This document shows positions 1-64,000 of a stretch of DNA of 64,000 nucleotides, in pieces; position 1 is the stretch's first letter; each line of letters opens with the position of its first letter. The notes below the pieces were generated by a model. The model did no database searches. It saw only the letters and a program-made list of their open reading frames with translations, and was not told the origin of the DNA. A program made the position numbers and the translations under genes. This DNA comes from Variovorax boronicumulans (GTDB taxonomy: Bacteria; Pseudomonadota; Gammaproteobacteria; Burkholderiales; Burkholderiaceae_C): contig NZ_JAAAFX010000004.1 of assembly GCF_019352895.1 (NCBI RefSeq), positions 1,511,286-1,575,285 on the forward strand. Direction: 5' to 3'.

Positions 1-1049
1 GCCCGCACGTCGGCGATGGCCGGATTCGATTCCTTGGCGCCCAGCAGGCGGGCCACCAGCCTGGCGCCCAGTGCGGCGGCGCGTTCGCACAGCTGCTCGT
101 CGGCGATCACGTCGAGCACCGCATGGGCCGAGGCCACGGCCAGCGGGTTGCCCGCGTAGGTGCCGCCCAGGCCGCCCGGCGCGGGCGCGTCCATGATCGC
201 GGCGCGGCCCGAAACGGCCGACAGCGGCATGCCGCCGGCCAGGCTCTTGGCCAGCGTGATCAGGTCGGGCTCGACGCCGTGGTGCTGCATCGAGAACAAC
301 CTGCCGGTGCGCGCGAAGCCGCTCTGCACCTCGTCGGCGATGAACACGATGCCGTGCGCATCGCACAACGCGCGCAGGCCCTGCAGCAGTTCGGTCGGCG
401 CGACGTTGAAGCCGCCCTCGCCCTGCACCGGCTCGATCACGATCGCGGCCACCCGCTGCGGCTCGATGTCGGTCTTGAACAGCCGGGCCAGCGCCGCCAG
501 CGAATCCGCCGCGCTCACGCCTTCGATAGCGCTCGGGAAAGGCACGTGGAACACGTCGGCCGGGAAAGGCCCGAAGCCGATCTTGTAGGGCGCGACCTTG
601 CCGGTCATGGCCAGCGCCATCAGCGTGCGGCCATGGAAGCCGCCGCCGAAGGTGACCACGCCCGCGCGGCCGGTGTGGGCGCGCGCGATCTTCACCGCGT
701 TCTCCACCGCCTCGGCACCGGTGGTGAAGAAGGCCGTCTTCACCGGGCCGCTGATGGGCACCAGCGCGTTCAGCCGCTCGGCCAGCGTCACCACGCTCTC
801 GTAGGGAACGATCTGGTAGGCGGTGTGGGTGAACTGCTTGAGCTGCGCGGCGATGGCGGCCTCGATGCGCGGATGGCGGTGGCCGGTGTTGAGCACCGCG
901 ATGCCGGCGGCGAAGTCGATGTACTCGCGCCCTTCCACGTCCCACAGGCTCGCGTTCTCGGCGCGCTGGGCGAAGAAGTCGCACATCACGCCCACGCCGC
1001 GGGGCGTGGCGGCGAGGCGCCGGGCATGGAGTTCGGTGTTGCGGGTCAT
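1..1049 (-). CDS. gabT: 4-aminobutyrate aminotransferase, class III (3' end outside window)
   Basis: This is a PLP-dependent class III aminotransferase, best matched to GabT, which moves the amino group of 4-aminobutyrate to 2-oxoglutarate in the cytoplasm. Reading from the ATG at 1049, about 349 residues are present and the C-terminus lies before base 1. Visible marks are the DFAAGIAVLNTGH region near residue 45, TTGAEAVENAVK near 109-120, the EPVQGEGG segment near 206, IADEVQSGFARTG near 237-249, and the expected Schiff-base lysine K268 in LAKSLAGG. It is divergent from a MocR/GabR-type regulator 118 bases away, the usual arrangement for GABA catabolism. A 5-aminovalerate or other omega-amino acid aminotransferase cannot be excluded. 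Confidence 0.88.
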   Translation of the reverse strand, partial: MTRNTELHARRLAATPRGVGVMCDFFAQRAENASLWDVEGREYIDFAAGIAVLNTGHRHPRIEAAIAAQLKQFTHTAYQIVPYESVVTLAERLNALVPISGPVKTAFFTTGAEAVENAVKIARAHTGRAGVVTFGGGFHGRTLMALAMTGKVAPYKIGFGPFPADVFHVPFPSAIEGVSAADSLAALARLFKTDIEPQRVAAIVIEPVQGEGGFNVAPTELLQGLRALCDAHGIVFIADEVQSGFARTGRLFSMQHHGVEPDLITLAKSLAGGMPLSAVSGRAAIMDAPAPGGLGGTYAGNPLAVASAHAVLDVIADEQLCERAAALGARLVARLLGAKESNPAIADVR

Positions 1050-1099
1050 GTCAAAGGTCCTGAAGGAAGTCGATGGGTGGTGCATGATTGAAAGCCGGA

Positions 1100-1154
1100 T
1101 TGGCCCCATCGAAAAGATCCACTTCCGTTATCTTGTTGGAGCCAATCGAAAAGA
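1100..1154. promoter_or_regulatory. Direct-repeat operator for the MocR/GabR-type regulator
   Basis: The divergent gap holds two copies of ATCGAAAAGA, at 1108-1117 and 1145-1154, in the same orientation and 37 bases apart. Each is preceded by a TTGG block (1100-1103 and 1132-1137), so the repeat extends to about 20 bases with a one-base length difference. GabR-type regulators are known to bind a pair of direct repeats between their own gene and the target aminotransferase gene. The assignment as operator is inferred from position and geometry. Confidence 0.6.
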
Positions 1155-1167
1155 CCAAACCCAGACC

Positions 1168-2661
1168 ATGAAGTCCATCTGCGCCGACCTGGTGTTGCAA
1201 CGCCTGGCACCCGAGGCCGGCGCGGCGCTCAACCGCCAGCTCTACGACTGCCTGCGCGAGGCCATCCTCGACGGCAGCCTGCCGCCGTCGAGCCCGCTGC
1301 CCGCGTCACGCGACCTGGCGCGCGAGATCGGCATGTCGCGCAACACCGTGCTGCATGCCTATGCGCAGCTGCAGGCCGAGGGCTATGTGCATTCGCGTGT
1401 GGGCAGCGGCACCTTCGTCGCCGACACCGCACCCGACAATTTCCTGAGTGCGGGCCGCCCCGTCACCGCCGCCGCCGCCGCGAGTGCGCCGGTGCGGCTG
1501 TCGAAGCGCGCGCAGACCTTGCTGGCCAACGCCTCGGCCGCTCCGGTGCAGTGGGGCGCCTTCATGCCCGGCGTGCCCGACGTCACGCAATTCCCGCATC
1601 GGCAATACAGCCGCATCCTCCACCGGCTGTGGCGCGCGCCCGCGCCCGAACTGCTGACCTATTCGCACGGCGGCGGCCACCCCGCCCTGCGCGCCGCGAT
1701 CGCCGAACACCTGCGCGTGGCGCGCTCGGTGCGCTGCGATGCCGACCAGGTCCTCGTGACCGAGGGCGTGCACCAGGCCATCGACATGACGCTGCGCATG
1801 CTGGTCGATCCACGCGAGACGGTGTGGGTGGAGGAGCCCGGCTACTGGGGCTTCCACAAGGTGCTGCAGATGGACGCCGCGCGCGTGCGGCCGCTGCATG
1901 TGGAAAGCGACGACGAAGGCCCCGGCGCGGGCTGGCCCAAGGGCGGCAAGCCACCGCGGCTGATCTTCGTCACGCCCTCGCACCAGTACCCGCTGGGGTC
2001 TGTGATGAGCCTGGCGCGGCGGCGCGAGCTGCTGGATTTCGCGCGCACGTCCGGCAGCTGGATCGTCGAGGACGACTACGACAGCGAGTTCCGCTTCGCC
2101 GGCCGCCCCATCCCCGCGATGCAGGGCCTGGAGCCCGACAGCCCGGTGATCTACGTCGGCACCTTCAGCAAGACGCTGTTCCCGGGCCTGCGCGTGGGCT
2201 ACATGGTGCTGCCGCGCGCGCTGGCGACGCCCTTTCGCACGGCCCATGCCGACCTGTACCGCGAGGGCCATGCCATCACGCAGGCCGCCCTGGCCGAACT
2301 GATCGACCAGGGCCACTATGCCGCGCACATCCGGCGCATGCGCGTGCTCTATGCGCGCCGGCGCGCCTTGCTGGCCGGGCTGATCGGCGAGCACCTGGGG
2401 CCGGACTTTCTGCACCCGCAAGCCAGCAACGCGGGTCTGCACCTGGTGCTGCGCCTGCCGGACGGCAGCGACGACGTGGCGATCGCCCGGGCGGCGCAGG
2501 CGCGCGGCGTGCTCACGCGGCCGCTGTCGTCGTACTACCAGCGCGGCGGTGCGCAACGCGGGCTGCTGTTGGGGTTTGCGTGCGTGCAGGAAGAGCACAT
2601 CGCGCCGGCGTTTCGTGTGCTGCTCGAGAGCCTGGGCGCCTCGGTCAGCCGGGCAGCGTAG
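1168..2661 (+). CDS. MocR/GabR-type regulator (GntR HTH fused to aminotransferase I fold)
   Basis: This 497-residue regulator has an N-terminal GntR winged helix (about 18-85, with LPASRDLAREIGMSRNTV) and a C-terminal class I aminotransferase-like domain (about 130-490). The PLP lysine is K335 in GTFSKTLFPGLRVGY, and EDDYDSEFRF lies at 301-310. Proteins of this type sense PLP plus an amino compound such as GABA and control the adjacent aminotransferase gene. The start at 1168 puts the helix-turn-helix at the N-terminus; upstream in-frame codons run back into gabT on the other strand and are not used. The 3' end overlaps the convergent PAAR gene by 17 bases. Confidence 0.88.
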   Translation: MKSICADLVLQRLAPEAGAALNRQLYDCLREAILDGSLPPSSPLPASRDLAREIGMSRNTVLHAYAQLQAEGYVHSRVGSGTFVADTAPDNFLSAGRPVTAAAAASAPVRLSKRAQTLLANASAAPVQWGAFMPGVPDVTQFPHRQYSRILHRLWRAPAPELLTYSHGGGHPALRAAIAEHLRVARSVRCDADQVLVTEGVHQAIDMTLRMLVDPRETVWVEEPGYWGFHKVLQMDAARVRPLHVESDDEGPGAGWPKGGKPPRLIFVTPSHQYPLGSVMSLARRRELLDFARTSGSWIVEDDYDSEFRFAGRPIPAMQGLEPDSPVIYVGTFSKTLFPGLRVGYMVLPRALATPFRTAHADLYREGHAITQAALAELIDQGHYAAHIRRMRVLYARRRALLAGLIGEHLGPDFLHPQASNAGLHLVLRLPDGSDDVAIARAAQARGVLTRPLSSYYQRGGAQRGLLLGFACVQEEHIAPAFRVLLESLGASVSRAA

Positions 2662-2914
2662 AGAGCAGCCGCGCGCCGCATTCGGTCAGGTCGTCCTCGA
2701 AGGCGATCGTCTGGCCGAGATGCCGGCGCGGCGACGGCGAGGCCGACGGAAGGATCCGAAAATCACCACCGCATCGCGGGCACGTGACGAGGCATCCCTC
2801 CGCGGCAACAGGCAGGCCGCGCACCAGGATGCTGGTCAGCGCAGTCTTGACCTCGCCGCCATGGTCGGTGGGGTCGCCCAGACGAATCGCCCGGCGGTTG
2901 TTGGCGTCTTTCAT
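2645..2914 (-). CDS. PAAR-domain spike-tip protein
   Basis: This 89-residue protein has the PAAR signature near its start (AIRLGDPTDHGGEV, residues 9-22) and a Cys pair, CPRCGG, near residue 45. PAAR proteins form the sharp cone that caps the VgrG trimer of the type VI secretion spike. It is the last gene of the island, 25 bases after the phospholipase stop, so it probably shares its transcript and could present or cap the effector. The small size means it carries no effector domain of its own. Its last codons overlap the convergent regulator gene end by 17 bases. Confidence 0.82.
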   Translation of the reverse strand: MKDANNRRAIRLGDPTDHGGEVKTALTSILVRGLPVAAEGCLVTCPRCGGDFRILPSASPSPRRHLGQTIAFEDDLTECGARLLSTLPG

Positions 2915-2939
2915 GCGATGGCCTTGGGTGCGGTCCGCG

Positions 2940-4763
2940 TCATGCCATGCGGCGCTGGCCGCTGCCGCCTTCCTGCTGCTGTGCGTTCAGCTGGTCGTTG
3001 CCACCGCAGTAAAGCCCACGCCAGCGCACATAGCGCTGCGGCTCGGCCGCGATGTGGGCGATGTTGCCGAAGTTCAATCGCGCCCAACTGATCTGCACGC
3101 CTTCGAACTTGCCGATGAAGCCCGCGTAGGAGTCGTGCACCCAGTCGTCGAAGAAGCGCTCCAGGTCGCCGCCGACCTTCAGCGAGCGCATCTGCTCGAA
3201 GATCTCCTGCGCATGCGGGCTGAAGCCGTTGCGCACATCCTTGTCGCCGGTCAGGTTCAGGTCGAGCACCGGTGCGCGGGTGCTCAACAGCCGCACCTGC
3301 TTGTCGAAGATGCGCTCGCCCTTGCGGTAGTTGACCAGGCTCGGATCGCTCAGCCTGCCGGCCCGCTCCACGCTCGGGAGCTGCTCGAAGCGTTGCTGCA
3401 TGTTCACCCGCCAGCGCCATGCAAGATAACGCAGACCATGGGCGCGCAGCGCGTCACGCACCGTCAGGCCCGCGGTCACGCCGCTGAGTTCGACAAGGTA
3501 ATCGGTGACGGCCTTGCGCACCAGGGGCACGCCGACACCGTTGGTGGCCATGGCGAAGCGCTCCGCGAGCCCGAGTTGATCCGCCTCGGCAGAATCGAGT
3601 GCAATCCAGGGCGCCGACTCATGCCCCACGCAGGTCCGGCGCGCTGCCGTGTACATGTTGTTGAGCGGCAGCTGCGACAGGCGCAGCCCGTCGTCTCGCA
3701 CAAGCTGCAGCATCCCGCCTTGGCTCGGCGGGACACGCGGATCGACCCATTCCGAGCGCACGCCCTTGCCCTGCTCGCCGGCCGCATAGCCACCGCCCAC
3801 GTCGCTGTGTGCACCGGGATAGAACAGTTCGTCGCAGTTCGTCGGGATCACGCCCCCCGGGCCGACACCGACGCTGTCGCAGGGAAAGTTGGCGCGCAGC
3901 TCGTGCAGCGCCACGTAGTGCACGCAGTTCTTCACCGCCGCGTGGATCGGCAGGTCGCGCGCCAGGGCCCAGTCGCTGTGGCCGCTGGCGCCGAAGGCGT
4001 TGGTGAGGCCGACCGAAGACACCGTGTCGAACAGCCCCAGCATGCGCACGTAGCTGGGCACGCCGAACAACTGCCCCTGGCCGAGCAACAGCTCGTGCAG
4101 CCAGGTGACGAAGACACGCGCCTGGGCCGCGCCGCGGCTGAAACCGAAGACGTCGAGGTAGATCGCCTTGATCTTCGGGCGGGCACTGGCCTGGACCTGC
4201 TGCGCGAGCCGGGCCGCTTCGGTGCGGATGAAACGGGCGCGCAGGTCGGAATGCCCGATCAGGCCGCTGCCGAGGCCCAGGTCGGCGAGGATCGCCTGGG
4301 GCGCCGTGGGGGTGCTGCCGTCGATGGGGACGGTGGTGCGGGAGCACAGGGCCGCCAATTGCTTCAAACCAAAGCGAGCCTTGTCGCCATTCACGAAGCG
4401 ATGCACCGCATTGAGGACCTGAAGGAGTCCGTACACGATGCGCTCTTCGCCGCCCGCGCCTGCGGGGGAGCCGAGCATCGGCGCTTCAAGCTCCTCGATC
4501 TCGGTGAATGGCGTGCCCACACCAGAGACGTAAAACTTGAAGCCCCCGTCCATCGGGGCATTCCTATAGGCCACCGACAACCGCGCGACATTCGTGTTGA
4601 GGCTCGGGTTCTCGATTTCCTTCTGAACGTTCGAATTGTTGTCGGTTCCATCGAAGAACAAGCCGATGTTCAACGTGAACTCGCACTCGCTCGGGTTCGT
4701 GGACGGCAACGGGCGCGGGCAACCGACGGTGGCGCTTTCGAGCGCGGTCTTGAATTGGCTCAT
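2940..4763 (-). CDS. tle1: Tle1-like T6SS phospholipase effector (DUF2235)
   Basis: This 607-residue protein carries a DUF2235 alpha/beta-hydrolase domain. GLFFDGTDNN (34-43) is the typical opening. The GxSxG elbow is GFSRG at 207-211 with nucleophile Ser209. FDTV (245-248) and the HSDVGGGY segment (319-326) supply the likely acid and His319. Tle1 proteins are type VI effectors that cleave membrane phospholipids in the periplasm of rival cells; no signal peptide is present, as expected for cargo of the spike. The gene lies between four lipoprotein genes and a PAAR gene. The first ten residues, MSQFKTALES, and the preceding 30 bases match those of the upstream lipoprotein genes, so the 5' end looks captured by duplication. 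Confidence 0.88.
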   Translation of the reverse strand: MSQFKTALESATVGCPRPLPSTNPSECEFTLNIGLFFDGTDNNSNVQKEIENPSLNTNVARLSVAYRNAPMDGGFKFYVSGVGTPFTEIEELEAPMLGSPAGAGGEERIVYGLLQVLNAVHRFVNGDKARFGLKQLAALCSRTTVPIDGSTPTAPQAILADLGLGSGLIGHSDLRARFIRTEAARLAQQVQASARPKIKAIYLDVFGFSRGAAQARVFVTWLHELLLGQGQLFGVPSYVRMLGLFDTVSSVGLTNAFGASGHSDWALARDLPIHAAVKNCVHYVALHELRANFPCDSVGVGPGGVIPTNCDELFYPGAHSDVGGGYAAGEQGKGVRSEWVDPRVPPSQGGMLQLVRDDGLRLSQLPLNNMYTAARRTCVGHESAPWIALDSAEADQLGLAERFAMATNGVGVPLVRKAVTDYLVELSGVTAGLTVRDALRAHGLRYLAWRWRVNMQQRFEQLPSVERAGRLSDPSLVNYRKGERIFDKQVRLLSTRAPVLDLNLTGDKDVRNGFSPHAQEIFEQMRSLKVGGDLERFFDDWVHDSYAGFIGKFEGVQISWARLNFGNIAHIAAEPQRYVRWRGLYCGGNDQLNAQQQEGGSGQRRMA

Positions 4764-4793
4764 GGTGAACTCCCTTGTAGTGTTTTTACTTTT
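4734..4793 (-). repeat. Leader repeat shared by the effector and immunity genes
   Basis: The 30-base spacer, ribosome site (AAGGGAG seven bases before ATG) and first ten codons of the effector are nearly identical to those before lipoprotein genes A (5430-5459) and B (6096-6125); the copy before gene C (6720-6749) is more diverged. Homology stops abruptly at about 4734 inside the effector. The spacing of exactly 30 bases is kept at each of these four junctions. Confidence 0.85.
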
Positions 4794-5429
4794 CTATCTG
4801 ACGCCCGCGGCCGGCGTCATTGGCTTCTCATCCGGCAGCGGTGCGTAGGCTGGGCCGGGCTCTCGGGGATAAGGCGGACCAGGGTATGCGGAGCCCTCCG
4901 GATAACCCGGCGCCATCCACAGTTCGACCTTGTGTCCAGGCAGGAAGTGAACGAAGAGGCCCGAGCTGTCCCCTGGCGCCACTGCGAAGTGGATCGGTAC
5001 CGTTGCCTCGTGCGCTTCCAGCTTGCACCTGTCGTCTGGATTCACTTTGCGATCGTTCAGATACACGATGTGGCCGATATCGCATGTCTGCCACTTCACC
5101 GTCACCAGCACCGGCTTGGCAGGGTTTCGTGGCAGCAATACACAGCAGACGCTGCCGCCACCACCACCCCAGCCAGTGCTGTTGCCTCCTCCATATCCAT
5201 TGATCGAGAACTGCGGAATGCCGATCATCTTTCCGTAGTGCCCCACCGCCGACACAGGCGCACCGATCAGGTCCGCGCGCGGCGAGAAGTCGCTCTCGAC
5301 ACTTGCACAGGCCGTGGCCAGGACCGCCGCAGCGAACAACGCCAGCATCCGTAGCGCAACGCGTCCAGACAGTGCACGACTCAACGTCGCAGCCTCGAGG
5401 CGTTCGAGCGCCGTCTTGAATTGGCTCAT
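4794..5429 (-). CDS. Lipoprotein A, probable Tle1 immunity protein (DUF3304-like)
   Basis: This 211-residue secreted lipoprotein has a hydrophobic stretch at 28-40 ending at lipidated Cys41 (LATAC). The mature part starts ASVESDFSPRADLIG and carries a Gly-rich block (78-92), a Cys-Cys pair (95-96), a variable segment (113-143) and a Pro-rich tail. It resembles DUF3304 lipoproteins that accompany Tle1 phospholipases and would neutralise the effector in the periplasm. The 27-residue stretch before the hydrophobic core is longer than in normal signal peptides. It starts MSQFKTALE, like the effector downstream. The direct neighbour of the effector, it is about 90% identical to gene B outside the variable segment by eye. 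Confidence 0.78.
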   Translation of the reverse strand: MSQFKTALERLEAATLSRALSGRVALRMLALFAAAVLATACASVESDFSPRADLIGAPVSAVGHYGKMIGIPQFSINGYGGGNSTGWGGGGGSVCCVLLPRNPAKPVLVTVKWQTCDIGHIVYLNDRKVNPDDRCKLEAHEATVPIHFAVAPGDSSGLFVHFLPGHKVELWMAPGYPEGSAYPGPPYPREPGPAYAPLPDEKPMTPAAGVR

Positions 5430-5459
5430 GGTGAACTCCCTTGTAGTGTTTTTACTTTC

Positions 5460-6095
5460 CTACCTGACGCCTGCGGCCGGCGGCATTGGCTTCTCATCCG
5501 GCAATGGTGCGTAGGCTGGACCGGGCTCTCGGGGATAAGGCGGACCGGGGTATGCGGAGCCCTCCGGATAGCCCGGCGCCATCCACAGTTCGACCCTGTG
5601 ACCAGGCAGAAAATGAACAAAGAGGCCCGAGCTCTTGCCTGGCGCCACCGCGAAGTGGATCGGCACCCTTGCCTCGTGCTCTTCCGCTTTGCACTGGTCG
5701 TTCGGGTTCACGATTCGACCGTTCTCGAACTTGATATGCCCGATATCACACGTTCTCCACTTCACCGTCACCATCACCGGCTTGACAGGGTTTCGTGGCA
5801 GCAAAACGCAGCAGACGCTACCGCCCCCGCCTCCCCAGCCAGTGCTGTTGCCTCCCCCATATCCATTGATCGAGAACTGAGGAATGCCGATCATCTTTCC
5901 GTAGTGCCCCACCGCCGACACAGGCACACCGATCAGGTCCGCACGCGGCGAGAAGTCGCTCTCGACACTTGCACAGGCCGTGGCCAGGACCGCCGCAGCG
6001 AACAACGCCAGCATTCGTAGCGCAACGCGTCCTAACAGTGCACGACTCAGCGTCGCAGCTTCGAGGCTTTCGAGCGCCGTCTTGAATTGGCTCAT
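5460..6095 (-). CDS. Lipoprotein B, probable Tle1 immunity protein
   Basis: This 211-residue tandem paralogue of gene A has the same architecture: lipidated Cys41, Gly-rich block, Cys-Cys pair and Pro-rich C-terminus. The two differ mainly in the segment at 113-143, where A has IVYLNDRKVNPDD and B has IKFENGRIVNPND. The repeat unit A-to-B is 666 bases, including the 30-base spacer. Its start context is the same strong ribosome site as in A and the effector. A role as an extra or variant immunity protein against related phospholipases is inferred. Confidence 0.75.
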   Translation of the reverse strand: MSQFKTALESLEAATLSRALLGRVALRMLALFAAAVLATACASVESDFSPRADLIGVPVSAVGHYGKMIGIPQFSINGYGGGNSTGWGGGGGSVCCVLLPRNPVKPVMVTVKWRTCDIGHIKFENGRIVNPNDQCKAEEHEARVPIHFAVAPGKSSGLFVHFLPGHRVELWMAPGYPEGSAYPGPPYPREPGPAYAPLPDEKPMPPAAGVR

Positions 6096-6125
6096 GGTGA
6101 ACTCCCTTGTAGTGTTTTTACTTTT

Positions 6126-6719
6126 CTATCTGACGCCCGCGGCCGGTGGCATTGGCTTCTCATCCGGCAACGGTGCGTAGGCTGGACCGGGGTCTTGGGG
6201 ATAAGGCGGACCGGGGTATGCGGAGCCCTCCGGATAGCCCGGCGCCATCCACAGCTCGACCCTGTGACCAGGCAGGAAGTGAACGAAGAGGCCCGAACTC
6301 TTGCCTGGCGCCACTGCGAAGTGGATCGGCACTGTTGCCTCGTGCCATCGGTCCTCGTCCACGTTGCTGCGATAGGTCTCCCACCTCACCGTCACCATCA
6401 CCGGCTTGGCAGGGTTTCGTGGCAGCAACACGCAGCAGACGCTACCGCCCCCGCCGCCCCAGCCAGTGCTGTTGCCTCCCCCATACCCATTGATCGAAAA
6501 CTGCGGAATGCCGATCATCTTTCCGTAGTGCCCCACCGCCGACACAGGCACACCGATCAGGTCCGCGCGCGGCGAGAAGTCACTCTCGACGCTCGTACAG
6601 GCCGCGGCCAAACCGGCCACTACGAGCAACGTCAACGTCCTCAGCGCAGCAGGCATGAACAGCGCGAAGTTCGATATCGCGGCATTGAGACGTTCGAGCG
6701 CTTTCTTGTGTGGATGCAT
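6126..6719 (-). CDS. Lipoprotein C, diverged immunity paralogue with a shortened variable segment
   Basis: This 197-residue paralogue has an N-terminus, MHPHKKALERLNAA, that is clearly related to the MSQFKTALERLEAA leader of gene A. It ends its hydrophobic stretch at LAAAC and then continues TSVESDF as in gene D. The central segment between VRWETY and HEATVPIHF is about 14 residues shorter than in A, B and D and lacks the CDIGH cysteine. The rest of the mature protein is nearly invariant. It may recognise a different phospholipase variant; this is inference. Confidence 0.72.
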   Translation of the reverse strand: MHPHKKALERLNAAISNFALFMPAALRTLTLLVVAGLAAACTSVESDFSPRADLIGVPVSAVGHYGKMIGIPQFSINGYGGGNSTGWGGGGGSVCCVLLPRNPAKPVMVTVRWETYRSNVDEDRWHEATVPIHFAVAPGKSSGLFVHFLPGHRVELWMAPGYPEGSAYPGPPYPQDPGPAYAPLPDEKPMPPAAGVR

Positions 6720-6749
6720 TCGTGAACTCCCTGTAGTGCTTTTGCTTCT

Positions 6750-7400
6750 CTACCTGACGCCTGCGGCCGGCGGCATTGGCTTCTCATCCGGCAATGGTGC
6801 GTAGGCCGGCCCGGGGTCTTGGGGGTAAGGAGGACCTGGGTATGCGGAGCCCCATGGATAGCCCGGCGCCATCCACAGTTCGACCTTGTGACCGGGCAGA
6901 AAGTGAACGAAGAGGCCCGAGCTGTCCCCTGGCGCCACGGCGAAGTGGATCGGCACCGTTGCCTCGTGCGCTTCCGCTTTGCACTCGTCGTTCGGATTCA
7001 CGATTCGACCGTTCGCAAACTTGATATGCCCGATATCACACGTTCTCCACCTCACCGTCACCATCACCGGCTTGGCAGGGTTTCGTGGCAGCAACACACA
7101 GCAACTCGACTTGCCACCGCCTCCCCAGCCGGTGCTGTTGCCTCCCCCATACCCATTGATCGAGAACTGCGGAATGCCGATCATCTTTCCGTAGTGCCCC
7201 ACCGCCGACACAGGCACACCGATCAGGTCCGCGCGCGGCGAGAAATCGCTCTCGACGCTCGTACATGCTGCGGTCACCACCGACATGACAAGCAGCGCCA
7301 GCGCTCTCCGCGCGAAACGCCAGAGCAGTGAGGCAATCCGCGCCCCCGCATGGTCACGCGCGATCGCCGTGCTGAGCGGCATCACGGATGAGCGCCCCAT
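6750..7400 (-). CDS. Lipoprotein D, first immunity paralogue of the array
   Basis: This 216-residue paralogue has a different N-terminus; the hydrophobic region ends at VVTAAC followed by TSVESDF. The reading frame stays open upstream to 7574, but that would overlap the DUF4123 gene by 148 bases. The ATG at 7400, with GGAG 12 bases upstream, leaves a normal 26-base gap and is preferred. ATG codons slightly further in (for example MPLSTAIA) are also possible. The mature domain matches genes A-C, including the Cys-Cys pair and the Pro-rich tail. Confidence 0.72.
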   Translation of the reverse strand: MGRSSVMPLSTAIARDHAGARIASLLWRFARRALALLVMSVVTAACTSVESDFSPRADLIGVPVSAVGHYGKMIGIPQFSINGYGGGNSTGWGGGGKSSCCVLLPRNPAKPVMVTVRWRTCDIGHIKFANGRIVNPNDECKAEAHEATVPIHFAVAPGDSSGLFVHFLPGHKVELWMAPGYPWGSAYPGPPYPQDPGPAYAPLPDEKPMPPAAGVR

Positions 7401-7426
7401 GGGAGGGTCTCCATGCACCGCGCCCT

Positions 7427-8206
7427 TCACCGGAACTTCCCCGCGGCAACCCACAGGGCGTCGGTGCGTTGCGAATTCTTCAGCACTGCCGCACCGGCCT
7501 TGAACACGCTGCGCGCAAACGCGATCAGCAGCCCGCGGTCGGCGCTTCCCCGCCGCTGCCAGTACGCAAGGCATGCCCGCGCCGTGTCGTGATTCGCCTG
7601 CACATGCTGGAGTGCCGTGGCCTCTGGCTGCAGTCCCAGCAAGGACAACAGAAGGTCGGCTTCGCCTGCCTGCATCAGGGCTTCGATCTGCGCGTCGTCA
7701 AGCCGGAAGATCGGAGGCTCGGCCACCGGCGAAAGGCGGCCGTCGTGTAAACGCAGCGTCCGCATCTGGCCGGACCGATCGTGGATCTTCCATTGCGCCA
7801 TGGGCGCGGTCATGGCATCCCACTGCGCTTCGGTCAATACATCCGGCAGGTACGACAGCACACGGCAGTCGGCCACGCGCAGACCATAGGGATGACCGAG
7901 CGCATCGTAGAAGCAGGCGAAAGACCGCAAGTGTTCGGCCAGTGCGTCGAGTTCGAGCGCAGACTGGCAGATCGACACATGCAGCATGTGTGGGTATGCA
8001 CGGTAGACACGCTGGATGTCCTCGAACATCGCAGGCGCCAGTGAACGAAGCTTCGACCCATCGAGAAGCAGGGGTCCGACGAGCCGAAGCGCTTCTTCCC
8101 GAGGCATCAAGGAGGCGACGCCGTCGGCTTTCGGGTCTGCGAAGTAGGTCGATGTCCCAAGGGCGCCGGCCACCATCGCGCCATCGAGAAGAACAAATTC
8201 CTTCAT
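7427..8206 (-). CDS. DUF4123 effector adaptor/chaperone
   Basis: This 259-residue soluble protein matches the DUF4123 (Tap/TEC) adaptor family. Its N-terminus, LLDGAMVAGAL, leads into an alpha/beta core with LVGPLLLDGSKL (about residues 43-54). Members bind a specific effector and load it on the cognate VgrG before secretion. Position supports this role: it starts 15 bases after the vgrG stop and lies upstream of the effector. It has no signal peptide or membrane segment. No known catalytic motif is visible. Confidence 0.82.
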   Translation of the reverse strand: MKEFVLLDGAMVAGALGTSTYFADPKADGVASLMPREEALRLVGPLLLDGSKLRSLAPAMFEDIQRVYRAYPHMLHVSICQSALELDALAEHLRSFACFYDALGHPYGLRVADCRVLSYLPDVLTEAQWDAMTAPMAQWKIHDRSGQMRTLRLHDGRLSPVAEPPIFRLDDAQIEALMQAGEADLLLSLLGLQPEATALQHVQANHDTARACLAYWQRRGSADRGLLIAFARSVFKAGAAVLKNSQRTDALWVAAGKFR

Positions 8207-8221
8207 GTCCGAATGCCTTCC

Positions 8222-10792
8222 TCAAAAACGCGTGAGCGCGCTGCCAGCCTTGGCCGCTTTGAGCAGGCACGGCACGCAAACGCTGCGGGGAAGCTGCGGC
8301 AAAGGCGGCAGCAGGGCTTTCGGCCCGAAGGTCTGGTGGTCTGCCGCCCAGACGTGGTGCGCGGCGGGCGTGTAGAAGCGAAAGCCTTGCGCGTCGATCT
8401 TGAAGGCACTGCCGGCGGCTTCGAGCGAGATGCCTTCCTTGGCCTTGAGGTGTATCCAGTCGGTGGTGCTGATGAGTTCGACGGCCTTCTTGGCGATCAG
8501 TTCGATCATGTCGTCCTGCGCCTGGACCTGCACCGCGCCCTGTGCTGCGAAAAGACGGATGCCGGCTTTGTTGGCGAACAGCCGGATCGCCTCCATGGCG
8601 CTGGCCAGCAAGCTCTTGCCGCTGCCGATGCTGGTGTGGCCGGCGCTCGTTGTGGCCACGTGCGCACCCGCAGCCAGGTGCAGGGTGCCAGCGACGGTCG
8701 CGCCAAGGCCCTCGGCACTGGCCAGCACGAGATGCGGTGCTGCCATTTCGGGGAAGCGGCCCTGGTTGACATCGACACGACCGGCGCCCTGGAGTGCATC
8801 GTTCTGCGCCTTGAGCTGCCGGCTCACTTCGGCCTGGTCCTGGTCTGCATCCTGCGTCTGGTGGTGCCGTGCCAGGTCCGCCAATGCTTCATGGCGGTCG
8901 CGCGCATCGACCAGGCGTTGCAAGGTCTCGTCCATGTGCTTGACATGCGCTCGCGCACGTTCGCGCCCCTCGGTGGTGATGAGCAGGCCCTGCCGCGCGC
9001 GCACAGCGCCATGCGCATCGGTGCGCAACTCGAAGCCTTCCCCGCGCAGATCCGTTCGACCGGCGTTGTCTTCGATGCGCGCGATGTGCCCCAGGCTCAG
9101 CTGGCTGTGCTGGTGATCGCTCTTGAGCTGGACCTGGATCCTCGACGCGGTGTCGTCCAGCACGAGATGGTTGGAGCGCCCCGCCGCGGCGTTGCCGCCG
9201 TCCGGCACGAGTTCGCGGCTGCGAAAACCCGACAGTGCCGACTGGCCCGGCAGCTGCCATGGCGGCAGGTTCATCTGGTTGTGCAGTTGACCCAGGCAGA
9301 ACGGCAGGTCCGGGTCGCCCCCGATGAAGTCGACGATGACCTCCTGGCCGATCCGGGGGATCTGGATGCTCCCGAGCTGGTTGCCGGCCCCGGAATAGTT
9401 CACGCGCAGCCAGCAGGTGGCGTGCTGGTTCTTTCCACCGATACGGTCCCAGGGAAACTGGACCTTGATACGGCCCAGCGCGTCGGTCCAGATGTTCTGC
9501 CCTTCGGGCCCGACGACCAAGGCGACCTGCGGTCCGTGGGTGTGCGGCTTGGGCTGGGTCAGCGCCGGGCGCAAGGGCTCGCTCATCGGATGCACCGTGA
9601 AGTCGCAGCTCACCTGCCAGCGTTGCGTGCGGCCGATGGCCGCGTCGATCCGCTGGCTGGATGCCGCGACATCCTCGATCACGAGCACGCTGTCGAGCAC
9701 CAGGTACTCGGTATTGGCCTTTTGCTGAGGATGCTTTCGCAGGCGAAAGGTGCTGCCAGGCTGCATGCCCCGCAGGTTGCCACTCGCCCGGGCGCGGGCG
9801 CCATGGGTGCGCAAGGCCTGCATGCGCAGCAGCGCGAAGTTCCGGCCTTCGTCCAGCGGGTCGTTGGGCTCGCCGGTGCCGGCGCTCGGCTGCACGAAGT
9901 GGGCGCCCTCCGGGCTGGCATGCCATTGGTAGACCTCGCCCTCGGCCTGGCCCGTGGGCCGCGGATCGCTATGGCTGACGCTGAGGTCGGCCCGCGGGCG
10001 GGTGTAGTCGTAGTCGCGCGTCGTGTAGCGGCCGCTGGTGAGCCGGTGGTGCGGCACGAAGCTGCTGATGTACTCGGCATCGGTCTTCCAGCCGGGAGGG
10101 TGATAGTCGACCTCCCGATAGGCAGCGCTCGGCTGCGCCCCCAAGGCGCCCTTGTTGTCGATGAGCACCAGGCGGTGCTTGTCGTCGTCGTGCTCGAAGA
10201 AGAAATTGATCCCGTTTTCCTGGGTCAGCCGTACGAAGAAGTCGAAGTCGGACTCGTTGAACTGGGTTTGGAAATCGCGCGACGGATAGGTCGCGATGAA
10301 GCGCTTCTCCACCGAGAACGGGTAGTCGCCCAACAGCTCGTCGAGGAGCTCGGCCACGGTCTTGTTCTGGTAGATCTTGCAGTCGATCGACAGCGTCGCG
10401 AGGTACAGCCAGGGTCGCAACGTCAGCTTGTACTGGATGTCGCGGCCCTCCTCGCCCCACAGCTCGGCAGCCGTGATGAGCGCATTCACCTGCCGCACAC
10501 CGGCACCCAGGCCGTCGACGGCGCGACCGACCCGGCCCGGCACGAACTGGCCCGAACCATCGAGTTCGATGCGGCAACTGATCTCGTGACCGATGAAGCT
10601 GTCGAGGTCCCAGTCGATCGCCTCGCTCGCCCCCAGGTTCAAGTCTTCGGGCGTCTTGAGCCACAACTCGTACGCGAAGAGACGATCGAGGCCCTCGCAA
10701 CCCGAAAGGCGAACCGGCTCCAATGCCGGCCGGCCCGAAAACTGAGGTATGGCCACGCTCTTCACTTCGAGCGTGCGTGACAGTGCCTTCAT
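8222..10792 (-). CDS. vgrG: VgrG type VI secretion spike protein with DUF2345 extension
   Basis: This 856-residue protein has the VgrG layout. The N-terminal gp27-like region includes the FNESDFDFFVRLTQENGINFFFEHDDDKH motif region near 178-206. A gp5-like OB-fold follows, with GRIKVQFPWDR and the CWLRV segment near 440-470. The C-terminal DUF2345 and beta-helix part runs from about 600. It trimerises as the membrane-puncturing spike of the T6SS. The start at 10792 has a GAAGGGAG ribosome site. The gene opens the island, and no sheath, baseplate or ClpV genes are in the window, so it is an orphan vgrG module serving a T6SS encoded elsewhere. Confidence 0.93.
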   Translation of the reverse strand: MKALSRTLEVKSVAIPQFSGRPALEPVRLSGCEGLDRLFAYELWLKTPEDLNLGASEAIDWDLDSFIGHEISCRIELDGSGQFVPGRVGRAVDGLGAGVRQVNALITAAELWGEEGRDIQYKLTLRPWLYLATLSIDCKIYQNKTVAELLDELLGDYPFSVEKRFIATYPSRDFQTQFNESDFDFFVRLTQENGINFFFEHDDDKHRLVLIDNKGALGAQPSAAYREVDYHPPGWKTDAEYISSFVPHHRLTSGRYTTRDYDYTRPRADLSVSHSDPRPTGQAEGEVYQWHASPEGAHFVQPSAGTGEPNDPLDEGRNFALLRMQALRTHGARARASGNLRGMQPGSTFRLRKHPQQKANTEYLVLDSVLVIEDVAASSQRIDAAIGRTQRWQVSCDFTVHPMSEPLRPALTQPKPHTHGPQVALVVGPEGQNIWTDALGRIKVQFPWDRIGGKNQHATCWLRVNYSGAGNQLGSIQIPRIGQEVIVDFIGGDPDLPFCLGQLHNQMNLPPWQLPGQSALSGFRSRELVPDGGNAAAGRSNHLVLDDTASRIQVQLKSDHQHSQLSLGHIARIEDNAGRTDLRGEGFELRTDAHGAVRARQGLLITTEGRERARAHVKHMDETLQRLVDARDRHEALADLARHHQTQDADQDQAEVSRQLKAQNDALQGAGRVDVNQGRFPEMAAPHLVLASAEGLGATVAGTLHLAAGAHVATTSAGHTSIGSGKSLLASAMEAIRLFANKAGIRLFAAQGAVQVQAQDDMIELIAKKAVELISTTDWIHLKAKEGISLEAAGSAFKIDAQGFRFYTPAAHHVWAADHQTFGPKALLPPLPQLPRSVCVPCLLKAAKAGSALTRF

Positions 10793-10853
10793 GTCGAACT
10801 CCCTTCGTTGATCGCATCCTCGCCACTGTCTCGTGGTTCAAGGGCGCGTGGCC

Positions 10854-10882
10854 ATTATGAAAGGGGATTCGGGCGATGTCAC
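10854..10882 (-). promoter_or_regulatory. Sigma-70-like promoter of the T6SS island
   Basis: On the minus strand GTGACA (10882-10877) and CATAAT (10859-10854) are separated by 17 bases, giving a predicted start near 10847 and a leader of about 55 bases before vgrG. It is the best promoter match upstream of the island and is not experimentally shown. Confidence 0.5.
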
Positions 10883-10956
10883 TTTTAGGCGCGGACGCGA
10901 CAGACAGCGGCCCATTCCCAACGGTGCGAGGCATGGGCCGCTGGAAGAATGGACGC

Positions 10957-12276
10957 ATGCAAGAAGCCCACGAAATGCTCACCGACGAAGCCGCCATCGT
11001 CGCCGCCGCTCACGCCCTGCGTGCCGAATCCGTCGCCATGCTGAGCGAACTGGTCACCCACCCGTCGCTGCTCGGCCACGAGCAGAGCGCGCAGGCCTTC
11101 ATGGCCGAGGCCTTCGAGGGCCTGGGCCTGCAGGTGGACCAGTTCCAGATCGACGAGGAGAAGCTGAAGGCCCATCCCGGTTACTCGCCCTCGATCGTCT
11201 CCTACGAAGGCCGCACCAACGTGGTCGGCATCCACCGCCCGAGCGGTCCGTTCAAGGGCAATTCGCTGATCTTCAACGGCCACATCGACGTGGTGCCCAC
11301 CGGCGCCGAGGTGCTGTGGACCGACGCGCCCTTCTCCGGCAAGGTCGACGGCGACCGGCTGTACGGCCGCGGCGCGTCGGACATGAAGGCAGGCATCGTG
11401 GCCTACACGATGGCCTACAGAACGCTGAAGTCGCTGGGGCTCGAGCCCGCGTCGCCGGTGTATTTCCAGTCGGTGATCGAAGAGGAATGCACCGGCAACG
11501 GCGCGCTGGCCTGCCTGGTGGCCGGCTACCGCGCGGATGCGGCCGTCATCACCGAGCCGATCGCCGAGAACGGCGTCATGACCTGCCAGATGGGCGTGCT
11601 GTGGCTGGCCATCGAGGTGCTGGGCAAGCCCGTGCATGCCTCCGTCGCGCAGACCGGCGTGGGCGCGATCGACTTCACGATGTACCTGTTCGGCGAGCTG
11701 AAGAAGCTGGAAGAAAGGTGGAACGCCCCGAGCGCGCGCTACCGCAGCTTCGCGCACCACAACCACCCGGTGAACTTCAACCTCGGCAAGATCAGCGGCG
11801 GCGAATGGGCGTCTTCCGTGCCCTCGGCCTGCCGCGCCGACGTGCGCATCGGCTTCTACCCGGACATGAAGGTCGAGAAGGCCAAAAAGGAAGTCGAGGC
11901 CGTGCTGGCGGCCGCCTACGAGGCACACCCGGCGCACACCGCGCTGAGCTACAAGATCGTCTACGAGGGCTTCCAGGCCGACGGCTGCCACGTGCCCGAC
12001 GACGCGCCGATCGTCACCGCCATCTCGCAGTGCCACAAGGACATCGTCGGCATCGACCTGACACCGACCGCCTTCACCGGCACCACCGACGCGAAGTTCT
12101 TCAACCTCTACGGCGAGACGCCGGCCATCTGCTACGGCCCCTCGGGCGGCGCCAACATCCACGGCATCGACGAGTGGGTGTCGATCGACAGCCTGATGCA
12201 GACCACCGCGGTGCTGGCGGTGTTCATGGCGCGCTGGTGCGGGGTCAATCGACTGACCGCCGCCCCCAGCGCCTGA
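10957..12276 (+). CDS. M20-family deacylase (ArgE/DapE type)
   Basis: This 439-residue metalloenzyme is related to acetylornithine deacetylase and succinyl-diaminopimelate desuccinylase. The M20 metal motifs are clear: GHIDVVP with the first His/Asp, LYGRGASDMKAG with the bridging Asp, and IEEECTGNG with the general-base Glu-Glu pair; a late His lies in GGANIHGIDEW. The ATG at 10957 is preceded by GGAAGA and fits family length; upstream in-frame ATGs at 10876 and 10933 would extend into the T6SS promoter region. The likely reaction is hydrolysis of an N-acylated amino acid, with the substrate unknown. It ends exactly at the first arm of the 123-base repeat element. Confidence 0.85.
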   Translation: MQEAHEMLTDEAAIVAAAHALRAESVAMLSELVTHPSLLGHEQSAQAFMAEAFEGLGLQVDQFQIDEEKLKAHPGYSPSIVSYEGRTNVVGIHRPSGPFKGNSLIFNGHIDVVPTGAEVLWTDAPFSGKVDGDRLYGRGASDMKAGIVAYTMAYRTLKSLGLEPASPVYFQSVIEEECTGNGALACLVAGYRADAAVITEPIAENGVMTCQMGVLWLAIEVLGKPVHASVAQTGVGAIDFTMYLFGELKKLEERWNAPSARYRSFAHHNHPVNFNLGKISGGEWASSVPSACRADVRIGFYPDMKVEKAKKEVEAVLAAAYEAHPAHTALSYKIVYEGFQADGCHVPDDAPIVTAISQCHKDIVGIDLTPTAFTGTTDAKFFNLYGETPAICYGPSGGANIHGIDEWVSIDSLMQTTAVLAVFMARWCGVNRLTAAPSA

Positions 12277-12396
12277 AAGGGCGAAGGCGCCGTCGCGAGC
12301 GGCCCGAGCCTGCATCGAGGATCGGCGCCGCACGCACGTGCAGTGAGGACCGCAGGTGCGGGATCGGGTCGCGCAGCAGGCGAATTCGCCCTTTCA
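12274..12396. repeat. 123-base hairpin element, copy 1, between convergent genes
   Basis: The element is bounded by a perfect 12-base inverted repeat: TGAAAGGGCGAA (12274-12285) and TTCGCCCTTTCA (12385-12396). The outer TGA and TCA are the stop codons of the M20 gene and the AraC gene. The core, about 12290-12380, matches the reverse complement of 61530-61635 at most positions, and both copies are 123 bases long. The core contains a small CCGCA-GG-TGCGG hairpin (12350-12361). A bidirectional terminator or mobile palindromic unit is the likely role. Confidence 0.85.
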
Positions 12397-13203
12397 GTCG
12401 AGGTCGTTGCGTCCCAGGTAGTGCTTGGGCGTCTTGCCCATCACGCGCCGGAACATCGCGGTGAACGCACTGGGGCTCTCGTAGCCCAGGTCCATCGCCA
12501 CGGTGGTGACGGCGGTGCCCAGCGACAGGCGCCGCACGGCTTCCATCAGCCGCACCTGCTGGCGCCACAGCGTGAAGGTGATGCCGGTCTCGTCGCGGAA
12601 CAGCCGGGTCAGGGTGCGCCGGCCCAGTGCGCCGAAGCGCGCCCAGTCCTCCAGATCGCCTTCCCGGCCCGGGTCGGCCAGCAACGCCTTGCAGATGCGC
12701 AGCAGGCGTGCATCGCTGGGCATGGGCACGTGCAGCGGCACCTTCGGCGCGGCGCAGATCTCGTCGAGGATCAGCCGCATCACGCGGCCGTCGCGGCCCG
12801 CTTCGTCGTAGAGCAGCGGAATGTCGATGGCCTCGATGATCAGCTGGCGCATCAGCGGCGAGACCTCGATCACGCAGCATTCGTCGGGCAGGTTGGGCGA
12901 CGCGTCCGGCTGGATGTAGAGCGAGCGGTTCGACACCGGCTGGCCGCGCGCATGCATCTCGTGCTCGATGCCGCCCGGCACCCAGACGGCACGGTTGGGC
13001 GGCACCAGCCACGCGCCTTCCTGCGTGTGGAGGGTGAACATGCCCTTCACCGCGTAGGCCAGCTGGGCCCTCGGATGCGAATGGCGCGGAACGATCATCG
13101 AGGGCTCTGGATCGTGCTCCACGATGATCATCGACACCGGGCGCGGGATGTCCTGGTAATCGACGGCGAGCTGGCTGCGGACGGGGTTCAAGCTGTTGAT
13201 CAT
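12394..13203 (-). CDS. AraC-family regulator with cupin sensor domain
   Basis: This 269-residue regulator has an N-terminal cupin-like sensor domain (RHSHPRAQLAYAVKG, with VPPNRAVWVPGGIEHEM) and a C-terminal double helix-turn-helix (about 165-265) ending in the AraC signature VAMDLGYESPSAFTAMFRRVMGKTPKHYL. The ATG at 13203 is used; a GTG directly before it at 13206 is also possible. It is divergent from the peptide-type transporter operon 216 bases away, so control of that operon is likely. The inducer is unknown. Confidence 0.85.
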   Translation of the reverse strand: MINSLNPVRSQLAVDYQDIPRPVSMIIVEHDPEPSMIVPRHSHPRAQLAYAVKGMFTLHTQEGAWLVPPNRAVWVPGGIEHEMHARGQPVSNRSLYIQPDASPNLPDECCVIEVSPLMRQLIIEAIDIPLLYDEAGRDGRVMRLILDEICAAPKVPLHVPMPSDARLLRICKALLADPGREGDLEDWARFGALGRRTLTRLFRDETGITFTLWRQQVRLMEAVRRLSLGTAVTTVAMDLGYESPSAFTAMFRRVMGKTPKHYLGRNDLD

Positions 13204-13419
13204 CACGGTGTTCCGGCACGCAAGAATTGCGCCAAACGAGGGTAACGGATGGTGGCCCGCGCAAGTCCGAGGGTCAACCCAGGCCGAGGATGGCCCGTGC
13301 GGAACAGAACTCGGCTCGAACCCTGCAACGCGGGCGGAGGGGGCTCCCTACACTGAATTCGCCATACGACGCTCACCGCACACACCGTGCGGCAGTCCCA
13401 TCCCTTCCCGAGGATCACC
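13204..13419. promoter_or_regulatory. Divergent control region between the AraC gene and the transporter operon
   Basis: This 216-base gap has no gene. A hairpin, CCGCAC-ACACC-GTGCGG (13376-13392), ends 27 bases before the binding-protein ATG and may act as an operator or leader structure. A TACACT at about 13350 could be a -10 box, but no convincing -35 partner was found. Confidence 0.35.
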
Positions 13420-15021
13420 ATGAAGAAACGTGAGTTCCACAAGTTCCTGCTCGCAACCGGCGCCATGGGCCTGGCCGAGTTCCCGCTGGGCTTTTCACAG
13501 GCCTTCGCCCAGGCCACGGGCGGCGTCAGGGGCGGCACCCTCAACTCCATCGTGCAGCCCGAGCCGCCGATCCTCAACCTGGCGGTGAGCCAGCTCACGC
13601 CCACGCAGATGGTGGCGGGCAAGATCTTCCTGAGCCTGCTGACCTACGACGTCAACCTCAAGCCCTTGCCCAGCCTGGCGAAGAGCTGGACCATCTCGCC
13701 CGACGGCAAGACCTACACCTTCAAGCTCGAGCCCAACGTGAAGTGGCACGACGGCAAGCCGCTGACGTCGGACGACGTGCTCTACACGGTCAAGGAGTTC
13801 CTGCCGATCACGCACCCGCGCGCCAAGGCGCTGTTCGGTCGCTGCGAATCGATCACCGCGCCCGATGCGCACACGGTGGTCTTCAAGCTGGCCGAGCCCT
13901 TCAGTCCCTTCATCGGTGCCTTCGACATCTCGAACCTGCCGGTGATGCCCAAGCACATCTACGCGGGCACCGACGTGGTGAAGAACCCCGCCAACCTGAA
14001 CCCGATCGGCTCGGGACCGTTCAAGCTCAAGGAGTGGGTGCGCGGTTCGCACATCCATCTCGTTCGCAACGAGGCGTACTTCAAGCCGGGCCTGCCCTAT
14101 CTCGACGCGATCATCTACCGCGTGGTGCCCGACGGTGCCTCGCGCGCCCTGGCGCTGGAGAACGGCACGGTGCAGCTCACGCAGTGGACCGACCTGGAAC
14201 TGTTCGACGCCCAGCGCCTGAGCAAGAAGCCGAACCTGGCCGTCACCACCAAGGGCTACGAGTACTTCGCGCCCATCATGTGGCTGGAGATCAACAACCG
14301 CAACGCACCGCTGGCCGACAAGCGCTTCCGCAAGGCGGTGATGCACGCGATCGACCGCAACTTCATCAAGGACAAGATCCTCTACGGCTTCGGCAAGGTC
14401 GCGACCGGCCCGGTCAACTCGAAGACCAAGTACTACGAAGCCAACGTCACGAAGTACGACTTCTCGATCGACAAGGCCAAGGCGCTGCTCGACGAGATGG
14501 GCCTCAAGCCCGACGCCAAGGGCACGCGCGTGACGGTGCGCCTGCCGGTGTCGCCTTACGGCGAGATGGTGCAGCGCACCTGCGAGTACATCCGCCAGTC
14601 GCTGGCCAAGGTGGGCATCGCGGTGGTGCTGGAGTCGACCGACCCCGGCAGCTACACGCAGCGCGTGAGCAACTGGGACTACGACCTCAACCTGTCGTGG
14701 CTTTACCAGTTCGGCGACCCGGCCCTGGGCGTGACGCGCAACTACCTGACGGCGAACATCCGCAAGATCCTGTTCACCAACACGGTCGGCTACTCGAACC
14801 CGCAGGTCGACAAGCTCGCCGACCAGGCCGCGGTGGAGGTGGACGAAGCCAAGCGCCAGGCGCTCTACAGCGAGATGCAGAAGATCATCGTGGACGAGGT
14901 GCCGATCGCCTGGCTGGTCGAGATGGAATTCCCGACGATCCACGACAAGCGCCTGCAGAACGTCGTGACCACGGCCATCGGCGTGCACGAGAGCTTCGAC
15001 ACCATCTACTTCAAGGGCTGA
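13420..15021 (+). CDS. Periplasmic substrate-binding protein, peptide/nickel ABC family (SBP family 5)
   Basis: This 533-residue exported protein has an N-terminal signal region (KKREFHKFLLATGAMGLAEFPLGFSQAFAQA). It has the family 5 fold: LTYDVNLKPLPSLAKSWTISPDGKTYTFKLEPNVKWHDGKPLTSDDV near 60-110 and NNRNAPLADKRFRKAVMHAIDR near 294-315. It captures the ligand for the DppBC-like permeases encoded next. ATG 13420 follows GAGG and gives a normal signal peptide; the frame extends 11 codons upstream without need. The family covers peptides, glutathione, opines and other compounds, so the ligand cannot be named from sequence. Confidence 0.88.
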   Translation: MKKREFHKFLLATGAMGLAEFPLGFSQAFAQATGGVRGGTLNSIVQPEPPILNLAVSQLTPTQMVAGKIFLSLLTYDVNLKPLPSLAKSWTISPDGKTYTFKLEPNVKWHDGKPLTSDDVLYTVKEFLPITHPRAKALFGRCESITAPDAHTVVFKLAEPFSPFIGAFDISNLPVMPKHIYAGTDVVKNPANLNPIGSGPFKLKEWVRGSHIHLVRNEAYFKPGLPYLDAIIYRVVPDGASRALALENGTVQLTQWTDLELFDAQRLSKKPNLAVTTKGYEYFAPIMWLEINNRNAPLADKRFRKAVMHAIDRNFIKDKILYGFGKVATGPVNSKTKYYEANVTKYDFSIDKAKALLDEMGLKPDAKGTRVTVRLPVSPYGEMVQRTCEYIRQSLAKVGIAVVLESTDPGSYTQRVSNWDYDLNLSWLYQFGDPALGVTRNYLTANIRKILFTNTVGYSNPQVDKLADQAAVEVDEAKRQALYSEMQKIIVDEVPIAWLVEMEFPTIHDKRLQNVVTTAIGVHESFDTIYFKG

Positions 15022-15097
15022 GCGCCATGGCATGCCTTTCCCGCGTTCTCCGCGCGCGTGCCGAAGGGCATGCCTGCCTGACTCCACGATCTGCTCT

Positions 15098-16084
15098 ATG
15101 AACCTCAAATGGCTGACGATCGCGGGCGCCCTGGGCGTGCGCATCGCAAAAATGGCGGCGGTCATCCTGCTGATCGCCATCTTCAATTTCATGCTGGTGC
15201 GCGCCGCACCCGGCGACCCGGCGCTCGTGATGGCCGGCCAGTCGGGCGCCACCGACGAGGCCTTCCTCGCGCGTGTGCGGGCCGACTACGGACTCGACCA
15301 GCCACTGCCCACGCAGCTCGCCACCTACCTCGGCAAGGTGGTGCGGCTGGACCTCGGCTATTCGCATCGCCAGCAACGCACGGTGGCGAGCGCCATCGGC
15401 CAGCGCCTGCCCGCCACGCTGCTGCTCACGCTCTCGGCCTTCGCCATCTCGCTGGTCGGCGGGGTGGTGCTGGGCAGCCTGGCCGGTGTGCGCGCGGGCA
15501 CGGTGTGGGACACGCTGATCAGCCTGCTGGCCATGGTGATCTATGCCACGCCGGTGTTCTGGCTCGGCCTGATGCTGGTGCTGCTGTTCTCGGTCCAGCT
15601 GGGCTGGCTGCCCGCCTTCGGCTACGAGACCATCGGCGTGACGATGTCCGGCGGTGCCGCCGTGCTCGACAAGCTCAAGCACCTGGCGCTGCCGGCCTTC
15701 ACGCTGGGCATGCTCTACCTGGCCATCTATGCGCGCCTGATGCGCTCCTCGGTCATCGAGGTCAGCCACCAGGACTACGTGAAGACCGCGCGCGCCAAGG
15801 GTGCCTCGGAGAGCCGCATCCTCTGGCGCCACATGCTGCGCAATGCGCTGCTGCCGGTGGTGACCATGGCCGGCGTGCAGGCCGGCACGCTGATCGGCGG
15901 CTCGGTCGTGATCGAGACCGTGTTCGCCTGGCCCGGCCTGGGTCGCCTCACCTACGACGCGGTGCTGCAGCGCGACTACCAGATGATGCTGGGCATCTTC
16001 CTGGTGCTCTCGGTGCTGGTCATTGCCTTCAACTGGCTGACCGATCTGCTCTATCGCGTGATCGACCCAAGAATCAAGGCATGA
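15098..16084 (+). CDS. DppB-type ABC transporter permease
   Basis: This 328-residue inner-membrane permease has an N-terminal anchor helix followed by a periplasmic loop with RAAPGDPALVMAGQ and then five further helices. The EAA loop that contacts the ATPase is visible as YVKTARAKGASESRILWRHMLRNALLPV, near 225-250. ATG 15098 starts MNLKWLTIAG; the frame opens at 15032, but that adds a polar stretch with many arginines. It follows the binding-protein gene by 76 bases and pairs with the DppC-type gene. Confidence 0.88.
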   Translation: MNLKWLTIAGALGVRIAKMAAVILLIAIFNFMLVRAAPGDPALVMAGQSGATDEAFLARVRADYGLDQPLPTQLATYLGKVVRLDLGYSHRQQRTVASAIGQRLPATLLLTLSAFAISLVGGVVLGSLAGVRAGTVWDTLISLLAMVIYATPVFWLGLMLVLLFSVQLGWLPAFGYETIGVTMSGGAAVLDKLKHLALPAFTLGMLYLAIYARLMRSSVIEVSHQDYVKTARAKGASESRILWRHMLRNALLPVVTMAGVQAGTLIGGSVVIETVFAWPGLGRLTYDAVLQRDYQMMLGIFLVLSVLVIAFNWLTDLLYRVIDPRIKA

Positions 16085-16091
16085 CCGCGCA

Positions 16092-16922
16092 ATGAAACAG
16101 ACCCTCCGATCCTTTCTGCGCCACCCGAGCGGCATGCTCGGCCTGGTGATCCTGCTGGCGGTGATCGTGCTGGCGCTCAGCGCGCCGCTGCTGTTCCCGG
16201 GCGACCCCTGGGACACGGTGGCCGCGCCCTTCACGCCACCGCAGACCGACGGCATGCTGCTGGGCAGCGACAGCCTGGGGCGCGACATCGCCGCGGGCAT
16301 CGCGCACGGCACCCGCGTCTCGCTGATGATCGGCCTGGCCTCGACGCTGGTGGCGCTGCTCATCGGCGTGGTGGTGGGCGCGCTCTCGGGCTATGTGGGC
16401 GGGCGCGTCGGCGAATGGCTGATGCGCTTCACCGAGCTGTTCCAGACCATCCCGGCCTTCATGCTGTGCATCCTGCTGGTGGCGATCCTCGAACCCTCGA
16501 TCCGCACCATCGTGATCGCCATCGCGCTGGTGAGCTGGCCGCAGGTGGCGCGCCTCACGCGCGGCGAGTTCCTGGCCCTGAAGGAGCGCGAGTTCGTGCA
16601 GGCCGCGCGCTGCCAGGGCGAATCGCCGCTGTCGCTGATCACGCGCTACATCCTGCCCAACGCCCTGTCGCCGATCATCGTCGCGGGTTCACTGTCGATC
16701 GCGAGCGCGATCCTGATCGAGAGCGCGCTGAGCTTCATGGGCCTGGGCGACCCCAACCTCATGAGCTGGGGTTTCATGATCGGCGCGGCGCGCACCATGC
16801 TGCGCCAGGCCTGGTGGATGAGCCTGTTCCCGGGCATCGCCATCCTGCTGACCGTGCTGGCCATCAACCTCGTGGGCGAAGGCCTCAACGACGTGCTCAA
16901 CCCCCGGATCTCGCGCCAATGA
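16092..16922 (+). CDS. DppC-type ABC transporter permease
   Basis: This 276-residue permease shows the OppC/DppC arrangement: an N-terminal helix, the LLGSDSLGRDIAAGIAHGTRVSL motif near residues 56-78, and four more membrane helices. The coupling loop includes FVQAARCQGESPLSLITRYILPNALSPI, near 170-197. It starts seven bases after the preceding permease and its stop overlaps the ATPase start as ATGA, so translation is coupled. Confidence 0.88.
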   Translation: MKQTLRSFLRHPSGMLGLVILLAVIVLALSAPLLFPGDPWDTVAAPFTPPQTDGMLLGSDSLGRDIAAGIAHGTRVSLMIGLASTLVALLIGVVVGALSGYVGGRVGEWLMRFTELFQTIPAFMLCILLVAILEPSIRTIVIAIALVSWPQVARLTRGEFLALKEREFVQAARCQGESPLSLITRYILPNALSPIIVAGSLSIASAILIESALSFMGLGDPNLMSWGFMIGAARTMLRQAWWMSLFPGIAILLTVLAINLVGEGLNDVLNPRISRQ

Positions 16923-18562
16923 CGAAGCCCTCTTCCCCCCTGCTGTCGATCCAGGACCTGTCGATCGTGCTGCCCAGTTCGGGCGACCGCGGCCATGCGG
17001 TGGAACGCCTGTCGCTGGACATCGCCGAGAACGAGATCGTCTGCCTGGTCGGCGAGTCCGGCTCGGGCAAGTCGATGACCGCGCACGCCATCCTCGGGCT
17101 GCTGCCGCCGCGCGTGTCGATCGACCCGCGCAGCCGCGTGCTGCTGGAGGGCACCGACCTCACGAAGCTCCCTGCCGCGCAGATGCGCAAGCTGCGCGGC
17201 GAGCGCATCGCGATGGTGTTCCAGGAGCCGATGAGCGCGCTCAACCCGCTGCAGCGCATCGGCGCGCAGGTGGCCGAGGCCCTGCAGCTGCACAACACGG
17301 CCGGCCTGGGCGCCACGGCGATCGAGGAACGCTGCCTCGCGATCATCGACGCGGTGGGCCTGCCTTCGCCGAAGCAGATCGTCCGCAGCTACCCCTTCCA
17401 GCTCTCGGGCGGCCAGCGCCAGCGCGTGATGATCGCGATGGCACTGCTGAACAACCCGCGCCTGCTGCTGGCCGACGAGCCCACCACTGCGCTGGACGTG
17501 ACCACGCAGCGCCAGATCCTGGACCTGATCCAGACGCTGCAGGTCGAGCGCCGCATGGGCGTGCTCTTCATCACGCACGATTTCGGCGTGGTGGCGGACA
17601 TTGCCGACCGCGTGGTCGTCATGCGCCACGGCCGCGTGGTCGAGCAGGGCTCGCGCGACGCGGTGCTGCGCAACCCGCAGCACGACTACACGAAGGCACT
17701 GATCGCCGCCGTCCCCGGGCGCAGTGCACGCAGCACGCCGCGCACGCAGAAGACGGCCGAGCCGCTGCTGAAGATCGAGAACCTGAGGAAGACCTTCGTC
17801 TCGAAATCGGGGCTGTTCTCCGCGCCGCGCACGGTGGTCGCGGCCGACGGCATCGACCTGGCCATCCAGGAAGGCGAGACGGTGTCGGTGGTGGGCGAAT
17901 CGGGTTCGGGCAAGTCGACGCTGGGCCGCATGGTGATGCGCCTGATCGAACCCGACAGCGGTGCGATCACCTTTGCCGGCCAGCCGATCCTGGGCCAGGA
18001 TGCGGCCGCGCTGCGCGCCTATCGCAAGCAGGTGCAGATCATCTTCCAGGACCCCTTCGCCTCGCTCAACCCGCGCCAGAAGGTGGGCGATGCGATCGCC
18101 CGCGGACCGATGATCCACGGCATGCCCCGCGCCGAAGCGCTCAAGGTCGCGGCCGCGCTGCTGGACCGCGTGGGGCTCGGTGCCTCGGCGGTGAACCGCT
18201 TCCCGCACGAGTTCTCGGGCGGGCAGCGCCAGCGCATCTCGATCGCACGCGCGCTGGCCCTCAAGCCGCGCCTGCTGATCGCCGACGAGGCGGTGTCGGC
18301 GCTCGACGTGTCGATCCAGTCGCAGGTGCTCGCACTGCTGGCCGAACTCAAGGCCGAGCTGGGCCTGACCATGATGTTCATCACCCACGACCTGCGCGTG
18401 GCCGCGGAAATCTCGAACGCGGTGGTGGTGATGCAGAGGGGCCAGATCGTCGAGCGCGGCGCGCCCGGCCAGCTCTTCAGCAACCCCCAGCATGCGTACA
18501 CCCGCACGCTGCTGGGTGCGATGCCGGGCCTGGACTTCTTCGAGCACAGGCTGGCCGCATGA
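16919..18562 (+). CDS. Fused double ATPase of the peptide-type ABC transporter (DppD-DppF / GsiA-like)
   Basis: This 547-residue protein contains two complete ABC domains. The first has Walker A GESGSGKSMT, signature LSGGQRQRV and Walker B LLLADEPTTALD. The second, from about residue 280, has GESGSGKSTLG, FSGGQRQRIS and LLIADEAVSALD. One polypeptide therefore supplies both nucleotide sites, as in GsiA and YejF. ATG 16919 overlaps the upstream stop by four bases. The second Walker B reads DEAVSALD, which is normal in this family. It overlaps the hydrolase gene after it by four bases. Confidence 0.9.
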   Translation: MTKPSSPLLSIQDLSIVLPSSGDRGHAVERLSLDIAENEIVCLVGESGSGKSMTAHAILGLLPPRVSIDPRSRVLLEGTDLTKLPAAQMRKLRGERIAMVFQEPMSALNPLQRIGAQVAEALQLHNTAGLGATAIEERCLAIIDAVGLPSPKQIVRSYPFQLSGGQRQRVMIAMALLNNPRLLLADEPTTALDVTTQRQILDLIQTLQVERRMGVLFITHDFGVVADIADRVVVMRHGRVVEQGSRDAVLRNPQHDYTKALIAAVPGRSARSTPRTQKTAEPLLKIENLRKTFVSKSGLFSAPRTVVAADGIDLAIQEGETVSVVGESGSGKSTLGRMVMRLIEPDSGAITFAGQPILGQDAAALRAYRKQVQIIFQDPFASLNPRQKVGDAIARGPMIHGMPRAEALKVAAALLDRVGLGASAVNRFPHEFSGGQRQRISIARALALKPRLLIADEAVSALDVSIQSQVLALLAELKAELGLTMMFITHDLRVAAEISNAVVVMQRGQIVERGAPGQLFSNPQHAYTRTLLGAMPGLDFFEHRLAA

Positions 18563-19776
18563 GCGCCGCGCCGTCTTCTTGCGTCGACCTCGGCTGGCAC
18601 ATGGGTGCGCCCTCGCTGGCGATCGACCCCGATGCGCTGTCGCCCGCACGCATGCGCGCGCGCTTCAGCGGCATGCGCGCGACCGGCCCGACGGTGAACG
18701 TCTGGCGCGGGCCCGGCCCCGCCAGCACGCTGCCGTATGCGCTGCGCGACGACATCGACGCGCTCGCGTTCGTGCCCCTGGGCGCCGCGGCGCCGATGCG
18801 CTGGGACGCCTCGCTGGCCGCGAACCACACCGACGGCATCGTGGTGCTGCATCGCGGCCGCATCGTCTACGAGCACTTCGACGGCCCGCTGCAGCCGCAC
18901 AGGCCGCACGTCTGCATGTCGGTGACCAAGTCGCTGGTCGGCACGCTCGCGGCCGCCGAGATGGTCGCCGGCCGCATCGACCCCGATGCACCGGTGCCGG
19001 TGTACGTGCCCGAGCTCGGCGCGAGCGCCTGGGCCGAGGCCACGGTGCGCCAGGTGATGGACATGACCACCGCGCTGCACTACGACGAGGACTACGGCCG
19101 CGCCGACGCGGAGGTCTGGACCTACCTGCGCGCGGCCGCGCAGCTGCCTGGCATGCCCGCGCCCGCCGGCAGTCCGGTCGGCGTCCGCGACTTCCTGCGC
19201 ACCGTCCGCGCCAGCGGAGCGCACGGCGAAGGCTTCGCCTACAAGACGGTCAACACCGAGGTGCTGGGCTGGATCCTCTGCAAGGTGACCGGCCTGCCGC
19301 TGGAGCGGTTGGTCGAGGAGCGCCTGTGGACGCCGATGGGCGCCGAGCAGGACGCCTTCTTCGTGGTCGACCCGCGCGGCCACGCCGGCGCGGGCGGTGC
19401 CTTCAGCGGCGCACTGCGCGACATGGCGCGCTTCGGCGAGACCATGCGTTGCGATGGCTTCTTCAACGGCCGGCAGGTCGTGCCCGAGGCCGCCGTGGCC
19501 GACATCCGCCTGGGCGCCAGCCCCGCGCACTTCGCGCGGGCGGGCTATGCGCTGCTGCCGGGCTGGAGCTATCGCCACATGTGGTGGATGACGCACAACG
19601 CGCACGGCGCCTATTGCGCGCGCGGCATCCACGGCCAGAACCTCTACATCGACCCGAAGGCCGAGATGGTGATCGCGCGCTTCGCCTCGCACCCCAAGGC
19701 CGCCAGCGCCAACACCGACCCGACCACCCTGCCCGCGTACCAAGCGCTGGCACAGCATCTTCTCGCCTGCCCATGA
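18559..19776 (+). CDS. Beta-lactamase-fold serine hydrolase, NylB-like
   Basis: This 405-residue class C beta-lactamase-fold enzyme has the SxxK motif S121-V-T-K124, a Tyr motif at Y228 in FAYKTVNTEVLGW, and HGQN near the C-terminus in place of the KTG box. This pattern resembles 6-aminohexanoate-dimer hydrolase (NylB) and related esterases/amidases more than true beta-lactamases. No clear signal peptide is seen, so it probably acts in the cytoplasm on a compound imported by the preceding transporter. It is coupled on both sides by ATGA overlaps. The substrate could be a cyclic or linear amide or an ester. Confidence 0.8.
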   Translation: MSAAPSSCVDLGWHMGAPSLAIDPDALSPARMRARFSGMRATGPTVNVWRGPGPASTLPYALRDDIDALAFVPLGAAAPMRWDASLAANHTDGIVVLHRGRIVYEHFDGPLQPHRPHVCMSVTKSLVGTLAAAEMVAGRIDPDAPVPVYVPELGASAWAEATVRQVMDMTTALHYDEDYGRADAEVWTYLRAAAQLPGMPAPAGSPVGVRDFLRTVRASGAHGEGFAYKTVNTEVLGWILCKVTGLPLERLVEERLWTPMGAEQDAFFVVDPRGHAGAGGAFSGALRDMARFGETMRCDGFFNGRQVVPEAAVADIRLGASPAHFARAGYALLPGWSYRHMWWMTHNAHGAYCARGIHGQNLYIDPKAEMVIARFASHPKAASANTDPTTLPAYQALAQHLLACP

Positions 19777-20699
19777 CCACCGTTGCCCTGCTCAGCCATT
19801 CCGTCGACCTCGACTTCCTGCGCCCGCTGCTGCTGGCGGCCGACCCGTCGCTGGACATCGCCACCTGGCCCGACCCGCGCTGCCTCGAGGCCGAAGTGGC
19901 CGTCTGCTGGAACGCGCCGCCCGGCGTGTACGCGCAGATGCCGAGACTGAAGCTGGTGCACAGCATCGCGGCCGGCGTGGACAACGTGGTCGCGGGGCAG
20001 GACCTGCGCGAACTGCCGGTGTGCCGCGTGGTCGACCCGATGCTGGCCGAGGGCATGCTGCAGTTCGTGCTCTGGGGCGTGCTGCATTTCCACCGGCAGC
20101 TCGATGCCGCCCTGGCCAGCCAGCGCGCAAAACAATGGAAGCGCCCGCTGCAGACGCCGGCCTCGGCCTGCCGCGTCGGGCTGATGGGCATGGGCGAACT
20201 CGGCGGCCACATCGCTGCGCGCCTGCCCCTGCTGGGCTACCCGGTCAGCGGCTGGGCCCGCACGCCGCGCGAGATCGCCGGCATGACGGTGTTCAGCGGC
20301 GACGACAGCTACGAAGATTTCCTCGCGCAGACCGATGTGCTGGTGTGCCTGCTGCCGCTCACGGCGCAGACCCGCGGCATCCTCTGCGAGCGCACCTTCT
20401 CGGCCCTGCCCCGGGGCGCCGCGCTGATCCATTGCGGCCGCGGCGAACACCTGGTCGAGGCCGACCTGATCGCGGCGCTGGGCAGCGGGCAACTGCGCGG
20501 CGCGATCGTCGACGTGTTCGAGAACGAACCGCTGCCGCCAGACCACCCGCTGTGGACCACGCCCGGCGTGGTGGTCACGCCCCACATGGCGACCATGGCC
20601 ACCTTCGACGTGGTGGCGCGGCAGGTGGTGCGGAACATCGCGCAGCTGCGCGAGAACGGCCCCTTCTTCAACCAGGTCGACACCGCGCGCGGCTACTGA
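19773..20699 (+). CDS. ghrA: D-2-hydroxyacid dehydrogenase, glyoxylate/hydroxypyruvate reductase A type
   Basis: This 308-residue NAD(P)-dependent dehydrogenase has a Rossmann motif GLMGMGELGGHIAARL (about 134-149), the DVLVCLLPLT strand, the HCGRGEHLVEADLIAAL catalytic-Arg segment, DVFENEPLPPDHPLW and the catalytic His in VVTPHMAT. The set matches GhrA, which reduces glyoxylate and hydroxypyruvate. ATG 19773 overlaps the hydrolase stop by four bases. In this operon it may reduce a 2-oxo acid freed from the imported substrate. Confidence 0.82.
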   Translation: MTTVALLSHSVDLDFLRPLLLAADPSLDIATWPDPRCLEAEVAVCWNAPPGVYAQMPRLKLVHSIAAGVDNVVAGQDLRELPVCRVVDPMLAEGMLQFVLWGVLHFHRQLDAALASQRAKQWKRPLQTPASACRVGLMGMGELGGHIAARLPLLGYPVSGWARTPREIAGMTVFSGDDSYEDFLAQTDVLVCLLPLTAQTRGILCERTFSALPRGAALIHCGRGEHLVEADLIAALGSGQLRGAIVDVFENEPLPPDHPLWTTPGVVVTPHMATMATFDVVARQVVRNIAQLRENGPFFNQVDTARGY

Positions 20700-20706
20700 T
20701 GACACA

Positions 20707-20766
20707 CCCCCGAAGCGCCTTCGAGGGGGCGACACCAGCGGCCTGGCAAAGCCGGTTCCGCGGTGT
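20707..20766. repeat. Intergenic double-hairpin repeat, copy A
   Basis: A CCCCCGAAG-CGC-CTTCGAGGGGG hairpin (20707-20729) is followed by a second hairpin, GACACC-A-GCGG ... CCGC-GGTGTC (20731-20767), with a GGC-AAA-GCC tip. The core CACCAGCGGCC ... GCCGGTTCCGC (20733-20765) reappears at 49699-49731 in the same orientation. The element fills the gap between the reductase and esterase genes. Confidence 0.75.
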
Positions 20767-20827
20767 CCCTGGCATTGACTGCAAGCGCTTCGACTTCCCC
20801 GAATCTTCACTCGCAACTGGAATCGAC

Positions 20828-21814
20828 ATGAGCAACCTCGACCCTGCCTTCGCCGCCTCGACCCAAGGCGCCAAGCCCGCGCCCCTCGACCCGCAAGTCC
20901 AGCTCTTCGTGCAGCGCATGAGCGCCGACGCTTCGAAGTTCCCGCGCCGCGACACGGTGTCGATCGCCGAAGGCCGCGACATCGCCGAGAAGGTGCGCGC
21001 ACCCTGGGCCGCGGGCGGCCCGGTGATGGAACGCACGACCGAGCAGCAGGTGCCCACGCGCCACGGCGAGGTGCTGATCCGTACCCACTACCCGAAGGAA
21101 CGCCGCATGCCCGGCGCCTTCTTCTACATCCACGGCGGCGGCTTCGTGCTGTTCAGCATCGACACCCACGACCGGCTGATGCGCGAGTACGCCGAGCGTG
21201 CCGGCATCGTGGTGATCGGCATCAACTACACGCGCGCACCCGAGGCCAAGTTCCCGCAGCCGATCGAGGAATGCATCGACACCGTGTGCTGGCTGATCGC
21301 GCACGCGGGGGAGATCGGTTTCGACCCGGAGCAGTTCTTCGTGGGCGGCGACTCGGCCGGCGGCAACCTCTCGCTGTGCACCGCCATGCACTTCCGCGAC
21401 CAGGGCGCGAGCCCGATCCGCGGCCTGGTGCTCAACTACACCGGCTTCAGCACCGACCTCTACCAGGACTCGGTGGTGCGCTACGGCGCGGGCGACTACG
21501 GCCTCTCGCTGCACATGATGGTCTGGTTCTACCGCAACTACCTGGGCCGCAAGGAAGACTTCACCGACCCGCGCATGAACCTGCTCGACGCCGACCTGCA
21601 CGACATTCCGCCGACCTTCCTGGTCATCACCGAATGCGACCCGCTGTACGACGGCAACATCGACATGGCGGCCAAGATGAAGGCGGAGGGCCTCGACGTC
21701 GAGTCCAAGATCTACCCGGGCACGGTCCACAGCTTTCTCGAAGCCGTGTCGGTGGCCGACGTGGCCGGCGAAGCCTTCGACGACACGGTGCGCTGGCTGC
21801 GCAAGCACGCCTGA
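20828..21814 (+). CDS. Alpha/beta hydrolase, hormone-sensitive-lipase type esterase
   Basis: This 328-residue cytoplasmic esterase has the oxyanion motif HGGG at 102-105, nucleophile Ser176 in GDSAGG (174-179), the acid Asp271 in ECDPLYD and His301 in GTVHSF. This is the full HSL-family triad. The start at 20828 gives a standard N-terminus; the frame is open much further upstream but overlaps the reductase gene in another frame. It is separated from the operon by the hairpin repeat and followed after 10 bases by the PaiB-like gene. Confidence 0.85.
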   Translation: MSNLDPAFAASTQGAKPAPLDPQVQLFVQRMSADASKFPRRDTVSIAEGRDIAEKVRAPWAAGGPVMERTTEQQVPTRHGEVLIRTHYPKERRMPGAFFYIHGGGFVLFSIDTHDRLMREYAERAGIVVIGINYTRAPEAKFPQPIEECIDTVCWLIAHAGEIGFDPEQFFVGGDSAGGNLSLCTAMHFRDQGASPIRGLVLNYTGFSTDLYQDSVVRYGAGDYGLSLHMMVWFYRNYLGRKEDFTDPRMNLLDADLHDIPPTFLVITECDPLYDGNIDMAAKMKAEGLDVESKIYPGTVHSFLEAVSVADVAGEAFDDTVRWLRKHA

Positions 21815-21824
21815 GGGGGCCACG

Positions 21825-22457
21825 ATGTACACACCGCCCGCCTACGCGGAATCCGACGAGGCCCTGCTGCGCGAGCGCATGCGCGCCTGGAGTTTCGCCA
21901 CGCTCGTGACGCACGGCGCCGAAGGGCTCAACGCCACCCACCTGCCCTTCCTGGTGGACGACGACGGGCCGCACGGCCTGCTGACCACGCACCTGGCGCG
22001 CGGCAACGCGCAGTACCGCGACCTGAAGGCCGGCGCGCCGGCGCTGGTCATCTTCCAGGGGCCGCATGCCTTCATCTCGCCGAGCTGGTACACGAACCGG
22101 CTGACCTTCCCGACCTGGAACTACACGGCCATCCATGCGCAGGGCACGCCGGAAGTGGTGGACGACACCTCGGCCATCCATGCGGTGCTGCAGCGCACGG
22201 TCGCGGCCTACGACACGCCGCTGGGTGGCGAATGGGCCTTCGACGCCATGCCGCAGGAGCTGACCGCATCACGCCTCAAGGCCATTGCGGCCGTGCGCAT
22301 CCCCATCGCGCGCATCGAGGGAAAGATGAAGCTCAACCAGGACAAGTCGGTGGCCGACCGGCTCGGCGTGATTGCCGCGCTGGAGAAGCAGGGCGACGCG
22401 CAGGGCCTGGCCGTGGCCGCGCTGATCCGCAGCCAGCCCGACCTCGCTTCGCACTGA
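21825..22457 (+). CDS. PaiB-type FMN-binding protein
   Basis: This 210-residue protein of the PaiB family has a split-barrel flavin-binding fold. Recognisable segments are ATHLPFLVDDDGPHGLLTTHLARGN near 38-62, the FISPSWYTNRLTFPTWNYTAIHAQGTP stretch near 83-109, and KMKLNQDK near 165-172. PaiB proteins were named as negative regulators, but their biochemical role is unsettled. It lies 10 bases after the esterase gene and 37 before the aldolase gene, so it is probably cotranscribed. Confidence 0.8.
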   Translation: MYTPPAYAESDEALLRERMRAWSFATLVTHGAEGLNATHLPFLVDDDGPHGLLTTHLARGNAQYRDLKAGAPALVIFQGPHAFISPSWYTNRLTFPTWNYTAIHAQGTPEVVDDTSAIHAVLQRTVAAYDTPLGGEWAFDAMPQELTASRLKAIAAVRIPIARIEGKMKLNQDKSVADRLGVIAALEKQGDAQGLAVAALIRSQPDLASH

Positions 22458-22494
22458 GCGCGAGAAAAAAGACAACCACAGGAACACCGCAGAC

Positions 22495-23232
22495 ATGACC
22501 GCCCTCGACCATCCCGTGCGCACGGACGCCGAAACCCAGACCCGCCGCGACCTCGCCGCGCTCTACCGCCTGGTCGCGCATTTCCGCATGACCGACCTGA
22601 TCGACACCCACATCAGCGCGCGCATCCCCGGCACGCCGGACCACTTCCTGATCAACCGCTATGGCGTGCTGTTCCACGAGATGGGGCCGGACGATCTGGT
22701 GAAGATCGACACCGCCGGCAAGGTGGTGGACGCGGCCGATGCGGGGCAACGCGTCAACGCCGCGGGCTTCACCATCCACTCGGCCGTGCACATGGCGCGC
22801 CACGACCTGGCGTGCGTGATCCACACGCACACGGCCGACGGCATCGCGGTGTCGTGCCAGCAGGAAGGCCTGCTGCCCATCTCGCAGCACGCGCTCAAGT
22901 TCTACGGCCACCTGGGCTACCACGCCTACGAAGGCATCGCGCTCGATCTCGAGGAGCGCGCACGCCTGGTCGCGAGCCTGGGCGAGCACCGCGTGATGAT
23001 CCTGCGCAACCACGGCCTGCTGGCCGCGGGCCGCACCATCGCCGAGGCCTTCCAGAACATCTACTTCCTGGAACGCGCCTGCCAGGCCCAGGTCAAGGCC
23101 ACCAGCAGCGGCCGCCCGCTGAGCCTGCCCCCGCAGGCGGTGTGCGAGCGCACCGCGGCGCAGTTCAACCGCGAGGAAGGGCTGGCGCATGCGCAGATGG
23201 CGTGGGAATCGGCGCTGCGGCTGATCGCCTGA
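22495..23232 (+). CDS. Class II aldolase/adducin-family protein
   Basis: This 245-residue protein has the zinc-binding HTHTADG motif near residue 105 and RNHGLLAAG near 170, the usual class II aldolase/adducin fold. Members include fuculose-phosphate aldolase, ribulose-phosphate epimerase and decarboxylase-like enzymes, and the specific reaction cannot be told. It is the last gene of this run and is followed by a strong hairpin terminator. Confidence 0.8.
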   Translation: MTALDHPVRTDAETQTRRDLAALYRLVAHFRMTDLIDTHISARIPGTPDHFLINRYGVLFHEMGPDDLVKIDTAGKVVDAADAGQRVNAAGFTIHSAVHMARHDLACVIHTHTADGIAVSCQQEGLLPISQHALKFYGHLGYHAYEGIALDLEERARLVASLGEHRVMILRNHGLLAAGRTIAEAFQNIYFLERACQAQVKATSSGRPLSLPPQAVCERTAAQFNREEGLAHAQMAWESALRLIA

Positions 23233-23296
23233 AGCGCGAGGCCGAGGCACCGCGTGTGCCCTGGCGATGGCAGGCCACGCAACCGACGCGCCAATG

Positions 23297-23326
23297 AAAA
23301 AGGCCACCTGGAAAGGTGGCCTTTTT
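23297..23326. terminator. Bidirectional rho-independent terminator
   Basis: A 12-base perfect stem, AAAAAGGCCACC (23297-23308) paired with GGTGGCCTTTTT (23315-23326), has a six-base loop. T-runs on both strands let it end the aldolase transcript and, in reverse, the tRNA-Gly transcript. Confidence 0.9.
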
Positions 23327-23334
23327 ACTGGATG

Positions 23335-23410
23335 TGGAGCGGGATAAGAGACTCGAACTCTCGACCTCAACCTTGGCAAGGTTGCGCTCTACCAACTGAG
23401 CTAATCCCGC
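23335..23410 (-). tRNA. tRNA-Gly (anticodon GCC)
   Basis: The 76-base minus-strand gene starts GCGGGATTAGCTCAG and folds into a complete cloverleaf with acceptor stem GCGGGAT/ATCCCGC, the anticodon loop TTGCCAA, a GTTCGAGTC T-arm and an encoded CCA end at 23337-23335. The anticodon GCC reads glycine GGC/GGT codons. No mobile element is attached to it in this window. Confidence 0.96.
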
Positions 23411-23479
23411 ATCGAGTCTGCAATTCTAGCCCGAATTTCGAGCCCTTCCGGACAACTCGCACAAAAATTTTGAGAATCC

Positions 23480-23737
23480 TCAGTCCGGCACGAACATCGA
23501 CTTGAACTTCGCCTCGTCCGCCGCGTCCTCGAAGGTCACCAGCTGGCCCGCCTTGTTGTCCACGATCCGGTGCGCCGCGAACAGGCTGTAGCGGCCCTTG
23601 AGGTAGTAGCTCTCCATCTCGATGAGCATGTACGGATAGGGCACGAAGACCTGGTGCGCGAACACCACGCGGTGCAGGTTGCGCGGATTGGGAAAGAGCT
23701 TGTATTCCGCGGTGCTCAGGGCCTGGGCGGTGGCCAT
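23480..23737 (-). CDS. Small conserved-looking protein of unknown function
   Basis: This 85-residue protein starts at the ATG at 23737 (MATAQALSTAEYKLFPNPRN). It is rich in aromatic residues (FAHQVFVPYPYMLIEMESYYLKGRY is the central part) with no signal peptide, membrane helix or known motif. It starts three bases after the SDR stop and is the third gene of the Crp-SDR unit, so it is probably cotranscribed. I do not recognise a family. Codon use resembles the neighbours, which supports a real gene. Confidence 0.65.
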   Translation of the reverse strand: MATAQALSTAEYKLFPNPRNLHRVVFAHQVFVPYPYMLIEMESYYLKGRYSLFAAHRIVDNKAGQLVTFEDAADEAKFKSMFVPD

Positions 23738-23739
23738 GC

Positions 23740-24504
23740 TCAGGCGGGGTCGCGCACGTCGGCCACGGGCTTGCTGCCGAAGTCCGCGCGTGCCAGGTAG
23801 GCCAGCACCTTGGCACCGGCGGTCGCGGGCGAGTCGAGCAGGCCGTCGGCCTTGAGCTTCTCGAAGCGCGCACGGTCGGGGAACAGGCCGGCCTCGGTGC
23901 CGCGCATCGCGACCTGCATGTCGGTGTCGATCACGCCGGGCGCGAGGGAGACGATCTTCGCGCCGTTGGGGCGCAGCGCCTCCTCGAGTGCGACCGCGCG
24001 CGAGAAGTGGTCCATGCCGGCCTTGGCCGCGCAGTACGGCGCCTGGCTGGCCATGGCGTTGCGGCCCAGGCCCGAGGAGATGTTGAGCACCTTGCGGGCG
24101 CCGCGCCAGTCCTGCGTGGCGCGCAGGAAGGCCGCCGTGAGCAGCAAGGGCGCTTCGAGCCCGATGCGCAGCGACTGCGCGAGGTCGGCCGCATCGGCCT
24201 TCTCGAGCGGGCCCAACTGGCCCACGGTGCCGGCGTTGTTGATCAGCGTGACGCTGTCGAAGGCCTGCGCGTCCTGCGTGGCGAGCCAGGCGGCCACGCG
24301 CTCGGCGGCGGCGGCGGGCGCGGACAGGTCGAAGGACCATTGCTCGATCTTCGCGCCGTGCTGCGCGGCCTTGGCGGCCAGCGCGTCGTCGGTCTTGCGC
24401 GAGATGCAGACCAGCGTGTGGCCGGCCTCGATCAGCTGTTCGGCCATGGCGCGGCCCATGCCGCGGGAGGCGCCGGTGAGGAGGGTGAGGTGCTGTGCGC
24501 TCAT
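23740..24504 (-). CDS. Short-chain dehydrogenase/reductase
   Basis: This 254-residue SDR has the cofactor motif TGASRGMG (10-17), NNAG (91-94), the serine of NISSGLGRN, and catalytic YCAAK with Tyr and Lys near 158-162. The N-terminal arginines suggest NADP(H). It resembles sepiapterin reductase/YueD-like SDRs, but the substrate is unknown. ATG 24504 overlaps the stop of the Crp-type gene by four bases. Confidence 0.85.
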   Translation of the reverse strand: MSAQHLTLLTGASRGMGRAMAEQLIEAGHTLVCISRKTDDALAAKAAQHGAKIEQWSFDLSAPAAAAERVAAWLATQDAQAFDSVTLINNAGTVGQLGPLEKADAADLAQSLRIGLEAPLLLTAAFLRATQDWRGARKVLNISSGLGRNAMASQAPYCAAKAGMDHFSRAVALEEALRPNGAKIVSLAPGVIDTDMQVAMRGTEAGLFPDRARFEKLKADGLLDSPATAGAKVLAYLARADFGSKPVADVRDPA

Positions 24505-25283
24505 TGCTTTTTGTCCTGGAGGAAGATGGCGGAAGAAGAAGAAGAAGAAGAACTGGAAGAAGGGGCCGTGACGCTGGCGCGCAGCGCCGGCAGGTCGAGC
24601 ACGCGCAGGCCGCCGTACTCGACCTGGATCATGCCTTGTGCCTCGAGTGTGCGCAGCGCCTCGTTCACGCGCTGGCGCGACAGGCCGATCAGGTAGGCCA
24701 GTTCCTGCTGCGTGATGCGCAGCAGCTGGCCCACGCCGGGGAACAGCACCGGGTTGAACAGCGCCGCGAGGTTGCGCGCCACGCGCACGTCGGGGTTGTT
24801 CAATCGATCCGCCTCGCGCGCCGCAATGAACTGGGCCAGCCGCTCGTTGAGCTGGTTCATCACGAAGCGGTTGAAGCCGATGGAGTGGTCGAGCAGCCAG
24901 TGGAAATCGTCGACCGGCAGGCCGGCGATGACGCTGCGGCGCAGCGCCTGGATGTTGTAGCGGTAGGGCTCGCGCTTCATCACCGTGCCCTCGCCGAACC
25001 AGCCGCCGGGCGGCAGGCCGCTGTAGGTCATCGAGGTGCCGTCGGCGTTGTCGTTGCTCATCTTGAACAGGCCCTCGATCACGCCGAACCAGTAGGTCGG
25101 CGGACGGCCCACACGGCAGATCAGGTCGCCGGGTTCGGCCTCGCTGACCACCAGCGCGGCCTCGGTGCGCTGCCGCTCGCCCGGGCCCAGCGCCTCGAGC
25201 CAGGGGATGTTGCGCAGCTCGTCGGCACGCGGCGCGCGCAAGCGATCCCGGATCGAACCGGAGGCAGGGGCCACGGAGGTCAT
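24501..25283 (-). CDS. Crp/Fnr-family regulator with polyserine tail
   Basis: This 260-residue regulator has an N-terminal cyclic-nucleotide-type beta barrel (about 30-150, with GDLICRVGRPPTYWFGVIEGLFK) and a C-terminal winged helix (about 165-235, with ITQQELAYLIGLSRQRVNEALRTLEAQG). The sensor domain lacks Fnr-type cysteines. A run of ten serines near the C-terminus (encoded by a trinucleotide repeat) is an unusual linker. It is divergent from the acyl-CoA ligase-liv operon, and a perfect palindrome lies between them, so it probably controls both directions. Confidence 0.85.
   Translation of the reverse strand: MTSVAPASGSIRDRLRAPRADELRNIPWLEALGPGERQRTEAALVVSEAEPGDLICRVGRPPTYWFGVIEGLFKMSNDNADGTSMTYSGLPPGGWFGEGTVMKREPYRYNIQALRRSVIAGLPVDDFHWLLDHSIGFNRFVMNQLNERLAQFIAAREADRLNNPDVRVARNLAALFNPVLFPGVGQLLRITQQELAYLIGLSRQRVNEALRTLEAQGMIQVEYGGLRVLDLPALRASVTAPSSSSSSSSSSAIFLQDKKQ
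24532..24552 (-). repeat. GAA trinucleotide repeat encoding serines
   Basis: Seven GAA units on the plus strand (TTC on the coding strand) lie in the tail of the Crp-type gene and are read as a Ser run. Slippage would change the number of serines without shifting the frame. Confidence 0.85.
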
Positions 25284-25315
25284 CGGGTAAGTCCGGGGGA
25301 GTGGAGACCCTGAGA

Positions 25316-25359
25316 TTGTCGTTGGAACGACAACTCGACGTCAAAGTCGGTCCTACAGT
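25316..25359. promoter_or_regulatory. Crp-type operator placed for class II activation of the ligase-liv operon
   Basis: TTGTCGTTGGAACGACAA (25316-25333) is a perfect palindrome with 8-base arms. TACAGT at 25354-25359 fits a -10 box, which predicts a start near 25366. The palindrome centre would then be at about -41.5, the classic position for Crp/Fnr activators that replace the -35 box. Assignment to the neighbouring Crp-type regulator is inferred. Confidence 0.6.
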
Positions 25360-25368
25360 CGCCCCATC

Positions 25369-27333
25369 GTGAACAAAAGCACACCGGCCGACACCACCTT
25401 TCCCCGCCTGCTGCGCGCCCATGCCGCCGCGCAGCCCGACGCGCCGGCCGTGCGCGAGAAGGACCTGGGCATCTGGCAGACCTGGACCTGGGGCGAGACC
25501 GCGCAAGCGGTGCGCGAGATGGCCTGCGGCCTGGCGAGTCTGGGCTTCGAGGCCTTCGACAATCTGGCCATCGTGGGCGCCAACCGCCCGCACCTGTACA
25601 TGGCGGTGGTCGCGGCGCAGAGCCTGCGCGGCGTGCCGGTGCCGCTGTACCAGGACGCGGTCGCCAGCGAGATGGTCTTCATGCTCGACGACGCGGAGAT
25701 CCAGTTCGTCATCGCCGAGGACCAGGAGCAGGTCGACAAGCTGCTCGAGTGCCGCGAGCTGCAGAAGGACAGCGGCCACGCGATCCGCCACATCATCTAT
25801 GACGACCCGCGCGGCCTGCGCCACTACACGCAGCCGGGGCTCCTCAGCTTCGAAGGGCTGCGCGAACTGGGCCGTGCCTACGACGCCGCCCACCCCGGCT
25901 TCTTCGACGTTCGCGTGGCCAGCGGCGAGCCCGGCGACGTCGGCGTGATCCTCTACACCTCGGGCACCACCGGCCGGCCCAAGGGCGTGTGCCAGACGCA
26001 CGCCAGCTTCATCGCCGCGGGCCACGGCGGCGTGGTCACCGACAGGCTCGGCCCGGGCGACAACGTGATGAGTTACCTGCCGATGGCCTGGGTCGGCGAC
26101 CACCTGTTCTCGGTCGCGCAGTGGCTGGTGGGCGGCTTCACGCTCAACTGCCCCGAATCGGCCGCGACCGTGATGAACGACATGCGCGAGATCGGCCCGA
26201 GCTACTACTTCGGCCCGCCGCGCACCTTCGAGGGCCTGCTGACCGCCGTGTCGATCCGCATGGAAGACGCGGCCGCGCCCAAGCGCTGGCTCTATGCGAA
26301 GTTCATGGCGCTGGCGCAGCGCGTGGGCGCCGACATCCTGAACGGCGCGCCGGTCGGCGCGGGCGACCGCCTGCTCTACGGCATCGGCAACGTGCTGGTC
26401 TACGGCCCGCTGCGCAACGTGCTGGGCATGAGCCGCATCCGCGTGGCCTACACCGCGGGCGCGGCCATCGGCCCCGACCTGTTCCGCTTCTACCGCTCGA
26501 TCGGCGTCAACCTCAAGCAGTTCTACGGCCAGACCGAGACCTGCGCCTACGTCTGCCTGCAGCAGGACGGCAAGGTCAAGCTGCAGACCGTGGGCCCGGC
26601 GGCGCCCGGCATGGAACTGCGCATCGCCGACAACGGCGAGGTGCTGGTGCGCGGCGTGTCGGTGCTCAAGGAGTACTACAAGCGCCCCGACGCCACGGCC
26701 GAGGTGCTCGATGCCGACGGCTACTTCCACACCGGCGACGCCGGCGTGCTCGACAGCGAAGGCCACCTGCGCATCATCGATCGCGCCAAGGACGTGGGCC
26801 GCATGGCGGGCGGCGCGATGTTCGCGCCCAACTACATCGAGAACAAGCTCAAGTTCTTCCCGCAGATCAAGGAAGCCGTGTGCTTCGGCGATGCGCGCGA
26901 GGCGGTCTGCGCCTTCATCAACATCGACTTCGAAGCGGTCGGCAACTGGGCCGAGCGCCGCGGACTGGCCTACGGCGGCTACGTCGACCTGGCGGGCAAG
27001 CCCGAGGTGCTGACGCTGATCGCCGAGTGCATCGCCAAGGTCAATGCCGACCTGGCGGCCGAAGCCGGCATGGCCGACACGCAGATCGCGCGCTTCCTGG
27101 TGCTGCACAAGGAACTCGACCCCGACGACGACGAGATGACCCGCACACGCAAGGTGCGCCGCGGTTTCGTGGCGCAGAAATACGCGGTGCTGCTCGAGGC
27201 GCTGTATGGCGGCAGGAGCGAACAGTTCATCGAGACGCAGGTGAAGTTCGAGGACGGCCGCACCGGCTCGGTCAGCGCCACGCTGCAGATCGTCGATGCC
27301 AAGCGTTATCCCGAAGTGAGGGCCGCAGCATGA
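25369..27333 (+). CDS. AMP-dependent acyl-CoA synthetase (long-chain type)
   Basis: This 654-residue adenylate-forming ligase has the P-loop motif YTSGTTGRPKG near residue 195, a YGQTE motif near 385 and the GDAG and hinge region (HTGDAGVLDSEGHLRIIDRAKD) near 457-480. It would activate a carboxylic acid to its CoA thioester. It is the first gene of a transcript with livGHMKF, so it probably activates the acid imported by that transporter. The start codon is GTG; no clear ribosome site precedes it and the predicted transcript start is only a few bases upstream. The acid, whether aromatic, branched or aliphatic, is not known. Confidence 0.85.
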   Translation: MNKSTPADTTFPRLLRAHAAAQPDAPAVREKDLGIWQTWTWGETAQAVREMACGLASLGFEAFDNLAIVGANRPHLYMAVVAAQSLRGVPVPLYQDAVASEMVFMLDDAEIQFVIAEDQEQVDKLLECRELQKDSGHAIRHIIYDDPRGLRHYTQPGLLSFEGLRELGRAYDAAHPGFFDVRVASGEPGDVGVILYTSGTTGRPKGVCQTHASFIAAGHGGVVTDRLGPGDNVMSYLPMAWVGDHLFSVAQWLVGGFTLNCPESAATVMNDMREIGPSYYFGPPRTFEGLLTAVSIRMEDAAAPKRWLYAKFMALAQRVGADILNGAPVGAGDRLLYGIGNVLVYGPLRNVLGMSRIRVAYTAGAAIGPDLFRFYRSIGVNLKQFYGQTETCAYVCLQQDGKVKLQTVGPAAPGMELRIADNGEVLVRGVSVLKEYYKRPDATAEVLDADGYFHTGDAGVLDSEGHLRIIDRAKDVGRMAGGAMFAPNYIENKLKFFPQIKEAVCFGDAREAVCAFINIDFEAVGNWAERRGLAYGGYVDLAGKPEVLTLIAECIAKVNADLAAEAGMADTQIARFLVLHKELDPDDDEMTRTRKVRRGFVAQKYAVLLEALYGGRSEQFIETQVKFEDGRTGSVSATLQIVDAKRYPEVRAAA

Positions 27334-27394
27334 GCGCAGCGCCGGGCCGCCCCAAGCAAGCTCGCACCGCAGTGCGGAGCACGAAGGTTCGTCC

Positions 27395-28192
27395 ATGAAT
27401 TCCAGGAAGACCGGCGAGGTCATCCTCGACGTCCAGAACATCAGTCTCAGCTTCGGCGGCGTGAAGGCGCTGACGGACATCAGCTTCAACGTGCGCGAGC
27501 ACGAGGTGCGGGCCATCATCGGCCCCAACGGCGCGGGCAAGAGCTCGATGCTCAACTGCATCAACGGCGTCTATGCGCCGCAGCAGGGCTCGATCACCTT
27601 CCGCGGCCAGACCTTCAAGCACATGAACTCGCGCCAGGTGGCCGAGATGGGCGTGGCGCGCACCTTCCAGAACCTGGCGCTGTTCAAGGGCATGAGCGCG
27701 CTCGACAACATCATGACGGGGCGCAACCTCAAGATGAAGAGCGGCCTGCTGGCGCAGGCCTTCCGCAATCCCTTCGGCTGGGGCTCGGCCGAACGCGAGG
27801 AGCTGGAGCAGCGCGAGTTCGTCGAACGCATCATCGACTTCCTCGAGATCCAGCCCTTCCGCAAGACCCCCGTGGGCCAGCTGCCCTACGGCCTGCAGAA
27901 GCGCGTCGACCTCGGCCGCGCGCTGGCGATGGAGCCGCAGGTGCTGCTGCTCGACGAGCCGATGGCCGGCATGAACGTGGAGGAGAAGCAGGACATGAGC
28001 CGCTTCATCCTCGATGTGAACGACGAGTTCGGCACGACCATCGTGCTGATCGAACACGACATGGGCGTGGTGATGGACATCTCCGACCGCGTGGTGGTGC
28101 TCGACTACGGCAAGAAGATCGGCGACGGCACCCCCGACGAAGTACGCAGCAACGAAGACGTGATCCGGGCTTATCTCGGCGCGGAACACTAG
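27395..28192 (+). CDS. livG: Branched-chain-type ABC transporter ATPase
   Basis: This 265-residue ATPase has Walker A GPNGAGKSS near 44, the LivG-type long insert, signature LPYGLQKRVDLGRAL in place of LSGGQ, and Walker B LLLDEPMAGMN. The altered signature is common in LivG proteins of such acyl-CoA clusters. It drives the LivHM permease. The 61-base gap from the ligase gene contains a small hairpin (CCGCA-G-TGCGG, 27368-27378). Confidence 0.9.
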   Translation: MNSRKTGEVILDVQNISLSFGGVKALTDISFNVREHEVRAIIGPNGAGKSSMLNCINGVYAPQQGSITFRGQTFKHMNSRQVAEMGVARTFQNLALFKGMSALDNIMTGRNLKMKSGLLAQAFRNPFGWGSAEREELEQREFVERIIDFLEIQPFRKTPVGQLPYGLQKRVDLGRALAMEPQVLLLDEPMAGMNVEEKQDMSRFILDVNDEFGTTIVLIEHDMGVVMDISDRVVVLDYGKKIGDGTPDEVRSNEDVIRAYLGAEH

Positions 28193-28206
28193 GAACGGCG
28201 GGCCCC

Positions 28207-29136
28207 ATGGGTTTCTTTCTCGAAACGGTTTTCGGCGGCTTGATGGCCGGCATGCTCTACGCCCTGGTCGCGCTGGGCTTCGTGCTGATCTTCAAGGCCT
28301 CGGGTGTCTTCAACTTCGCGCAGGGCGCGATGGTGTTGTTCGCGGCGCTGGCGATGGCACGCTTCGCCGAATGGATTCCCAAGTGGTTGGGCTTCCAGAG
28401 CGTGGTGCTGGGCGCCGTGCTGGGCTTCATCGCCGCGGCGCTGTGCATGGTGATCGTGGCCTGGCTGATCGAACGGCTGGCGCTGCGCCGGCTGGTCAAC
28501 CAGGAAGGCATCACGCTGCTGATGGCCACGCTGGGCATCTCGCATGTGCTCGACGGCGCGGGCCAGCTGATCTTCGGCAGCGCCACCTACAAGATCGACA
28601 TCGGCATGCCCAAGGAGCCGCTGCTGGTGCTCGAGAACATGTTCGAAGGCGGCCTGCTGCTGAGCAAGGAAGACCTCTACGCGGCCGCGATCGCCGCCAC
28701 GCTGGTGGTGCTGCTCACGCTGTTCTTCCAGAAGACCGGCACCGGCCGCGCCCTGCGCGCGGTCGCCGACGACCACCAGGCCGCGCAGTCGATCGGCATT
28801 CCGCTGGCGCGCATCTGGGTCATCGTCTGGTCGATCGGCGGCATCGTCGCGCTGGTGGCCGGCGTGATCTGGGGCAGCAAGCTGGGCGTGCAGTTCTCGA
28901 TCTCGCTGGTGGCGCTCAAGGCCTTCCCGGTGGTGATCCTCGGCGGCCTCACTTCGGTGCCCGGCGCCATCCTCGGCGGACTGATCATCGGCATGGGCGA
29001 GAAGCTCTCCGAGATCTACCTCGGGCCCTTCCTCGGCGGCGGCATCGAGAACTGGTTCGCCTACGTCCTCGCGCTGGCGGTGCTGCTCATCAGGCCTCAA
29101 GGCCTGTTCGGCGACAAGATCATCGACCGCGTCTAA
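28207..29136 (+). CDS. livH: Branched-chain-type ABC transporter permease
   Basis: This 309-residue membrane protein has about eight hydrophobic segments and the LivH motifs LVALGFVLIFKASGVFNFAQGAM near residues 21-43 and RAVADDHQAAQSIGIP near 186-201. It forms the channel with LivM. It lies 14 bases after livG and 10 before livM. Confidence 0.9.
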   Translation: MGFFLETVFGGLMAGMLYALVALGFVLIFKASGVFNFAQGAMVLFAALAMARFAEWIPKWLGFQSVVLGAVLGFIAAALCMVIVAWLIERLALRRLVNQEGITLLMATLGISHVLDGAGQLIFGSATYKIDIGMPKEPLLVLENMFEGGLLLSKEDLYAAAIAATLVVLLTLFFQKTGTGRALRAVADDHQAAQSIGIPLARIWVIVWSIGGIVALVAGVIWGSKLGVQFSISLVALKAFPVVILGGLTSVPGAILGGLIIGMGEKLSEIYLGPFLGGGIENWFAYVLALAVLLIRPQGLFGDKIIDRV

Positions 29137-29146
29137 AGGCACTGAG

Positions 29147-30211
29147 ATGTTCTACAGAGAAAACGGTCAATTCAAGAGCAGCTACCGCGCGGACCTGGCG
29201 CTGTTCCCGGTCGCGCAGGACCGCTGGTTCATGCTCGCCTTCGCGGCCATCGCCTTCGTCGCGGTGCCGATGCTGGCCAGCGACTACAGCTTCCGCGCGG
29301 TGCTGATCCCCTTCCTGATCCTGGCGCTGGCCGCGATCGGCCTCAACATCCTGGTCGGCTACTGCGGCCAGATCTCGCTGGGCACCGGCGCCTTCATGGC
29401 GGTGGGTGCCTATGCGGCCTACAACCTGCAGGTGCGCATCGAGGGCATGCCGCTGCTGGTGTCGCTGATCGGCGGCGGGCTGGCGGCCACGGTGGTGGGG
29501 GTGCTGTTCGGCATCCCCAGCCTGCGCATCCGCGGCCTGTATCTCGCGGTGGCCACGCTGGCGGCGCAGTTCTTCATGGACTGGTTCACCAACCGCGTGA
29601 AGTGGGTCACCAACGATTCGTCCTCTGGCTCGGTCAGCGTCAACTCGCTGCAGATGTTCGGCTACGAGTTCAACACGCCGACGCAGAAGTACCTGCTGTG
29701 CCTGAGCCTGGTGGTGGTGTTCGCGCTCTTGGCCAAGAACCTGGTGCGCGGCGCGATCGGCCGCGAATGGATGGCGATGCGCGACATGGACGTCGCGGCC
29801 TCGGTGATCGGCATCCGCCCGGTCTACGCCAAGCTCACGGCCTTCGCGGTGAGCAGCTTCATCGTCGGCGTGGCCGGCGCGCTCTGGGGCTTCGTGCACC
29901 TGGGCGCCTGGGAGCCGGCCGCCTTCGGCATCGACAAGTCGCTGCAGCTGCTGTTCATGATCATCATCGGCGGGCTGGGCTCGATCGCCGGCAGCTTCTT
30001 CGGCGCGGCCTTCATCGTGCTGCTGCCGCTGCTGCTGAACTACGTGCCGCACTGGCTGGGGCTGTCGATCTCGACGGCCACGGCCTCGCACCTGGAACAC
30101 ATGATCTTCGGCGCGCTGATCGTGTTCTTCCTGATCGTCGAGCCGCACGGCCTGGCGCGCCTGTGGTCCACCGCGCGGCAGAAGCTGCGGCTGTGGCCCT
30201 TCCCTCATTGA
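29147..30211 (+). CDS. livM: Branched-chain-type ABC transporter permease
   Basis: This 354-residue membrane protein has the LivM features LNILVGYCGQISLGTGAFMAVGAYAAYNL near 66-94 and the loop REWMAMRDMDVAASVIGI near 206-223, with about nine hydrophobic segments. It partners LivH; its gene directly precedes the binding-protein gene. Confidence 0.9.
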   Translation: MFYRENGQFKSSYRADLALFPVAQDRWFMLAFAAIAFVAVPMLASDYSFRAVLIPFLILALAAIGLNILVGYCGQISLGTGAFMAVGAYAAYNLQVRIEGMPLLVSLIGGGLAATVVGVLFGIPSLRIRGLYLAVATLAAQFFMDWFTNRVKWVTNDSSSGSVSVNSLQMFGYEFNTPTQKYLLCLSLVVVFALLAKNLVRGAIGREWMAMRDMDVAASVIGIRPVYAKLTAFAVSSFIVGVAGALWGFVHLGAWEPAAFGIDKSLQLLFMIIIGGLGSIAGSFFGAAFIVLLPLLLNYVPHWLGLSISTATASHLEHMIFGALIVFFLIVEPHGLARLWSTARQKLRLWPFPH

Positions 30212-30276
30212 TCCCCACTGATTCCCGTATCCCGGTTCCACCACGCACTCACGTGCTCATTACAAGGAGACAAGCC

Positions 30277-31593
30277 ATGCAATTCAGGAATCTCGCACGC
30301 ACCGCGGCACTCGCCGCCGCGGGGCTTTCGATGGTCGTCGCGGGTTCGCTCGCGCAGGCCCAGCCGGCCGAGCAGTTCGTGCCGCTGCTGGTCTACCGCA
30401 CCGGCCAGTTCGCACCGCTGGGCATCCCATGGGCCGACGGCAAGCAGGACTACCTGAAGCTGGTGAACGCGCGCGACGGCGGCGTCAACGGCGTCAAGCT
30501 GACCTATGAGGAATGCGAAACCGCCTACGACGCGGCCAAGGGCGTGGAGTGCTACGAGCGCCTCAAGGGCAAGGGTTCGGGTGCCTCGGGCTTCGACACC
30601 CAATCGACCGGCATCACCTTCGCCGTGACCGACAAGGCCTTCGTCGACAAGGTGGTCGTCGAGACCCCGGGCTATGGCCTGTCGCAGTCGGCCGACGGCA
30701 CCGTGTTCGAGTGGAACTTCCCGCTGCTGGGCACCTACTGGACCGCGGCCGACGTGATGATCCAGGACATCGCGAAGAAGGAGAAGGGCAACCTCAAGGG
30801 CAAGAAGATCGCGCTGGTCTATCACGACTCGCCCTACGGCAAGGAGCCGATCCCGCTGCTGCAGAAGCGCGCCGCGGCCGAAGGCTTCGAGCTCTCGCTG
30901 TTCCCGGTCACGCCGCCCGGCGTGGAGCAGAAATCCACCTGGCTGCAGATCCGCCAGCAGAAGCCCGACTACGTGCTGTTCTGGTCGGCCGGCGTGATGA
31001 CGCCCGCCGGCATCCGCGAGGCACAGGCCAGCGGCTACCCGCGCGAGAAGATCTACGCGGTCTGGTGGGCCGGTTCGGACCACGACGTGAAGGACATCGG
31101 CGCCGGTGCCAAGGGCTACAACGCGATCACGCTGCACAACAGCGCGGCCAAGGACAAGGTCCATGACGACCTGAAGAAGCTGGTGTACGACAAGGGCCAG
31201 GGCACGGGCCCGGCCGACGGCATCGGCTCGATCGCCCACACCCGCGGGATGATGATCTCGATGCTGCAGGTCGAGGCGATCCGCGCGGCGCAGGAGAAGT
31301 ACGGCAAGGGCAAGTCGCTCACGCCCGAGCAGGTGCGCTGGGGCTTCGAGAACCTGAACCTCACGGCCGACAAGCTCAAGGCACTGGGCTTCGGTGAAGT
31401 CATGCGGCCGGTCAAGACCTCGTGCAGCAACCACATGGGCGACGACTGGGCGCGCATCGTGCAGTGGGACGGCGGCAAGTGGGAGATCAAGTCGGACTGG
31501 TACCAGTCGGACAAGACGCACATCGACCCGCTGGTCAAGGAATACGCGGCCAAGTACGCCAAGGACAAGAACGTCAAGCCACGCGCCTGCTGA
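30277..31593 (+). CDS. livK: Branched-chain-type periplasmic substrate-binding protein
   Basis: This 438-residue exported protein has a signal peptide (about 1-28, ending in SLAQAQ) and a periplasmic-binding type I fold. It is larger than E. coli LivK (about 370), as is usual for aromatic or fatty acid binding members. ATG 30277 is chosen because AAGGAGA precedes it by seven bases and a signal peptide follows. It ends KPRAC, with a single terminal Cys. The ligand is probably an organic acid activated by the ligases at either end of the cluster. Confidence 0.88.
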   Translation: MQFRNLARTAALAAAGLSMVVAGSLAQAQPAEQFVPLLVYRTGQFAPLGIPWADGKQDYLKLVNARDGGVNGVKLTYEECETAYDAAKGVECYERLKGKGSGASGFDTQSTGITFAVTDKAFVDKVVVETPGYGLSQSADGTVFEWNFPLLGTYWTAADVMIQDIAKKEKGNLKGKKIALVYHDSPYGKEPIPLLQKRAAAEGFELSLFPVTPPGVEQKSTWLQIRQQKPDYVLFWSAGVMTPAGIREAQASGYPREKIYAVWWAGSDHDVKDIGAGAKGYNAITLHNSAAKDKVHDDLKKLVYDKGQGTGPADGIGSIAHTRGMMISMLQVEAIRAAQEKYGKGKSLTPEQVRWGFENLNLTADKLKALGFGEVMRPVKTSCSNHMGDDWARIVQWDGGKWEIKSDWYQSDKTHIDPLVKEYAAKYAKDKNVKPRAC

Positions 31594-31600
31594 TCGCCAC

Positions 31601-31680
31601 GAGGGCCCGCGCGCAGCGCGGCGCCCTCCCCGTCGGCTCCTTGCGAGCCGGCATCTGAAAGGCGCGCGCAGGCCCGCCTT
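31601..31680 (+). other. Three consecutive hairpins in the livK-livF spacer
   Basis: Stems are seen at 31601-31628 (GAGGGC ... GCCCTC), 31634-31650 (CGGCTC-CTTGC-GAGCCG) and 31659-31680 (AAGGCG ... CGCCTT). No T-run follows, so they are more likely to stabilise the livK message or attenuate livF than to end transcription. Confidence 0.6.
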
Positions 31681-31701
31681 CCACATGCTTCGGACACCAC
31701 C

Positions 31702-32514
31702 ATGAGCGAACCCAACATCCTTCTCAACGTCAACGGCATCGAGGTCATCTACAACCACGTGATCCTGGTGCTCAAGGGCGTGTCGCTGACCGTGCCCGAA
31801 GGCGGCATCGTGGCGCTGCTCGGCGGCAACGGCGCGGGCAAGACCACCACGCTGCGCGCGGTGTCGAACCTGCTCGCGGGCGAACGCGGCGCGGTGACCA
31901 AGGGCACGATCGAGCTGCGCGGCGAGCGCATCGAGGCGCTGTCGCCCGCGGCGCTGGTGCAGCGCGGCCTGATCCAGGTGATGGAGGGCCGCCACTGCTT
32001 CGCCCACCTGAGCATCGAGGACAACCTCCTGACCGGCGCCTACACGCGCACCGACGGCAAGGCCGCGATCGCCGAGACGCTGGAGAAGGTCTACGCCTAC
32101 TTCCCGCGCCTGAAGACCCGGCGCGCCTCGCAGGCGGCCTACACCTCGGGCGGCGAACAGCAGATGTGCGCCATCGGCCGCGCGCTGATGGCCAACCCCA
32201 CCATGGTGCTGCTCGACGAGCCCTCGATGGGGCTGGCGCCGCAGATCGTCGAGGAAGTGTTCGCGATCGTGAAGGACCTGAACGAGAAGGAGCGCGTGAC
32301 CTTCCTGCTGGCCGAGCAGAACACCAACATGGCGCTGCGCTTCGCCGACTACGGCTACATCCTCGAGAACGGCCGCATCGTGATGGACGGCGAGGCCCAG
32401 AGCCTGCGCGAGAACGAGGACGTCAAGGAGTTCTACCTCGGCGTCGGCGGCGCCGACCGCAAGAGCTTCAAGGACGTCAAGAGCTACAAGCGCCGCAAAC
32501 GCTGGTTGGCATGA
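31702..32514 (+). CDS. livF: Branched-chain-type ABC transporter ATPase
   Basis: This 270-residue ATPase has Walker A GGNGAGKTT near 42, signature YTSGGEQQMCAIGRAL, Walker B MVLLDEPSMGLAP and the H-loop replaced by EQNT, as is normal in LivF. A basic C-terminal tail (DVKSYKRRKRW) extends beyond E. coli LivF. It is the second ATPase of the liv transporter. Confidence 0.9.
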   Translation: MSEPNILLNVNGIEVIYNHVILVLKGVSLTVPEGGIVALLGGNGAGKTTTLRAVSNLLAGERGAVTKGTIELRGERIEALSPAALVQRGLIQVMEGRHCFAHLSIEDNLLTGAYTRTDGKAAIAETLEKVYAYFPRLKTRRASQAAYTSGGEQQMCAIGRALMANPTMVLLDEPSMGLAPQIVEEVFAIVKDLNEKERVTFLLAEQNTNMALRFADYGYILENGRIVMDGEAQSLRENEDVKEFYLGVGGADRKSFKDVKSYKRRKRWLA

Positions 32515-32535
32515 GCGCGCGACGGAACCGAATCC

Positions 32536-33777
32536 ATGACTGATTTCTACGACGCACTCGAAGCCCGCGACCCCGCCCAGCGCGAGGCCGCCCTGCTGGC
32601 CGCCCTGCCCCGCCAGATCGCGCACGCGCAGGCCGCGGCGCCTGCTTTCGCCACGCTGCTCAAAGGCGTCGACGCCACCCAGGTCACGAGCCGCGAGGCG
32701 CTGGCGAAACTGCCCGTGATCCGCAAGTCCGAGCTGCTGGAGCGGCAGAAGCAGCTGCGCGCGAGCGACCCCTTCGGCGGCTTCAGCGCGATCGCGCGCG
32801 GCCCGGCCATGCTGCGCGTGTTTGCCAGCCCCGGCACCATCTACGAGCCCGAGGGTGCGACCCGCGACTACTGGCGCACCGCGCGCGCGCTGCATGCCGC
32901 GGGCTTTCGCAGCGGCGAGCTGCTGCACAACAGCTTCAGCTACCACATGACGCCGGCCGGGGCGATCCTGGAGAACGGCGCGCATGCGCTGGGCTGCACG
33001 GTGTTCCCGGGCGGCACCGGCCAGAGCGAGCAGCAGGTCGAGGCCATGGCCGAGCTGCGGCCCGACGGCTACATCGGCACGCCCAGCTTCCTGCGCATCC
33101 TGCTGGAGAAGGCGGCCGCCATGAACGTGGCGCTGCCCAGCCTGACCAAGGCGCTGCTGTCGGGCGAGGCCTTCCCGCCCAGCCTGCGCGACTGGCTGGC
33201 CGAGCGCGGCATCGACGGCAAGCAGTGCTACGCCACGGCCGACCTGGGCCTGATCGCCTACGAGACCGGCGCCCGCGAAGGCTTGGTGCTCGACGAAGGC
33301 GTGATCCTCGAGATCGTGCGTCCCGGCACCGGCGACCCGGTGCCCGAGGGCGAGGTCGGCGAGGTGGTGGTGACCACCTTCAACCGCGACTACCCGCTGG
33401 TGCGCTTCGGCACCGGCGACCTCTCGGCCGTGCTGCCGGGCCACTGCCCCACGGGCCGCACCAACACCCGCATCAAGGGCTGGATGGGCCGGGCCGACCA
33501 GACCACCAAGGTGCGCGGCATGTTCGTGCACCCGGGCCAGGTCGCGACCGTGCTCAGGCGCTTCCCGGACGTGCTGCGGGCCCGCCTGGTGGTCGAGGGC
33601 GAGATGGCCGACGACCGCATGACGCTCAAGGTGGAAGCGGCTTCGGCCGACATGGCCGCACAGATCGCCGAGGCGATGCGCGACGTGACCAAGCTGCGCT
33701 GCACGGTCGAGGTGGTCGCGCCGGGCTCGCTGCCCAACGACGGCAAGGTGATCGAGGACGCCCGCAGCTACAAGTAG
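32536..33777 (+). CDS. PaaK-like AMP-binding CoA ligase
   Basis: This 413-residue adenylate-forming enzyme is related to phenylacetate-CoA ligase. Recognisable parts are RVFASPGTIYEPEGATRDYWRTARALHAAGFRSGE near 95-129, GYIGTPSFLRILLEK near 176-190, YATADLGLIAYE near 232-243 and RFGTGDLSAVLPG near 291-303. It is shorter than the first ligase of the operon and of a different subfamily. It closes the liv cluster 21 bases after livF, suggesting two different acids or two steps of activation. Confidence 0.82.
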   Translation: MTDFYDALEARDPAQREAALLAALPRQIAHAQAAAPAFATLLKGVDATQVTSREALAKLPVIRKSELLERQKQLRASDPFGGFSAIARGPAMLRVFASPGTIYEPEGATRDYWRTARALHAAGFRSGELLHNSFSYHMTPAGAILENGAHALGCTVFPGGTGQSEQQVEAMAELRPDGYIGTPSFLRILLEKAAAMNVALPSLTKALLSGEAFPPSLRDWLAERGIDGKQCYATADLGLIAYETGAREGLVLDEGVILEIVRPGTGDPVPEGEVGEVVVTTFNRDYPLVRFGTGDLSAVLPGHCPTGRTNTRIKGWMGRADQTTKVRGMFVHPGQVATVLRRFPDVLRARLVVEGEMADDRMTLKVEAASADMAAQIAEAMRDVTKLRCTVEVVAPGSLPNDGKVIEDARSYK

Positions 33778-33798
33778 GGCCTGTTCACCGGCCCGTGC

Positions 33799-34785
33799 TC
33801 AGATCGCCGCCACGCTGCCCGTCACCGGCAGCACGATGCCCGTGATGTAGCCCGCGCACACCGGCGAGGCCAGGAACACATAGGCCGGCGACAGCTCCTC
33901 GGGCTGGGCCACGCGCTTGAAGTCGGTCTCCTTGCCGAACTTGCGCACGTCGGCGGGCTTCTTGTCGGCCGGGTTGAGCGGCGTCCACACCGGCCCGGGC
34001 GCGACCGCGTTGACGCGGATGCCGCGGTCGATCACGTTCAACGCCAGCGCCTTGGTGAACGCATGGATCGCGCCCTTGGTGGCCGAGTAGTCGATCAGGT
34101 TGCGGCTGCCCTGCAGCCCGGTGCGCGAGCCGGTGTTGACGATCGATGCGCCGTTCTTCATGTGCGGCAGCGCGGCGCGCGCCATGCGCAGGTAGCCGCC
34201 GATGTTGGTCTGCAGCGTGAGGTCGATGCGCGCGTCGTCGATGTCCTCCAGCTGCTCGGCATGCATCTGGAAGGCCGCGTTGTTGACCAGCACGTCGAGC
34301 CGGCCGAAGGCCTTCACGGTGCGCGCCACCGCGCGTTCGCAGAACGCCGTGCGCCGCACGTCGCCGCGGATCAGCAGGCAGCGCCGCCCCTCGGCCTCGA
34401 CCGCGGCCTGCGTTTCCTTCGCATCGGCGTCTTCGTCCAGGTAGACGATCGCCACATCGGCGCCTTCGCGTGCGAACAGCACGGCCACGGCGCGGCCGAT
34501 GCCCGAGTCGCCGCCGGTCACGATGGAGGCGAAGCCGGCCAGCTTGCCGCTGCCGCTGTAGCCGGGTGCGGTGTAGCGCGGGCGCAGCGCCATGTCCTTC
34601 TCGCGGCCGGGCTTGGCCAGGTGCTGGCCCGGCAGCGTGTCGGGCTGCGCCCGGTCGCCGGCCTGCACCGCGCGGGTCTTCTTGCGCGACGCGGGGGCGG
34701 CGCGGTCGCGCGCATCCTGGCTGCGCTGGATGGCGCGCTGGCGCGCGACGAGGGAACGGGTGGGGGTGGCGGCGGACTTGGCCAT
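33799..34785 (-). CDS. SDR-family oxidoreductase with basic N-terminal extension (YghA-like)
   Basis: This 328-residue SDR has TGGDSGIGRA near residue 90, NNAA near 167, the serine in NTGSRTGLQG and catalytic YSATK near 235. The core matches the YghA/GSP39 group of stress-related SDRs. About 65 residues precede the domain; they are rich in Arg, Lys and Ala and look disordered. ATG 34785 has a good AGGAG. It is divergent from a Bug protein gene and convergent with the liv cluster. The substrate is unknown. Confidence 0.83.
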   Translation of the reverse strand: MAKSAATPTRSLVARQRAIQRSQDARDRAAPASRKKTRAVQAGDRAQPDTLPGQHLAKPGREKDMALRPRYTAPGYSGSGKLAGFASIVTGGDSGIGRAVAVLFAREGADVAIVYLDEDADAKETQAAVEAEGRRCLLIRGDVRRTAFCERAVARTVKAFGRLDVLVNNAAFQMHAEQLEDIDDARIDLTLQTNIGGYLRMARAALPHMKNGASIVNTGSRTGLQGSRNLIDYSATKGAIHAFTKALALNVIDRGIRVNAVAPGPVWTPLNPADKKPADVRKFGKETDFKRVAQPEELSPAYVFLASPVCAGYITGIVLPVTGSVAAI

Positions 34786-35022
34786 GCGGCGGACTCCTGG
34801 GTTGGCACGATGCGGCCCATGCTGGCCAGCGCAGGGCCTCGGCGGTGTCGGCCAACGCCCTGCGCCGGGCGCCGAAAGCGCCACGTCCGGTCCCCCTGTG
34901 CGCACGCGATCCGGGCGCTGCCACCCCAAAAAATAGGGGTTATTTCTAAGGGCATTCCGGGATGAACCCAACACGTATCAGCCCGTAAGATCGCGCCCTT
35001 TGAACCCTCCGGAGTGCTTTTC

Positions 35023-36003
35023 ATGAAGAAACTGTTCGCAATGGCCGCCATTGCCGCCACCGTCTCAGCAGGGGCCTTCGCCCAGAACTTTCCGGACGGC
35101 AAGGTCATCACGATCGTGGTGCCCTTCGCAGCCGGCGGCCCGACCGACCGCGTGGCGCGCGACCTGGCCGAAGCCATGCGCAAGCCGCTGGACGGCGTGA
35201 GCATCGTGATCGACAACGCCGCCGGCGCGGGCAGCACCATCGGCAACGCCAAGGTCGCACGTGCCAAGGCCGACGGCTACACGCTGCTGCTCACGCACGT
35301 GGGCATGGCCACCACGCCGGTGCTCTACCGCAAGCTGCCCTACAACTACGAGACCGACTTCGAGTACCTGGGCCTGATCAACGACGTGCCCATGACCGTG
35401 ATCGGCAAGCCGCAGCTCGAAGCCAACAACTTCAAGGAACTGCGCGAGTGGATCGGCAAGAACCCGGGCAAGGTGAACCTGGGCAACGCGGGCATCGGCT
35501 CGGCCTCGCACCTGTGTGGCCTGCTGTTCCAGAGCGAGCTGAAGGCGGAAATGACCACCGTGCCGTACAAGGGCACGGCGCCTGCCATCGCCGACCTGCT
35601 GGGCGGCCAGATCGACCTGCTGTGCGACCAGACGACCAACACCACGAGCCAGATCGAGGCGAAGAAGGTCAAGCCGTACGCGGTGACCACGCTCAAGCGG
35701 CTGACGACGCCGGCCTTGAAGGACATCCCGACGCTGGACGAGTCGGGCATGAAGAACTTCCAGGTCACGATCTGGCACGGGCTGTACGCGCCCAAGGGCA
35801 CGCCGCCGGCGGTGCTCAAGAAGCTCAACGACGCGGTCAAGGTGGCGCTCAAGGACCCGGACTTCATCAAGAAGGAAGAGGGCCTGGGTGCGGTGGTGGT
35901 GACGGACAAGCGCGTGGAGCCGGCCGAGCACAAGAAGTTCGTGCAGGCGGAAGTCGCGCGCTTCGGCCCGGTGATCAAGGCCGCGGGCGTGTACGCAGAC
36001 TGA
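35023..36003 (+). CDS. Bug/TctC-family periplasmic binding protein
   Basis: This 326-residue exported protein has a signal peptide ending AGAFAQ. Its fold motifs are [18 protein letters not shown] and IDNAAGAGSTIGNAKVARAKADGYTLLL, typical of Bug receptors that bind carboxylated ligands. No tctAB permease genes are nearby, as for most Bug genes in Burkholderiales. ATG 35023 follows CCGGAG. It is a single gene ended by a strong terminator. Confidence 0.9.
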   Translation: MKKLFAMAAIAATVSAGAFAQNFPDGKVITIVVPFAAGGPTDRVARDLAEAMRKPLDGVSIVIDNAAGAGSTIGNAKVARAKADGYTLLLTHVGMATTPVLYRKLPYNYETDFEYLGLINDVPMTVIGKPQLEANNFKELREWIGKNPGKVNLGNAGIGSASHLCGLLFQSELKAEMTTVPYKGTAPAIADLLGGQIDLLCDQTTNTTSQIEAKKVKPYAVTTLKRLTTPALKDIPTLDESGMKNFQVTIWHGLYAPKGTPPAVLKKLNDAVKVALKDPDFIKKEEGLGAVVVTDKRVEPAEHKKFVQAEVARFGPVIKAAGVYAD

Positions 36004-36026
36004 TCTCGCGCTTCGCTTGAACAGAC

Positions 36027-36060
36027 AAAGCCGCCGGCCCTTCGGGACCGGCGGCTTTTT
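36027..36060. terminator. Rho-independent terminator after the Bug gene
   Basis: A long stem, AAAGCCGCCGGCCC with GGGACCGGCGGCTTT around a TTC loop, carries one bulged A and is followed by a T-run. A-residues on the opposite side make it usable for the convergent lipoprotein gene as well. Confidence 0.88.
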
Positions 36061-36082
36061 CAATGGTGGTGACAGCGGGAGA

Positions 36083-38179
36083 TCAGGGCTGCGCGACGGT
36101 CCAGACTTCGAAGTTCTTGCGCACGTCGCCCTGGCGGGCGGTGCGCGACAGGAAGGAGAAGGTGCTCACCGTGGTGCCCGTGTTGTATTGCGTGTAGATG
36201 CCGTTGACCGGCGCGCAGTGCGTATCGGTCGACGCTACCGGCTGGCAATAGACGACGGTCTTGCGCGCCGTGTTGCGCACGGTCGCGGAGTCGCTGAAGC
36301 GGGCGCCGTCATCGCCGGCGGCACGACCGACGGCAGTCAGCGATGTCGGGGCGAGCGCGCCCTCGGGCACCACCCAGGCGTCGGCGTTGCCCGGCGCGAT
36401 GAAGTCGATGTTGTTCGCCTCGTGAGCCACCGGGTCCGCATAGCCGAAGACGATCCCGCGCGCGCTGGCCTGGCTGGCCGCCAGCAGGTCGGCCCGCATG
36501 GCAGGGACCAGCTCGACGGTTGGCGTCTGCACGGCCTCGGCGAGCGTGGGTGCACGGGAGACGGTACGCACGTACTGGACCTGGTTGGGCGTGGCCGTGT
36601 TGGCATGGAAGAACTCCAGCTTCCACACCGACTGCTCGGGAATCGCACGGATCTGCGCCTCCGTGTAGGCCGGGCTGGCGAAGTACGAGCCGGTCTCCAC
36701 CGCACTCGGGCTGCCGCCCTGGGCCGGGTCCACGAAGCGTGACGCAAGGCGCAGTGTCGACGTGTTCAGGGCCGTTGCACCCGTGCCGTCCCGCGTGATG
36801 ACCAGTGTGCTCGAGCCGGCCTTCGGGATCAGCACCACTTCGCGCTCAGGCAGCGAGGGCGTCGTGACCACGACCTTCTTGAACAGCGGGGCGCCCTCGC
36901 CATCTCGCAGGTTGTCGACCGTGACGGTGTAGCCCACCGAGTGGTAGTTGAGGTTCTGGTGCTTCAGGTAATCGCGCTTCTCGCTCTGCGGCCGCACGAA
37001 GGCGCGGTAGGGATAGACGGTGGGCGTGAGCTTCAATGCCCCGTCCACGATCCTGGCGTTGAAGAAATCGTTGTCGGTGTTGCCCAACACGTCGGTCCAG
37101 CGGTGGGTGAACAGGATCTCGCCGTTGGGATGGAAGAACTCGAAGTTGCCGCGGTCGTATTTGATGTTGGTCGGGCCGGCGCGGAACAGGCTCTCGAACG
37201 AGCGGCGCGCGCCGCTGGCGACCCGACCCACGGGAGCACCGGCCGAGACGAAGTTGGCCGGGTCGTCGCCCACGAACAGCGTGCGGCAGGCCGGCGCGAC
37301 AACGTTCGAGGCGCCCCCGTAGGCATTGCCGTCGGGCTGGATCGTGCTGTTGACGCGCTGGTTCAACGGCAGCGCGTAGCAGGCGTTGATCCGGTCGAGC
37401 AGCGCCTGCACCATCGCCGGCGTGGGCGGCGTGACCAGCGCCGTGTCGCTGATCGCTGGCAGGGGCGTGATGCTCGCATCGTCGCTGCGGAACACGATGG
37501 ACAGCGGCGCACTTGCATCATCGGCCGGCAACGCCTTGACGGTGACCTCGATGCTCGCGGCGCTGCCGTCGGGCCGCACCGACACGTTGATCGTGTCGAG
37601 CACGCGGTCCTGGCCCGTGCCGTCGGCCTTGAACACGCCGCTCATCGGGTCGAAGGTGGTGTTGAGCGCGGTCAGCAGCGGCTGCAGCGCGGCGATGAGC
37701 TTCGCCACCTGTTCGCTGATCGCGGCGGCGGTGACCGTGCCGGCCGCACCGGCCAGCTTCGACGGATCGCCCTGCGGCGCCAGCTGCGCCGCGACGATGG
37801 TCGTCAGCGGCGTGACGTTGGTGGTACCGGTCGCGGCGCTGGCGGTGATGCTGTAGAGCGTCTGGTCGCCACGCACGGCCTGGATCACCAGCGGCGCCTG
37901 GGTGCCGGCGGCCAGCGTGCAGGTGTAGCCGCCCTCGGGCGTGGTGCGCACCTCGCAGACCGGCTTGCCGTCACGGTCGAACACCGTGAGCGCGGCATCG
38001 GCGAAGGGCGCGCCGGTTGCGACGGTGCCCGTGAGGGTCGTGGCCGCGGCGGGCGGATCGCCGCCGCTCACGGGCGGCGCACTGGACGCATCGCTGCCGC
38101 CCCCACCGCCGCACGCCGTCAACAAGGCAAGGACAAGAACAGACAGGGCACAAGGAATCGTCCGGGCGGAAAGGGTCAT
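36083..38179 (-). CDS. Large lipoprotein of unknown function with carboxypeptidase-regulatory-like N-terminal domain
   Basis: This 698-residue protein starts with a lipoprotein signal (ALSVLVLALLTAC, lipidated Cys23) followed by a GGGGGSDASS spacer. Residues about 47-120 (LTGTVATGAPFADAALTVFDRDGKPVC) look like a carboxypeptidase-regulatory/SdrD-B-like beta domain. The remainder is rich in beta structure with no motif I recognise. It is probably surface- or periplasm-exposed. ATG 38179 is taken because it gives a standard signal peptide. It is divergent from a LuxR-type regulator, which may control it. Confidence 0.72.
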   Translation of the reverse strand: MTLSARTIPCALSVLVLALLTACGGGGGSDASSAPPVSGGDPPAAATTLTGTVATGAPFADAALTVFDRDGKPVCEVRTTPEGGYTCTLAAGTQAPLVIQAVRGDQTLYSITASAATGTTNVTPLTTIVAAQLAPQGDPSKLAGAAGTVTAAAISEQVAKLIAALQPLLTALNTTFDPMSGVFKADGTGQDRVLDTINVSVRPDGSAASIEVTVKALPADDASAPLSIVFRSDDASITPLPAISDTALVTPPTPAMVQALLDRINACYALPLNQRVNSTIQPDGNAYGGASNVVAPACRTLFVGDDPANFVSAGAPVGRVASGARRSFESLFRAGPTNIKYDRGNFEFFHPNGEILFTHRWTDVLGNTDNDFFNARIVDGALKLTPTVYPYRAFVRPQSEKRDYLKHQNLNYHSVGYTVTVDNLRDGEGAPLFKKVVVTTPSLPEREVVLIPKAGSSTLVITRDGTGATALNTSTLRLASRFVDPAQGGSPSAVETGSYFASPAYTEAQIRAIPEQSVWKLEFFHANTATPNQVQYVRTVSRAPTLAEAVQTPTVELVPAMRADLLAASQASARGIVFGYADPVAHEANNIDFIAPGNADAWVVPEGALAPTSLTAVGRAAGDDGARFSDSATVRNTARKTVVYCQPVASTDTHCAPVNGIYTQYNTGTTVSTFSFLSRTARQGDVRKNFEVWTVAQP

Positions 38180-38391
38180 GGAGCAGCTCTTGGAAAGAAG
38201 GTTGAGAGGCCGGCAGCACCGGGGCCCGCAAACAATAACTTTCACTTTTCCCAAAACAAATGATGCAAATGCACCATTCTTCGAACGCCGGAACAGAGTG
38301 CGAAATTCAAAGAAAAGAGGCGGAAAGTGCGCGCCGCAAGATCCCCCGAACAAGGGATGCGCCCGTCCGCCGTGACGGGAACACTGGGGCG
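38180..38391. promoter_or_regulatory. Divergent region between the lipoprotein and LuxR genes
   Basis: The 212-base gap contains an AT-rich stretch (about 38228-38270) that is distinct from its GC-rich surroundings and probably holds the promoters. No clear -35/-10 pair or palindrome could be assigned, and no gene is seen. Confidence 0.35.
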
Positions 38392-39375
38392 ATGAACCGG
38401 CCCGTCCCGCATGACTTCAGCACGCTGCTCCTGCAGCTGTACCGGCTCTCGCACGAACTGCCGATCCATGTCTTCCAGGACGCGGCGCTCGACCTCATCA
38501 AGCCGGTGCTGCCCTTCGACGCATCGATGTGGGGCACGGCGACCACCGCCGCCGAGGGCATCGACGTGCACACGCTGCACCTGCACCAGAAGACCCCTGA
38601 AATGATGGCCGAGTACGAGCACCACAAGCACCTTGACTCCGCGGCAGCGAGCCTCTTCGACAAGGGGCATGACACCAGGGGTTTCAACTCGGCGCGCTGG
38701 TTCAATGCACCGAAGGACGCGCCGCTGCTGGATTTCCTGCAGCGCCATGAGCAGAACAACATCTTCATCACCGTGGACAGTGACCCGCGGTCCAACTTCA
38801 TGCAATGGGTCTCGCTGTTCCGCGTCGACCCGGAGGCGCATTGCAGGCCCGAGGAAGAAGGCCTGCTGGCCAGCCTGTCGCCGCACCTCATGCAGGCGCT
38901 GGCGCTCAACCGCGTGATGCACCTGGACCGGACGCGCTCACCGAATGCCGATGCGCCCGGCCACGGTTCGGCGATCGCCGACCTGAAGGGCGCGATCTAC
39001 CACTGCGACGTGCGCTTCGTCGCGCTGATGCAGGAGGAGTTCACGGGCTGGCCGCGCCAGGCGCTGCCGCCTGCGTTGCTCGAACACTTCATGACGGTGC
39101 AGGCGGCCTACCTGGGCCGGCATGTGGCGCTGACGTACCGGCTCGAACAGCGCCTGCTGTTCCTCGGCATCCGCCCGCGCTGTCGCGCCGACGGCCTCAC
39201 GCCGCGCGAGCGCACGGTCGCCGAGCTGCTGGCGCGCGGCGACACGCACAAGGACATCGCCGCCCTCCTGAGCCGCTCGCCGGCCACGGTGCGCAACCAC
39301 ATCCAGTCGATCTACGACAAGCTGGAGGTGGGCAACGTGGCCGGCCTGATCCACGAGCTGCAGCTCGCGGGCTGA
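38392..39375 (+). CDS. LuxR-type HTH transcriptional regulator
   Basis: This 327-residue protein has a C-terminal LuxR/GerE helix-turn-helix (about 262-322): LTPRERTVAELLARGDTHKDIAALLSRSPATVRNHIQSIYDKLEVGN. The N-terminal 250 residues look like a GAF/PAS-type sensor without a phospho-acceptor Asp motif, so it is not a response regulator. ATG 38392 follows GGGG. Control of the divergent lipoprotein gene is likely; the signal is unknown. Confidence 0.83.
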   Translation: MNRPVPHDFSTLLLQLYRLSHELPIHVFQDAALDLIKPVLPFDASMWGTATTAAEGIDVHTLHLHQKTPEMMAEYEHHKHLDSAAASLFDKGHDTRGFNSARWFNAPKDAPLLDFLQRHEQNNIFITVDSDPRSNFMQWVSLFRVDPEAHCRPEEEGLLASLSPHLMQALALNRVMHLDRTRSPNADAPGHGSAIADLKGAIYHCDVRFVALMQEEFTGWPRQALPPALLEHFMTVQAAYLGRHVALTYRLEQRLLFLGIRPRCRADGLTPRERTVAELLARGDTHKDIAALLSRSPATVRNHIQSIYDKLEVGNVAGLIHELQLAG

Positions 39376-39396
39376 GCGGCCCGGCCCCGCTTCACT

Positions 39397-41511
39397 TCAC
39401 TTCGGCCGGATCGCGTCGGCCGTGCCCTGGATGAAGGCCTTGAGGCTGTCGATGTCGTCGTTGCTGAGCTTGCCCGTGAAGTCGGGCATGCCGCGTGCCA
39501 TGGCCGGCCCCTTGAGCACGAACTTGTCGAGGTTCTCGATGTAGGCCGGGTCCATATAGCCGAGGTTGGGGATGTTGCCGCCGCGGTCCACGCCCGGCAC
39601 GCCGTGGCAGAACACGCAGTTGGCGACATAGAGCATCGTGCCCGCCTGCACCTTGGCCGGGTCGTACTTCACGCCCTGCACCAGCTTGTCCATGCGGTAC
39701 TGCACGAACTCCGGCATCTTGGCCGTGCCGCCGACCGCGAAGGTGTAGACCGTGCCCGGGCCCTGCCGTTCGGTGGCGCGCTGGGCCAGGCCATAGACGC
39801 CGCCCCAGCCCACGGCCACCGACACGTACTGCTTGCCATCGACCATGTAGGTCGCGGGTGCGGCCACCACGCCGGTGCCGGTGGGCGATTCCCAGAGCTT
39901 GGTGCCGTCCTTGGCGTCGTAGGCCACCAGCCGGCCGTCGGCCGTGCCCTGGAACACCAGGTTGCCGGCGGTGGTGAGCGTGCCGCCGTTCCAGGGCGAT
40001 GCGTAGTCCACGCCCCAGGCCTCCTTCTGCGCCACCGGGTCCCAGGCCACCAGCCGGCCGAAGGGCTTGCTCTTGGGCGCCTCGGCGTTGGCGAACTTGG
40101 CGGTGTTCCAGCCCAGCGCGGCATGCGGGCGGCCGGGCTTGTCCTCGTCGAACTTCCAGTCCTTGTCGTCCATCAGGTTGAGCGGCACGTGCTGCGCGGG
40201 CAGGTAGGCCAGGCCGGTCTGCGGATTGAAGGACATCGGATGCCAGTTGTGCGCGCCGAAGGGGCCGGGGATCGCGTCGTAGGGCTTGCTGCCGTCGCGC
40301 GCGGCGGCCAGTTCGATCGGGCGCCCGTTCTTGTCGTAGCCCGTGGCCCAGTTGACCTCGGTGAAGTTCTTGGCCGACACGAACTTGCCGTTGGTGCGAT
40401 CGATCACGAAGAAGAAGCCGTTCTTCGGCGCATGCAGCAGCACCTTGCGCGGCTTGCCGTCGACCTTGAGGTCGGCCAGGATCATCGACTGGGTCGAGGT
40501 GTAGTCCCAGTTGTCGCCCGGCGTCTCCTGGTAGTGCCACTTGTACTTGCCGGTGTCGGGGTCGAGCGCCACCACCGAGCCCAGATAGAGGTTGTCGCCG
40601 CCCTTCGGGCTGCGCGCCTTGTGCGACCAGGGCGAGCCGTTGCCGGTGCCCACGTACATCAGGTTGAGCTCGGGGTCGAAGGCGAAGCTGTCCCAGGCGG
40701 TGCCGCCACCGCCCGCTTCCCAGTACTTGGCCGAAGGGTCCCAGGTCTTGGCGGCCTTGGCCATCGAGGCATCCTCGAAGGGCTTGGACGGATCGCCCGG
40801 CACCACGAACCAGCGCCATTTCTGGTCGCCGGTCTTCGCGTCGTAGGCCGTGACGTAGCCGCGCACGCCGTACTCGGCGCCGCCGTTGCCGATGATCACC
40901 TTGCCCTTGAACACGCGCGGTGCGCCGGTGATGGTGTAGCTGCCCTTCTGGCCCTCGATGGTGTTCTTCTCCCAGGCCTTCTGGCCCGTGGCCGCGTCGA
41001 GCGCGATCAGCCGGCCGTCGTAGGCCGCCACGTAGACCTTGCCCTGGTAGAGCGCCACGCCGCGGTTCACCACGTCGCAGCAGCCGCGGAAGCCCTTGGA
41101 CTTGTCGACCTGCGGGTCGAAGCTCCAGAGCCGGCGGCCGGTGCGCACGTCGATGGCATGCACCACGCTCCAGGAGGCGGTGACGTACATCACGCCGTCG
41201 ACCACCAGCGGCGTGGCTTCCACGCCGCGCGTCGACTCGAGGTCGTAGGACCACACCAGGCCCAGGCCCTTGACGTTCGCGCTGCTGATCTGGTCGAGCC
41301 GGCTGAAGCGGGTCTCGGCGTAGTCGAGTCCGTGGCTGGGCCAGTCGGGTGTCTTGGCGGCGTTCTGCCGGATGAAGTTGCCGTCGACCTTGGCCGCGGT
41401 GGCCTGCAGGTGGGCGGTCGAGCCCTTGGCGGCGGGCTGCGCGTGCGCGGGAAAGACATGGCCCGCGCACAACCATGCGCCGAGCGCGATGGCGCCGGTG
41501 ATTCTTCTCAT
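39397..41511 (-). CDS. Quinohemoprotein alcohol dehydrogenase (PQQ and cytochrome c)
   Basis: This 704-residue periplasmic enzyme has a signal peptide ending FPAHAQ, an eight-bladed PQQ propeller and a C-terminal cytochrome c. The vicinal disulfide C144-C145 over PQQ lies in GFRGCCD. DNWDYTSTQ supplies the catalytic Asp region, and the heme site is CVFCH (632-636) with distal Met675. This is the type II alcohol dehydrogenase layout, oxidising primary or secondary alcohols and passing electrons to the respiratory chain. The start at 41511 has AGGAGA. It is divergent from an AcoR-like regulator, next to acoAB. Confidence 0.9.
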   Translation of the reverse strand: MRRITGAIALGAWLCAGHVFPAHAQPAAKGSTAHLQATAAKVDGNFIRQNAAKTPDWPSHGLDYAETRFSRLDQISSANVKGLGLVWSYDLESTRGVEATPLVVDGVMYVTASWSVVHAIDVRTGRRLWSFDPQVDKSKGFRGCCDVVNRGVALYQGKVYVAAYDGRLIALDAATGQKAWEKNTIEGQKGSYTITGAPRVFKGKVIIGNGGAEYGVRGYVTAYDAKTGDQKWRWFVVPGDPSKPFEDASMAKAAKTWDPSAKYWEAGGGGTAWDSFAFDPELNLMYVGTGNGSPWSHKARSPKGGDNLYLGSVVALDPDTGKYKWHYQETPGDNWDYTSTQSMILADLKVDGKPRKVLLHAPKNGFFFVIDRTNGKFVSAKNFTEVNWATGYDKNGRPIELAAARDGSKPYDAIPGPFGAHNWHPMSFNPQTGLAYLPAQHVPLNLMDDKDWKFDEDKPGRPHAALGWNTAKFANAEAPKSKPFGRLVAWDPVAQKEAWGVDYASPWNGGTLTTAGNLVFQGTADGRLVAYDAKDGTKLWESPTGTGVVAAPATYMVDGKQYVSVAVGWGGVYGLAQRATERQGPGTVYTFAVGGTAKMPEFVQYRMDKLVQGVKYDPAKVQAGTMLYVANCVFCHGVPGVDRGGNIPNLGYMDPAYIENLDKFVLKGPAMARGMPDFTGKLSNDDIDSLKAFIQGTADAIRPK

Positions 41512-41536
41512 CGTGTCGTCTCCTGTTGTTCTTGCG

Positions 41537-41610
41537 CGAAGGATGTTCCTTCGGCGCACTTTGTTCACCCTCGGGATTTCCCGGTCCCGCGACTGTTCCA
41601 TTGCGGAACA
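41537..41610. promoter_or_regulatory. Palindromes between the alcohol dehydrogenase and AcoR-like genes
   Basis: TGTTCCATTGCGGAACA (41594-41610) is a perfect 6-5-6 inverted repeat in the middle of the divergent gap. CGAAGGA-TGT-TCCTTCG (41537-41553) is a second perfect palindrome in the dehydrogenase leader. The first is a good candidate binding site for the Fis-type HTH of the adjacent regulator. No sigma-54 promoter was seen. Confidence 0.55.
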
Positions 41611-41649
41611 CAGTCGACAGCTTGCATTTGCGCCCTGCAGGCAGCACCC

Positions 41650-42897
41650 ATGGCTCACCGAACGCTCCCGTCAGACGCCATTCCTCGCGAACTCTTCCCC
41701 CGCACGGTCGCCCAGCGGACCGCGCTGGCGCGCCATCAGTTCTTCGAGCAAGGCATCCGGCCCTCGGGCCTGGTGGGCGAGGAGGTCATCCAGTCGTGGC
41801 TGCGCTGCAGCCGCCTGCACCGCGATCCCAAGCGGATCGTGCCCTTCGACCCGGTCACGCCCAGCCGCCGGCAATCGGTGGTGCAACGCAACCGGGCGCT
41901 GATCGACGCGGCCGGCCCCGACCTGCTCGCGATGGAAGGCACGCTCGCGGGGACCGACTGCCGGGTGCTCCTGACCGACCGCGACGGCGTGGTGCTGCAT
42001 GCCACGCACCATCCCGCCGCCGCGCGCCAGCCCGTGCTGCACGCCACCTCGCGCGTGGGCGTGAACATCGCCGAGGGCGTCGTGGGCACCACCGCGCCAG
42101 GCATCGTGGCCCGGACCGGCAAGGCCTGCACGGTCGACGGCGCCGAGCACTTCTTCGACGTGCTGCACAGCATGCAGTGCGCGGCGGCCCCGATCCGCGA
42201 CGTGCACGGGCGGCTGGCCGGCGTGCTCGACCTCACGGCGGAGCAACGGCACTTCGGCTTCGATGCGGCGGCGATGGTCGGCCTGTATGCGACGACCATC
42301 GAGAACCGCCTGATGCAGGCACAGTCGCGCGAGCAGCTGGTGCTGCGCTTCCAGGCCCACCCGACGCTGCTGGGCACGCCGCTGGAAGCGCTGGCGGGGG
42401 TGTCGTCCGATGGCCATGTGCGCTGGCTCAACGATGCCGCCGCGCGCCTGCTGGGCAGCCTGCCCGCGGCGGCGGCGGAGCGCGCCGTCGAACAGGTGCT
42501 GGGCCACGACCTGGCCAGCCTGCTGCGCGTGGGCCGCAGCACGGCGGCGCTGGCGCTGCGCCTGCCGAGCGGGCTCGGCGTGTGGCTGCAGGCTGCGCTG
42601 CCGTCGTCGCACGGCACCGACTTCCGGCATGCGGTGGTGGTCGGGCGTGCGCCGGCCACGGTGGCCGACGCGCCGCCCGCGGTCGTGGCGCCCGCGCCGC
42701 CTGCCGCCACCCCGCCATCGGCCACGGCCACGGCCGAGACGCTGCGCGCGCAGCACCGCAAGCTGATCGAGGACACGCTCCAGGCGCAGGGCGGCAACAT
42801 CTCGCAGGCCGCGCGCCAGCTGGGCGTGTCGCGGGGCACGCTGTACCGGCAACTGCGACGCAGCCCGGGTACCGAGAAGCCGCCGTCTGGAGGTTAG
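41650..42897 (+). CDS. AcoR-like regulator lacking the AAA+ domain
   Basis: This 415-residue protein resembles acetoin regulators: a GAF-like N-terminal sensor (about 75-215, with GVNIAEGVVGTTAPGI and QCAAAPIRDVHGRLAGVLDLT) and a C-terminal Fis-type HTH (about 370-405, IEDTLQAQGGNISQAARQLGVSRGTLYRQLRR). The sigma-54-interacting AAA+ module found in full AcoR (with GAFTGA) is absent; a PAS-like segment and an Ala/Pro-rich linker (about 340-360) take its place. It therefore probably works with sigma-70. It is divergent from the alcohol dehydrogenase and upstream of acoA. Confidence 0.82.
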   Translation: MAHRTLPSDAIPRELFPRTVAQRTALARHQFFEQGIRPSGLVGEEVIQSWLRCSRLHRDPKRIVPFDPVTPSRRQSVVQRNRALIDAAGPDLLAMEGTLAGTDCRVLLTDRDGVVLHATHHPAAARQPVLHATSRVGVNIAEGVVGTTAPGIVARTGKACTVDGAEHFFDVLHSMQCAAAPIRDVHGRLAGVLDLTAEQRHFGFDAAAMVGLYATTIENRLMQAQSREQLVLRFQAHPTLLGTPLEALAGVSSDGHVRWLNDAAARLLGSLPAAAAERAVEQVLGHDLASLLRVGRSTAALALRLPSGLGVWLQAALPSSHGTDFRHAVVVGRAPATVADAPPAVVAPAPPAATPPSATATAETLRAQHRKLIEDTLQAQGGNISQAARQLGVSRGTLYRQLRRSPGTEKPPSGG

Positions 42898-42978
42898 CCC
42901 TCAGCGCCGCCGGCGCAGCCTTCGTTACGATCACCGGGACGCGTCAAAAAAGAACCGGCGCGCTGGAGACAAGACGAC

Positions 42979-44001
42979 ATGGATTTGAACTTCCCCCCGG
43001 CGGAACGCGCGCAGGCGCTCTACCGCACGATGCTGCGCATCCGCGCCTTCGAGAACGCCGCCGAGATCGCGAGCCAGGGCGGCGTGAGCGCCTATGGCCA
43101 GCAGGCGACCGGCACGGTGCGCGTGCGCGGGCCGCTGCACCTGTCGACCGGCCAGGAGGCCGTGCCGGCCGGCGTGTGCGCGCACCTGAAGGCCGCCGAC
43201 TACCTGACCTCGACCCACCGCGGCCACGGCCACACGCTGGCCAAGGGCGCCGACCTGGGCCGCATGATGGCCGAGCTGTTCGGCAAGGCCACCGGCTTCA
43301 ACGGCGGCAAGGGCGGCTCGATGCACATCGCCGATTTCTCGGTCGGCATGCTGGGCGCCAACGGCGTGGTGGCGGCCGGCCTGCCGATCGCGGTCGGCGC
43401 GGCGCATGCGCAGAAGATCCAGAAGCAGGACGCGATCACCGTCTGCTTCTTCGGCGACGGCGCGATCAACCGCGGGCCCTTCCTCGAAGCGCTCAACTGG
43501 GCGCAGGTCTACAGCCTGCCGGTGCTCTTCGTCTGCGAGGACAACCGCTGGAGCGCGACGACGGCCAGCGGCCCGATGACTGCGGGCGACGGCGCCTCGG
43601 TGCGCGCCGAGGCGCTGGGCATCGCGGCCACGCAGGTCGACGGCAACGACGTGTTCGCGGTGCATGCGGCCGCGGCCCGGCTGGTCGACCAGGTGCGCAG
43701 CGGCAGCGGGCCGCGCCTGCTGCACGCGCTGACCTACCGCGTGAAGGGCCATGTGTCGGTCGATCCGGCCGCCTACCGCGACCCGGCCGAACTGGCCGCG
43801 GCGCTCGAGACCGACCCGATCGCCCAGGCCCGCGCCCGTTGCCTGCAGGCGGGCACGGCCGCCGCGCTGCTCGACGCCATCGAGGCCGAGGCCCATGCCG
43901 AAGTCGAGGCCGCGCTCGCGGCCGCGGCCGCCGCGCCCTGGCCCGAGGCCGGCGCCGCCTTCACCGACATCCAGACCACGGGAGCCGGTCAATGGCACTG
44001 A
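42979..44001 (+). CDS. acoA: Acetoin/pyruvate-type dehydrogenase E1 alpha subunit
   Basis: This 340-residue thiamine-diphosphate enzyme subunit has STHRGHGHTLAKGAD (about 75-89), the GGKGGSMH segment and the TPP motif GDGAINRGPFLEALNWAQVYSLPVLFVCEDN (about 158-188). It decarboxylates a 2-oxo substrate or cleaves acetoin together with AcoB. It lies 81 bases after the regulator gene. Nothing resembling E2 (lipoyl acyltransferase), E3 or lipoate genes follows, which is unusual for an aco operon. Confidence 0.85.
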   Translation: MDLNFPPAERAQALYRTMLRIRAFENAAEIASQGGVSAYGQQATGTVRVRGPLHLSTGQEAVPAGVCAHLKAADYLTSTHRGHGHTLAKGADLGRMMAELFGKATGFNGGKGGSMHIADFSVGMLGANGVVAAGLPIAVGAAHAQKIQKQDAITVCFFGDGAINRGPFLEALNWAQVYSLPVLFVCEDNRWSATTASGPMTAGDGASVRAEALGIAATQVDGNDVFAVHAAAARLVDQVRSGSGPRLLHALTYRVKGHVSVDPAAYRDPAELAAALETDPIAQARARCLQAGTAAALLDAIEAEAHAEVEAALAAAAAAPWPEAGAAFTDIQTTGAGQWH

Positions 44002-44978
44002 ACGACACGACGATGACGACGACGACGGACATGAGCTACGCCGAGGCCGCGGTGCTGGCGGTGCAGCGCGAGATGGAGGCCGACCCGAAGGTGGTGGTGC
44101 TGGGCGAGGACGTGGGCCGCGGCGGCATCTTCGGCCAGTACAAGGGGCTGCAGCAGCGCTTCGGCGACCAGCGCGTGATCGACACGCCGATCAGCGAGGC
44201 CGCGATCATGGGCGCCGGTGTGGGCATGGCGCTGGCGGGCCTGCGCCCGGTGGTCGAGATGCGCGTGGTCGACTTCGCGCTGTGCGGCATGGACGAGCTG
44301 GTCAACCAGGCCGCGAAGAACCGCTTCATGTTCGGCGGCCAGGGCCGCGTGCCGCTGGTGGCGCGCATGCCCGGCGGCATCTGGGACGCCTCGGCCGCGC
44401 AGCATTCGCAGTCGCTCGAAGCCTGGTTCGCGCACATGCCGGGCCTGGTGGTGGTGAGCCCGTCGACGCCGCAGGACAACTACAGCCTGCTGCGCGCGGC
44501 CCTGCAATGCGGCGACCCTGTCGTCTACATCGAGCACAAGGCGCTGTGGGGCGCGCGCGGGCCGGTCGACGAGACGCTGGCCGTGCCGCTGGGCAAGGCG
44601 GCCTGCCTGCGCCAGGGCGATGCGCTCACGCTGGTGAGCTGGGGCAAGCAGTTGCAGGCCTGTGCCGCGGCCTGCGATGCGCTGGCCGCCGAAGGCCTCG
44701 CCGTCGAGCTGATCGACCTGCGCACGCTCTGGCCCTGGGACCGCGAGACGGTGCTGTCCTCGTGCGCGCGCACCGGCCGCCTGCTGGTGGTGCACGAGGC
44801 GGTGCAGGCCGCGGGCTTCGGCGCCGAGATCGCGGCCACCGCGGCCGAGGCCACGGGCTGCCGCATCGCGCGGCTGGGCGCACCGCGCATCCCGGTGGGC
44901 TATGCGCAGGTGCTGGAGACGCAGTCGCGCGTCACGGCCGAGGCGATCACGGCCGCCGCGAAAAAGCTGCTCGGCTGA
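43992..44978 (+). CDS. acoB: Acetoin/pyruvate-type dehydrogenase E1 beta subunit
   Basis: This 328-residue partner of AcoA has LGEDVGRGGIFGQYKGLQQRFG near 35-56, DTPISEAAIMGAGVGMA, and the C-terminal transketolase-type domain with LVVHEAVQAAGFGAEIAA. ATG 43992 overlaps the acoA end by 10 bases. A string of Thr codons (TTMTTTTD) follows the start. The next gene is convergent, so the operon ends here without E2/E3. Confidence 0.87.
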   Translation: MALNDTTMTTTTDMSYAEAAVLAVQREMEADPKVVVLGEDVGRGGIFGQYKGLQQRFGDQRVIDTPISEAAIMGAGVGMALAGLRPVVEMRVVDFALCGMDELVNQAAKNRFMFGGQGRVPLVARMPGGIWDASAAQHSQSLEAWFAHMPGLVVVSPSTPQDNYSLLRAALQCGDPVVYIEHKALWGARGPVDETLAVPLGKAACLRQGDALTLVSWGKQLQACAAACDALAAEGLAVELIDLRTLWPWDRETVLSSCARTGRLLVVHEAVQAAGFGAEIAATAAEATGCRIARLGAPRIPVGYAQVLETQSRVTAEAITAAAKKLLG

Positions 44979-45008
44979 GGGCCGCGCCGGTTCCCGCGCG
45001 CGGACCCG

Positions 45009-45689
45009 TCAGGCCGCGACGCCGCGCTGCAGGCGATCCAGCACCGGCAGCAGCTCCGAGGGATCGGGCCGGCGCGTGTAGTCGGGGTTGACCTCGGCAT
45101 AGGCGATGACGCCGTCGGGCGCGATCACGTAGCGCGCCGGCATCGGCAACGTCCAGCTCGGCTCGTCGTTGATCACGGCCAGGTCCTTCTTCAGCGTGTC
45201 GCGGTAGAGCGCGATCAGGTCGTCAGGCAGCCTGAAGCGCAGGCCGAAGGCGGCCGCCACCGCGTTGCCGGGGTCCGAGAGGATCGGGAATTCCAGCTGG
45301 TTGTCGCGCGCCGACTTGCGGCTGTTGGCCGGCGTCTGCGGCGACACCGCGGCCAGCCCGGCACCGCGCTCGCGCAGGGCCGGCAGCGCCTCCTGCAAGG
45401 CCTGCAGGTCCATGTTGCAGTACGGGCACCACACGCCGCGGTAGAAGGTCAGCACCAGCGGGCCGCGTGCCAGCAGGTCGGTGGATGCATGCGCCACACC
45501 GTCGGCGTCCTGCAGCGTGAAGGCGGGCGCGGTGTCGCCGGCCTGGAGCGCACGCTCGGCCGCGCCGGAAGCCACGAGTTCGGCCGTGGCGCGGTGCATC
45601 ACCTCGTGGATCCACGCGGGCGCGTTGCGCGGCGGGCCGCCGGCTTCGAAGTTGGCGCGGAAGGCGGCGAGTTTTTCGGGCAATGACAT
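45009..45689 (-). CDS. Peroxiredoxin-like AhpC/TSA-family protein
   Basis: This 226-residue thioredoxin-fold protein has an active-site CxxC, C88-P-Y-C91, in TFYRGVWCPYC, followed by a core typical of AhpC/TSA proteins. It probably reduces hydroperoxides or acts as a thiol reductase in the cytoplasm; no signal peptide is present. ATG 45689 has GGAGATCC upstream. It is divergent from a LysR regulator 125 bases away, a usual layout for redox-controlled genes. Confidence 0.83.
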   Translation of the reverse strand: MSLPEKLAAFRANFEAGGPPRNAPAWIHEVMHRATAELVASGAAERALQAGDTAPAFTLQDADGVAHASTDLLARGPLVLTFYRGVWCPYCNMDLQALQEALPALRERGAGLAAVSPQTPANSRKSARDNQLEFPILSDPGNAVAAAFGLRFRLPDDLIALYRDTLKKDLAVINDEPSWTLPMPARYVIAPDGVIAYAEVNPDYTRRPDPSELLPVLDRLQRGVAA

Positions 45690-45790
45690 GGTGGATCTCC
45701 AGTGAGGCCGGCACCGGAAGCGGCACCGTGACCTCACTGTCTTTCATTCGACACACGAGCGGTAGCAGGCCTCAATGACTAAGATCCATC

Positions 45791-45806
45791 CATGAATTGC
45801 ATGAAT
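45791..45806. promoter_or_regulatory. CATGAAT direct repeat before the LysR gene
   Basis: CATGAAT occurs twice with a two-base gap (45791-45797 and 45800-45806), nine bases before the LysR start. It may be part of an autoregulatory site. Confidence 0.35.
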
Positions 45807-45814
45807 CGGACGCC

Positions 45815-46714
45815 ATGACCGACCGGCTGGGTGCCTTGAAGCTGTTTGTGCGCGTGGCCCGCGCCGGCAGCTTTTCGCGCGCGGGGCGCGAACTCGGCCT
45901 GTCGCAGCCCTCCGTCTCGCGCGTGATCGCCGCGCTCGAGCAGGAGGTGGGCGCGGGCCTGCTGACGCGCACCACGCGCGCGCTCACGCTGACGGAGGCC
46001 GGGGCCGATTACCTTGCGCGCGTCGAGCCGATCCTCGCGGCGCTGGAAGAGGCCGATTACGCCGCGCGCGGCACGGGCGAGTTGCGCGGCGTGCTGCGGG
46101 TGGCGCTGTCGTCGAGCTTCGCGGTGCGCGAGGCGATACCGCGGCTGCCGGCCTTCATGGCCCTGCACCCGGCGTTGCGCATCGAGCTGCTCATGAGCGA
46201 CCAGTACCAGGACCTGGTGAGCGCGGGCGCCGACGTGGCGCTGCGCTTCGGCGCCCTGCCCGACTCCAGCGCCACCGCGCGCCGGCTCTGTGCCTTCGAA
46301 CGCGTGCTGGTGGCCTCGCCGGCCTACCTGGCGCGCGCCGGTGCGCCGCGCGTGCCGGACGACCTGGCCGGGCATGCGGTGATCGCGGGGCCGAGCGGCG
46401 TGCACTGGCACTTCGAGCGCGACGGACGCGCCCTGTCCGTCAGGGTGGAAGGCCAGCTCGGCATCTCGATCAACGAAGGCGCGGTGGCGGCCGCGGTCGC
46501 GGGCCTGGGCATCACCTCCACCGCCATCCTGGGCTGCCGCGCCGAACTCGAAAGCGGCGCGCTGACGCGGGTGCTCGAAGGCTGGCGCATGGCCCCCGTC
46601 GACCTGCATGCCGTGTTTCCCGCCGGGCGCGCGGCCAAGCCCGCGGCCCGCGCGCTGGCCGCGCATCTGGCCACCGGCCTGGCGGGGTTGGCGGACGCAC
46701 CAGCCGCCGGCTGA
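45815..46714 (+). CDS. LysR-family regulator
   Basis: This 299-residue regulator has the N-terminal HTH (FVRVARAGSFSRAGRELGLSQPSVSRVIAALEQEVG) and a C-terminal periplasmic-binding-like sensor (about 90-290). A TTG at 45797 would add six residues; ATG 45815 aligns with the family. It probably controls the divergent peroxiredoxin gene. The ligand is unknown. Confidence 0.85.
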   Translation: MTDRLGALKLFVRVARAGSFSRAGRELGLSQPSVSRVIAALEQEVGAGLLTRTTRALTLTEAGADYLARVEPILAALEEADYAARGTGELRGVLRVALSSSFAVREAIPRLPAFMALHPALRIELLMSDQYQDLVSAGADVALRFGALPDSSATARRLCAFERVLVASPAYLARAGAPRVPDDLAGHAVIAGPSGVHWHFERDGRALSVRVEGQLGISINEGAVAAAVAGLGITSTAILGCRAELESGALTRVLEGWRMAPVDLHAVFPAGRAAKPAARALAAHLATGLAGLADAPAAG

Positions 46715-46730
46715 ACTCCGCGCCGGGCAC

Positions 46731-47498
46731 TCAGGCCGCGAAGCCGCCGTCGATGTTCAGGCCGGCACCGGTCACGAAGGCCGCCTCGGGGCTGGCCAGG
46801 TAGGCCACCATGCCGGCGATCTCGTCGGCATGGCCGTGGCGGGCCAGGGCCATGAAGCCGTGCATGGTCGCGGCCATCGGGCCGTCGGCCGGGTTCATCT
46901 CGGTGTCGACCGGGCCGGGCTGCACGTTGTTGACCGTGATGCCGCGCGGGCCCAGGTCGCGCGCCAGGCCCTGCACCAGGCCGGTCAGCGCCGACTTGCT
47001 CATCGCATAGACGCTGCCGCCCGCGAATGGCATGCGCTCGGCGTTGGTGCTGCCGATGTTGACGATGCGCCCGCCCGTGCCCATGTGCGCCAGCGCGGCC
47101 TGGATCGCGACGAACACGGCGCGCACGTTGACCGCGAGCGTGCGGTCGAAGTCGGCCAGGCTGAACTGCTCGATCGGGCCCAGGTGCAGCACGCCGGCGC
47201 TGTTCACCAGGATGTCGATGCGCCCGCCGAAGTGCTTCGCGGCCCGGTCGATGCCGGCCTTGAGCGCATCGGCGTCGGCGCTGTCGATCTTCAGGGCCAG
47301 TGCGCGGCCGCCTTCGGCTTCGAGCGTACGCACGAGCTCGTCGGCCGCGGCCTGCGCGTTGCTGTAGCTGAAGGCCACGGCCGCGCCGTCGCGCGCCAGC
47401 CGGCGCACGATGGCGGCGCCGATGCCGCGCGAGCCGCCGGTGACGAAGGCGACCTTGCCGGCCAGCACGGGGGAGAGGGATGCAGTGTTCGAGGTCAT
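46731..47498 (-). CDS. SDR-family oxidoreductase (FabG-like)
   Basis: This 255-residue SDR has TGGSRGIGAA near 20, NSAG near 98, the serine of NIGSTNAERM and catalytic YAMSK near 163. It ends TGAGLNIDGGFAA, typical of classical FabG-like SDRs. It is divergent from a LysR gene 134 bases away, which may regulate it. The substrate is unknown. Confidence 0.85.
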   Translation of the reverse strand: MTSNTASLSPVLAGKVAFVTGGSRGIGAAIVRRLARDGAAVAFSYSNAQAAADELVRTLEAEGGRALALKIDSADADALKAGIDRAAKHFGGRIDILVNSAGVLHLGPIEQFSLADFDRTLAVNVRAVFVAIQAALAHMGTGGRIVNIGSTNAERMPFAGGSVYAMSKSALTGLVQGLARDLGPRGITVNNVQPGPVDTEMNPADGPMAATMHGFMALARHGHADEIAGMVAYLASPEAAFVTGAGLNIDGGFAA

Positions 47499-47632
47499 GG
47501 TTTGTCCGATCGCTTGAGGCGGGAGTGGAGGAGGAAGGCCTTCAGTGTCGGCATTCCATTCCTTCTCCGGTAGCCATCAATGACCGCAAGAAGCTTCAAC
47601 CCGAAGTTGAAGATGCGCATGACAATGCGGCC

Positions 47633-48562
47633 ATGGAACCGCTCAACCATCTCGCGTCCTTCGTCCAGAGCGCCGAAGGCGGCAGCTTCTCCGCCGCGGC
47701 GCGGCGCCTGGGACTGACACCGGCGGCGGTGAGCAAGAACGTGGCGCGGCTCGAGGCGCGGCTGGGCGTGCGGTTGTTCCAGCGCAGCACGCGCCGCCTC
47801 ACGCTGACCGAAGGCGGCGAACGCTTCCTCGCGCAGATCGGTCCTGCACTGGCCACGCTGCAGGACGCGGTGGCCGGCCTCGACACCGACGACGGCCAGC
47901 CGGCCGGCACGCTCAAGGTGAGCATGGGACAGGCCTTCGGGCGCGAACATGTGCTGCCGCTGATGGGCGACTTCCTCGCGCGCTACCCGGCCATCCTGCC
48001 CGACTGGCACTTCGACAACCAGCAGGTCGACCTCGTCGGCGAAGGCTTCGATGCGGCCATCGGCGGCGGCATCGAATTGTCTGCGGGGCTGGTGGCGCGC
48101 GAGCTGGCGCGCATCCACGTGGTGGCGGTGGCCTCGCCCGCGTACATGAAGGGCCGCAAGCGGCCGCGCCACCCTTCGGAACTGGCCGCGCTCGACACGC
48201 TGCTGCGCCGCTCCTCGCCCACGGGCCGGCTGCGCGGCTGGACGCTGCGGCATGCCGCGCGCGGCGAGGAGGTCACGGTCGAGCTGCCACATCCGCGCGC
48301 GATCTTCAACGACCCCGAAGCCATCGCGCAGGCCACGCGCATGGGGCTGGGCGCGGCCATGCTGCCGATGCCCTTCGTCGAACGCGGCCTGCGCGACGGC
48401 GAGCTGCTGCGGCTGCTGCCCGAGTGGTACCAGGATGCCGGCGCGGTGTGGCTCTACTACCCGAGCAAGAAGCTGCTGCCGCCGAAGACGCGCGTGTTCA
48501 TCGACTTCGTGCTGGCGCGCTTTCGGCAAGAGCAATTCGCCCAGCGCATGCAGGTCGGCTGA
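47633..48562 (+). CDS. LysR-family regulator
   Basis: This 309-residue regulator has an HTH at about 18-58 ([37 protein letters not shown]) and a sensor domain with the AIGGGIE region near 142. It belongs to the DhcR/AaeR-like group by layout. It is divergent from the SDR gene and 61 bases upstream of a Bug gene. ATG 47633 is chosen; in-frame codons back to 47480 would run into the promoter gap. Confidence 0.85.
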
Positions 48563-48623
48563 GCGACCGGCTCAGGGGGTTTCCACTCGCGACGCCCGCG
48601 GTGCGCGCCTGTACAACACGCGC

Positions 48624-49640
48624 ATGACCTCTTCCCTCTTCTCCTCGCACCGCCGCACTGCGCTGGTTGCAGCCGCCACCGCCCTCACCGTGATCGCCGC
48701 CCCCGCATGGGCGCAGGGCGCCTGGCCGAACAAGCCGGTGCGCATCGTCGTGCCCTTCGCGGCCGGCGGCACCACCGACATCCTGGCGCGGGCCATGGCG
48801 CCCGAGCTGTCCAAGGCCTTCGGCCAACCCTTCATCGTGGACAACCGCGGCGGCGCGGGCGGCAACGTGGGCACCGACATGGTGGCCAAGGCACCGGCCG
48901 ACGGCTACACGCTGCTGATGGGCACGGTGGGCACGCACGGCATCAACCGCGCGCTCTACCCCAAGCTGCCCTTCGACCCGATCAAGGACTTCGCGCCGGT
49001 CACGATGGTCGCCGCGGTACCCAACGTGATGGAGATGAACGCCGACAAGGCCAAGGCGCTCGACATCCACAACGTGCAGGACTTCATCCGGTACGCCAAG
49101 GCCAATCCGGGCAAGCTCAACATGGCGTCCAGCGGCAGCGGCACCTCGATCCATCTGGCCGGCGAGCTGTTCAAGAGCATGACCGGCAGCTTCATGACCC
49201 ATATCCCCTACCGGGGTTCAGGGCCCGCGCTGCTCGACATGGTGGGCGGCAGCGCCGACGTGATGTTCGACAACCTGCCTTCGTCGATGCAGCAGATCAA
49301 GGCCGGCAAGCTGGTGGCCCTGGCCGTGACCAGCGCACAGCGTTCGCCCGCGCTGCCCGACGTGCCCACGGTCGAGGAAGCCGGCGGCCCCGCGCTCAAG
49401 GGCTTCGAGGCCAGCTCGTGGTTCGGCCTGCTCGCGCCCGCGGGCACGCCGCCCGAGATCGTGAGCCGGATCCAGCAGGAGGTCGCGAAGTCGCTGGGCA
49501 CGCCGGCCATGAAGGAAAAGCTGCTCGCGCAGGGCGCGATCCCCAGCGGCAATTCGCCGGCCGAGTTCGCGAAGCACATCGAGCGCGAGCACACCAAGTG
49601 GGCCAAGGTGGTCAAGGACTCCGGCGCGAAGGTGGACTGA
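48624..49640 (+). CDS. Bug/TctC-family periplasmic binding protein
   Basis: This 338-residue exported protein has a signal peptide ending APAWAQ and the Bug motifs [18 protein letters not shown] and [29 protein letters not shown]. It is the second Bug protein in the window and about as diverged from the first as usual between paralogues. No permease genes are adjacent. It ends before a hairpin repeat that separates it from the convergent DUF1840 gene. Confidence 0.9.
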
Positions 49641-49677
49641 CCTCCGTAGGCTGCGCGCACGGCGTGTCGCGTGCGCC

Positions 49678-49731
49678 CGCCCCTTTCCGGGGGGGTCGCA
49701 CCAGCGGCCCGGCGAAGCCGGTTCCGCCGTG
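49678..49731. repeat. Intergenic double-hairpin repeat, copy B
   Basis: A CCCC-rich/GGGG-rich hairpin precedes the core CACCAGCGGCC ... GCCGGTTCCGC (49699-49731), which differs from copy A (20733-20765) at four positions. The inner tip is CCGGC-GAA-GCCGG and the outer stem is GCAC ... GTGC, while copy A has GACACC ... GGTGTC. It sits between two convergent genes. Confidence 0.75.
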
Positions 49732-49747
49732 CTTCACGACGAAGAGG

Positions 49748-50074
49748 TCAGACTCCCCAGACGACGTCCTTGCCTTCCGCGGACGAGCGCTTGAGCATGT
49801 CGATCAGGGGCGCGGCGCGCTGGTGCAGCGCCACGTGCTCGCGCTCGGCGGGCTCCTCGTGCTTCTCGGACGCGAAGGCGTCGTCGTTGTTGCGGTGCTG
49901 CGCGTGCTCGCGCGCGATGGCGGCCTCGAGCGCGGAGATGGCGCCGGGAATCTGGTCGCTGGTGATGATGCCTTGTGCACCGGGTGCCTTGCCGATGACC
50001 TCGAGCAATTGACGCGCATTGGGTTCGAGCATCACGACGTCGGCGGTGGCCTGAGATTTGAAACGGTAGAGCAT
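49748..50074 (-). CDS. DUF1840-family protein
   Basis: This 108-residue cytoplasmic protein starts MLYRFKSQATADVVMLEPNARQLLEVIGK, the hallmark of DUF1840, a family largely limited to beta-proteobacteria. The middle is helical with many charged residues. No function is established. It starts five bases after the CFA synthase stop, so the two are probably cotranscribed. Confidence 0.85.
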   Translation of the reverse strand: MLYRFKSQATADVVMLEPNARQLLEVIGKAPGAQGIITSDQIPGAISALEAAIAREHAQHRNNDDAFASEKHEEPAEREHVALHQRAAPLIDMLKRSSAEGKDVVWGV

Positions 50075-50079
50075 GTTCT

Positions 50080-51345
50080 TTACTTGTAGATGAAGTCCCG
50101 GACGAAAGGGTACACCGATTGCGCACCGCGCATCGAACCGCCCTTGACCTCACCGTCCGGTCGCGTCGCCAGCATCTGGTGCAGCGCGATCCAGCCCCGC
50201 TCGAAACTCATCGCCGAGCCTGCCAGATACAGGCGGTACGCACGCAGGATGCGCTCGGCCCGCTCGTCGTCGGTGCTGGTGCGGCGCAGCACCGCCCGGG
50301 CCTCGTCGAGCTGGGCCTCCAGTGCATCCGACCAGGCCCACAGCGTGCGCGCGTAGTGCGGCCGCAGGTTCTCGGTGTCGACCATCTCCAGGCCCGAGGC
50401 GGCCGTGTCGCGCAGCACCTGCGTGACATGCAGCAGCTCGCCGCCCGGGAAGATGTACTTCTCGATGAAGTCGCCCATGCCCGCGCCCAGCTGCTGGTAG
50501 TCGAGCTGGCCCGAGGTGATGCCGTGGTTCATCACCAGGCCGCCCGGCTTCAGCAGGTCGTGGATGTGCTGGAAGTAGGTCGGCATGTTGGCGCGCCCCA
50601 CGTGCTCGAACATGCCCACCGAGGAGATCTTGTCGAAAGGCTGCGCGGTGTCGAGCAGGCGGTAGTCGCGCAGCTCGACGCGCACGCGGCCCTGCAAGCC
50701 CTTTTCCTCGATCAGCCGCTGCACGTGCGCATGCTGGTTCTTCGACAGCGTGATGCCCGTGGCGTCCACGCCGTAGTGCTCGGCGGCCCACAGCAGCAGC
50801 CCGCCCCAGCCCGAACCGACGTCGAGATAACGCTCGCCGGGCTTGAGCATGAGCTTGCGGCAGATGTGGTCGAGCTTGGCCTCCTGGGCCTGCGCCAGCG
50901 TCAGGTCCTCGCTGCGGTAGTAGGCGCAGGAGTAGACCCGGCGCGGGTCCAGCCACAGCGCGTAGAAGTCGTCCGAGACGTCGTAGTGGAACTCGATCTG
51001 CGCCGCGTCCTTGCCCAGCGTGTGCGAGCCGCGCGACTTGGCGCGCCGCATGAGGCGCGACCACCAGCCGGTGTCGGTCTCGGCCGGGTTGCCCGGCAGC
51101 AGGCCGGCGGCCGCGTCGGTCAGGTCGCGCATCGCGCCGTCGATCTGGACGCGGCCCTCGACATAGGCCTCGCCGATGGCACCAATCTGGCGCGCCGCCA
51201 GCTTGGCCAGCGAGGTCCAGTCCTCGAAGGCCAGCGTGACCCGGGAACCAGGCTGGGAGACGGTTCGACCGTCGGGCAGCTGCAGCGCGATGGGCACCGG
51301 CAGGCTGGCAAGTTGAGACTCGATCTTCGGTATCAGGCTTGGCAT
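50080..51345 (-). CDS. cfa: Cyclopropane-fatty-acyl-phospholipid synthase
   Basis: This 421-residue SAM-dependent enzyme adds a methylene bridge to unsaturated acyl chains of membrane lipids. The SAM motif is [20 protein letters not shown] (about 198-217). Other family segments are [24 protein letters not shown] near 142-165, the [21 protein letters not shown] region and GMFEHVG near 275. The start at 51345 gives normal family length. It is divergent from the aminobenzoyl-CoA operon. Confidence 0.9.
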
Positions 51346-51409
51346 GGCGATGATTTTTCCCAGCCGCTCGACACGCGTCAACCGCCCCCCTCCTAAGACC
51401 CTTCCCCCA

Positions 51410-51445
51410 TTGACACCCAAATGTTTATGCCTAAACTATTTATCC
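51410..51445 (+). promoter_or_regulatory. Promoter with overlapping palindromic operator of the aminobenzoyl-CoA operon
   Basis: TTGACA (51410-51415) and TAAACT (51432-51437) are spaced by 16 bases, a strong sigma-70 promoter. GTTTA-TGCC-TAAAC (51423-51436) is a perfect inverted repeat covering the -10 box, as expected for repression by the operon's MarR protein. The predicted start is within about two bases of the ATG at 51446, and no Shine-Dalgarno sequence is present, so the message may be leaderless. Confidence 0.7.
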
Positions 51446-53797
51446 ATGAACATCCTCGCGCCATCCCTGCAACGCATCCTGTGCATCGGCGGTGGGCCCG
51501 CGGGCCTGTACTTCGCCCTGCTGATGAAGGCTCGCCATCCGCACCTCGAGATCACCGTGGTCGAACGCAACCGGCCCTTCGACACCTTCGGCTGGGGCGT
51601 GGTGCTCAGCGACCAGACGCTGGCCAACCTGGCGGCCGCCGAAGCGGAAACGGCCGCGCTCATCGGCCAGTCCTTCCATCACTGGGACGACATCCAGGTC
51701 TTCTTCAAGGACCGCCAGGTGCGCTCGGGCGGCCACGGCTTCTGCGGCATCGGGCGCAAGCGGCTGCTCAACATCCTGCAGGAACGTTGCCTCGCGCTGG
51801 GCGTGGACCTGGTGTTCGAGACCGATGCCACCGATGACCAGGCGCTGGCCGCGCAGTACCGCGCCGACCTGGTGATCGCCAGCGACGGCCTCAACAGCCG
51901 CATCCGCACGCGCTACGCCGAGGTGTTCCAGCCCGACATCGACCAGCGCAAGTGCCGCTTCGTCTGGCTGGGCACGCACCAGACCTTCGATGCCTTCACC
52001 TTCGCCTTCGAGGAAACCGAGCACGGCTGGTTCCAGGCCCATGCCTACCAGTTCGACGACGAGACCTCGACCTTCATCGTCGAGACGCCCGAAGAGGTCT
52101 GGAAGGCGCACGGCCTCGACCAGATGGAGCAGCCCGAGGCCGTGGCCTTCTGCGAGAAGCTGTTCGCCAAGTACCTGGGCGGCCATGCGCTGATCAGCAA
52201 CGCCTCGCACCTGCGCGGCTCGGCCAACTGGATCCGCTTCCCGCGCGTGATCTGCAAGCACTGGACGCACCGCGTCGAAGTCGACGGCAGGACCGTGCCC
52301 GTGGTGCTGATGGGCGACGCCGCCCACACCGCGCACTTCTCGATCGGCTCGGGCACCAAGCTGGCGCTGGAAGACGCGATCGACCTGGCCGACGAGTTCG
52401 GCCATGGCGGCGACATCGACGAGGTGCTGGTGGGCTACGAGGCACGCCGCAGCGTCGAGGTGCTGAAGATCCAGAACGCCGCGCGCAACTCCACGGAGTG
52501 GTTCGAGAACGTCTCGCGCTACACCGGCATGCAGGTCGAGCAGTTCGCCTATTCGATGCTCACGCGCAGCCAGCGCATCAGCCACGAGAACCTGCGGCTG
52601 CGCGATGCGGCCTGGCTCGGCGGCTACGAGAAGTGGCTGGCCGGCGGCCAGAAGATCGCCCCCATGCTCACGCCGCTCAAGGTGCGCGGGCTCGAACTCA
52701 AGAACCGCATCGTGGTCTCGCCGATGGCCACCTACAGTGCGGTCGACGGCCTGCCGCAGGACTTCCACCTGGTGCACCTGGGCGCGCGCGCCATGGGCGG
52801 CGCCGCGCTGGTCTTCGTCGAGATGACCAGCCCCACGCCCGAAGGCCGCATCACGCCGGCCTGCCCCGGCCTCTATACCGACGAACAAGGCGCCGCGTTC
52901 AAGCGCATCGTCGACTTCGTCCACACGCAGACCAGCGCCAGGATCGGCATGCAACTGGGCCACAGCGGCCCCAAGGGCTCGACGCAGGTGGGCTGGGAAG
53001 GCACCGACGAACCGCTGCCCGCGGGCAACTGGCCGCTGATCGCCGCCAGCGCGCAATCCTACGGCGCGCAGAACCAGACGCCGGCCGCGATGACGCGCGC
53101 CGACATGGACACGCTGCGCGAGCAGTTCGTCGCGTCCACGCGCCGCGCCGCCGAGGCCGGCTTCGACTGGCTCGAGCTGCACTGCGCACACGGCTATGTG
53201 CTGGCTTCCTTCCTGAGTCCGCTCACCAACCAGCGCACCGACGACTACGGCGGCGACATCGCGCACCGTGCGCGCTACCCGCTGGAGGTGTTCGAAGCCA
53301 TGCGCGCGGCCTGGCCGGCCGAGCGCCCGATGAGCGTGCGCATCTCGGCCCACGACTGGGCGCCCGGCGGCAACACCGACGACGACGCGGTCGCGATCGC
53401 GCGGCTGTTCAAGGCCGCGGGCTGCGACTTCATCGACGTGTCCTCGGGCCAGACCACGCGCGACGCCCAGCCGATCTACGGCCGCATGTACCAGACGCCC
53501 TTTGCCGACCGCATCCGCAACGAGGTCGGCATCGCGACCATCGCGGTGGGCGCGATCACCGACGCCGACCAGGCCAACAGCATCATCGCGGCCGGCCGCG
53601 CCGACCTGTGCGCCGTCGCGCGCCCGCACCTGGCCGACCCGGCCTGGACGCTGCACGAGGCCGCCAAGCTGCAGAGCCGCCATGTCGACTGGCCCAAGCA
53701 ATACACCGCGGGCCGCGACCAGCTGTACCGCGAGATCGCCAAGCAGCAGGCCCTGGCCGCCGGCCCGGCCGCGCTGCAGGCAGAAGAGGAGCGCTGA
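51446..53797 (+). CDS. Bifunctional 2-aminobenzoyl-CoA monooxygenase/reductase
   Basis: This 783-residue fusion has an N-terminal FAD monooxygenase domain (GGGPAG at 15-20; [28 protein letters not shown] near 290-318, residues about 1-395). The C-terminal half is an old-yellow-enzyme-like FMN reductase (about 405-775, with [25 protein letters not shown]). This pairing is known from 2-aminobenzoyl-CoA monooxygenase/reductase, which hydroxylates and reduces the ring of anthraniloyl-CoA; databases also name it bifunctional salicylyl-CoA 5-hydroxylase/oxidoreductase. The ligase, hydratase and dehydrogenase genes that follow fit the first name. It is the first gene of the operon. Confidence 0.85.
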
Positions 53798-54283
53798 ATG
53801 GACCTCGAAGCCCGCGCCCACAGCGAACACCCCGACGAGTTGCGGCTCTGGCTGCGGCTCTTGACCTGCACCCAGCTGATCGAGAAGGAAGTGCGCAACA
53901 GCCTGCGCGAGCAGTTCGCCACCACGCTGCCGCGCTTCGACCTGATGTCGCAGCTCGAACGTTCGCCCGAAGGGCTGAAGATGAACGAGCTCTCACGCCG
54001 CATGATGGTCACGGGCGGCAACGTGACCGGCATCACCGACCAGCTGGTGGCCGAGGAACTGGTCGAGCGCGTCAACGTCGAGGGCGACCGGCGCGCCTGG
54101 CGCGTGCGCCTCACGACACGCGGCCGCGCACTCTTCAACGAGATGGCACACCAGCACGAAGCCTGGATCGTCGAGGCCTTCGCCGGCCTCGCGCCCAAGG
54201 AGATCACCCAGCTGCACAAGCTGCTCGGCAAGGTCAAGCAGCACACCCACCCCCAGACGAACACAGAGACGGAGACCGAATGA
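53798..54283 (+). CDS. MarR-family regulator of the aminobenzoyl-CoA operon
   Basis: This 161-residue winged-helix regulator has [45 protein letters not shown] near 65-110, a standard MarR recognition helix and wing. Its ATG directly follows the upstream TGA and its stop overlaps the hydratase ATG, so it is made in step with the enzymes. It probably binds the palindrome over the operon promoter, with an aryl-CoA or the free acid as inducer. Confidence 0.85.
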
Positions 54284-55134
54284 AGCACTACATCGGCGCG
54301 GGCAATCCCATGCATGCGCAATTCGAAGCCAAGGCCGGCTACCAGGCCACGCACTTCCAGTGGACCTATGAAGACGGCGTGGGCACCGTCACGCTCAACC
54401 GGCCCGAGCGCAAGAACCCGCTGACCTTCCAGTCGTATGCCGAACTGCGCGACCTGTTCCGCGCGCTGCACTACGCCACCGACGTGAAAGCCATCGTCGT
54501 GACCGGCGCCGGCGGCAACTTCTGCTCGGGCGGCGACGTGCACGAGATCATCGGCCCGCTCACCAAGATGAGCATGCCCGAGATGCTCGAGTTCACGCGC
54601 ATGACCGGCGACCTGGTGAAGGCGATCCGCCAGTGCCCGCAGCCCATCATCGGCGCCATCGACGGCATCTGCGCCGGCGCCGGCGCGATGATCGCGCTGG
54701 CCTGCGACATCCGCTACGGCACGCCCGCCACGCGCACCGCCTTCCTGTTCACGCGCGTCGGCCTGGCCGGTGCGGACATGGGCGCCTGCGCGCTGCTGCC
54801 GCGCATGATCGGCCAGGGCCGCGCCTCGGAGCTGCTGTTCAGCGGCCGCGCGATGACCGCCGACGAAGGCCTGGCCTGGGGCTTCTTCAACGCGCTGCAT
54901 GCGAGCGACGCGGTGCTGGCCGCGGCCACCAAGATGGCGCGCGATCTCGCGGCCGGCCCGACCTTCGCGCACGGCATGACCAAGACCATGCTGTCGCAGG
55001 AGTGGTCGATGACCATCGAGCAGGCGATCGAAGCCGAAGCGCAGGCCCAGGCCATCTGCATGCAGACGGCCGACTTCACGCGCGCCTACGAAGCCTTCGC
55101 CGCCAAGCAGAAGCCGGTCTTCGGCGGAGACTGA
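54280..55134 (+). CDS. Enoyl-CoA hydratase/isomerase-family protein
   Basis: This 284-residue crotonase-fold protein has the oxyanion-hole segments [20 protein letters not shown] (near 69-88) and [22 protein letters not shown] (near 126-147). In place of the usual paired Glu residues the third segment reads [22 protein letters not shown], with Asp near 165. A ring-opening or hydration step after the reductase is likely. ATG 54280 overlaps the MarR stop. Confidence 0.85.
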
Positions 55135-55137
55135 ACC

Positions 55138-56325
55138 ATGTCCGTCTCCAAGGTCGATCCCTCGACGGCGCACCTGGCGCTGCCCTTCTTCGATGACGCG
55201 CACCGCGAACTCGCGCACGGCCTGCTGCCCTGGACCGCCGCGCAGGACGTGGACGAGCGCGACGACCGCGCGGCCTGCCGCGACTGGGTCCGGCGCCTGG
55301 GCGATGGCGGCTGGCTGCGCTACTGCGTGCCCGCGGCCTTCGGCGGTGCACTCGAGCGCCTGGACTCGCGCGCGCTGGTGCTGCTGCGCGAGACGCTGGC
55401 CTTCCATTCGCCGCTGGCCGACTTCGCCTTCGCGATGCAGGGCCTGGGCAGCGGCGCGATCACGCTCGCGGGCAACGCCGCGCAGCAGTCGGACTACCTG
55501 AGCGCGGTCGCGCGCGGCGACAAGATCGCGGCCTTCGCCTTGAGCGAACCCGAGGCCGGCTCCGACGTGGGCGCGATGGCGATGCAGGCCGTCGACACCG
55601 GCAGCGGCTGGCGACTCGACGGCGCCAAGACCTGGATCAGCAACGGCGGCATCGCCGACTTCTACGTGGTGTTCGCCAAGACCGACCCCGCCGGCGGCAC
55701 GCGCGGCATCACGGCCTTCATCGTCGATGCCGATGCCAAGGGCCTCGACACCAGCGAGCACATCCAGGTGATGGCACCACATCCGCTCGCCACGCTGCGC
55801 TTTGGTGCCTGCGAGGTGCCGCACGGTGCGCAGCTGGGCGATCTGCATGGCGGCTTCAAGCTCGCGATGCGCACGCTCGACATCTTCCGTGCTTCGGTGG
55901 CCGCGGCCGCACTGGGCATGGCGCGCCGCGCCTTGAGCGAAGCCATCGCGCATGCCAAGTCGCGCCGCATGTTCGGCCAGACCCTGGCCGATTTCCAGCT
56001 CACGCAGGCCAAGCTCGGCGACATGGCCGCGCTGGTTGACAGCGCCGCATTGCTCACCTACCGCGCGGCCTGGATGCGCGACGAAGGCGAGCGCATCGGC
56101 AAGCCCTTCGCCGACTACACCGCGGCCGCGGCGATGGCCAAGATGTGCGCCACCGAGAACGCGCAGCGCGTGATCGACATGGCACTGCAGATGCACGGCG
56201 GCAGCGGCGTGCAGGTGGGCACGAAAGTTGAGAGTCTCTACCGTGACATCCGCGCGCTGCGCATCTACGAAGGCGCGACGGAGGTCCAGCAACTGATCAT
56301 CGGCAAATCCGTCCTGCGGGAGTAG
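55138..56325 (+). CDS. Acyl-CoA dehydrogenase
   Basis: This 395-residue FAD enzyme has the family signatures [16 protein letters not shown] (about 138-153) and [17 protein letters not shown]. The C-terminal [40 protein letters not shown] supplies the flavin contact and the region of the catalytic base. It would oxidise a CoA ester formed after ring reduction. It is three bases from the hydratase gene. Confidence 0.88.
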
Positions 56326-56330
56326 ACACC

Positions 56331-57941
56331 TTGAGCGCACAAATCGACCGTTTCGTCCACGATGGACTTCCGCCTGCGGATCAATTGCCGGTCTTCCGGT
56401 ACGACCTGCCGGAACTGCAACTGCCCGACCAGTTGAACCTGGTCGAGGAACTGCTGGACAAGGCGGGGGCCAAGGGCTTCGCCGACCGGCCGATGCTGCG
56501 TTCTCCCACCCGCACCTTGAGCTACGCGCAGGCGGCCGTCGAAGTCAACCGCATCGCGCAGGTGCTGACCGAGGACCTGGGCCTGGTGCCCGGCAACCGC
56601 GTGCTGCTGCGCGGCGGCAACTCGATCCCGATGGCGCTGGCCTGGCTCGCGGTGGTCAAGGCGGGCCTGATCGCGGTCGCGACCATGCCGCTGCTGCGCG
56701 CGCGCGAACTCGGCGACATCCTCGACAAGGCCAAACCCACGGTCGCGCTGTGCGAGGCCCGGCTGCTCGACGACATGCAGGTCGCGCAGAAGGCGAATCC
56801 GGTGTTGAAGACCATCGTGGCCTTCAAGTCGGACGCGCCCGATGCGCTCGAGGCGCTGGCCGCGAAGAAGCGCGGCGTGTTCACCGCCTGCCCCACCGCC
56901 GCCGACGACATCGCGCTGCTGGCCTTCACCTCGGGCACCACCGGCAAGCCCAAGGCGCCGGCCACCACGCACCGCGACGTGCTCGCGATGTGCGAGACCT
57001 GGCCGCGCCATGTGCTCAAGGCCCGGCCCGAGGACATCGTGATGGGCTCGCCGCCGCTGGCCTTCACCTTCGGCCTGGGCGGCCTGCTGGTCTATCCGAT
57101 GTGGGCCGGCTCCTCGGTCTACTACCCCGACATCCCGTACACGCCCGAGGGCATGGTCAAGCTGATCAACGAGACCGGCGCCACCATCGTCTACACCGCG
57201 CCCACCTTCTACCGGCAGATGGCGCCCTTCGCCAAGCAGCTGGGCACGCCCACGCTGCGCATCACGGTGAGCGCGGGCGAGGCCTTGCCCGACGCCACGC
57301 GCCAACTGTGGAAGGATGCGACCGGCATCGAGATGCTCGACGGCATCGGCGGCACCGAGGTGTTCCACATCTACATCTCGGCCGCCGGCGCCGACGTGCG
57401 GCGCGGTGCCGTGGGCAAGGCCGTGCCCGGCTTCACCGCCAAGGTGGTCGACGACGAAGGCCATGAAGTGCCGCGCGGCACCGTCGGCAAGCTGGCCATC
57501 CAGGGGCCGGTGGGCTGCCGCTACTTCGACGACCCGCGCCAGGCCAAGTACGTCAAGAACGGCTGGAACTACCCGGGCGATGCCTTCCGCCAGGACGAAG
57601 ACGGCTACTTCTTCTACCAGGCGCGCGACGACGACATGATCATCACCGCCGGCTACAACGTCGGTGGTCCCGAGGTCGAGGACGCGCTGCTGCAGCACCC
57701 GGCCGTGGCCGAGTGCGGCGTGGTCGGCAAGCCCGACGAGGACCGCGGCATGATCGTCAAGGCCTTCTGCGTGCTCAAGCCCGGCATCACCGGCGACGCC
57801 GCGCTGTGCAAGGCACTGCAGGACCACGTCAAGGCCGCCATCGCGCCCTACAAGTACCCGCGCGAGATCGAATTCGTCGACGTGCTGCCCCGCACCGAGA
57901 CCGGCAAGCTCCAACGCTTCAAACTGAGACAGAACACATGA
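56331..57941 (+). CDS. 2-aminobenzoate/benzoate-type CoA ligase
   Basis: This 536-residue adenylate-forming ligase of the benzoate-CoA ligase group has P-loop AFTSGTTGKPKAP (about 203-215), the acceptor region VYTAPTFYRQM, GIGGTEVFHIYIS near 337 and GDAFRQDEDGYFFYQARDDDMIITAGYNVGG near 416-446. It activates the aromatic acid to its CoA ester, the entry step of the pathway. The start is a TTG at 56331 with GGGAG nine bases upstream; no ATG fits. Operon content favours 2-aminobenzoate over benzoate. Confidence 0.85.
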   Translation: MSAQIDRFVHDGLPPADQLPVFRYDLPELQLPDQLNLVEELLDKAGAKGFADRPMLRSPTRTLSYAQAAVEVNRIAQVLTEDLGLVPGNRVLLRGGNSIPMALAWLAVVKAGLIAVATMPLLRARELGDILDKAKPTVALCEARLLDDMQVAQKANPVLKTIVAFKSDAPDALEALAAKKRGVFTACPTAADDIALLAFTSGTTGKPKAPATTHRDVLAMCETWPRHVLKARPEDIVMGSPPLAFTFGLGGLLVYPMWAGSSVYYPDIPYTPEGMVKLINETGATIVYTAPTFYRQMAPFAKQLGTPTLRITVSAGEALPDATRQLWKDATGIEMLDGIGGTEVFHIYISAAGADVRRGAVGKAVPGFTAKVVDDEGHEVPRGTVGKLAIQGPVGCRYFDDPRQAKYVKNGWNYPGDAFRQDEDGYFFYQARDDDMIITAGYNVGGPEVEDALLQHPAVAECGVVGKPDEDRGMIVKAFCVLKPGITGDAALCKALQDHVKAAIAPYKYPREIEFVDVLPRTETGKLQRFKLRQNT

Positions 57942-58336
57942 TGAACAAGCTACTGCAACCACCGGGCTGGCTGCCACCCAAGGGCTACGCCAACGGCATC
58001 GCCGCGCGCGGCACCCAGATCTTCGTCGGCGGCCAGATCGGCTGGAACGCGCAACAGGTCTTCGAGACCGACGACTTCATCGCGCAGACCGGCCAGGCGC
58101 TGCGCAACATCGTCGAGGTGCTGCGCGAGGCCGGCGCCGGGCCCGAGCACATGGTGCGCATGACCTGGTACATCACCGACCGCGACGAATACAACCGCCG
58201 CCTGGCCGAGCTGGGCCCGGTCTACCGCGACGCGATGGGCCGCAACTTTCCCGCGATGACCTGCGTGCAGGTGGCGGCGCTGGTGGAGACGCGCGCCAAG
58301 GTGGAGATCGAAGTGACGGCGGTGCTGCCGGACTGA
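57938..58336 (+). CDS. RidA-family protein lacking the canonical arginine
   Basis: This 132-residue YjgF/YER057c/UK114-fold protein has an ARGTQIFVGGQIGWN segment near 24-38 and the C-terminal KVEIEVTAVLPD. Archetypal RidA enzymes that hydrolyse imines and enamines use an Arg in a PxR(T/S) motif; here the equivalent reads FPAMTCVQVAAL, so the Arg is missing. The gene overlaps the ligase stop as ATGA. Since the pathway product carries an enamine or amino group, a role in releasing ammonia or binding the intermediate is attractive but unproven. Confidence 0.85.
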   Translation: MMNKLLQPPGWLPPKGYANGIAARGTQIFVGGQIGWNAQQVFETDDFIAQTGQALRNIVEVLREAGAGPEHMVRMTWYITDRDEYNRRLAELGPVYRDAMGRNFPAMTCVQVAALVETRAKVEIEVTAVLPD

Positions 58337-58340
58337 GGCT

Positions 58341-59321
58341 TCAGCCCCGCGCATGCCCATGCCGCCTGCGGTACTCCGCAGGCGTGATGCCCAGGCGGCG
58401 CTGGAACGCACGGCGCAGCGTGTCGACATCGCTGAAGCCGCAGACCGCCGCGACCTGCTTGGGCGCGGCCTCGCCGGCCTCGAGCAGCGCACGCGCAGCC
58501 GCCACGCGCACGCCCTCGACCCAGGCCGCGGGCGTGACGCCGACCTCCTGCGCGAACAGCCGTGCGAAGTGGCGTGCGCTCAATCCCATGCGGGCCGCGA
58601 GCTGCGCGATGCCCAGCTCGGCCGCCGGATTCGCCGCGGCCCAGCGCTGCACCTCCTGCAAGGCGGAGCGGCCCGCCGGCACGGCGTCGCCCTTGCGGCT
58701 GAACTGCATCTGGCCGCCGGGCCGCTTGAAGAACATCACCAGCTGCGCCGCGACCTGCATCGCGACCGCGCGGCCCAGGTCTTCCTCGACCAGCACCAGC
58801 GCCAGGTCGAGGCCGGCCGTGACACCGGCGGCCGTGCGCAGCCGGCCGTCGCGCACATGGATCGCATCGGCATCGACCGTGACCGCGGGGAAGTCGCGCG
58901 CCAGCTGCTCGGCCACGGCCCAGTGCGTGGTCACGCGCCTGCCGTTCAGCAGCCCGGCCTGCGCGAGCACGAAGGCACCGCTGCAGACCGAGCCATAGCG
59001 CCGCACCGCCGGGATGCGCGCACGCAGCCAGGCCGCGACGTCCGCATCGGCCACCGCGCCGGCCGCATGCGGCGAGCCGGCCACCAGCAGCGTGTGGATC
59101 GGTTCGCCGGCCTCGTCGTCGCGGCCGATCACCGCATCGGGCATCAGCCGCACACCCGAGGAACTGCGGATCGCGCCGGGCCGGCTCGCCACCACGCGCA
59201 GCCGGTAGGCCTCGGCGCCGGCCTGCAGGTTGGCCTCGGCGAAGACGTCGAGCGGCCCCGAGACGTCGAGCAGCTGCACACCGGGCAGGGCCAGGATCGC
59301 GATGGTCTTGGGGGTGCGCAC
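58341..59321 (-). CDS. GlxA-family AraC regulator (DJ-1/PfpI domain plus HTH)
   Basis: This 326-residue regulator has an N-terminal DJ-1/PfpI-like domain (about 5-180, with SVCSGAFVLAQAGLLNGRRVTTHW, where the Cys is the nucleophile-position residue) and a C-terminal AraC HTH (about 225-320, VAAVCGFSDVDTLRRAFQRRLGITPAEYRRRHG). The GTG start at 59321 has AGAGGA upstream. It is convergent with the aminobenzoyl-CoA operon (four bases apart) and divergent from the HD-domain gene; a palindrome lies in the divergent gap. Confidence 0.85.
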   Translation of the reverse strand: MRTPKTIAILALPGVQLLDVSGPLDVFAEANLQAGAEAYRLRVVASRPGAIRSSSGVRLMPDAVIGRDDEAGEPIHTLLVAGSPHAAGAVADADVAAWLRARIPAVRRYGSVCSGAFVLAQAGLLNGRRVTTHWAVAEQLARDFPAVTVDADAIHVRDGRLRTAAGVTAGLDLALVLVEEDLGRAVAMQVAAQLVMFFKRPGGQMQFSRKGDAVPAGRSALQEVQRWAAANPAAELGIAQLAARMGLSARHFARLFAQEVGVTPAAWVEGVRVAAARALLEAGEAAPKQVAAVCGFSDVDTLRRAFQRRLGITPAEYRRRHGHARG

Positions 59322-59347
59322 GGGGGTGTCCTCTTTGTACGGGCAAT

Positions 59348-59370
59348 GTCTTGATTCGTCGCATCAAGAC
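59348..59370. promoter_or_regulatory. Palindromic operator between the GlxA-type and HD-domain genes
   Basis: GTCTTGAT and ATCAAGAC form perfect 8-base arms around seven bases (59348-59370). Its position in the 108-base divergent gap makes it a likely binding site of the GlxA-type regulator. Confidence 0.6.
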
Positions 59371-59429
59371 GATGCCGGACATCATCGCCGAATCCTAGAG
59401 TGGAAGCCATCTTCACAGGAGCAATCCAC

Positions 59430-60077
59430 ATGACATCGACGACCACCCTCGACGGGGTGCGCATCCCCGACAGCCAGCTGGCCCGCGAGATCACCGAGCA
59501 GGTGCGCGACACCGTGCCGCCGCTGCTGTTCCATCACTCGAGCCGGGTCTACTACTTCGGCGCGCTGGCCGGCAAGCGGCGCGGCCTGACTTTCGACCCC
59601 GAGCTGCTCTACGCCGGCGCGATGTTCCACGACATGGGCCTGGTGCCGAAGCACAGCAGCGCGAACGAGCGCTTCGAGGTCGACGGCGCCAACGTGGCGC
59701 GCGATTTCCTGCGCGGCCACGGCATCGCGCCGCACGACATCGACCTGGTCTGGAACGCGATCGCGCTGCACACCACGCCCGGCATCCCGCAGCACATGCA
59801 CCCGGTGGTGGCGCTGGTCACGGCCGGCGTCGAGATGGACGTGCTGGGCCTGGACTACCCGGCCTTCAGCGAGGCCGAGCGCACGCAGGTCGTGCAGGCG
59901 CATCCGCGCACCGAACACTTCAAAGAGGACATCCTCCAGGCCTTCTACGACGGCATCCGCCACAAGCCCGACACGACCTTCGGCAACGTCAAGGCCGATG
60001 TGATCGCCGACAAGGAGCCGCACTTCCACCGCGGCAATTTCTGCAGCCTGATCCGCTGCTCGGCCTGGCACGGCTGA
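59430..60077 (+). CDS. HD-domain protein, cyanamide-hydratase-like
   Basis: This 215-residue metal-dependent HD-fold protein has FHHSSRVYYFGALAG near 34-48, AGAMFHDMGLV with the HD pair near 70-80, and a further His in IALHTTPGIPQHMHP near 112-126. The HSxRVxxFG start resembles the cyanamide hydratase/Ddi2 branch of HD proteins. No nucleotide cyclase output or phosphodiesterase GYP motif is seen. ATG 59430 follows AGGAG. The reaction is not certain. Control by the divergent GlxA-type gene is likely. Confidence 0.78.
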   Translation: MTSTTTLDGVRIPDSQLAREITEQVRDTVPPLLFHHSSRVYYFGALAGKRRGLTFDPELLYAGAMFHDMGLVPKHSSANERFEVDGANVARDFLRGHGIAPHDIDLVWNAIALHTTPGIPQHMHPVVALVTAGVEMDVLGLDYPAFSEAERTQVVQAHPRTEHFKEDILQAFYDGIRHKPDTTFGNVKADVIADKEPHFHRGNFCSLIRCSAWHG

Positions 60078-60129
60078 GCGCCTTGCGGCACCGGCGCGTG
60101 GGCGCGGGCCCGATGCGAAATTGCGAAGA

Positions 60130-60176
60130 AAGTTCAAACTTCCACCCTTTCGCGACCGCCCTGATGACATTTGTCA
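60130..60176. promoter_or_regulatory. Two small palindromes upstream of the two-component genes
   Basis: AAGTT-CA-AACTT (60130-60141) and TGACA-TT-TGTCA (60165-60176) lie in an AT-richer segment directly before the kinase start. They could be response-regulator or other binding sites. Confidence 0.45.
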
Positions 60177-60192
60177 AATATCATTGCGCCCC

Positions 60193-60894
60193 ATGCCGAG
60201 GGCCCCCGCCACCACCCGCCACCTCATCACCACTGAACCCGTGCAGCACGCCGGCCGTGCGGAAACAGCGCCCTTGCTCGAAGCCCAGCGCCTGGCCCTG
60301 GCACGCGAGGTCCACGACGACATCGGCGGCGCGCTGACCGCCCTGCACTTCGACCTCGACCAGTTCGTCCGCCACCCCGATGCCGCCGAGGCGCCGGAGC
60401 GCCTGCGCGCGGTGCAGGAGGCCTTGCGCCAGGCGATCGAGGCGACCCAGCGCGTGGTGCACGCGCTCTACCCGCCCGACCTCGACGACGGACTGGACGC
60501 CGCGCTGCGCGGCCTGGTGGACCGCTTCCGCCGGCGCACCGGCCTCGCGGGCACCTTCACCGGATCGATCGGCGACACGCGGCCGTCGGCTGCGCTGCAG
60601 TTGACGGCCTACCGCACGGTGCAGGAAGCGCTGAGCAACGTCGCGCGCCATGCGCAAGGCCACCGGGTCGACGTCACGCTGGACGCCGCCGACGGCATGC
60701 TGCGCGTGGCCGTACAGGACGACGGCCGCGGCATCACGGCCGAGGCCACGCCCGACGACCGGCCGTCCTTCGGCCTGCGCGGCCTGGCCGAGCGTGCACG
60801 GTCGGTCGGCGGCCGGCTGCAGGTCGACAGCGCGCCGGGCGCCGGCACCACCGTGACGCTGGTGGCACCGCTCGCGCAAGGAGCGCCGGCATGA
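60193..60894 (+). CDS. Cytoplasmic sensor histidine kinase, NarX/DegS type
   Basis: This 233-residue kinase has a HisKA_3 dimerisation helix with phospho-acceptor His41 in ALAREVHDDIGG, followed by a HATPase domain (about 130-228, with QEALSNVARHA as N-box and VQDDGRGI as G1). No membrane helix or sensor domain is present, so the signal is probably cytoplasmic or comes from a partner. ATG 60193 is chosen; the frame extends to 60121 across the palindromes. It overlaps the response regulator gene as ATGA. Confidence 0.85.
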   Translation: MPRAPATTRHLITTEPVQHAGRAETAPLLEAQRLALAREVHDDIGGALTALHFDLDQFVRHPDAAEAPERLRAVQEALRQAIEATQRVVHALYPPDLDDGLDAALRGLVDRFRRRTGLAGTFTGSIGDTRPSAALQLTAYRTVQEALSNVARHAQGHRVDVTLDAADGMLRVAVQDDGRGITAEATPDDRPSFGLRGLAERARSVGGRLQVDSAPGAGTTVTLVAPLAQGAPA

Positions 60895-61529
60895 TCAACG
60901 TGGTGATCTGCGACGACCATGCGCTGGTGCGCCGCGGCATCCGCCAGACGCTGGGCGAGGCCGTCGACATCCGCGTGACGGCCGAAGCCGCGAGCTATGC
61001 CGAGGTGCGCGAGCTGCTGCGCAACAACACGCCGTGCGACGTGCTGCTGCTCGACCTGGGCCTGCCCGGGCGCAGCGGGCTCGAGGTGCTGAGCGCCATC
61101 CTCGCCGACGGCGAAACGCCGATCCGCGTGCTGGTGGTGTCGATGTTCACCGAGGAGCAGTACGCGATCCGCTGCCTCAAGGCCGGTGCCCAGGGTTTCG
61201 TGAGCAAGGCCGGCGATCCGGCCGAGCTGATCGCCGCGACCCGCACCGTGGCCTACGGCCGCAAGCACGTCACGCCCGAGCTCGCGCAGATGCTGGCCGA
61301 CAGCGTCTCGCGGCCCACCGAGGCGGCCGCCCCGCACACGGTGCTGTCCGACCGCGAACTGCAGACGCTGGTGATGATCGCCTCGGGCAAGCGCCTGTCG
61401 AGCATCGCCGAGGAACTGATGCTGAGCCCGAAGACCGTGAGCGTCTACCGCTCGCGCGTGCTGGAGAAGCTCAACCTCGCGAACAACGCGGCCATCACGG
61501 TCTACGCGATCCGCAACAACCTCGTTTGA
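60891..61529 (+). CDS. NarL/FixJ-type response regulator
   Basis: This 212-residue regulator has a receiver domain (acid pair D8-D9, phospho-acceptor Asp55 in LLLDLGLPG, Lys106 in FVSKAGD) and a LuxR-type HTH (about 148-205, LSDRELQTLVMIASGKRLSSIAEELMLSPKTVSVYRSRVLEKL). It is the partner of the kinase. The stop codon forms the first bases of the second 123-base hairpin element, and the next genes are convergent flagellar genes. Confidence 0.9.
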   Translation: MINVVICDDHALVRRGIRQTLGEAVDIRVTAEAASYAEVRELLRNNTPCDVLLLDLGLPGRSGLEVLSAILADGETPIRVLVVSMFTEEQYAIRCLKAGAQGFVSKAGDPAELIAATRTVAYGRKHVTPELAQMLADSVSRPTEAAAPHTVLSDRELQTLVMIASGKRLSSIAEELMLSPKTVSVYRSRVLEKLNLANNAAITVYAIRNNLV

Positions 61530-61649
61530 ACGCGCAAATGAACCTGCTGCGCACCCCGATCCCGCACCTGCGGTCCTCACCGCACGGGAGTGCGGCTCCG
61601 GTCCTCGATGCAGGCTCGGGGCGCTCGCGACGGTTCCTTCACGCGTTCA
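61527..61649. repeat. 123-base hairpin element, copy 2, between convergent genes
   Basis: The outer arms are TGAACGCG (61527-61534) and CGCGTTCA (61642-61649), extended to 12 pairs if two G-U pairs are allowed. The core matches copy 1 (12274-12396) in reverse orientation without gaps over 123 bases. A CCGCAC-GGGA-GTGCGG hairpin lies inside (61579-61594). The first TGA is the response regulator stop; the far end lies eight bases before the fliR stop. Confidence 0.85.
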
Positions 61650-61656
61650 GGCGGGC

Positions 61657-62427
61657 TTAGCGGCCGCCGGCAAACAACGAGATCATCCGCTCCATCAGCT
61701 GGAGCAAGGGCTGCTCCATCATCGGCAGCACCAGCGCGATGCCGGCCAGGCCGGTGGTCAGCGTGACCGGGAAACCGATGGCGTAGATGTTCATCTGCGG
61801 CGCCACGCGCGAGATCACGCCCAGCACCAGGTTCACGAACAGCAGCAGGCCGATCATCGGCAGCGCGATCCACAGCGCGCTCGCGAACAGGTCGGTGCCG
61901 AGTTCGTGCATGCGCAGCCGCGTGAGCGCATCGAAGACGCTGCCGCCCACCGGGAAGGTGTCGAAGCTCTTGACGATCGCCATCAGCACCGTGAGATGCC
62001 CGTTGATCGCGATGAACAGCAGCACCGCGATGTTGCCCAGGAAGCGCGACACCGCGCTGGTCTGCGCATTGCTCATCGGGTCGAAGAAGGCCGCGAAGTT
62101 CAGCCCCATCTGCAGGCCCACCAGTTCGCCCGCGAGCTCGACCGAGGCGAACACCAGCCGCACCGCGAAGCCGATGGTCATGCCGATGCCCACCTGCTGG
62201 ACCAGCGCGCCCAGGCCCGCGGTCGCATTGAGCGCCACCACCGGCTGCGTGGCCAGCGTGGCCTGCGCGCACAGCGCCACCATGAAGGCCAGGCCCACGC
62301 GCGCGCGCACCGGGAAGGCGCGCGAGTTGAAGATCGGCGCGGTGGTGAACACGCCCAGCACGCGCAGGAAGGGCCACAGCACCGGCGTGACCCAGGCCAT
62401 GAGCTGCGCTTCGGTAAAGGTCAGCAC
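61657..62427 (-). CDS. fliR: Flagellar export gate protein FliR
   Basis: This 256-residue inner-membrane protein has about six hydrophobic segments. Family marks are PLLRVLGVFTTAPIFNSRAFPVRARVGLAF-like residues near 18-48 and the C-terminal PLLQLMERMISLFAGGR. It forms the type III export gate with FliP and FliQ. It is the last gene of the fliNOPQR run and starts 22 bases after fliQ. Confidence 0.92.
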   Translation of the reverse strand: MLTFTEAQLMAWVTPVLWPFLRVLGVFTTAPIFNSRAFPVRARVGLAFMVALCAQATLATQPVVALNATAGLGALVQQVGIGMTIGFAVRLVFASVELAGELVGLQMGLNFAAFFDPMSNAQTSAVSRFLGNIAVLLFIAINGHLTVLMAIVKSFDTFPVGGSVFDALTRLRMHELGTDLFASALWIALPMIGLLLFVNLVLGVISRVAPQMNIYAIGFPVTLTTGLAGIALVLPMMEQPLLQLMERMISLFAGGR

Positions 62428-62449
62428 GCGAAGCTGTCGCAGCGCAGGG

Positions 62450-62719
62450 CTACAGCACCATCTGCGGGATGGACTCGATGGTGCGGCGGATGTAGTCGAC
62501 CAGCGTGCCCAGCATCCACGGCCCGGCGATGGCGAACACCACCACCGCCGCGATGAGCTTGGGCACGAAGGCCAGCGTGGCCTCGTTGATCTGCGTGATC
62601 GCCTGGAAGATGCTCACCACCAGGCCCACCGCGAGCACGGCCAGCAGCACCGGCATCGAGACCATCAACAGAATGACGAGCGCGTCGCGCCCCATCGTGA
62701 GAACCATCTCTGCATTCAT
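62450..62719 (-). CDS. fliQ: Flagellar export gate protein FliQ
   Basis: This 89-residue protein has two membrane helices and the FliQ motif SIFQAITQINEATLAFVPKL near 50-69. The length is typical. It follows fliP by 13 bases and belongs to the export gate. Confidence 0.94.
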   Translation of the reverse strand: MNAEMVLTMGRDALVILLMVSMPVLLAVLAVGLVVSIFQAITQINEATLAFVPKLIAAVVVFAIAGPWMLGTLVDYIRRTIESIPQMVL

Positions 62720-62732
62720 GGCGGCAGTCTCC

Positions 62733-63485
62733 TCAAATCGCGAAGCTGGCGGCCAGCGAGCCGATCAGCAGGTTCCAGCCGTCGGCCAGCACGAACAGCA
62801 TGAGCTTGAACGGCAGCGCCACCAGCACCGGTGACAGCATCATCATGCCCAGCGACATCAGCACGCTCGACACCACGATGTCGATCACCAGGAAGGGGAT
62901 GAAGATCATGAAGCCGATCTGGAAGGCCGACTTCAGTTCGCTGGTGGCGAAGGCCGGGATCAGCACGCGCATCGGCGCGGTCTCGGCCGTCACGTCGGCG
63001 GGCAGCCGGGCCAGCCGCGCGAACAGCGCGAAGTCCGACTGGCGCGTCTGCTTCAACATGAACTGGCGCATCGGCACCTCGGCCTTGGCCACCGCGGCCT
63101 CGAAGCCCAGCGTGTTCTCGGTGTAGGGCTTGTAGGCCTCGTTGTAGACGCGGTCGAGCGTCGGCCCCATGACGAACAGCGTGAGGAACAGCGACAGGCC
63201 GATCACCACCTGGTTGGGCGGTGCCGACTGCGTGCCCAGCGCCTGGCGCAGCAGCGACAGCACGATCACGATGCGCGTGAAGCCCGTCATCATCAGCAGG
63301 ATGGCCGGCAGGAAGGACAGCGCGGTGAAGAACAACAGCGTCTGCACCGGCACCGAGAAACTGGTGCCACCCGCGCCCTGGCCGATCAGCAGCGGCAGCT
63401 GGCCGCCCGCGGCCTCCTGCGCCTGCGCCGGCAGCGCGACGACGGCCAGCGCCAGCAGCGCGGCGCCCGGGAACCTACTGGACAT
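62733..63485 (-). CDS. fliP: Flagellar export gate protein FliP
   Basis: This 250-residue protein has a cleavable signal peptide (to about residue 22, ending LPAQAQ). Typical segments are LPAILLMMTGFTRIVIVLSLLRQALGTQSAPPNQVVIGLSLFLT near 59-102, and FMIFIPFLVIDIVVSSVLMSLGMMMLSPV near 190-218. ATG 63485 lies 11 bases inside the fliO gene end, so translation is coupled. Confidence 0.95.
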   Translation of the reverse strand: MSSRFPGAALLALAVVALPAQAQEAAGGQLPLLIGQGAGGTSFSVPVQTLLFFTALSFLPAILLMMTGFTRIVIVLSLLRQALGTQSAPPNQVVIGLSLFLTLFVMGPTLDRVYNEAYKPYTENTLGFEAAVAKAEVPMRQFMLKQTRQSDFALFARLARLPADVTAETAPMRVLIPAFATSELKSAFQIGFMIFIPFLVIDIVVSSVLMSLGMMMLSPVLVALPFKLMLFVLADGWNLLIGSLAASFAI

Positions 63486-63762
63486 TCGCCACCGCGCCTT
63501 TCGCGACCGGCAGCGCATGCAGGCAGGTGATGGACTGGCCCGTCACGCCCAGCACGAGCCAGGTGCGCGCATCCTCGGGCCCGACCTCGACCGTGACCAC
63601 GCGCTGCTGCGGCCCGACCGCGACCGCCGAGACCAGCTTCGAGGCCGTGCCCGATGGGCCGCCCTGCTGCAGGCCGCGGCGCTGCTGGTAGCGCTTGAGC
63701 AGGAACGGCATCGAGAGGATGGCCGCGACGAAAAGAACGACGGTGACGAGACTCTGTGTCAT
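63475..63762 (-). CDS. fliO: Flagellar biosynthesis protein FliO
   Basis: This 95-residue protein has one N-terminal membrane helix (about 5-20) followed by a basic segment, LLKRYQQRRG, and a small cytoplasmic FliO domain with VGPQQRVVTVEVG. FliO is an assembly factor for FliP. ATG 63762 is preferred; a TTG at 63780 would abut the fliN stop. The gene overlaps fliP by 11 bases. Confidence 0.85.
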   Translation of the reverse strand: MTQSLVTVVLFVAAILSMPFLLKRYQQRRGLQQGGPSGTASKLVSAVAVGPQQRVVTVEVGPEDARTWLVLGVTGQSITCLHALPVAKGAVANVQ

Positions 63763-63776
63763 GGACGCCTGTGCGA

Positions 63777-64000
63777 TCAAGCGCGGTGCACGCGGCGCAG
63801 CCGCTCCGACGGCGTGACGACGTCGGTCAGGCGGATGCCGAACTTGTTGTTGACCACCACCACCTCGCCCTGCGCGACCAGGTAGCCGTTGACCAGCACG
63901 TCCATGGGTTCGCCGGCCAGCGTGTCGAGCTCGACGATCGAGCCTTGGCCCAGTTGCAGCACGTGCTTGATCGACACCTTCTTGCGGCCCAGCTCCACGG
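63777..64000 (-). CDS. fliN: Flagellar motor switch protein FliN (5' end outside window)
   Basis: The last 74 codons of FliN are present: [38 protein letters not shown] and [25 protein letters not shown] residues are the SpoA domain that builds the switch C-ring. The gene enters from beyond base 64000. It begins the visible minus-strand run fliN-O-P-Q-R. Confidence 0.93.

Follow-up and report, generated by a model that had tools for sequence, protein, structure and literature searches.

A palindromic element of about 123 nt, present in two copies in the window (the analysed stretch of 64,000 nucleotides from Variovorax boronicumulans, contig NZ_JAAAFX010000004.1), inserts mostly at stop codons and in a fixed orientation, and the whole hairpin including its arms moves. 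It is regarded here as a non-autonomous mobile palindrome at stop codons which, with a probability of roughly 60%, is moved by Y1/HUH-like single-strand processing of the hairpin formed by one of its strands, the model strand R1. The element looks like a clean natural case of mobile DNA that is flexible in sequence and fixed in structure: at the same site in sister species the arms differ by double substitutions, and a purine mismatch between them stays. It makes testable how elements reach gene ends and how small palindromes move without an obvious transposase, a question also open for CGTC repeats according to one study (PMC3733652).

The two copies in the window

Table 1. Coordinates of both element copies and of the adjoining genes within the window.
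Feature	Position	Strand	Remark
Element copy 1	12274..12396	+	Model R1 strand
Copy 1, outer arm, 5' side (12 bp)	12274..12285	+	First TGA is the M20 peptidase stop
Copy 1, conserved purine mismatch	12286..12286	+	G facing A at 12384; model positions 15 and 113
Copy 1, unpaired GTC at core foot	12292..12294	+	GTA in other copies
Copy 1, core hairpin	12295..12377	+	Its G/A internal loops are near invariant
Copy 1, outer arm, 3' side	12385..12396	+	Final TCA corresponds, on the minus strand, to the AraC-type gene's TGA stop
Peptidase M20 family, left neighbour of copy 1	10876..12276	+	
AraC-family regulator, right neighbour of copy 1	12394..13206	-	Stop abuts the element
Element copy 2	61527..61649	-	Model R1 strand is the minus strand
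LuxR-type response regulator, gene end	61077..61529	+	TGA 61527-61529 abuts copy 2
Bac_export_1 family gene, other neighbour of copy 2	61657..62427	-	Stop TAA

The copies described in the initial annotation form a gap-free alignment of 123 bases, 104 of them identical (12274-12396 on the plus against 61649-61527 on the minus strand), and the paired arm changes reported for them are real: among 47 modelled pairs 36 are the same in both copies, five show double and four single changes, and two are broken in one copy. Folded as single hairpins on their shared strand (127-base stretches), copies 1 and 2 reach -83.7 and -81.0 kcal/mol, where shuffled sequences average -55.2 and -52.2 (z -7.4 and -7.2). 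The description of the gene ends was partly right. A TGA stop does lie at each copy, but the cited triplets sit at opposite ends of the element: copy 1 has the M20 peptidase stop on its left, and the inverted copy 2 has that of the LuxR-type regulator (61527-61529) on its right. Copy 2 also begins with a TGA at its left end, but this one does not stop the neighbouring gene, which we take to be FliR-like and which ends in TAA (61659-61657) seven bases before the element. The far arm of copy 1 does supply the stop of the convergent AraC-type gene, as had been claimed. A location between convergent genes holds for both window copies and not in general, since a strict convergence test was passed by 32 of 126 copies.

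Family size and distribution

In its own genome copy 1 has 41 blast matches at E <= 10, among which no autonomous copy was noticed; 27 places, copy 1 included, match at E <= 1e-8, which excludes the chance duplication that had been named as the alternative. A model built from 26 own-genome copies gives at least 32 matches in the same genome. With this model the element was found in 57 of 101 Variovorax genomes, with at least 34 matches in the richest and no copy detected in the other 44, as well as in 129 of 399 genomes (60 of 141 genera) of the same bacterial family; copy numbers from these large genome searches, in which filters were stricter and no more than 8 or 34 candidates were scored in each genome, are lower bounds. 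In a sample of the phylum, 18 of 398 genomes and 15 of 212 genera were positive; four of the 18 genomes belong to the own family, and relatives beyond the family are weaker. A scan with an exact pattern returned 70 stretches, of which 51 match the model, including stretches from Variovorax, Rubrivivax, Giesbergeria, Rhodoferax, Zoogloea, Zeimonas, Solimonas and Stagnimonas, and 19, one of them from Variovorax, do not. Searches of plasmids (blastn) and of viral contigs (exact pattern) returned no element.

The set of 126 copies used below consists of the 26 own-genome copies (the weak L026, L028 and L030 and the self match L029 being left out), 82 of the 141 rows of the wider search (58 reverse-strand rows and one weak second match left out) and 18 rows from the 51 matching pattern loci, most other loci of which were taken as repeats of genomes already used, with short forms and second matches left out.

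Element length is mostly 124-128 nt, 133-135 nt with a side insertion and 62-118 nt in shortened forms. Internally shortened forms (L348, L351, L352 and L353, 62-104 nt) retain the arms and the basal module, and given such forms the apex of the hairpin seems dispensable. With an exact pattern for short forms, six places in six of 101 genomes were found, of which four (G009, G010, G018 and G047) were judged real and two due to chance. An autonomous version, its two halves flanking a gene, was considered and rejected, as half-length matches were either these internal-deletion forms of 62-104 nt or weak, and region L349 held none. In a Rhodoferax MAG (L184:4997-5297) two matches in the same orientation lie 49 bases apart, the second of them weak.

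Other families of the phylum hold a subtype about 147-148 nt long (L415-L418, L421 and L422), which shares the basal module and has a different apex; some of its copies also lie at stop codons. A phylum-wide class of single-strand mobile hairpins may be imagined, with a conserved basal module (CCGTCGCGAGCG..GCGCAGCAGG), exchangeable apices and arms, any translation stop as target and a stop codon of its own that would render insertion neutral; we put this forward tentatively and consider it rather unlikely.

No match to the element above the gathering score was found with Rfam in the window and in sets of 16 and 15 loci, where just tRNA and CrcZ were detected elsewhere; below threshold there were matches to miRNA models alone, far under their cut-offs. 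Neither in Rfam nor in the literature searched, whose coverage mostly lay outside subscription papers, was an earlier description found.

Structure of the hairpin and covariation

Across the 26 own-genome copies 94.8% of cells hold standard pairs, 22 of 47 pairs show double changes (slid controls 6-11 pairs) and none of 500 shuffles attains the covariation score, although these copies are paralogues with shared ancestry, so that changes counted in them as covariation or wobble did not arise independently. A further 29 copies were taken from other genera, roughly one from each genome and some from the same genus; in these 34 of 47 pairs are double-changed and 1212 plus 99 of 1363 cells pair; the 22 listed unpaired positions are near invariant in them, except position 23 (A 15, C 14). 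Pairing ends sharply at model columns 3/125, where 83% are paired as compared with 57% after shuffling, and beyond these columns the excess is nowhere clear, reaching at most 58% vs 49% three positions out. In many genomes the arms are locus-specific, yet the purine mismatch 15/113 is kept, with G.A in 65, A.G in seven and paired or other bases in 13 of 85 copies. In the same 85 copies model positions 21-24, which lie inside the stem, read GTCG in 54, GTAG in 26 and otherwise in five.

One strand is the folded one, since G-T pairs outnumber A-C mismatches by 328 (GT/TG) to 55 (AC/CA) in the 85 ungapped of the 126 copies, and by 99 to 9 in the set of 29 from other genera. Copies inherit a G-T position once it is fixed, and the counts therefore do not stand for independent events. 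Taken pair by pair, the 29 copies show more wobble at 17 pairs, more A-C at four and equal numbers at 26. The R1 strand folds better in 124 of 126 copies. Its orientation relative to the replication strand, judged by eye in one genome, is mixed.

Support for the earlier proposal that selection acts on the hairpin comes from the covariation, the strand bias and the near-invariance of unpaired bases. Covariation among paralogous mobile copies is, alone, no proof of cellular function, and screens that look for RNA by covariation could be misled by such families. A structured RNA, 3' untranslated or antisense, that spread as repeats and was retained because it protects or regulates a transcript would account for the covariation, the near-invariant loops, the usual place 3' of a gene and the existence of apparently old copies, such as those directly behind ftsZ in two Variovorax species and another genus. 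That the arms are still complementary in apparently old copies speaks against a mobile element as well, as complementarity should not be needed once selection for movement has gone. However, the best-folding strand is antisense to the adjacent gene, a clearly convergent gene able to transcribe R1 is found at just 32 of 126 copies, flanks past the borders are not conserved in 60 Variovorax copies, 44 of 101 Variovorax genomes have no detected copy, and many copies are polymorphic between sister species. An RNA function is therefore judged improbable.

Position at stop codons

The end of the element that constantly meets a gene is the right one on R1: in 106 of 126 copies an opposite-strand gene has its stop there, between -6 and +4 relative to the element, whereas at the left end this applies to nine; at random positions a stop was met in 70 of 5040 cases (1.4%). 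Among the right-end stops 63 lie at -1, and TGA (89) prevails over TAG (9) and TAA (8). The gene calls behind these counts and behind those of convergence are heuristic (codon-position GC), and one set appears to miss genes. Of the 20 copies not scored at a stop, some have one at -1/+1 with a weak coding signature, and in others it lies further in or none was found. Because the abutting gene lies on the opposite strand and stops at the right end, R1 is the template strand of that gene.

In the 32 convergent loci, spacers held 19 TGA/TCA triplets other than stops as against 58 gene stops (32 of the right gene and 26 TGA of the left gene). Since most non-coding TGAs in compact spacers are stops, targeting of TGA together with selection could give a large bias, and the preference for stop codons may in part arise from a TGA-like target in this way, with no need for translation to be sensed.

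Filled and empty sites

Comparison of sister species, in which sites are filled in one and empty in another, supports the option of a palindromic mobile unit, one of three offered in the initial annotation. In clean cases, read on R1, the empty site has one TCA (the TGA stop) and the filled site reads TCA-element-TCA, with an in-frame TGA kept. Behind a gene taken to be fba (the names fba, ftsZ, lpxC and gltB being putative assignments from the sequence), the own genome (G000) reads TGA-element-TGA with an intact reading frame and the genome G001 reads TGA; both retain a downstream GC hairpin with a TTTTTT terminator. The element occupies one of 30 Variovorax fba loci, that of G000; 25 other readable loci have another spacer after the stop, and the four that were unreadable by script hold no model match. 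Behind ftsZ it occurs in two of 30 Variovorax loci and also in another genus (L103).

When 23 gene ends of G000 were compared with G001, one had no match and one a non-orthologous match only; the 21 comparable ends comprise seven filled in both species (one of them shortened) and 14 unfilled in G001, one of these 14 with another hairpin. The cleanest junctions are those at L007, L010, L012 and L021, in addition to L016 at fba, and not all 14 spacers are alignable. At the G001 site corresponding to the own-genome copy L005, a different and unrelated-looking hairpin (L320) stands at the same gene end. For 33 further young-looking copies from other species, relatives could be lined up in 17 cases, all without the element, which is absent from all 50 relative loci retrieved. 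Insertion of the core alone into the loops of pre-existing terminators was rejected, as clean empty sites lack the arms.

A family of bidirectional intrinsic terminators, likewise proposed at the outset, would agree with a hairpin at gene ends that sometimes lies between convergent genes. It is highly improbable, given that the element is tied to one gene end only, that a GC hairpin followed by a T-tract, by which intrinsic terminators are recognised, is lacking at both window copies, that the arms are absent from empty sites, that the native fba terminator persists downstream of the element, and that relatives do without the element.

Border triplets were read in 54 hand-chosen, young-looking Variovorax copies, 15 of them among the 26 of G000 and the others spread over five further Variovorax genomes. 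On the left 41 have TCA, four CTA, three TTA and six another triplet; on the right 43 have TCA and 11 another. At L192 the left triplet is TTA and the right TCA, with TTA at the end in the nearest relative; at L008 and L015 TCA stands where G001 has TAA and TAG stops. As the filled genes at these three loci end in TGA and their relatives in TAA or TAG, a TCA/TGA brought by the element is favoured over a simple duplication, where we infer the ancestral stop. At L013, L014 and L229 the left triplet, the right triplet and the stop of the relative form no clear pattern.

Mode of movement

The main rival to single-strand mobilisation is an ordinary MITE moved by a DDE transposase, with the arms as imperfect terminal inverted repeats, a 3-bp target duplication (TNA, usually TCA) and arm complementarity kept by template switching or conversion. 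TCA on both sides and a single TCA in clean empty sites would fit such a duplication, and the context is near-palindromic, with C before the left triplet in 72% and G after the right triplet in 72% of 60 Variovorax copies. Further evidence comes from one orthologous gene end in three species (L022, L196 and L202), where pairwise comparison gave 7, 5 and 7 double and 1, 1 and 4 single changes, with 3, 3 and 2 pairs broken in one copy and the purine mismatch flipping between A.G and G.A; slow compensatory substitution suggests fewer double changes than this. The excess may stem from template switching, from conversion between copies, from independent insertion or from strong selection. Against the rival, template switching should remove the mismatches and internal loops, yet these are near invariant; moreover, wobble pairs are strand-biased, and the two triplets of L192 differ, the stop of the relative matching the left one. 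We consider a MITE of this kind clearly less probable than not.

Single-strand mobilisation of the IS200/REP-like type is the favoured mechanism on account of the strand-specific fold with its conserved mismatches, the CA at both borders and the fixed relation to TCA. A putative enzyme would recognise the folded single R1 strand, cut after the CA of TCA at either border and join the element 3' of another TCA, on the model of the handling of IS200/IS605 and REP sequences by Y1/HUH transposases. The TCA on the gene side would then belong to the element, and that on the far side would be the displaced old stop. A TGA target may in part explain the preference for stop codons, where an insertion would be harmless as it brings its own TGA. 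For REP transposases, strand-specific recognition, required mismatches and cleavage at CT or CA are described (PMC8266576).

Of the 101 Variovorax genomes, 92 carry a Y1 (RAYT-like) transposase gene, as a single copy in almost every case; the gene is thus commoner than the element (57 of 101). In the five loci read among L248-L257 it lies upstream of a gltB-like gene. The flanks of the Y1 gene in ten genomes gave no convincing match to the R1 model (best E 0.33). RAYT was therefore rejected as the obvious mobiliser, neither the spread of the gene nor its flanks linking it to the element.

Comparison with known palindromic repeats

The element was filed as comparable to REP, ERIC and YPAL, all small palindromic mobile repeats. 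It resembles REP and REPIN sequences (RAYT = TnpA-REP; GTAG and CGTC super-families), as described in PMC3733652 and PMC8266576, in its palindrome, its strand-specific features with required mismatches and its place close behind gene ends; unpaired CGTC- or GTAG-like letters stand at the foot of the stem, and cleavage at CA or CT would be possible. A REP is defined in PMC3733652 as a palindrome of 20-40 bp with an unpaired GTAG or CGTC tag at its end, whereas the present element has 123 nt and its tag lies inside a longer stem with variable arms. REPs usually exceed 100 copies according to PMC2817692, in contrast to at most a few dozen copies detected per genome here (lower bounds). GTAG-type REPs sit with a RAYT gene, an association that was not found for the element in the flanks from ten genomes.

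Insertion just behind stop codons is reportedly described in the original paper on YPAL. YPAL (RU-2 of Yersinia) has about 168 bp and duplications of 3-26 bp at dyad symmetries, and like the present element it is a non-autonomous palindromic repeat of 100-200 bp without TA ends and with filled and empty sites (PMC2229807). The element is shorter and has a TCA border at stop codons. ERIC (IRU, RU-1) of enterobacteria, a palindromic, MITE-like, dispersed repeat of similar length (127 bp), has TA termini and a 7-bp TIR (PMC2229807), whereas the borders here are mostly TCA, the arms long and the hosts different.

In the wide sense the element is a MITE, being short, with terminal inverted repeats and insertion polymorphism; as to target duplication and a cognate transposase, the TCA on both sides may be either a duplication or the end of the element. 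Integron attC sites are imperfect palindromes right behind a stop codon, of which the bottom strand folds with extrahelical bases. They share with the element the imperfect palindrome behind a stop and the strand-specific fold; conservation concerns the core in the element and the outer boxes in attC.

A different, dispersed-looking hairpin of about 105 nt (GGGCACGA..TCGTGCCC), which had no Rfam match in 16 loci scanned, 14 of them from the ftsZ-lpxC set, was observed in 16 of 30 ftsZ-lpxC gaps of Variovorax (L258-L287), behind ftsZ where read.
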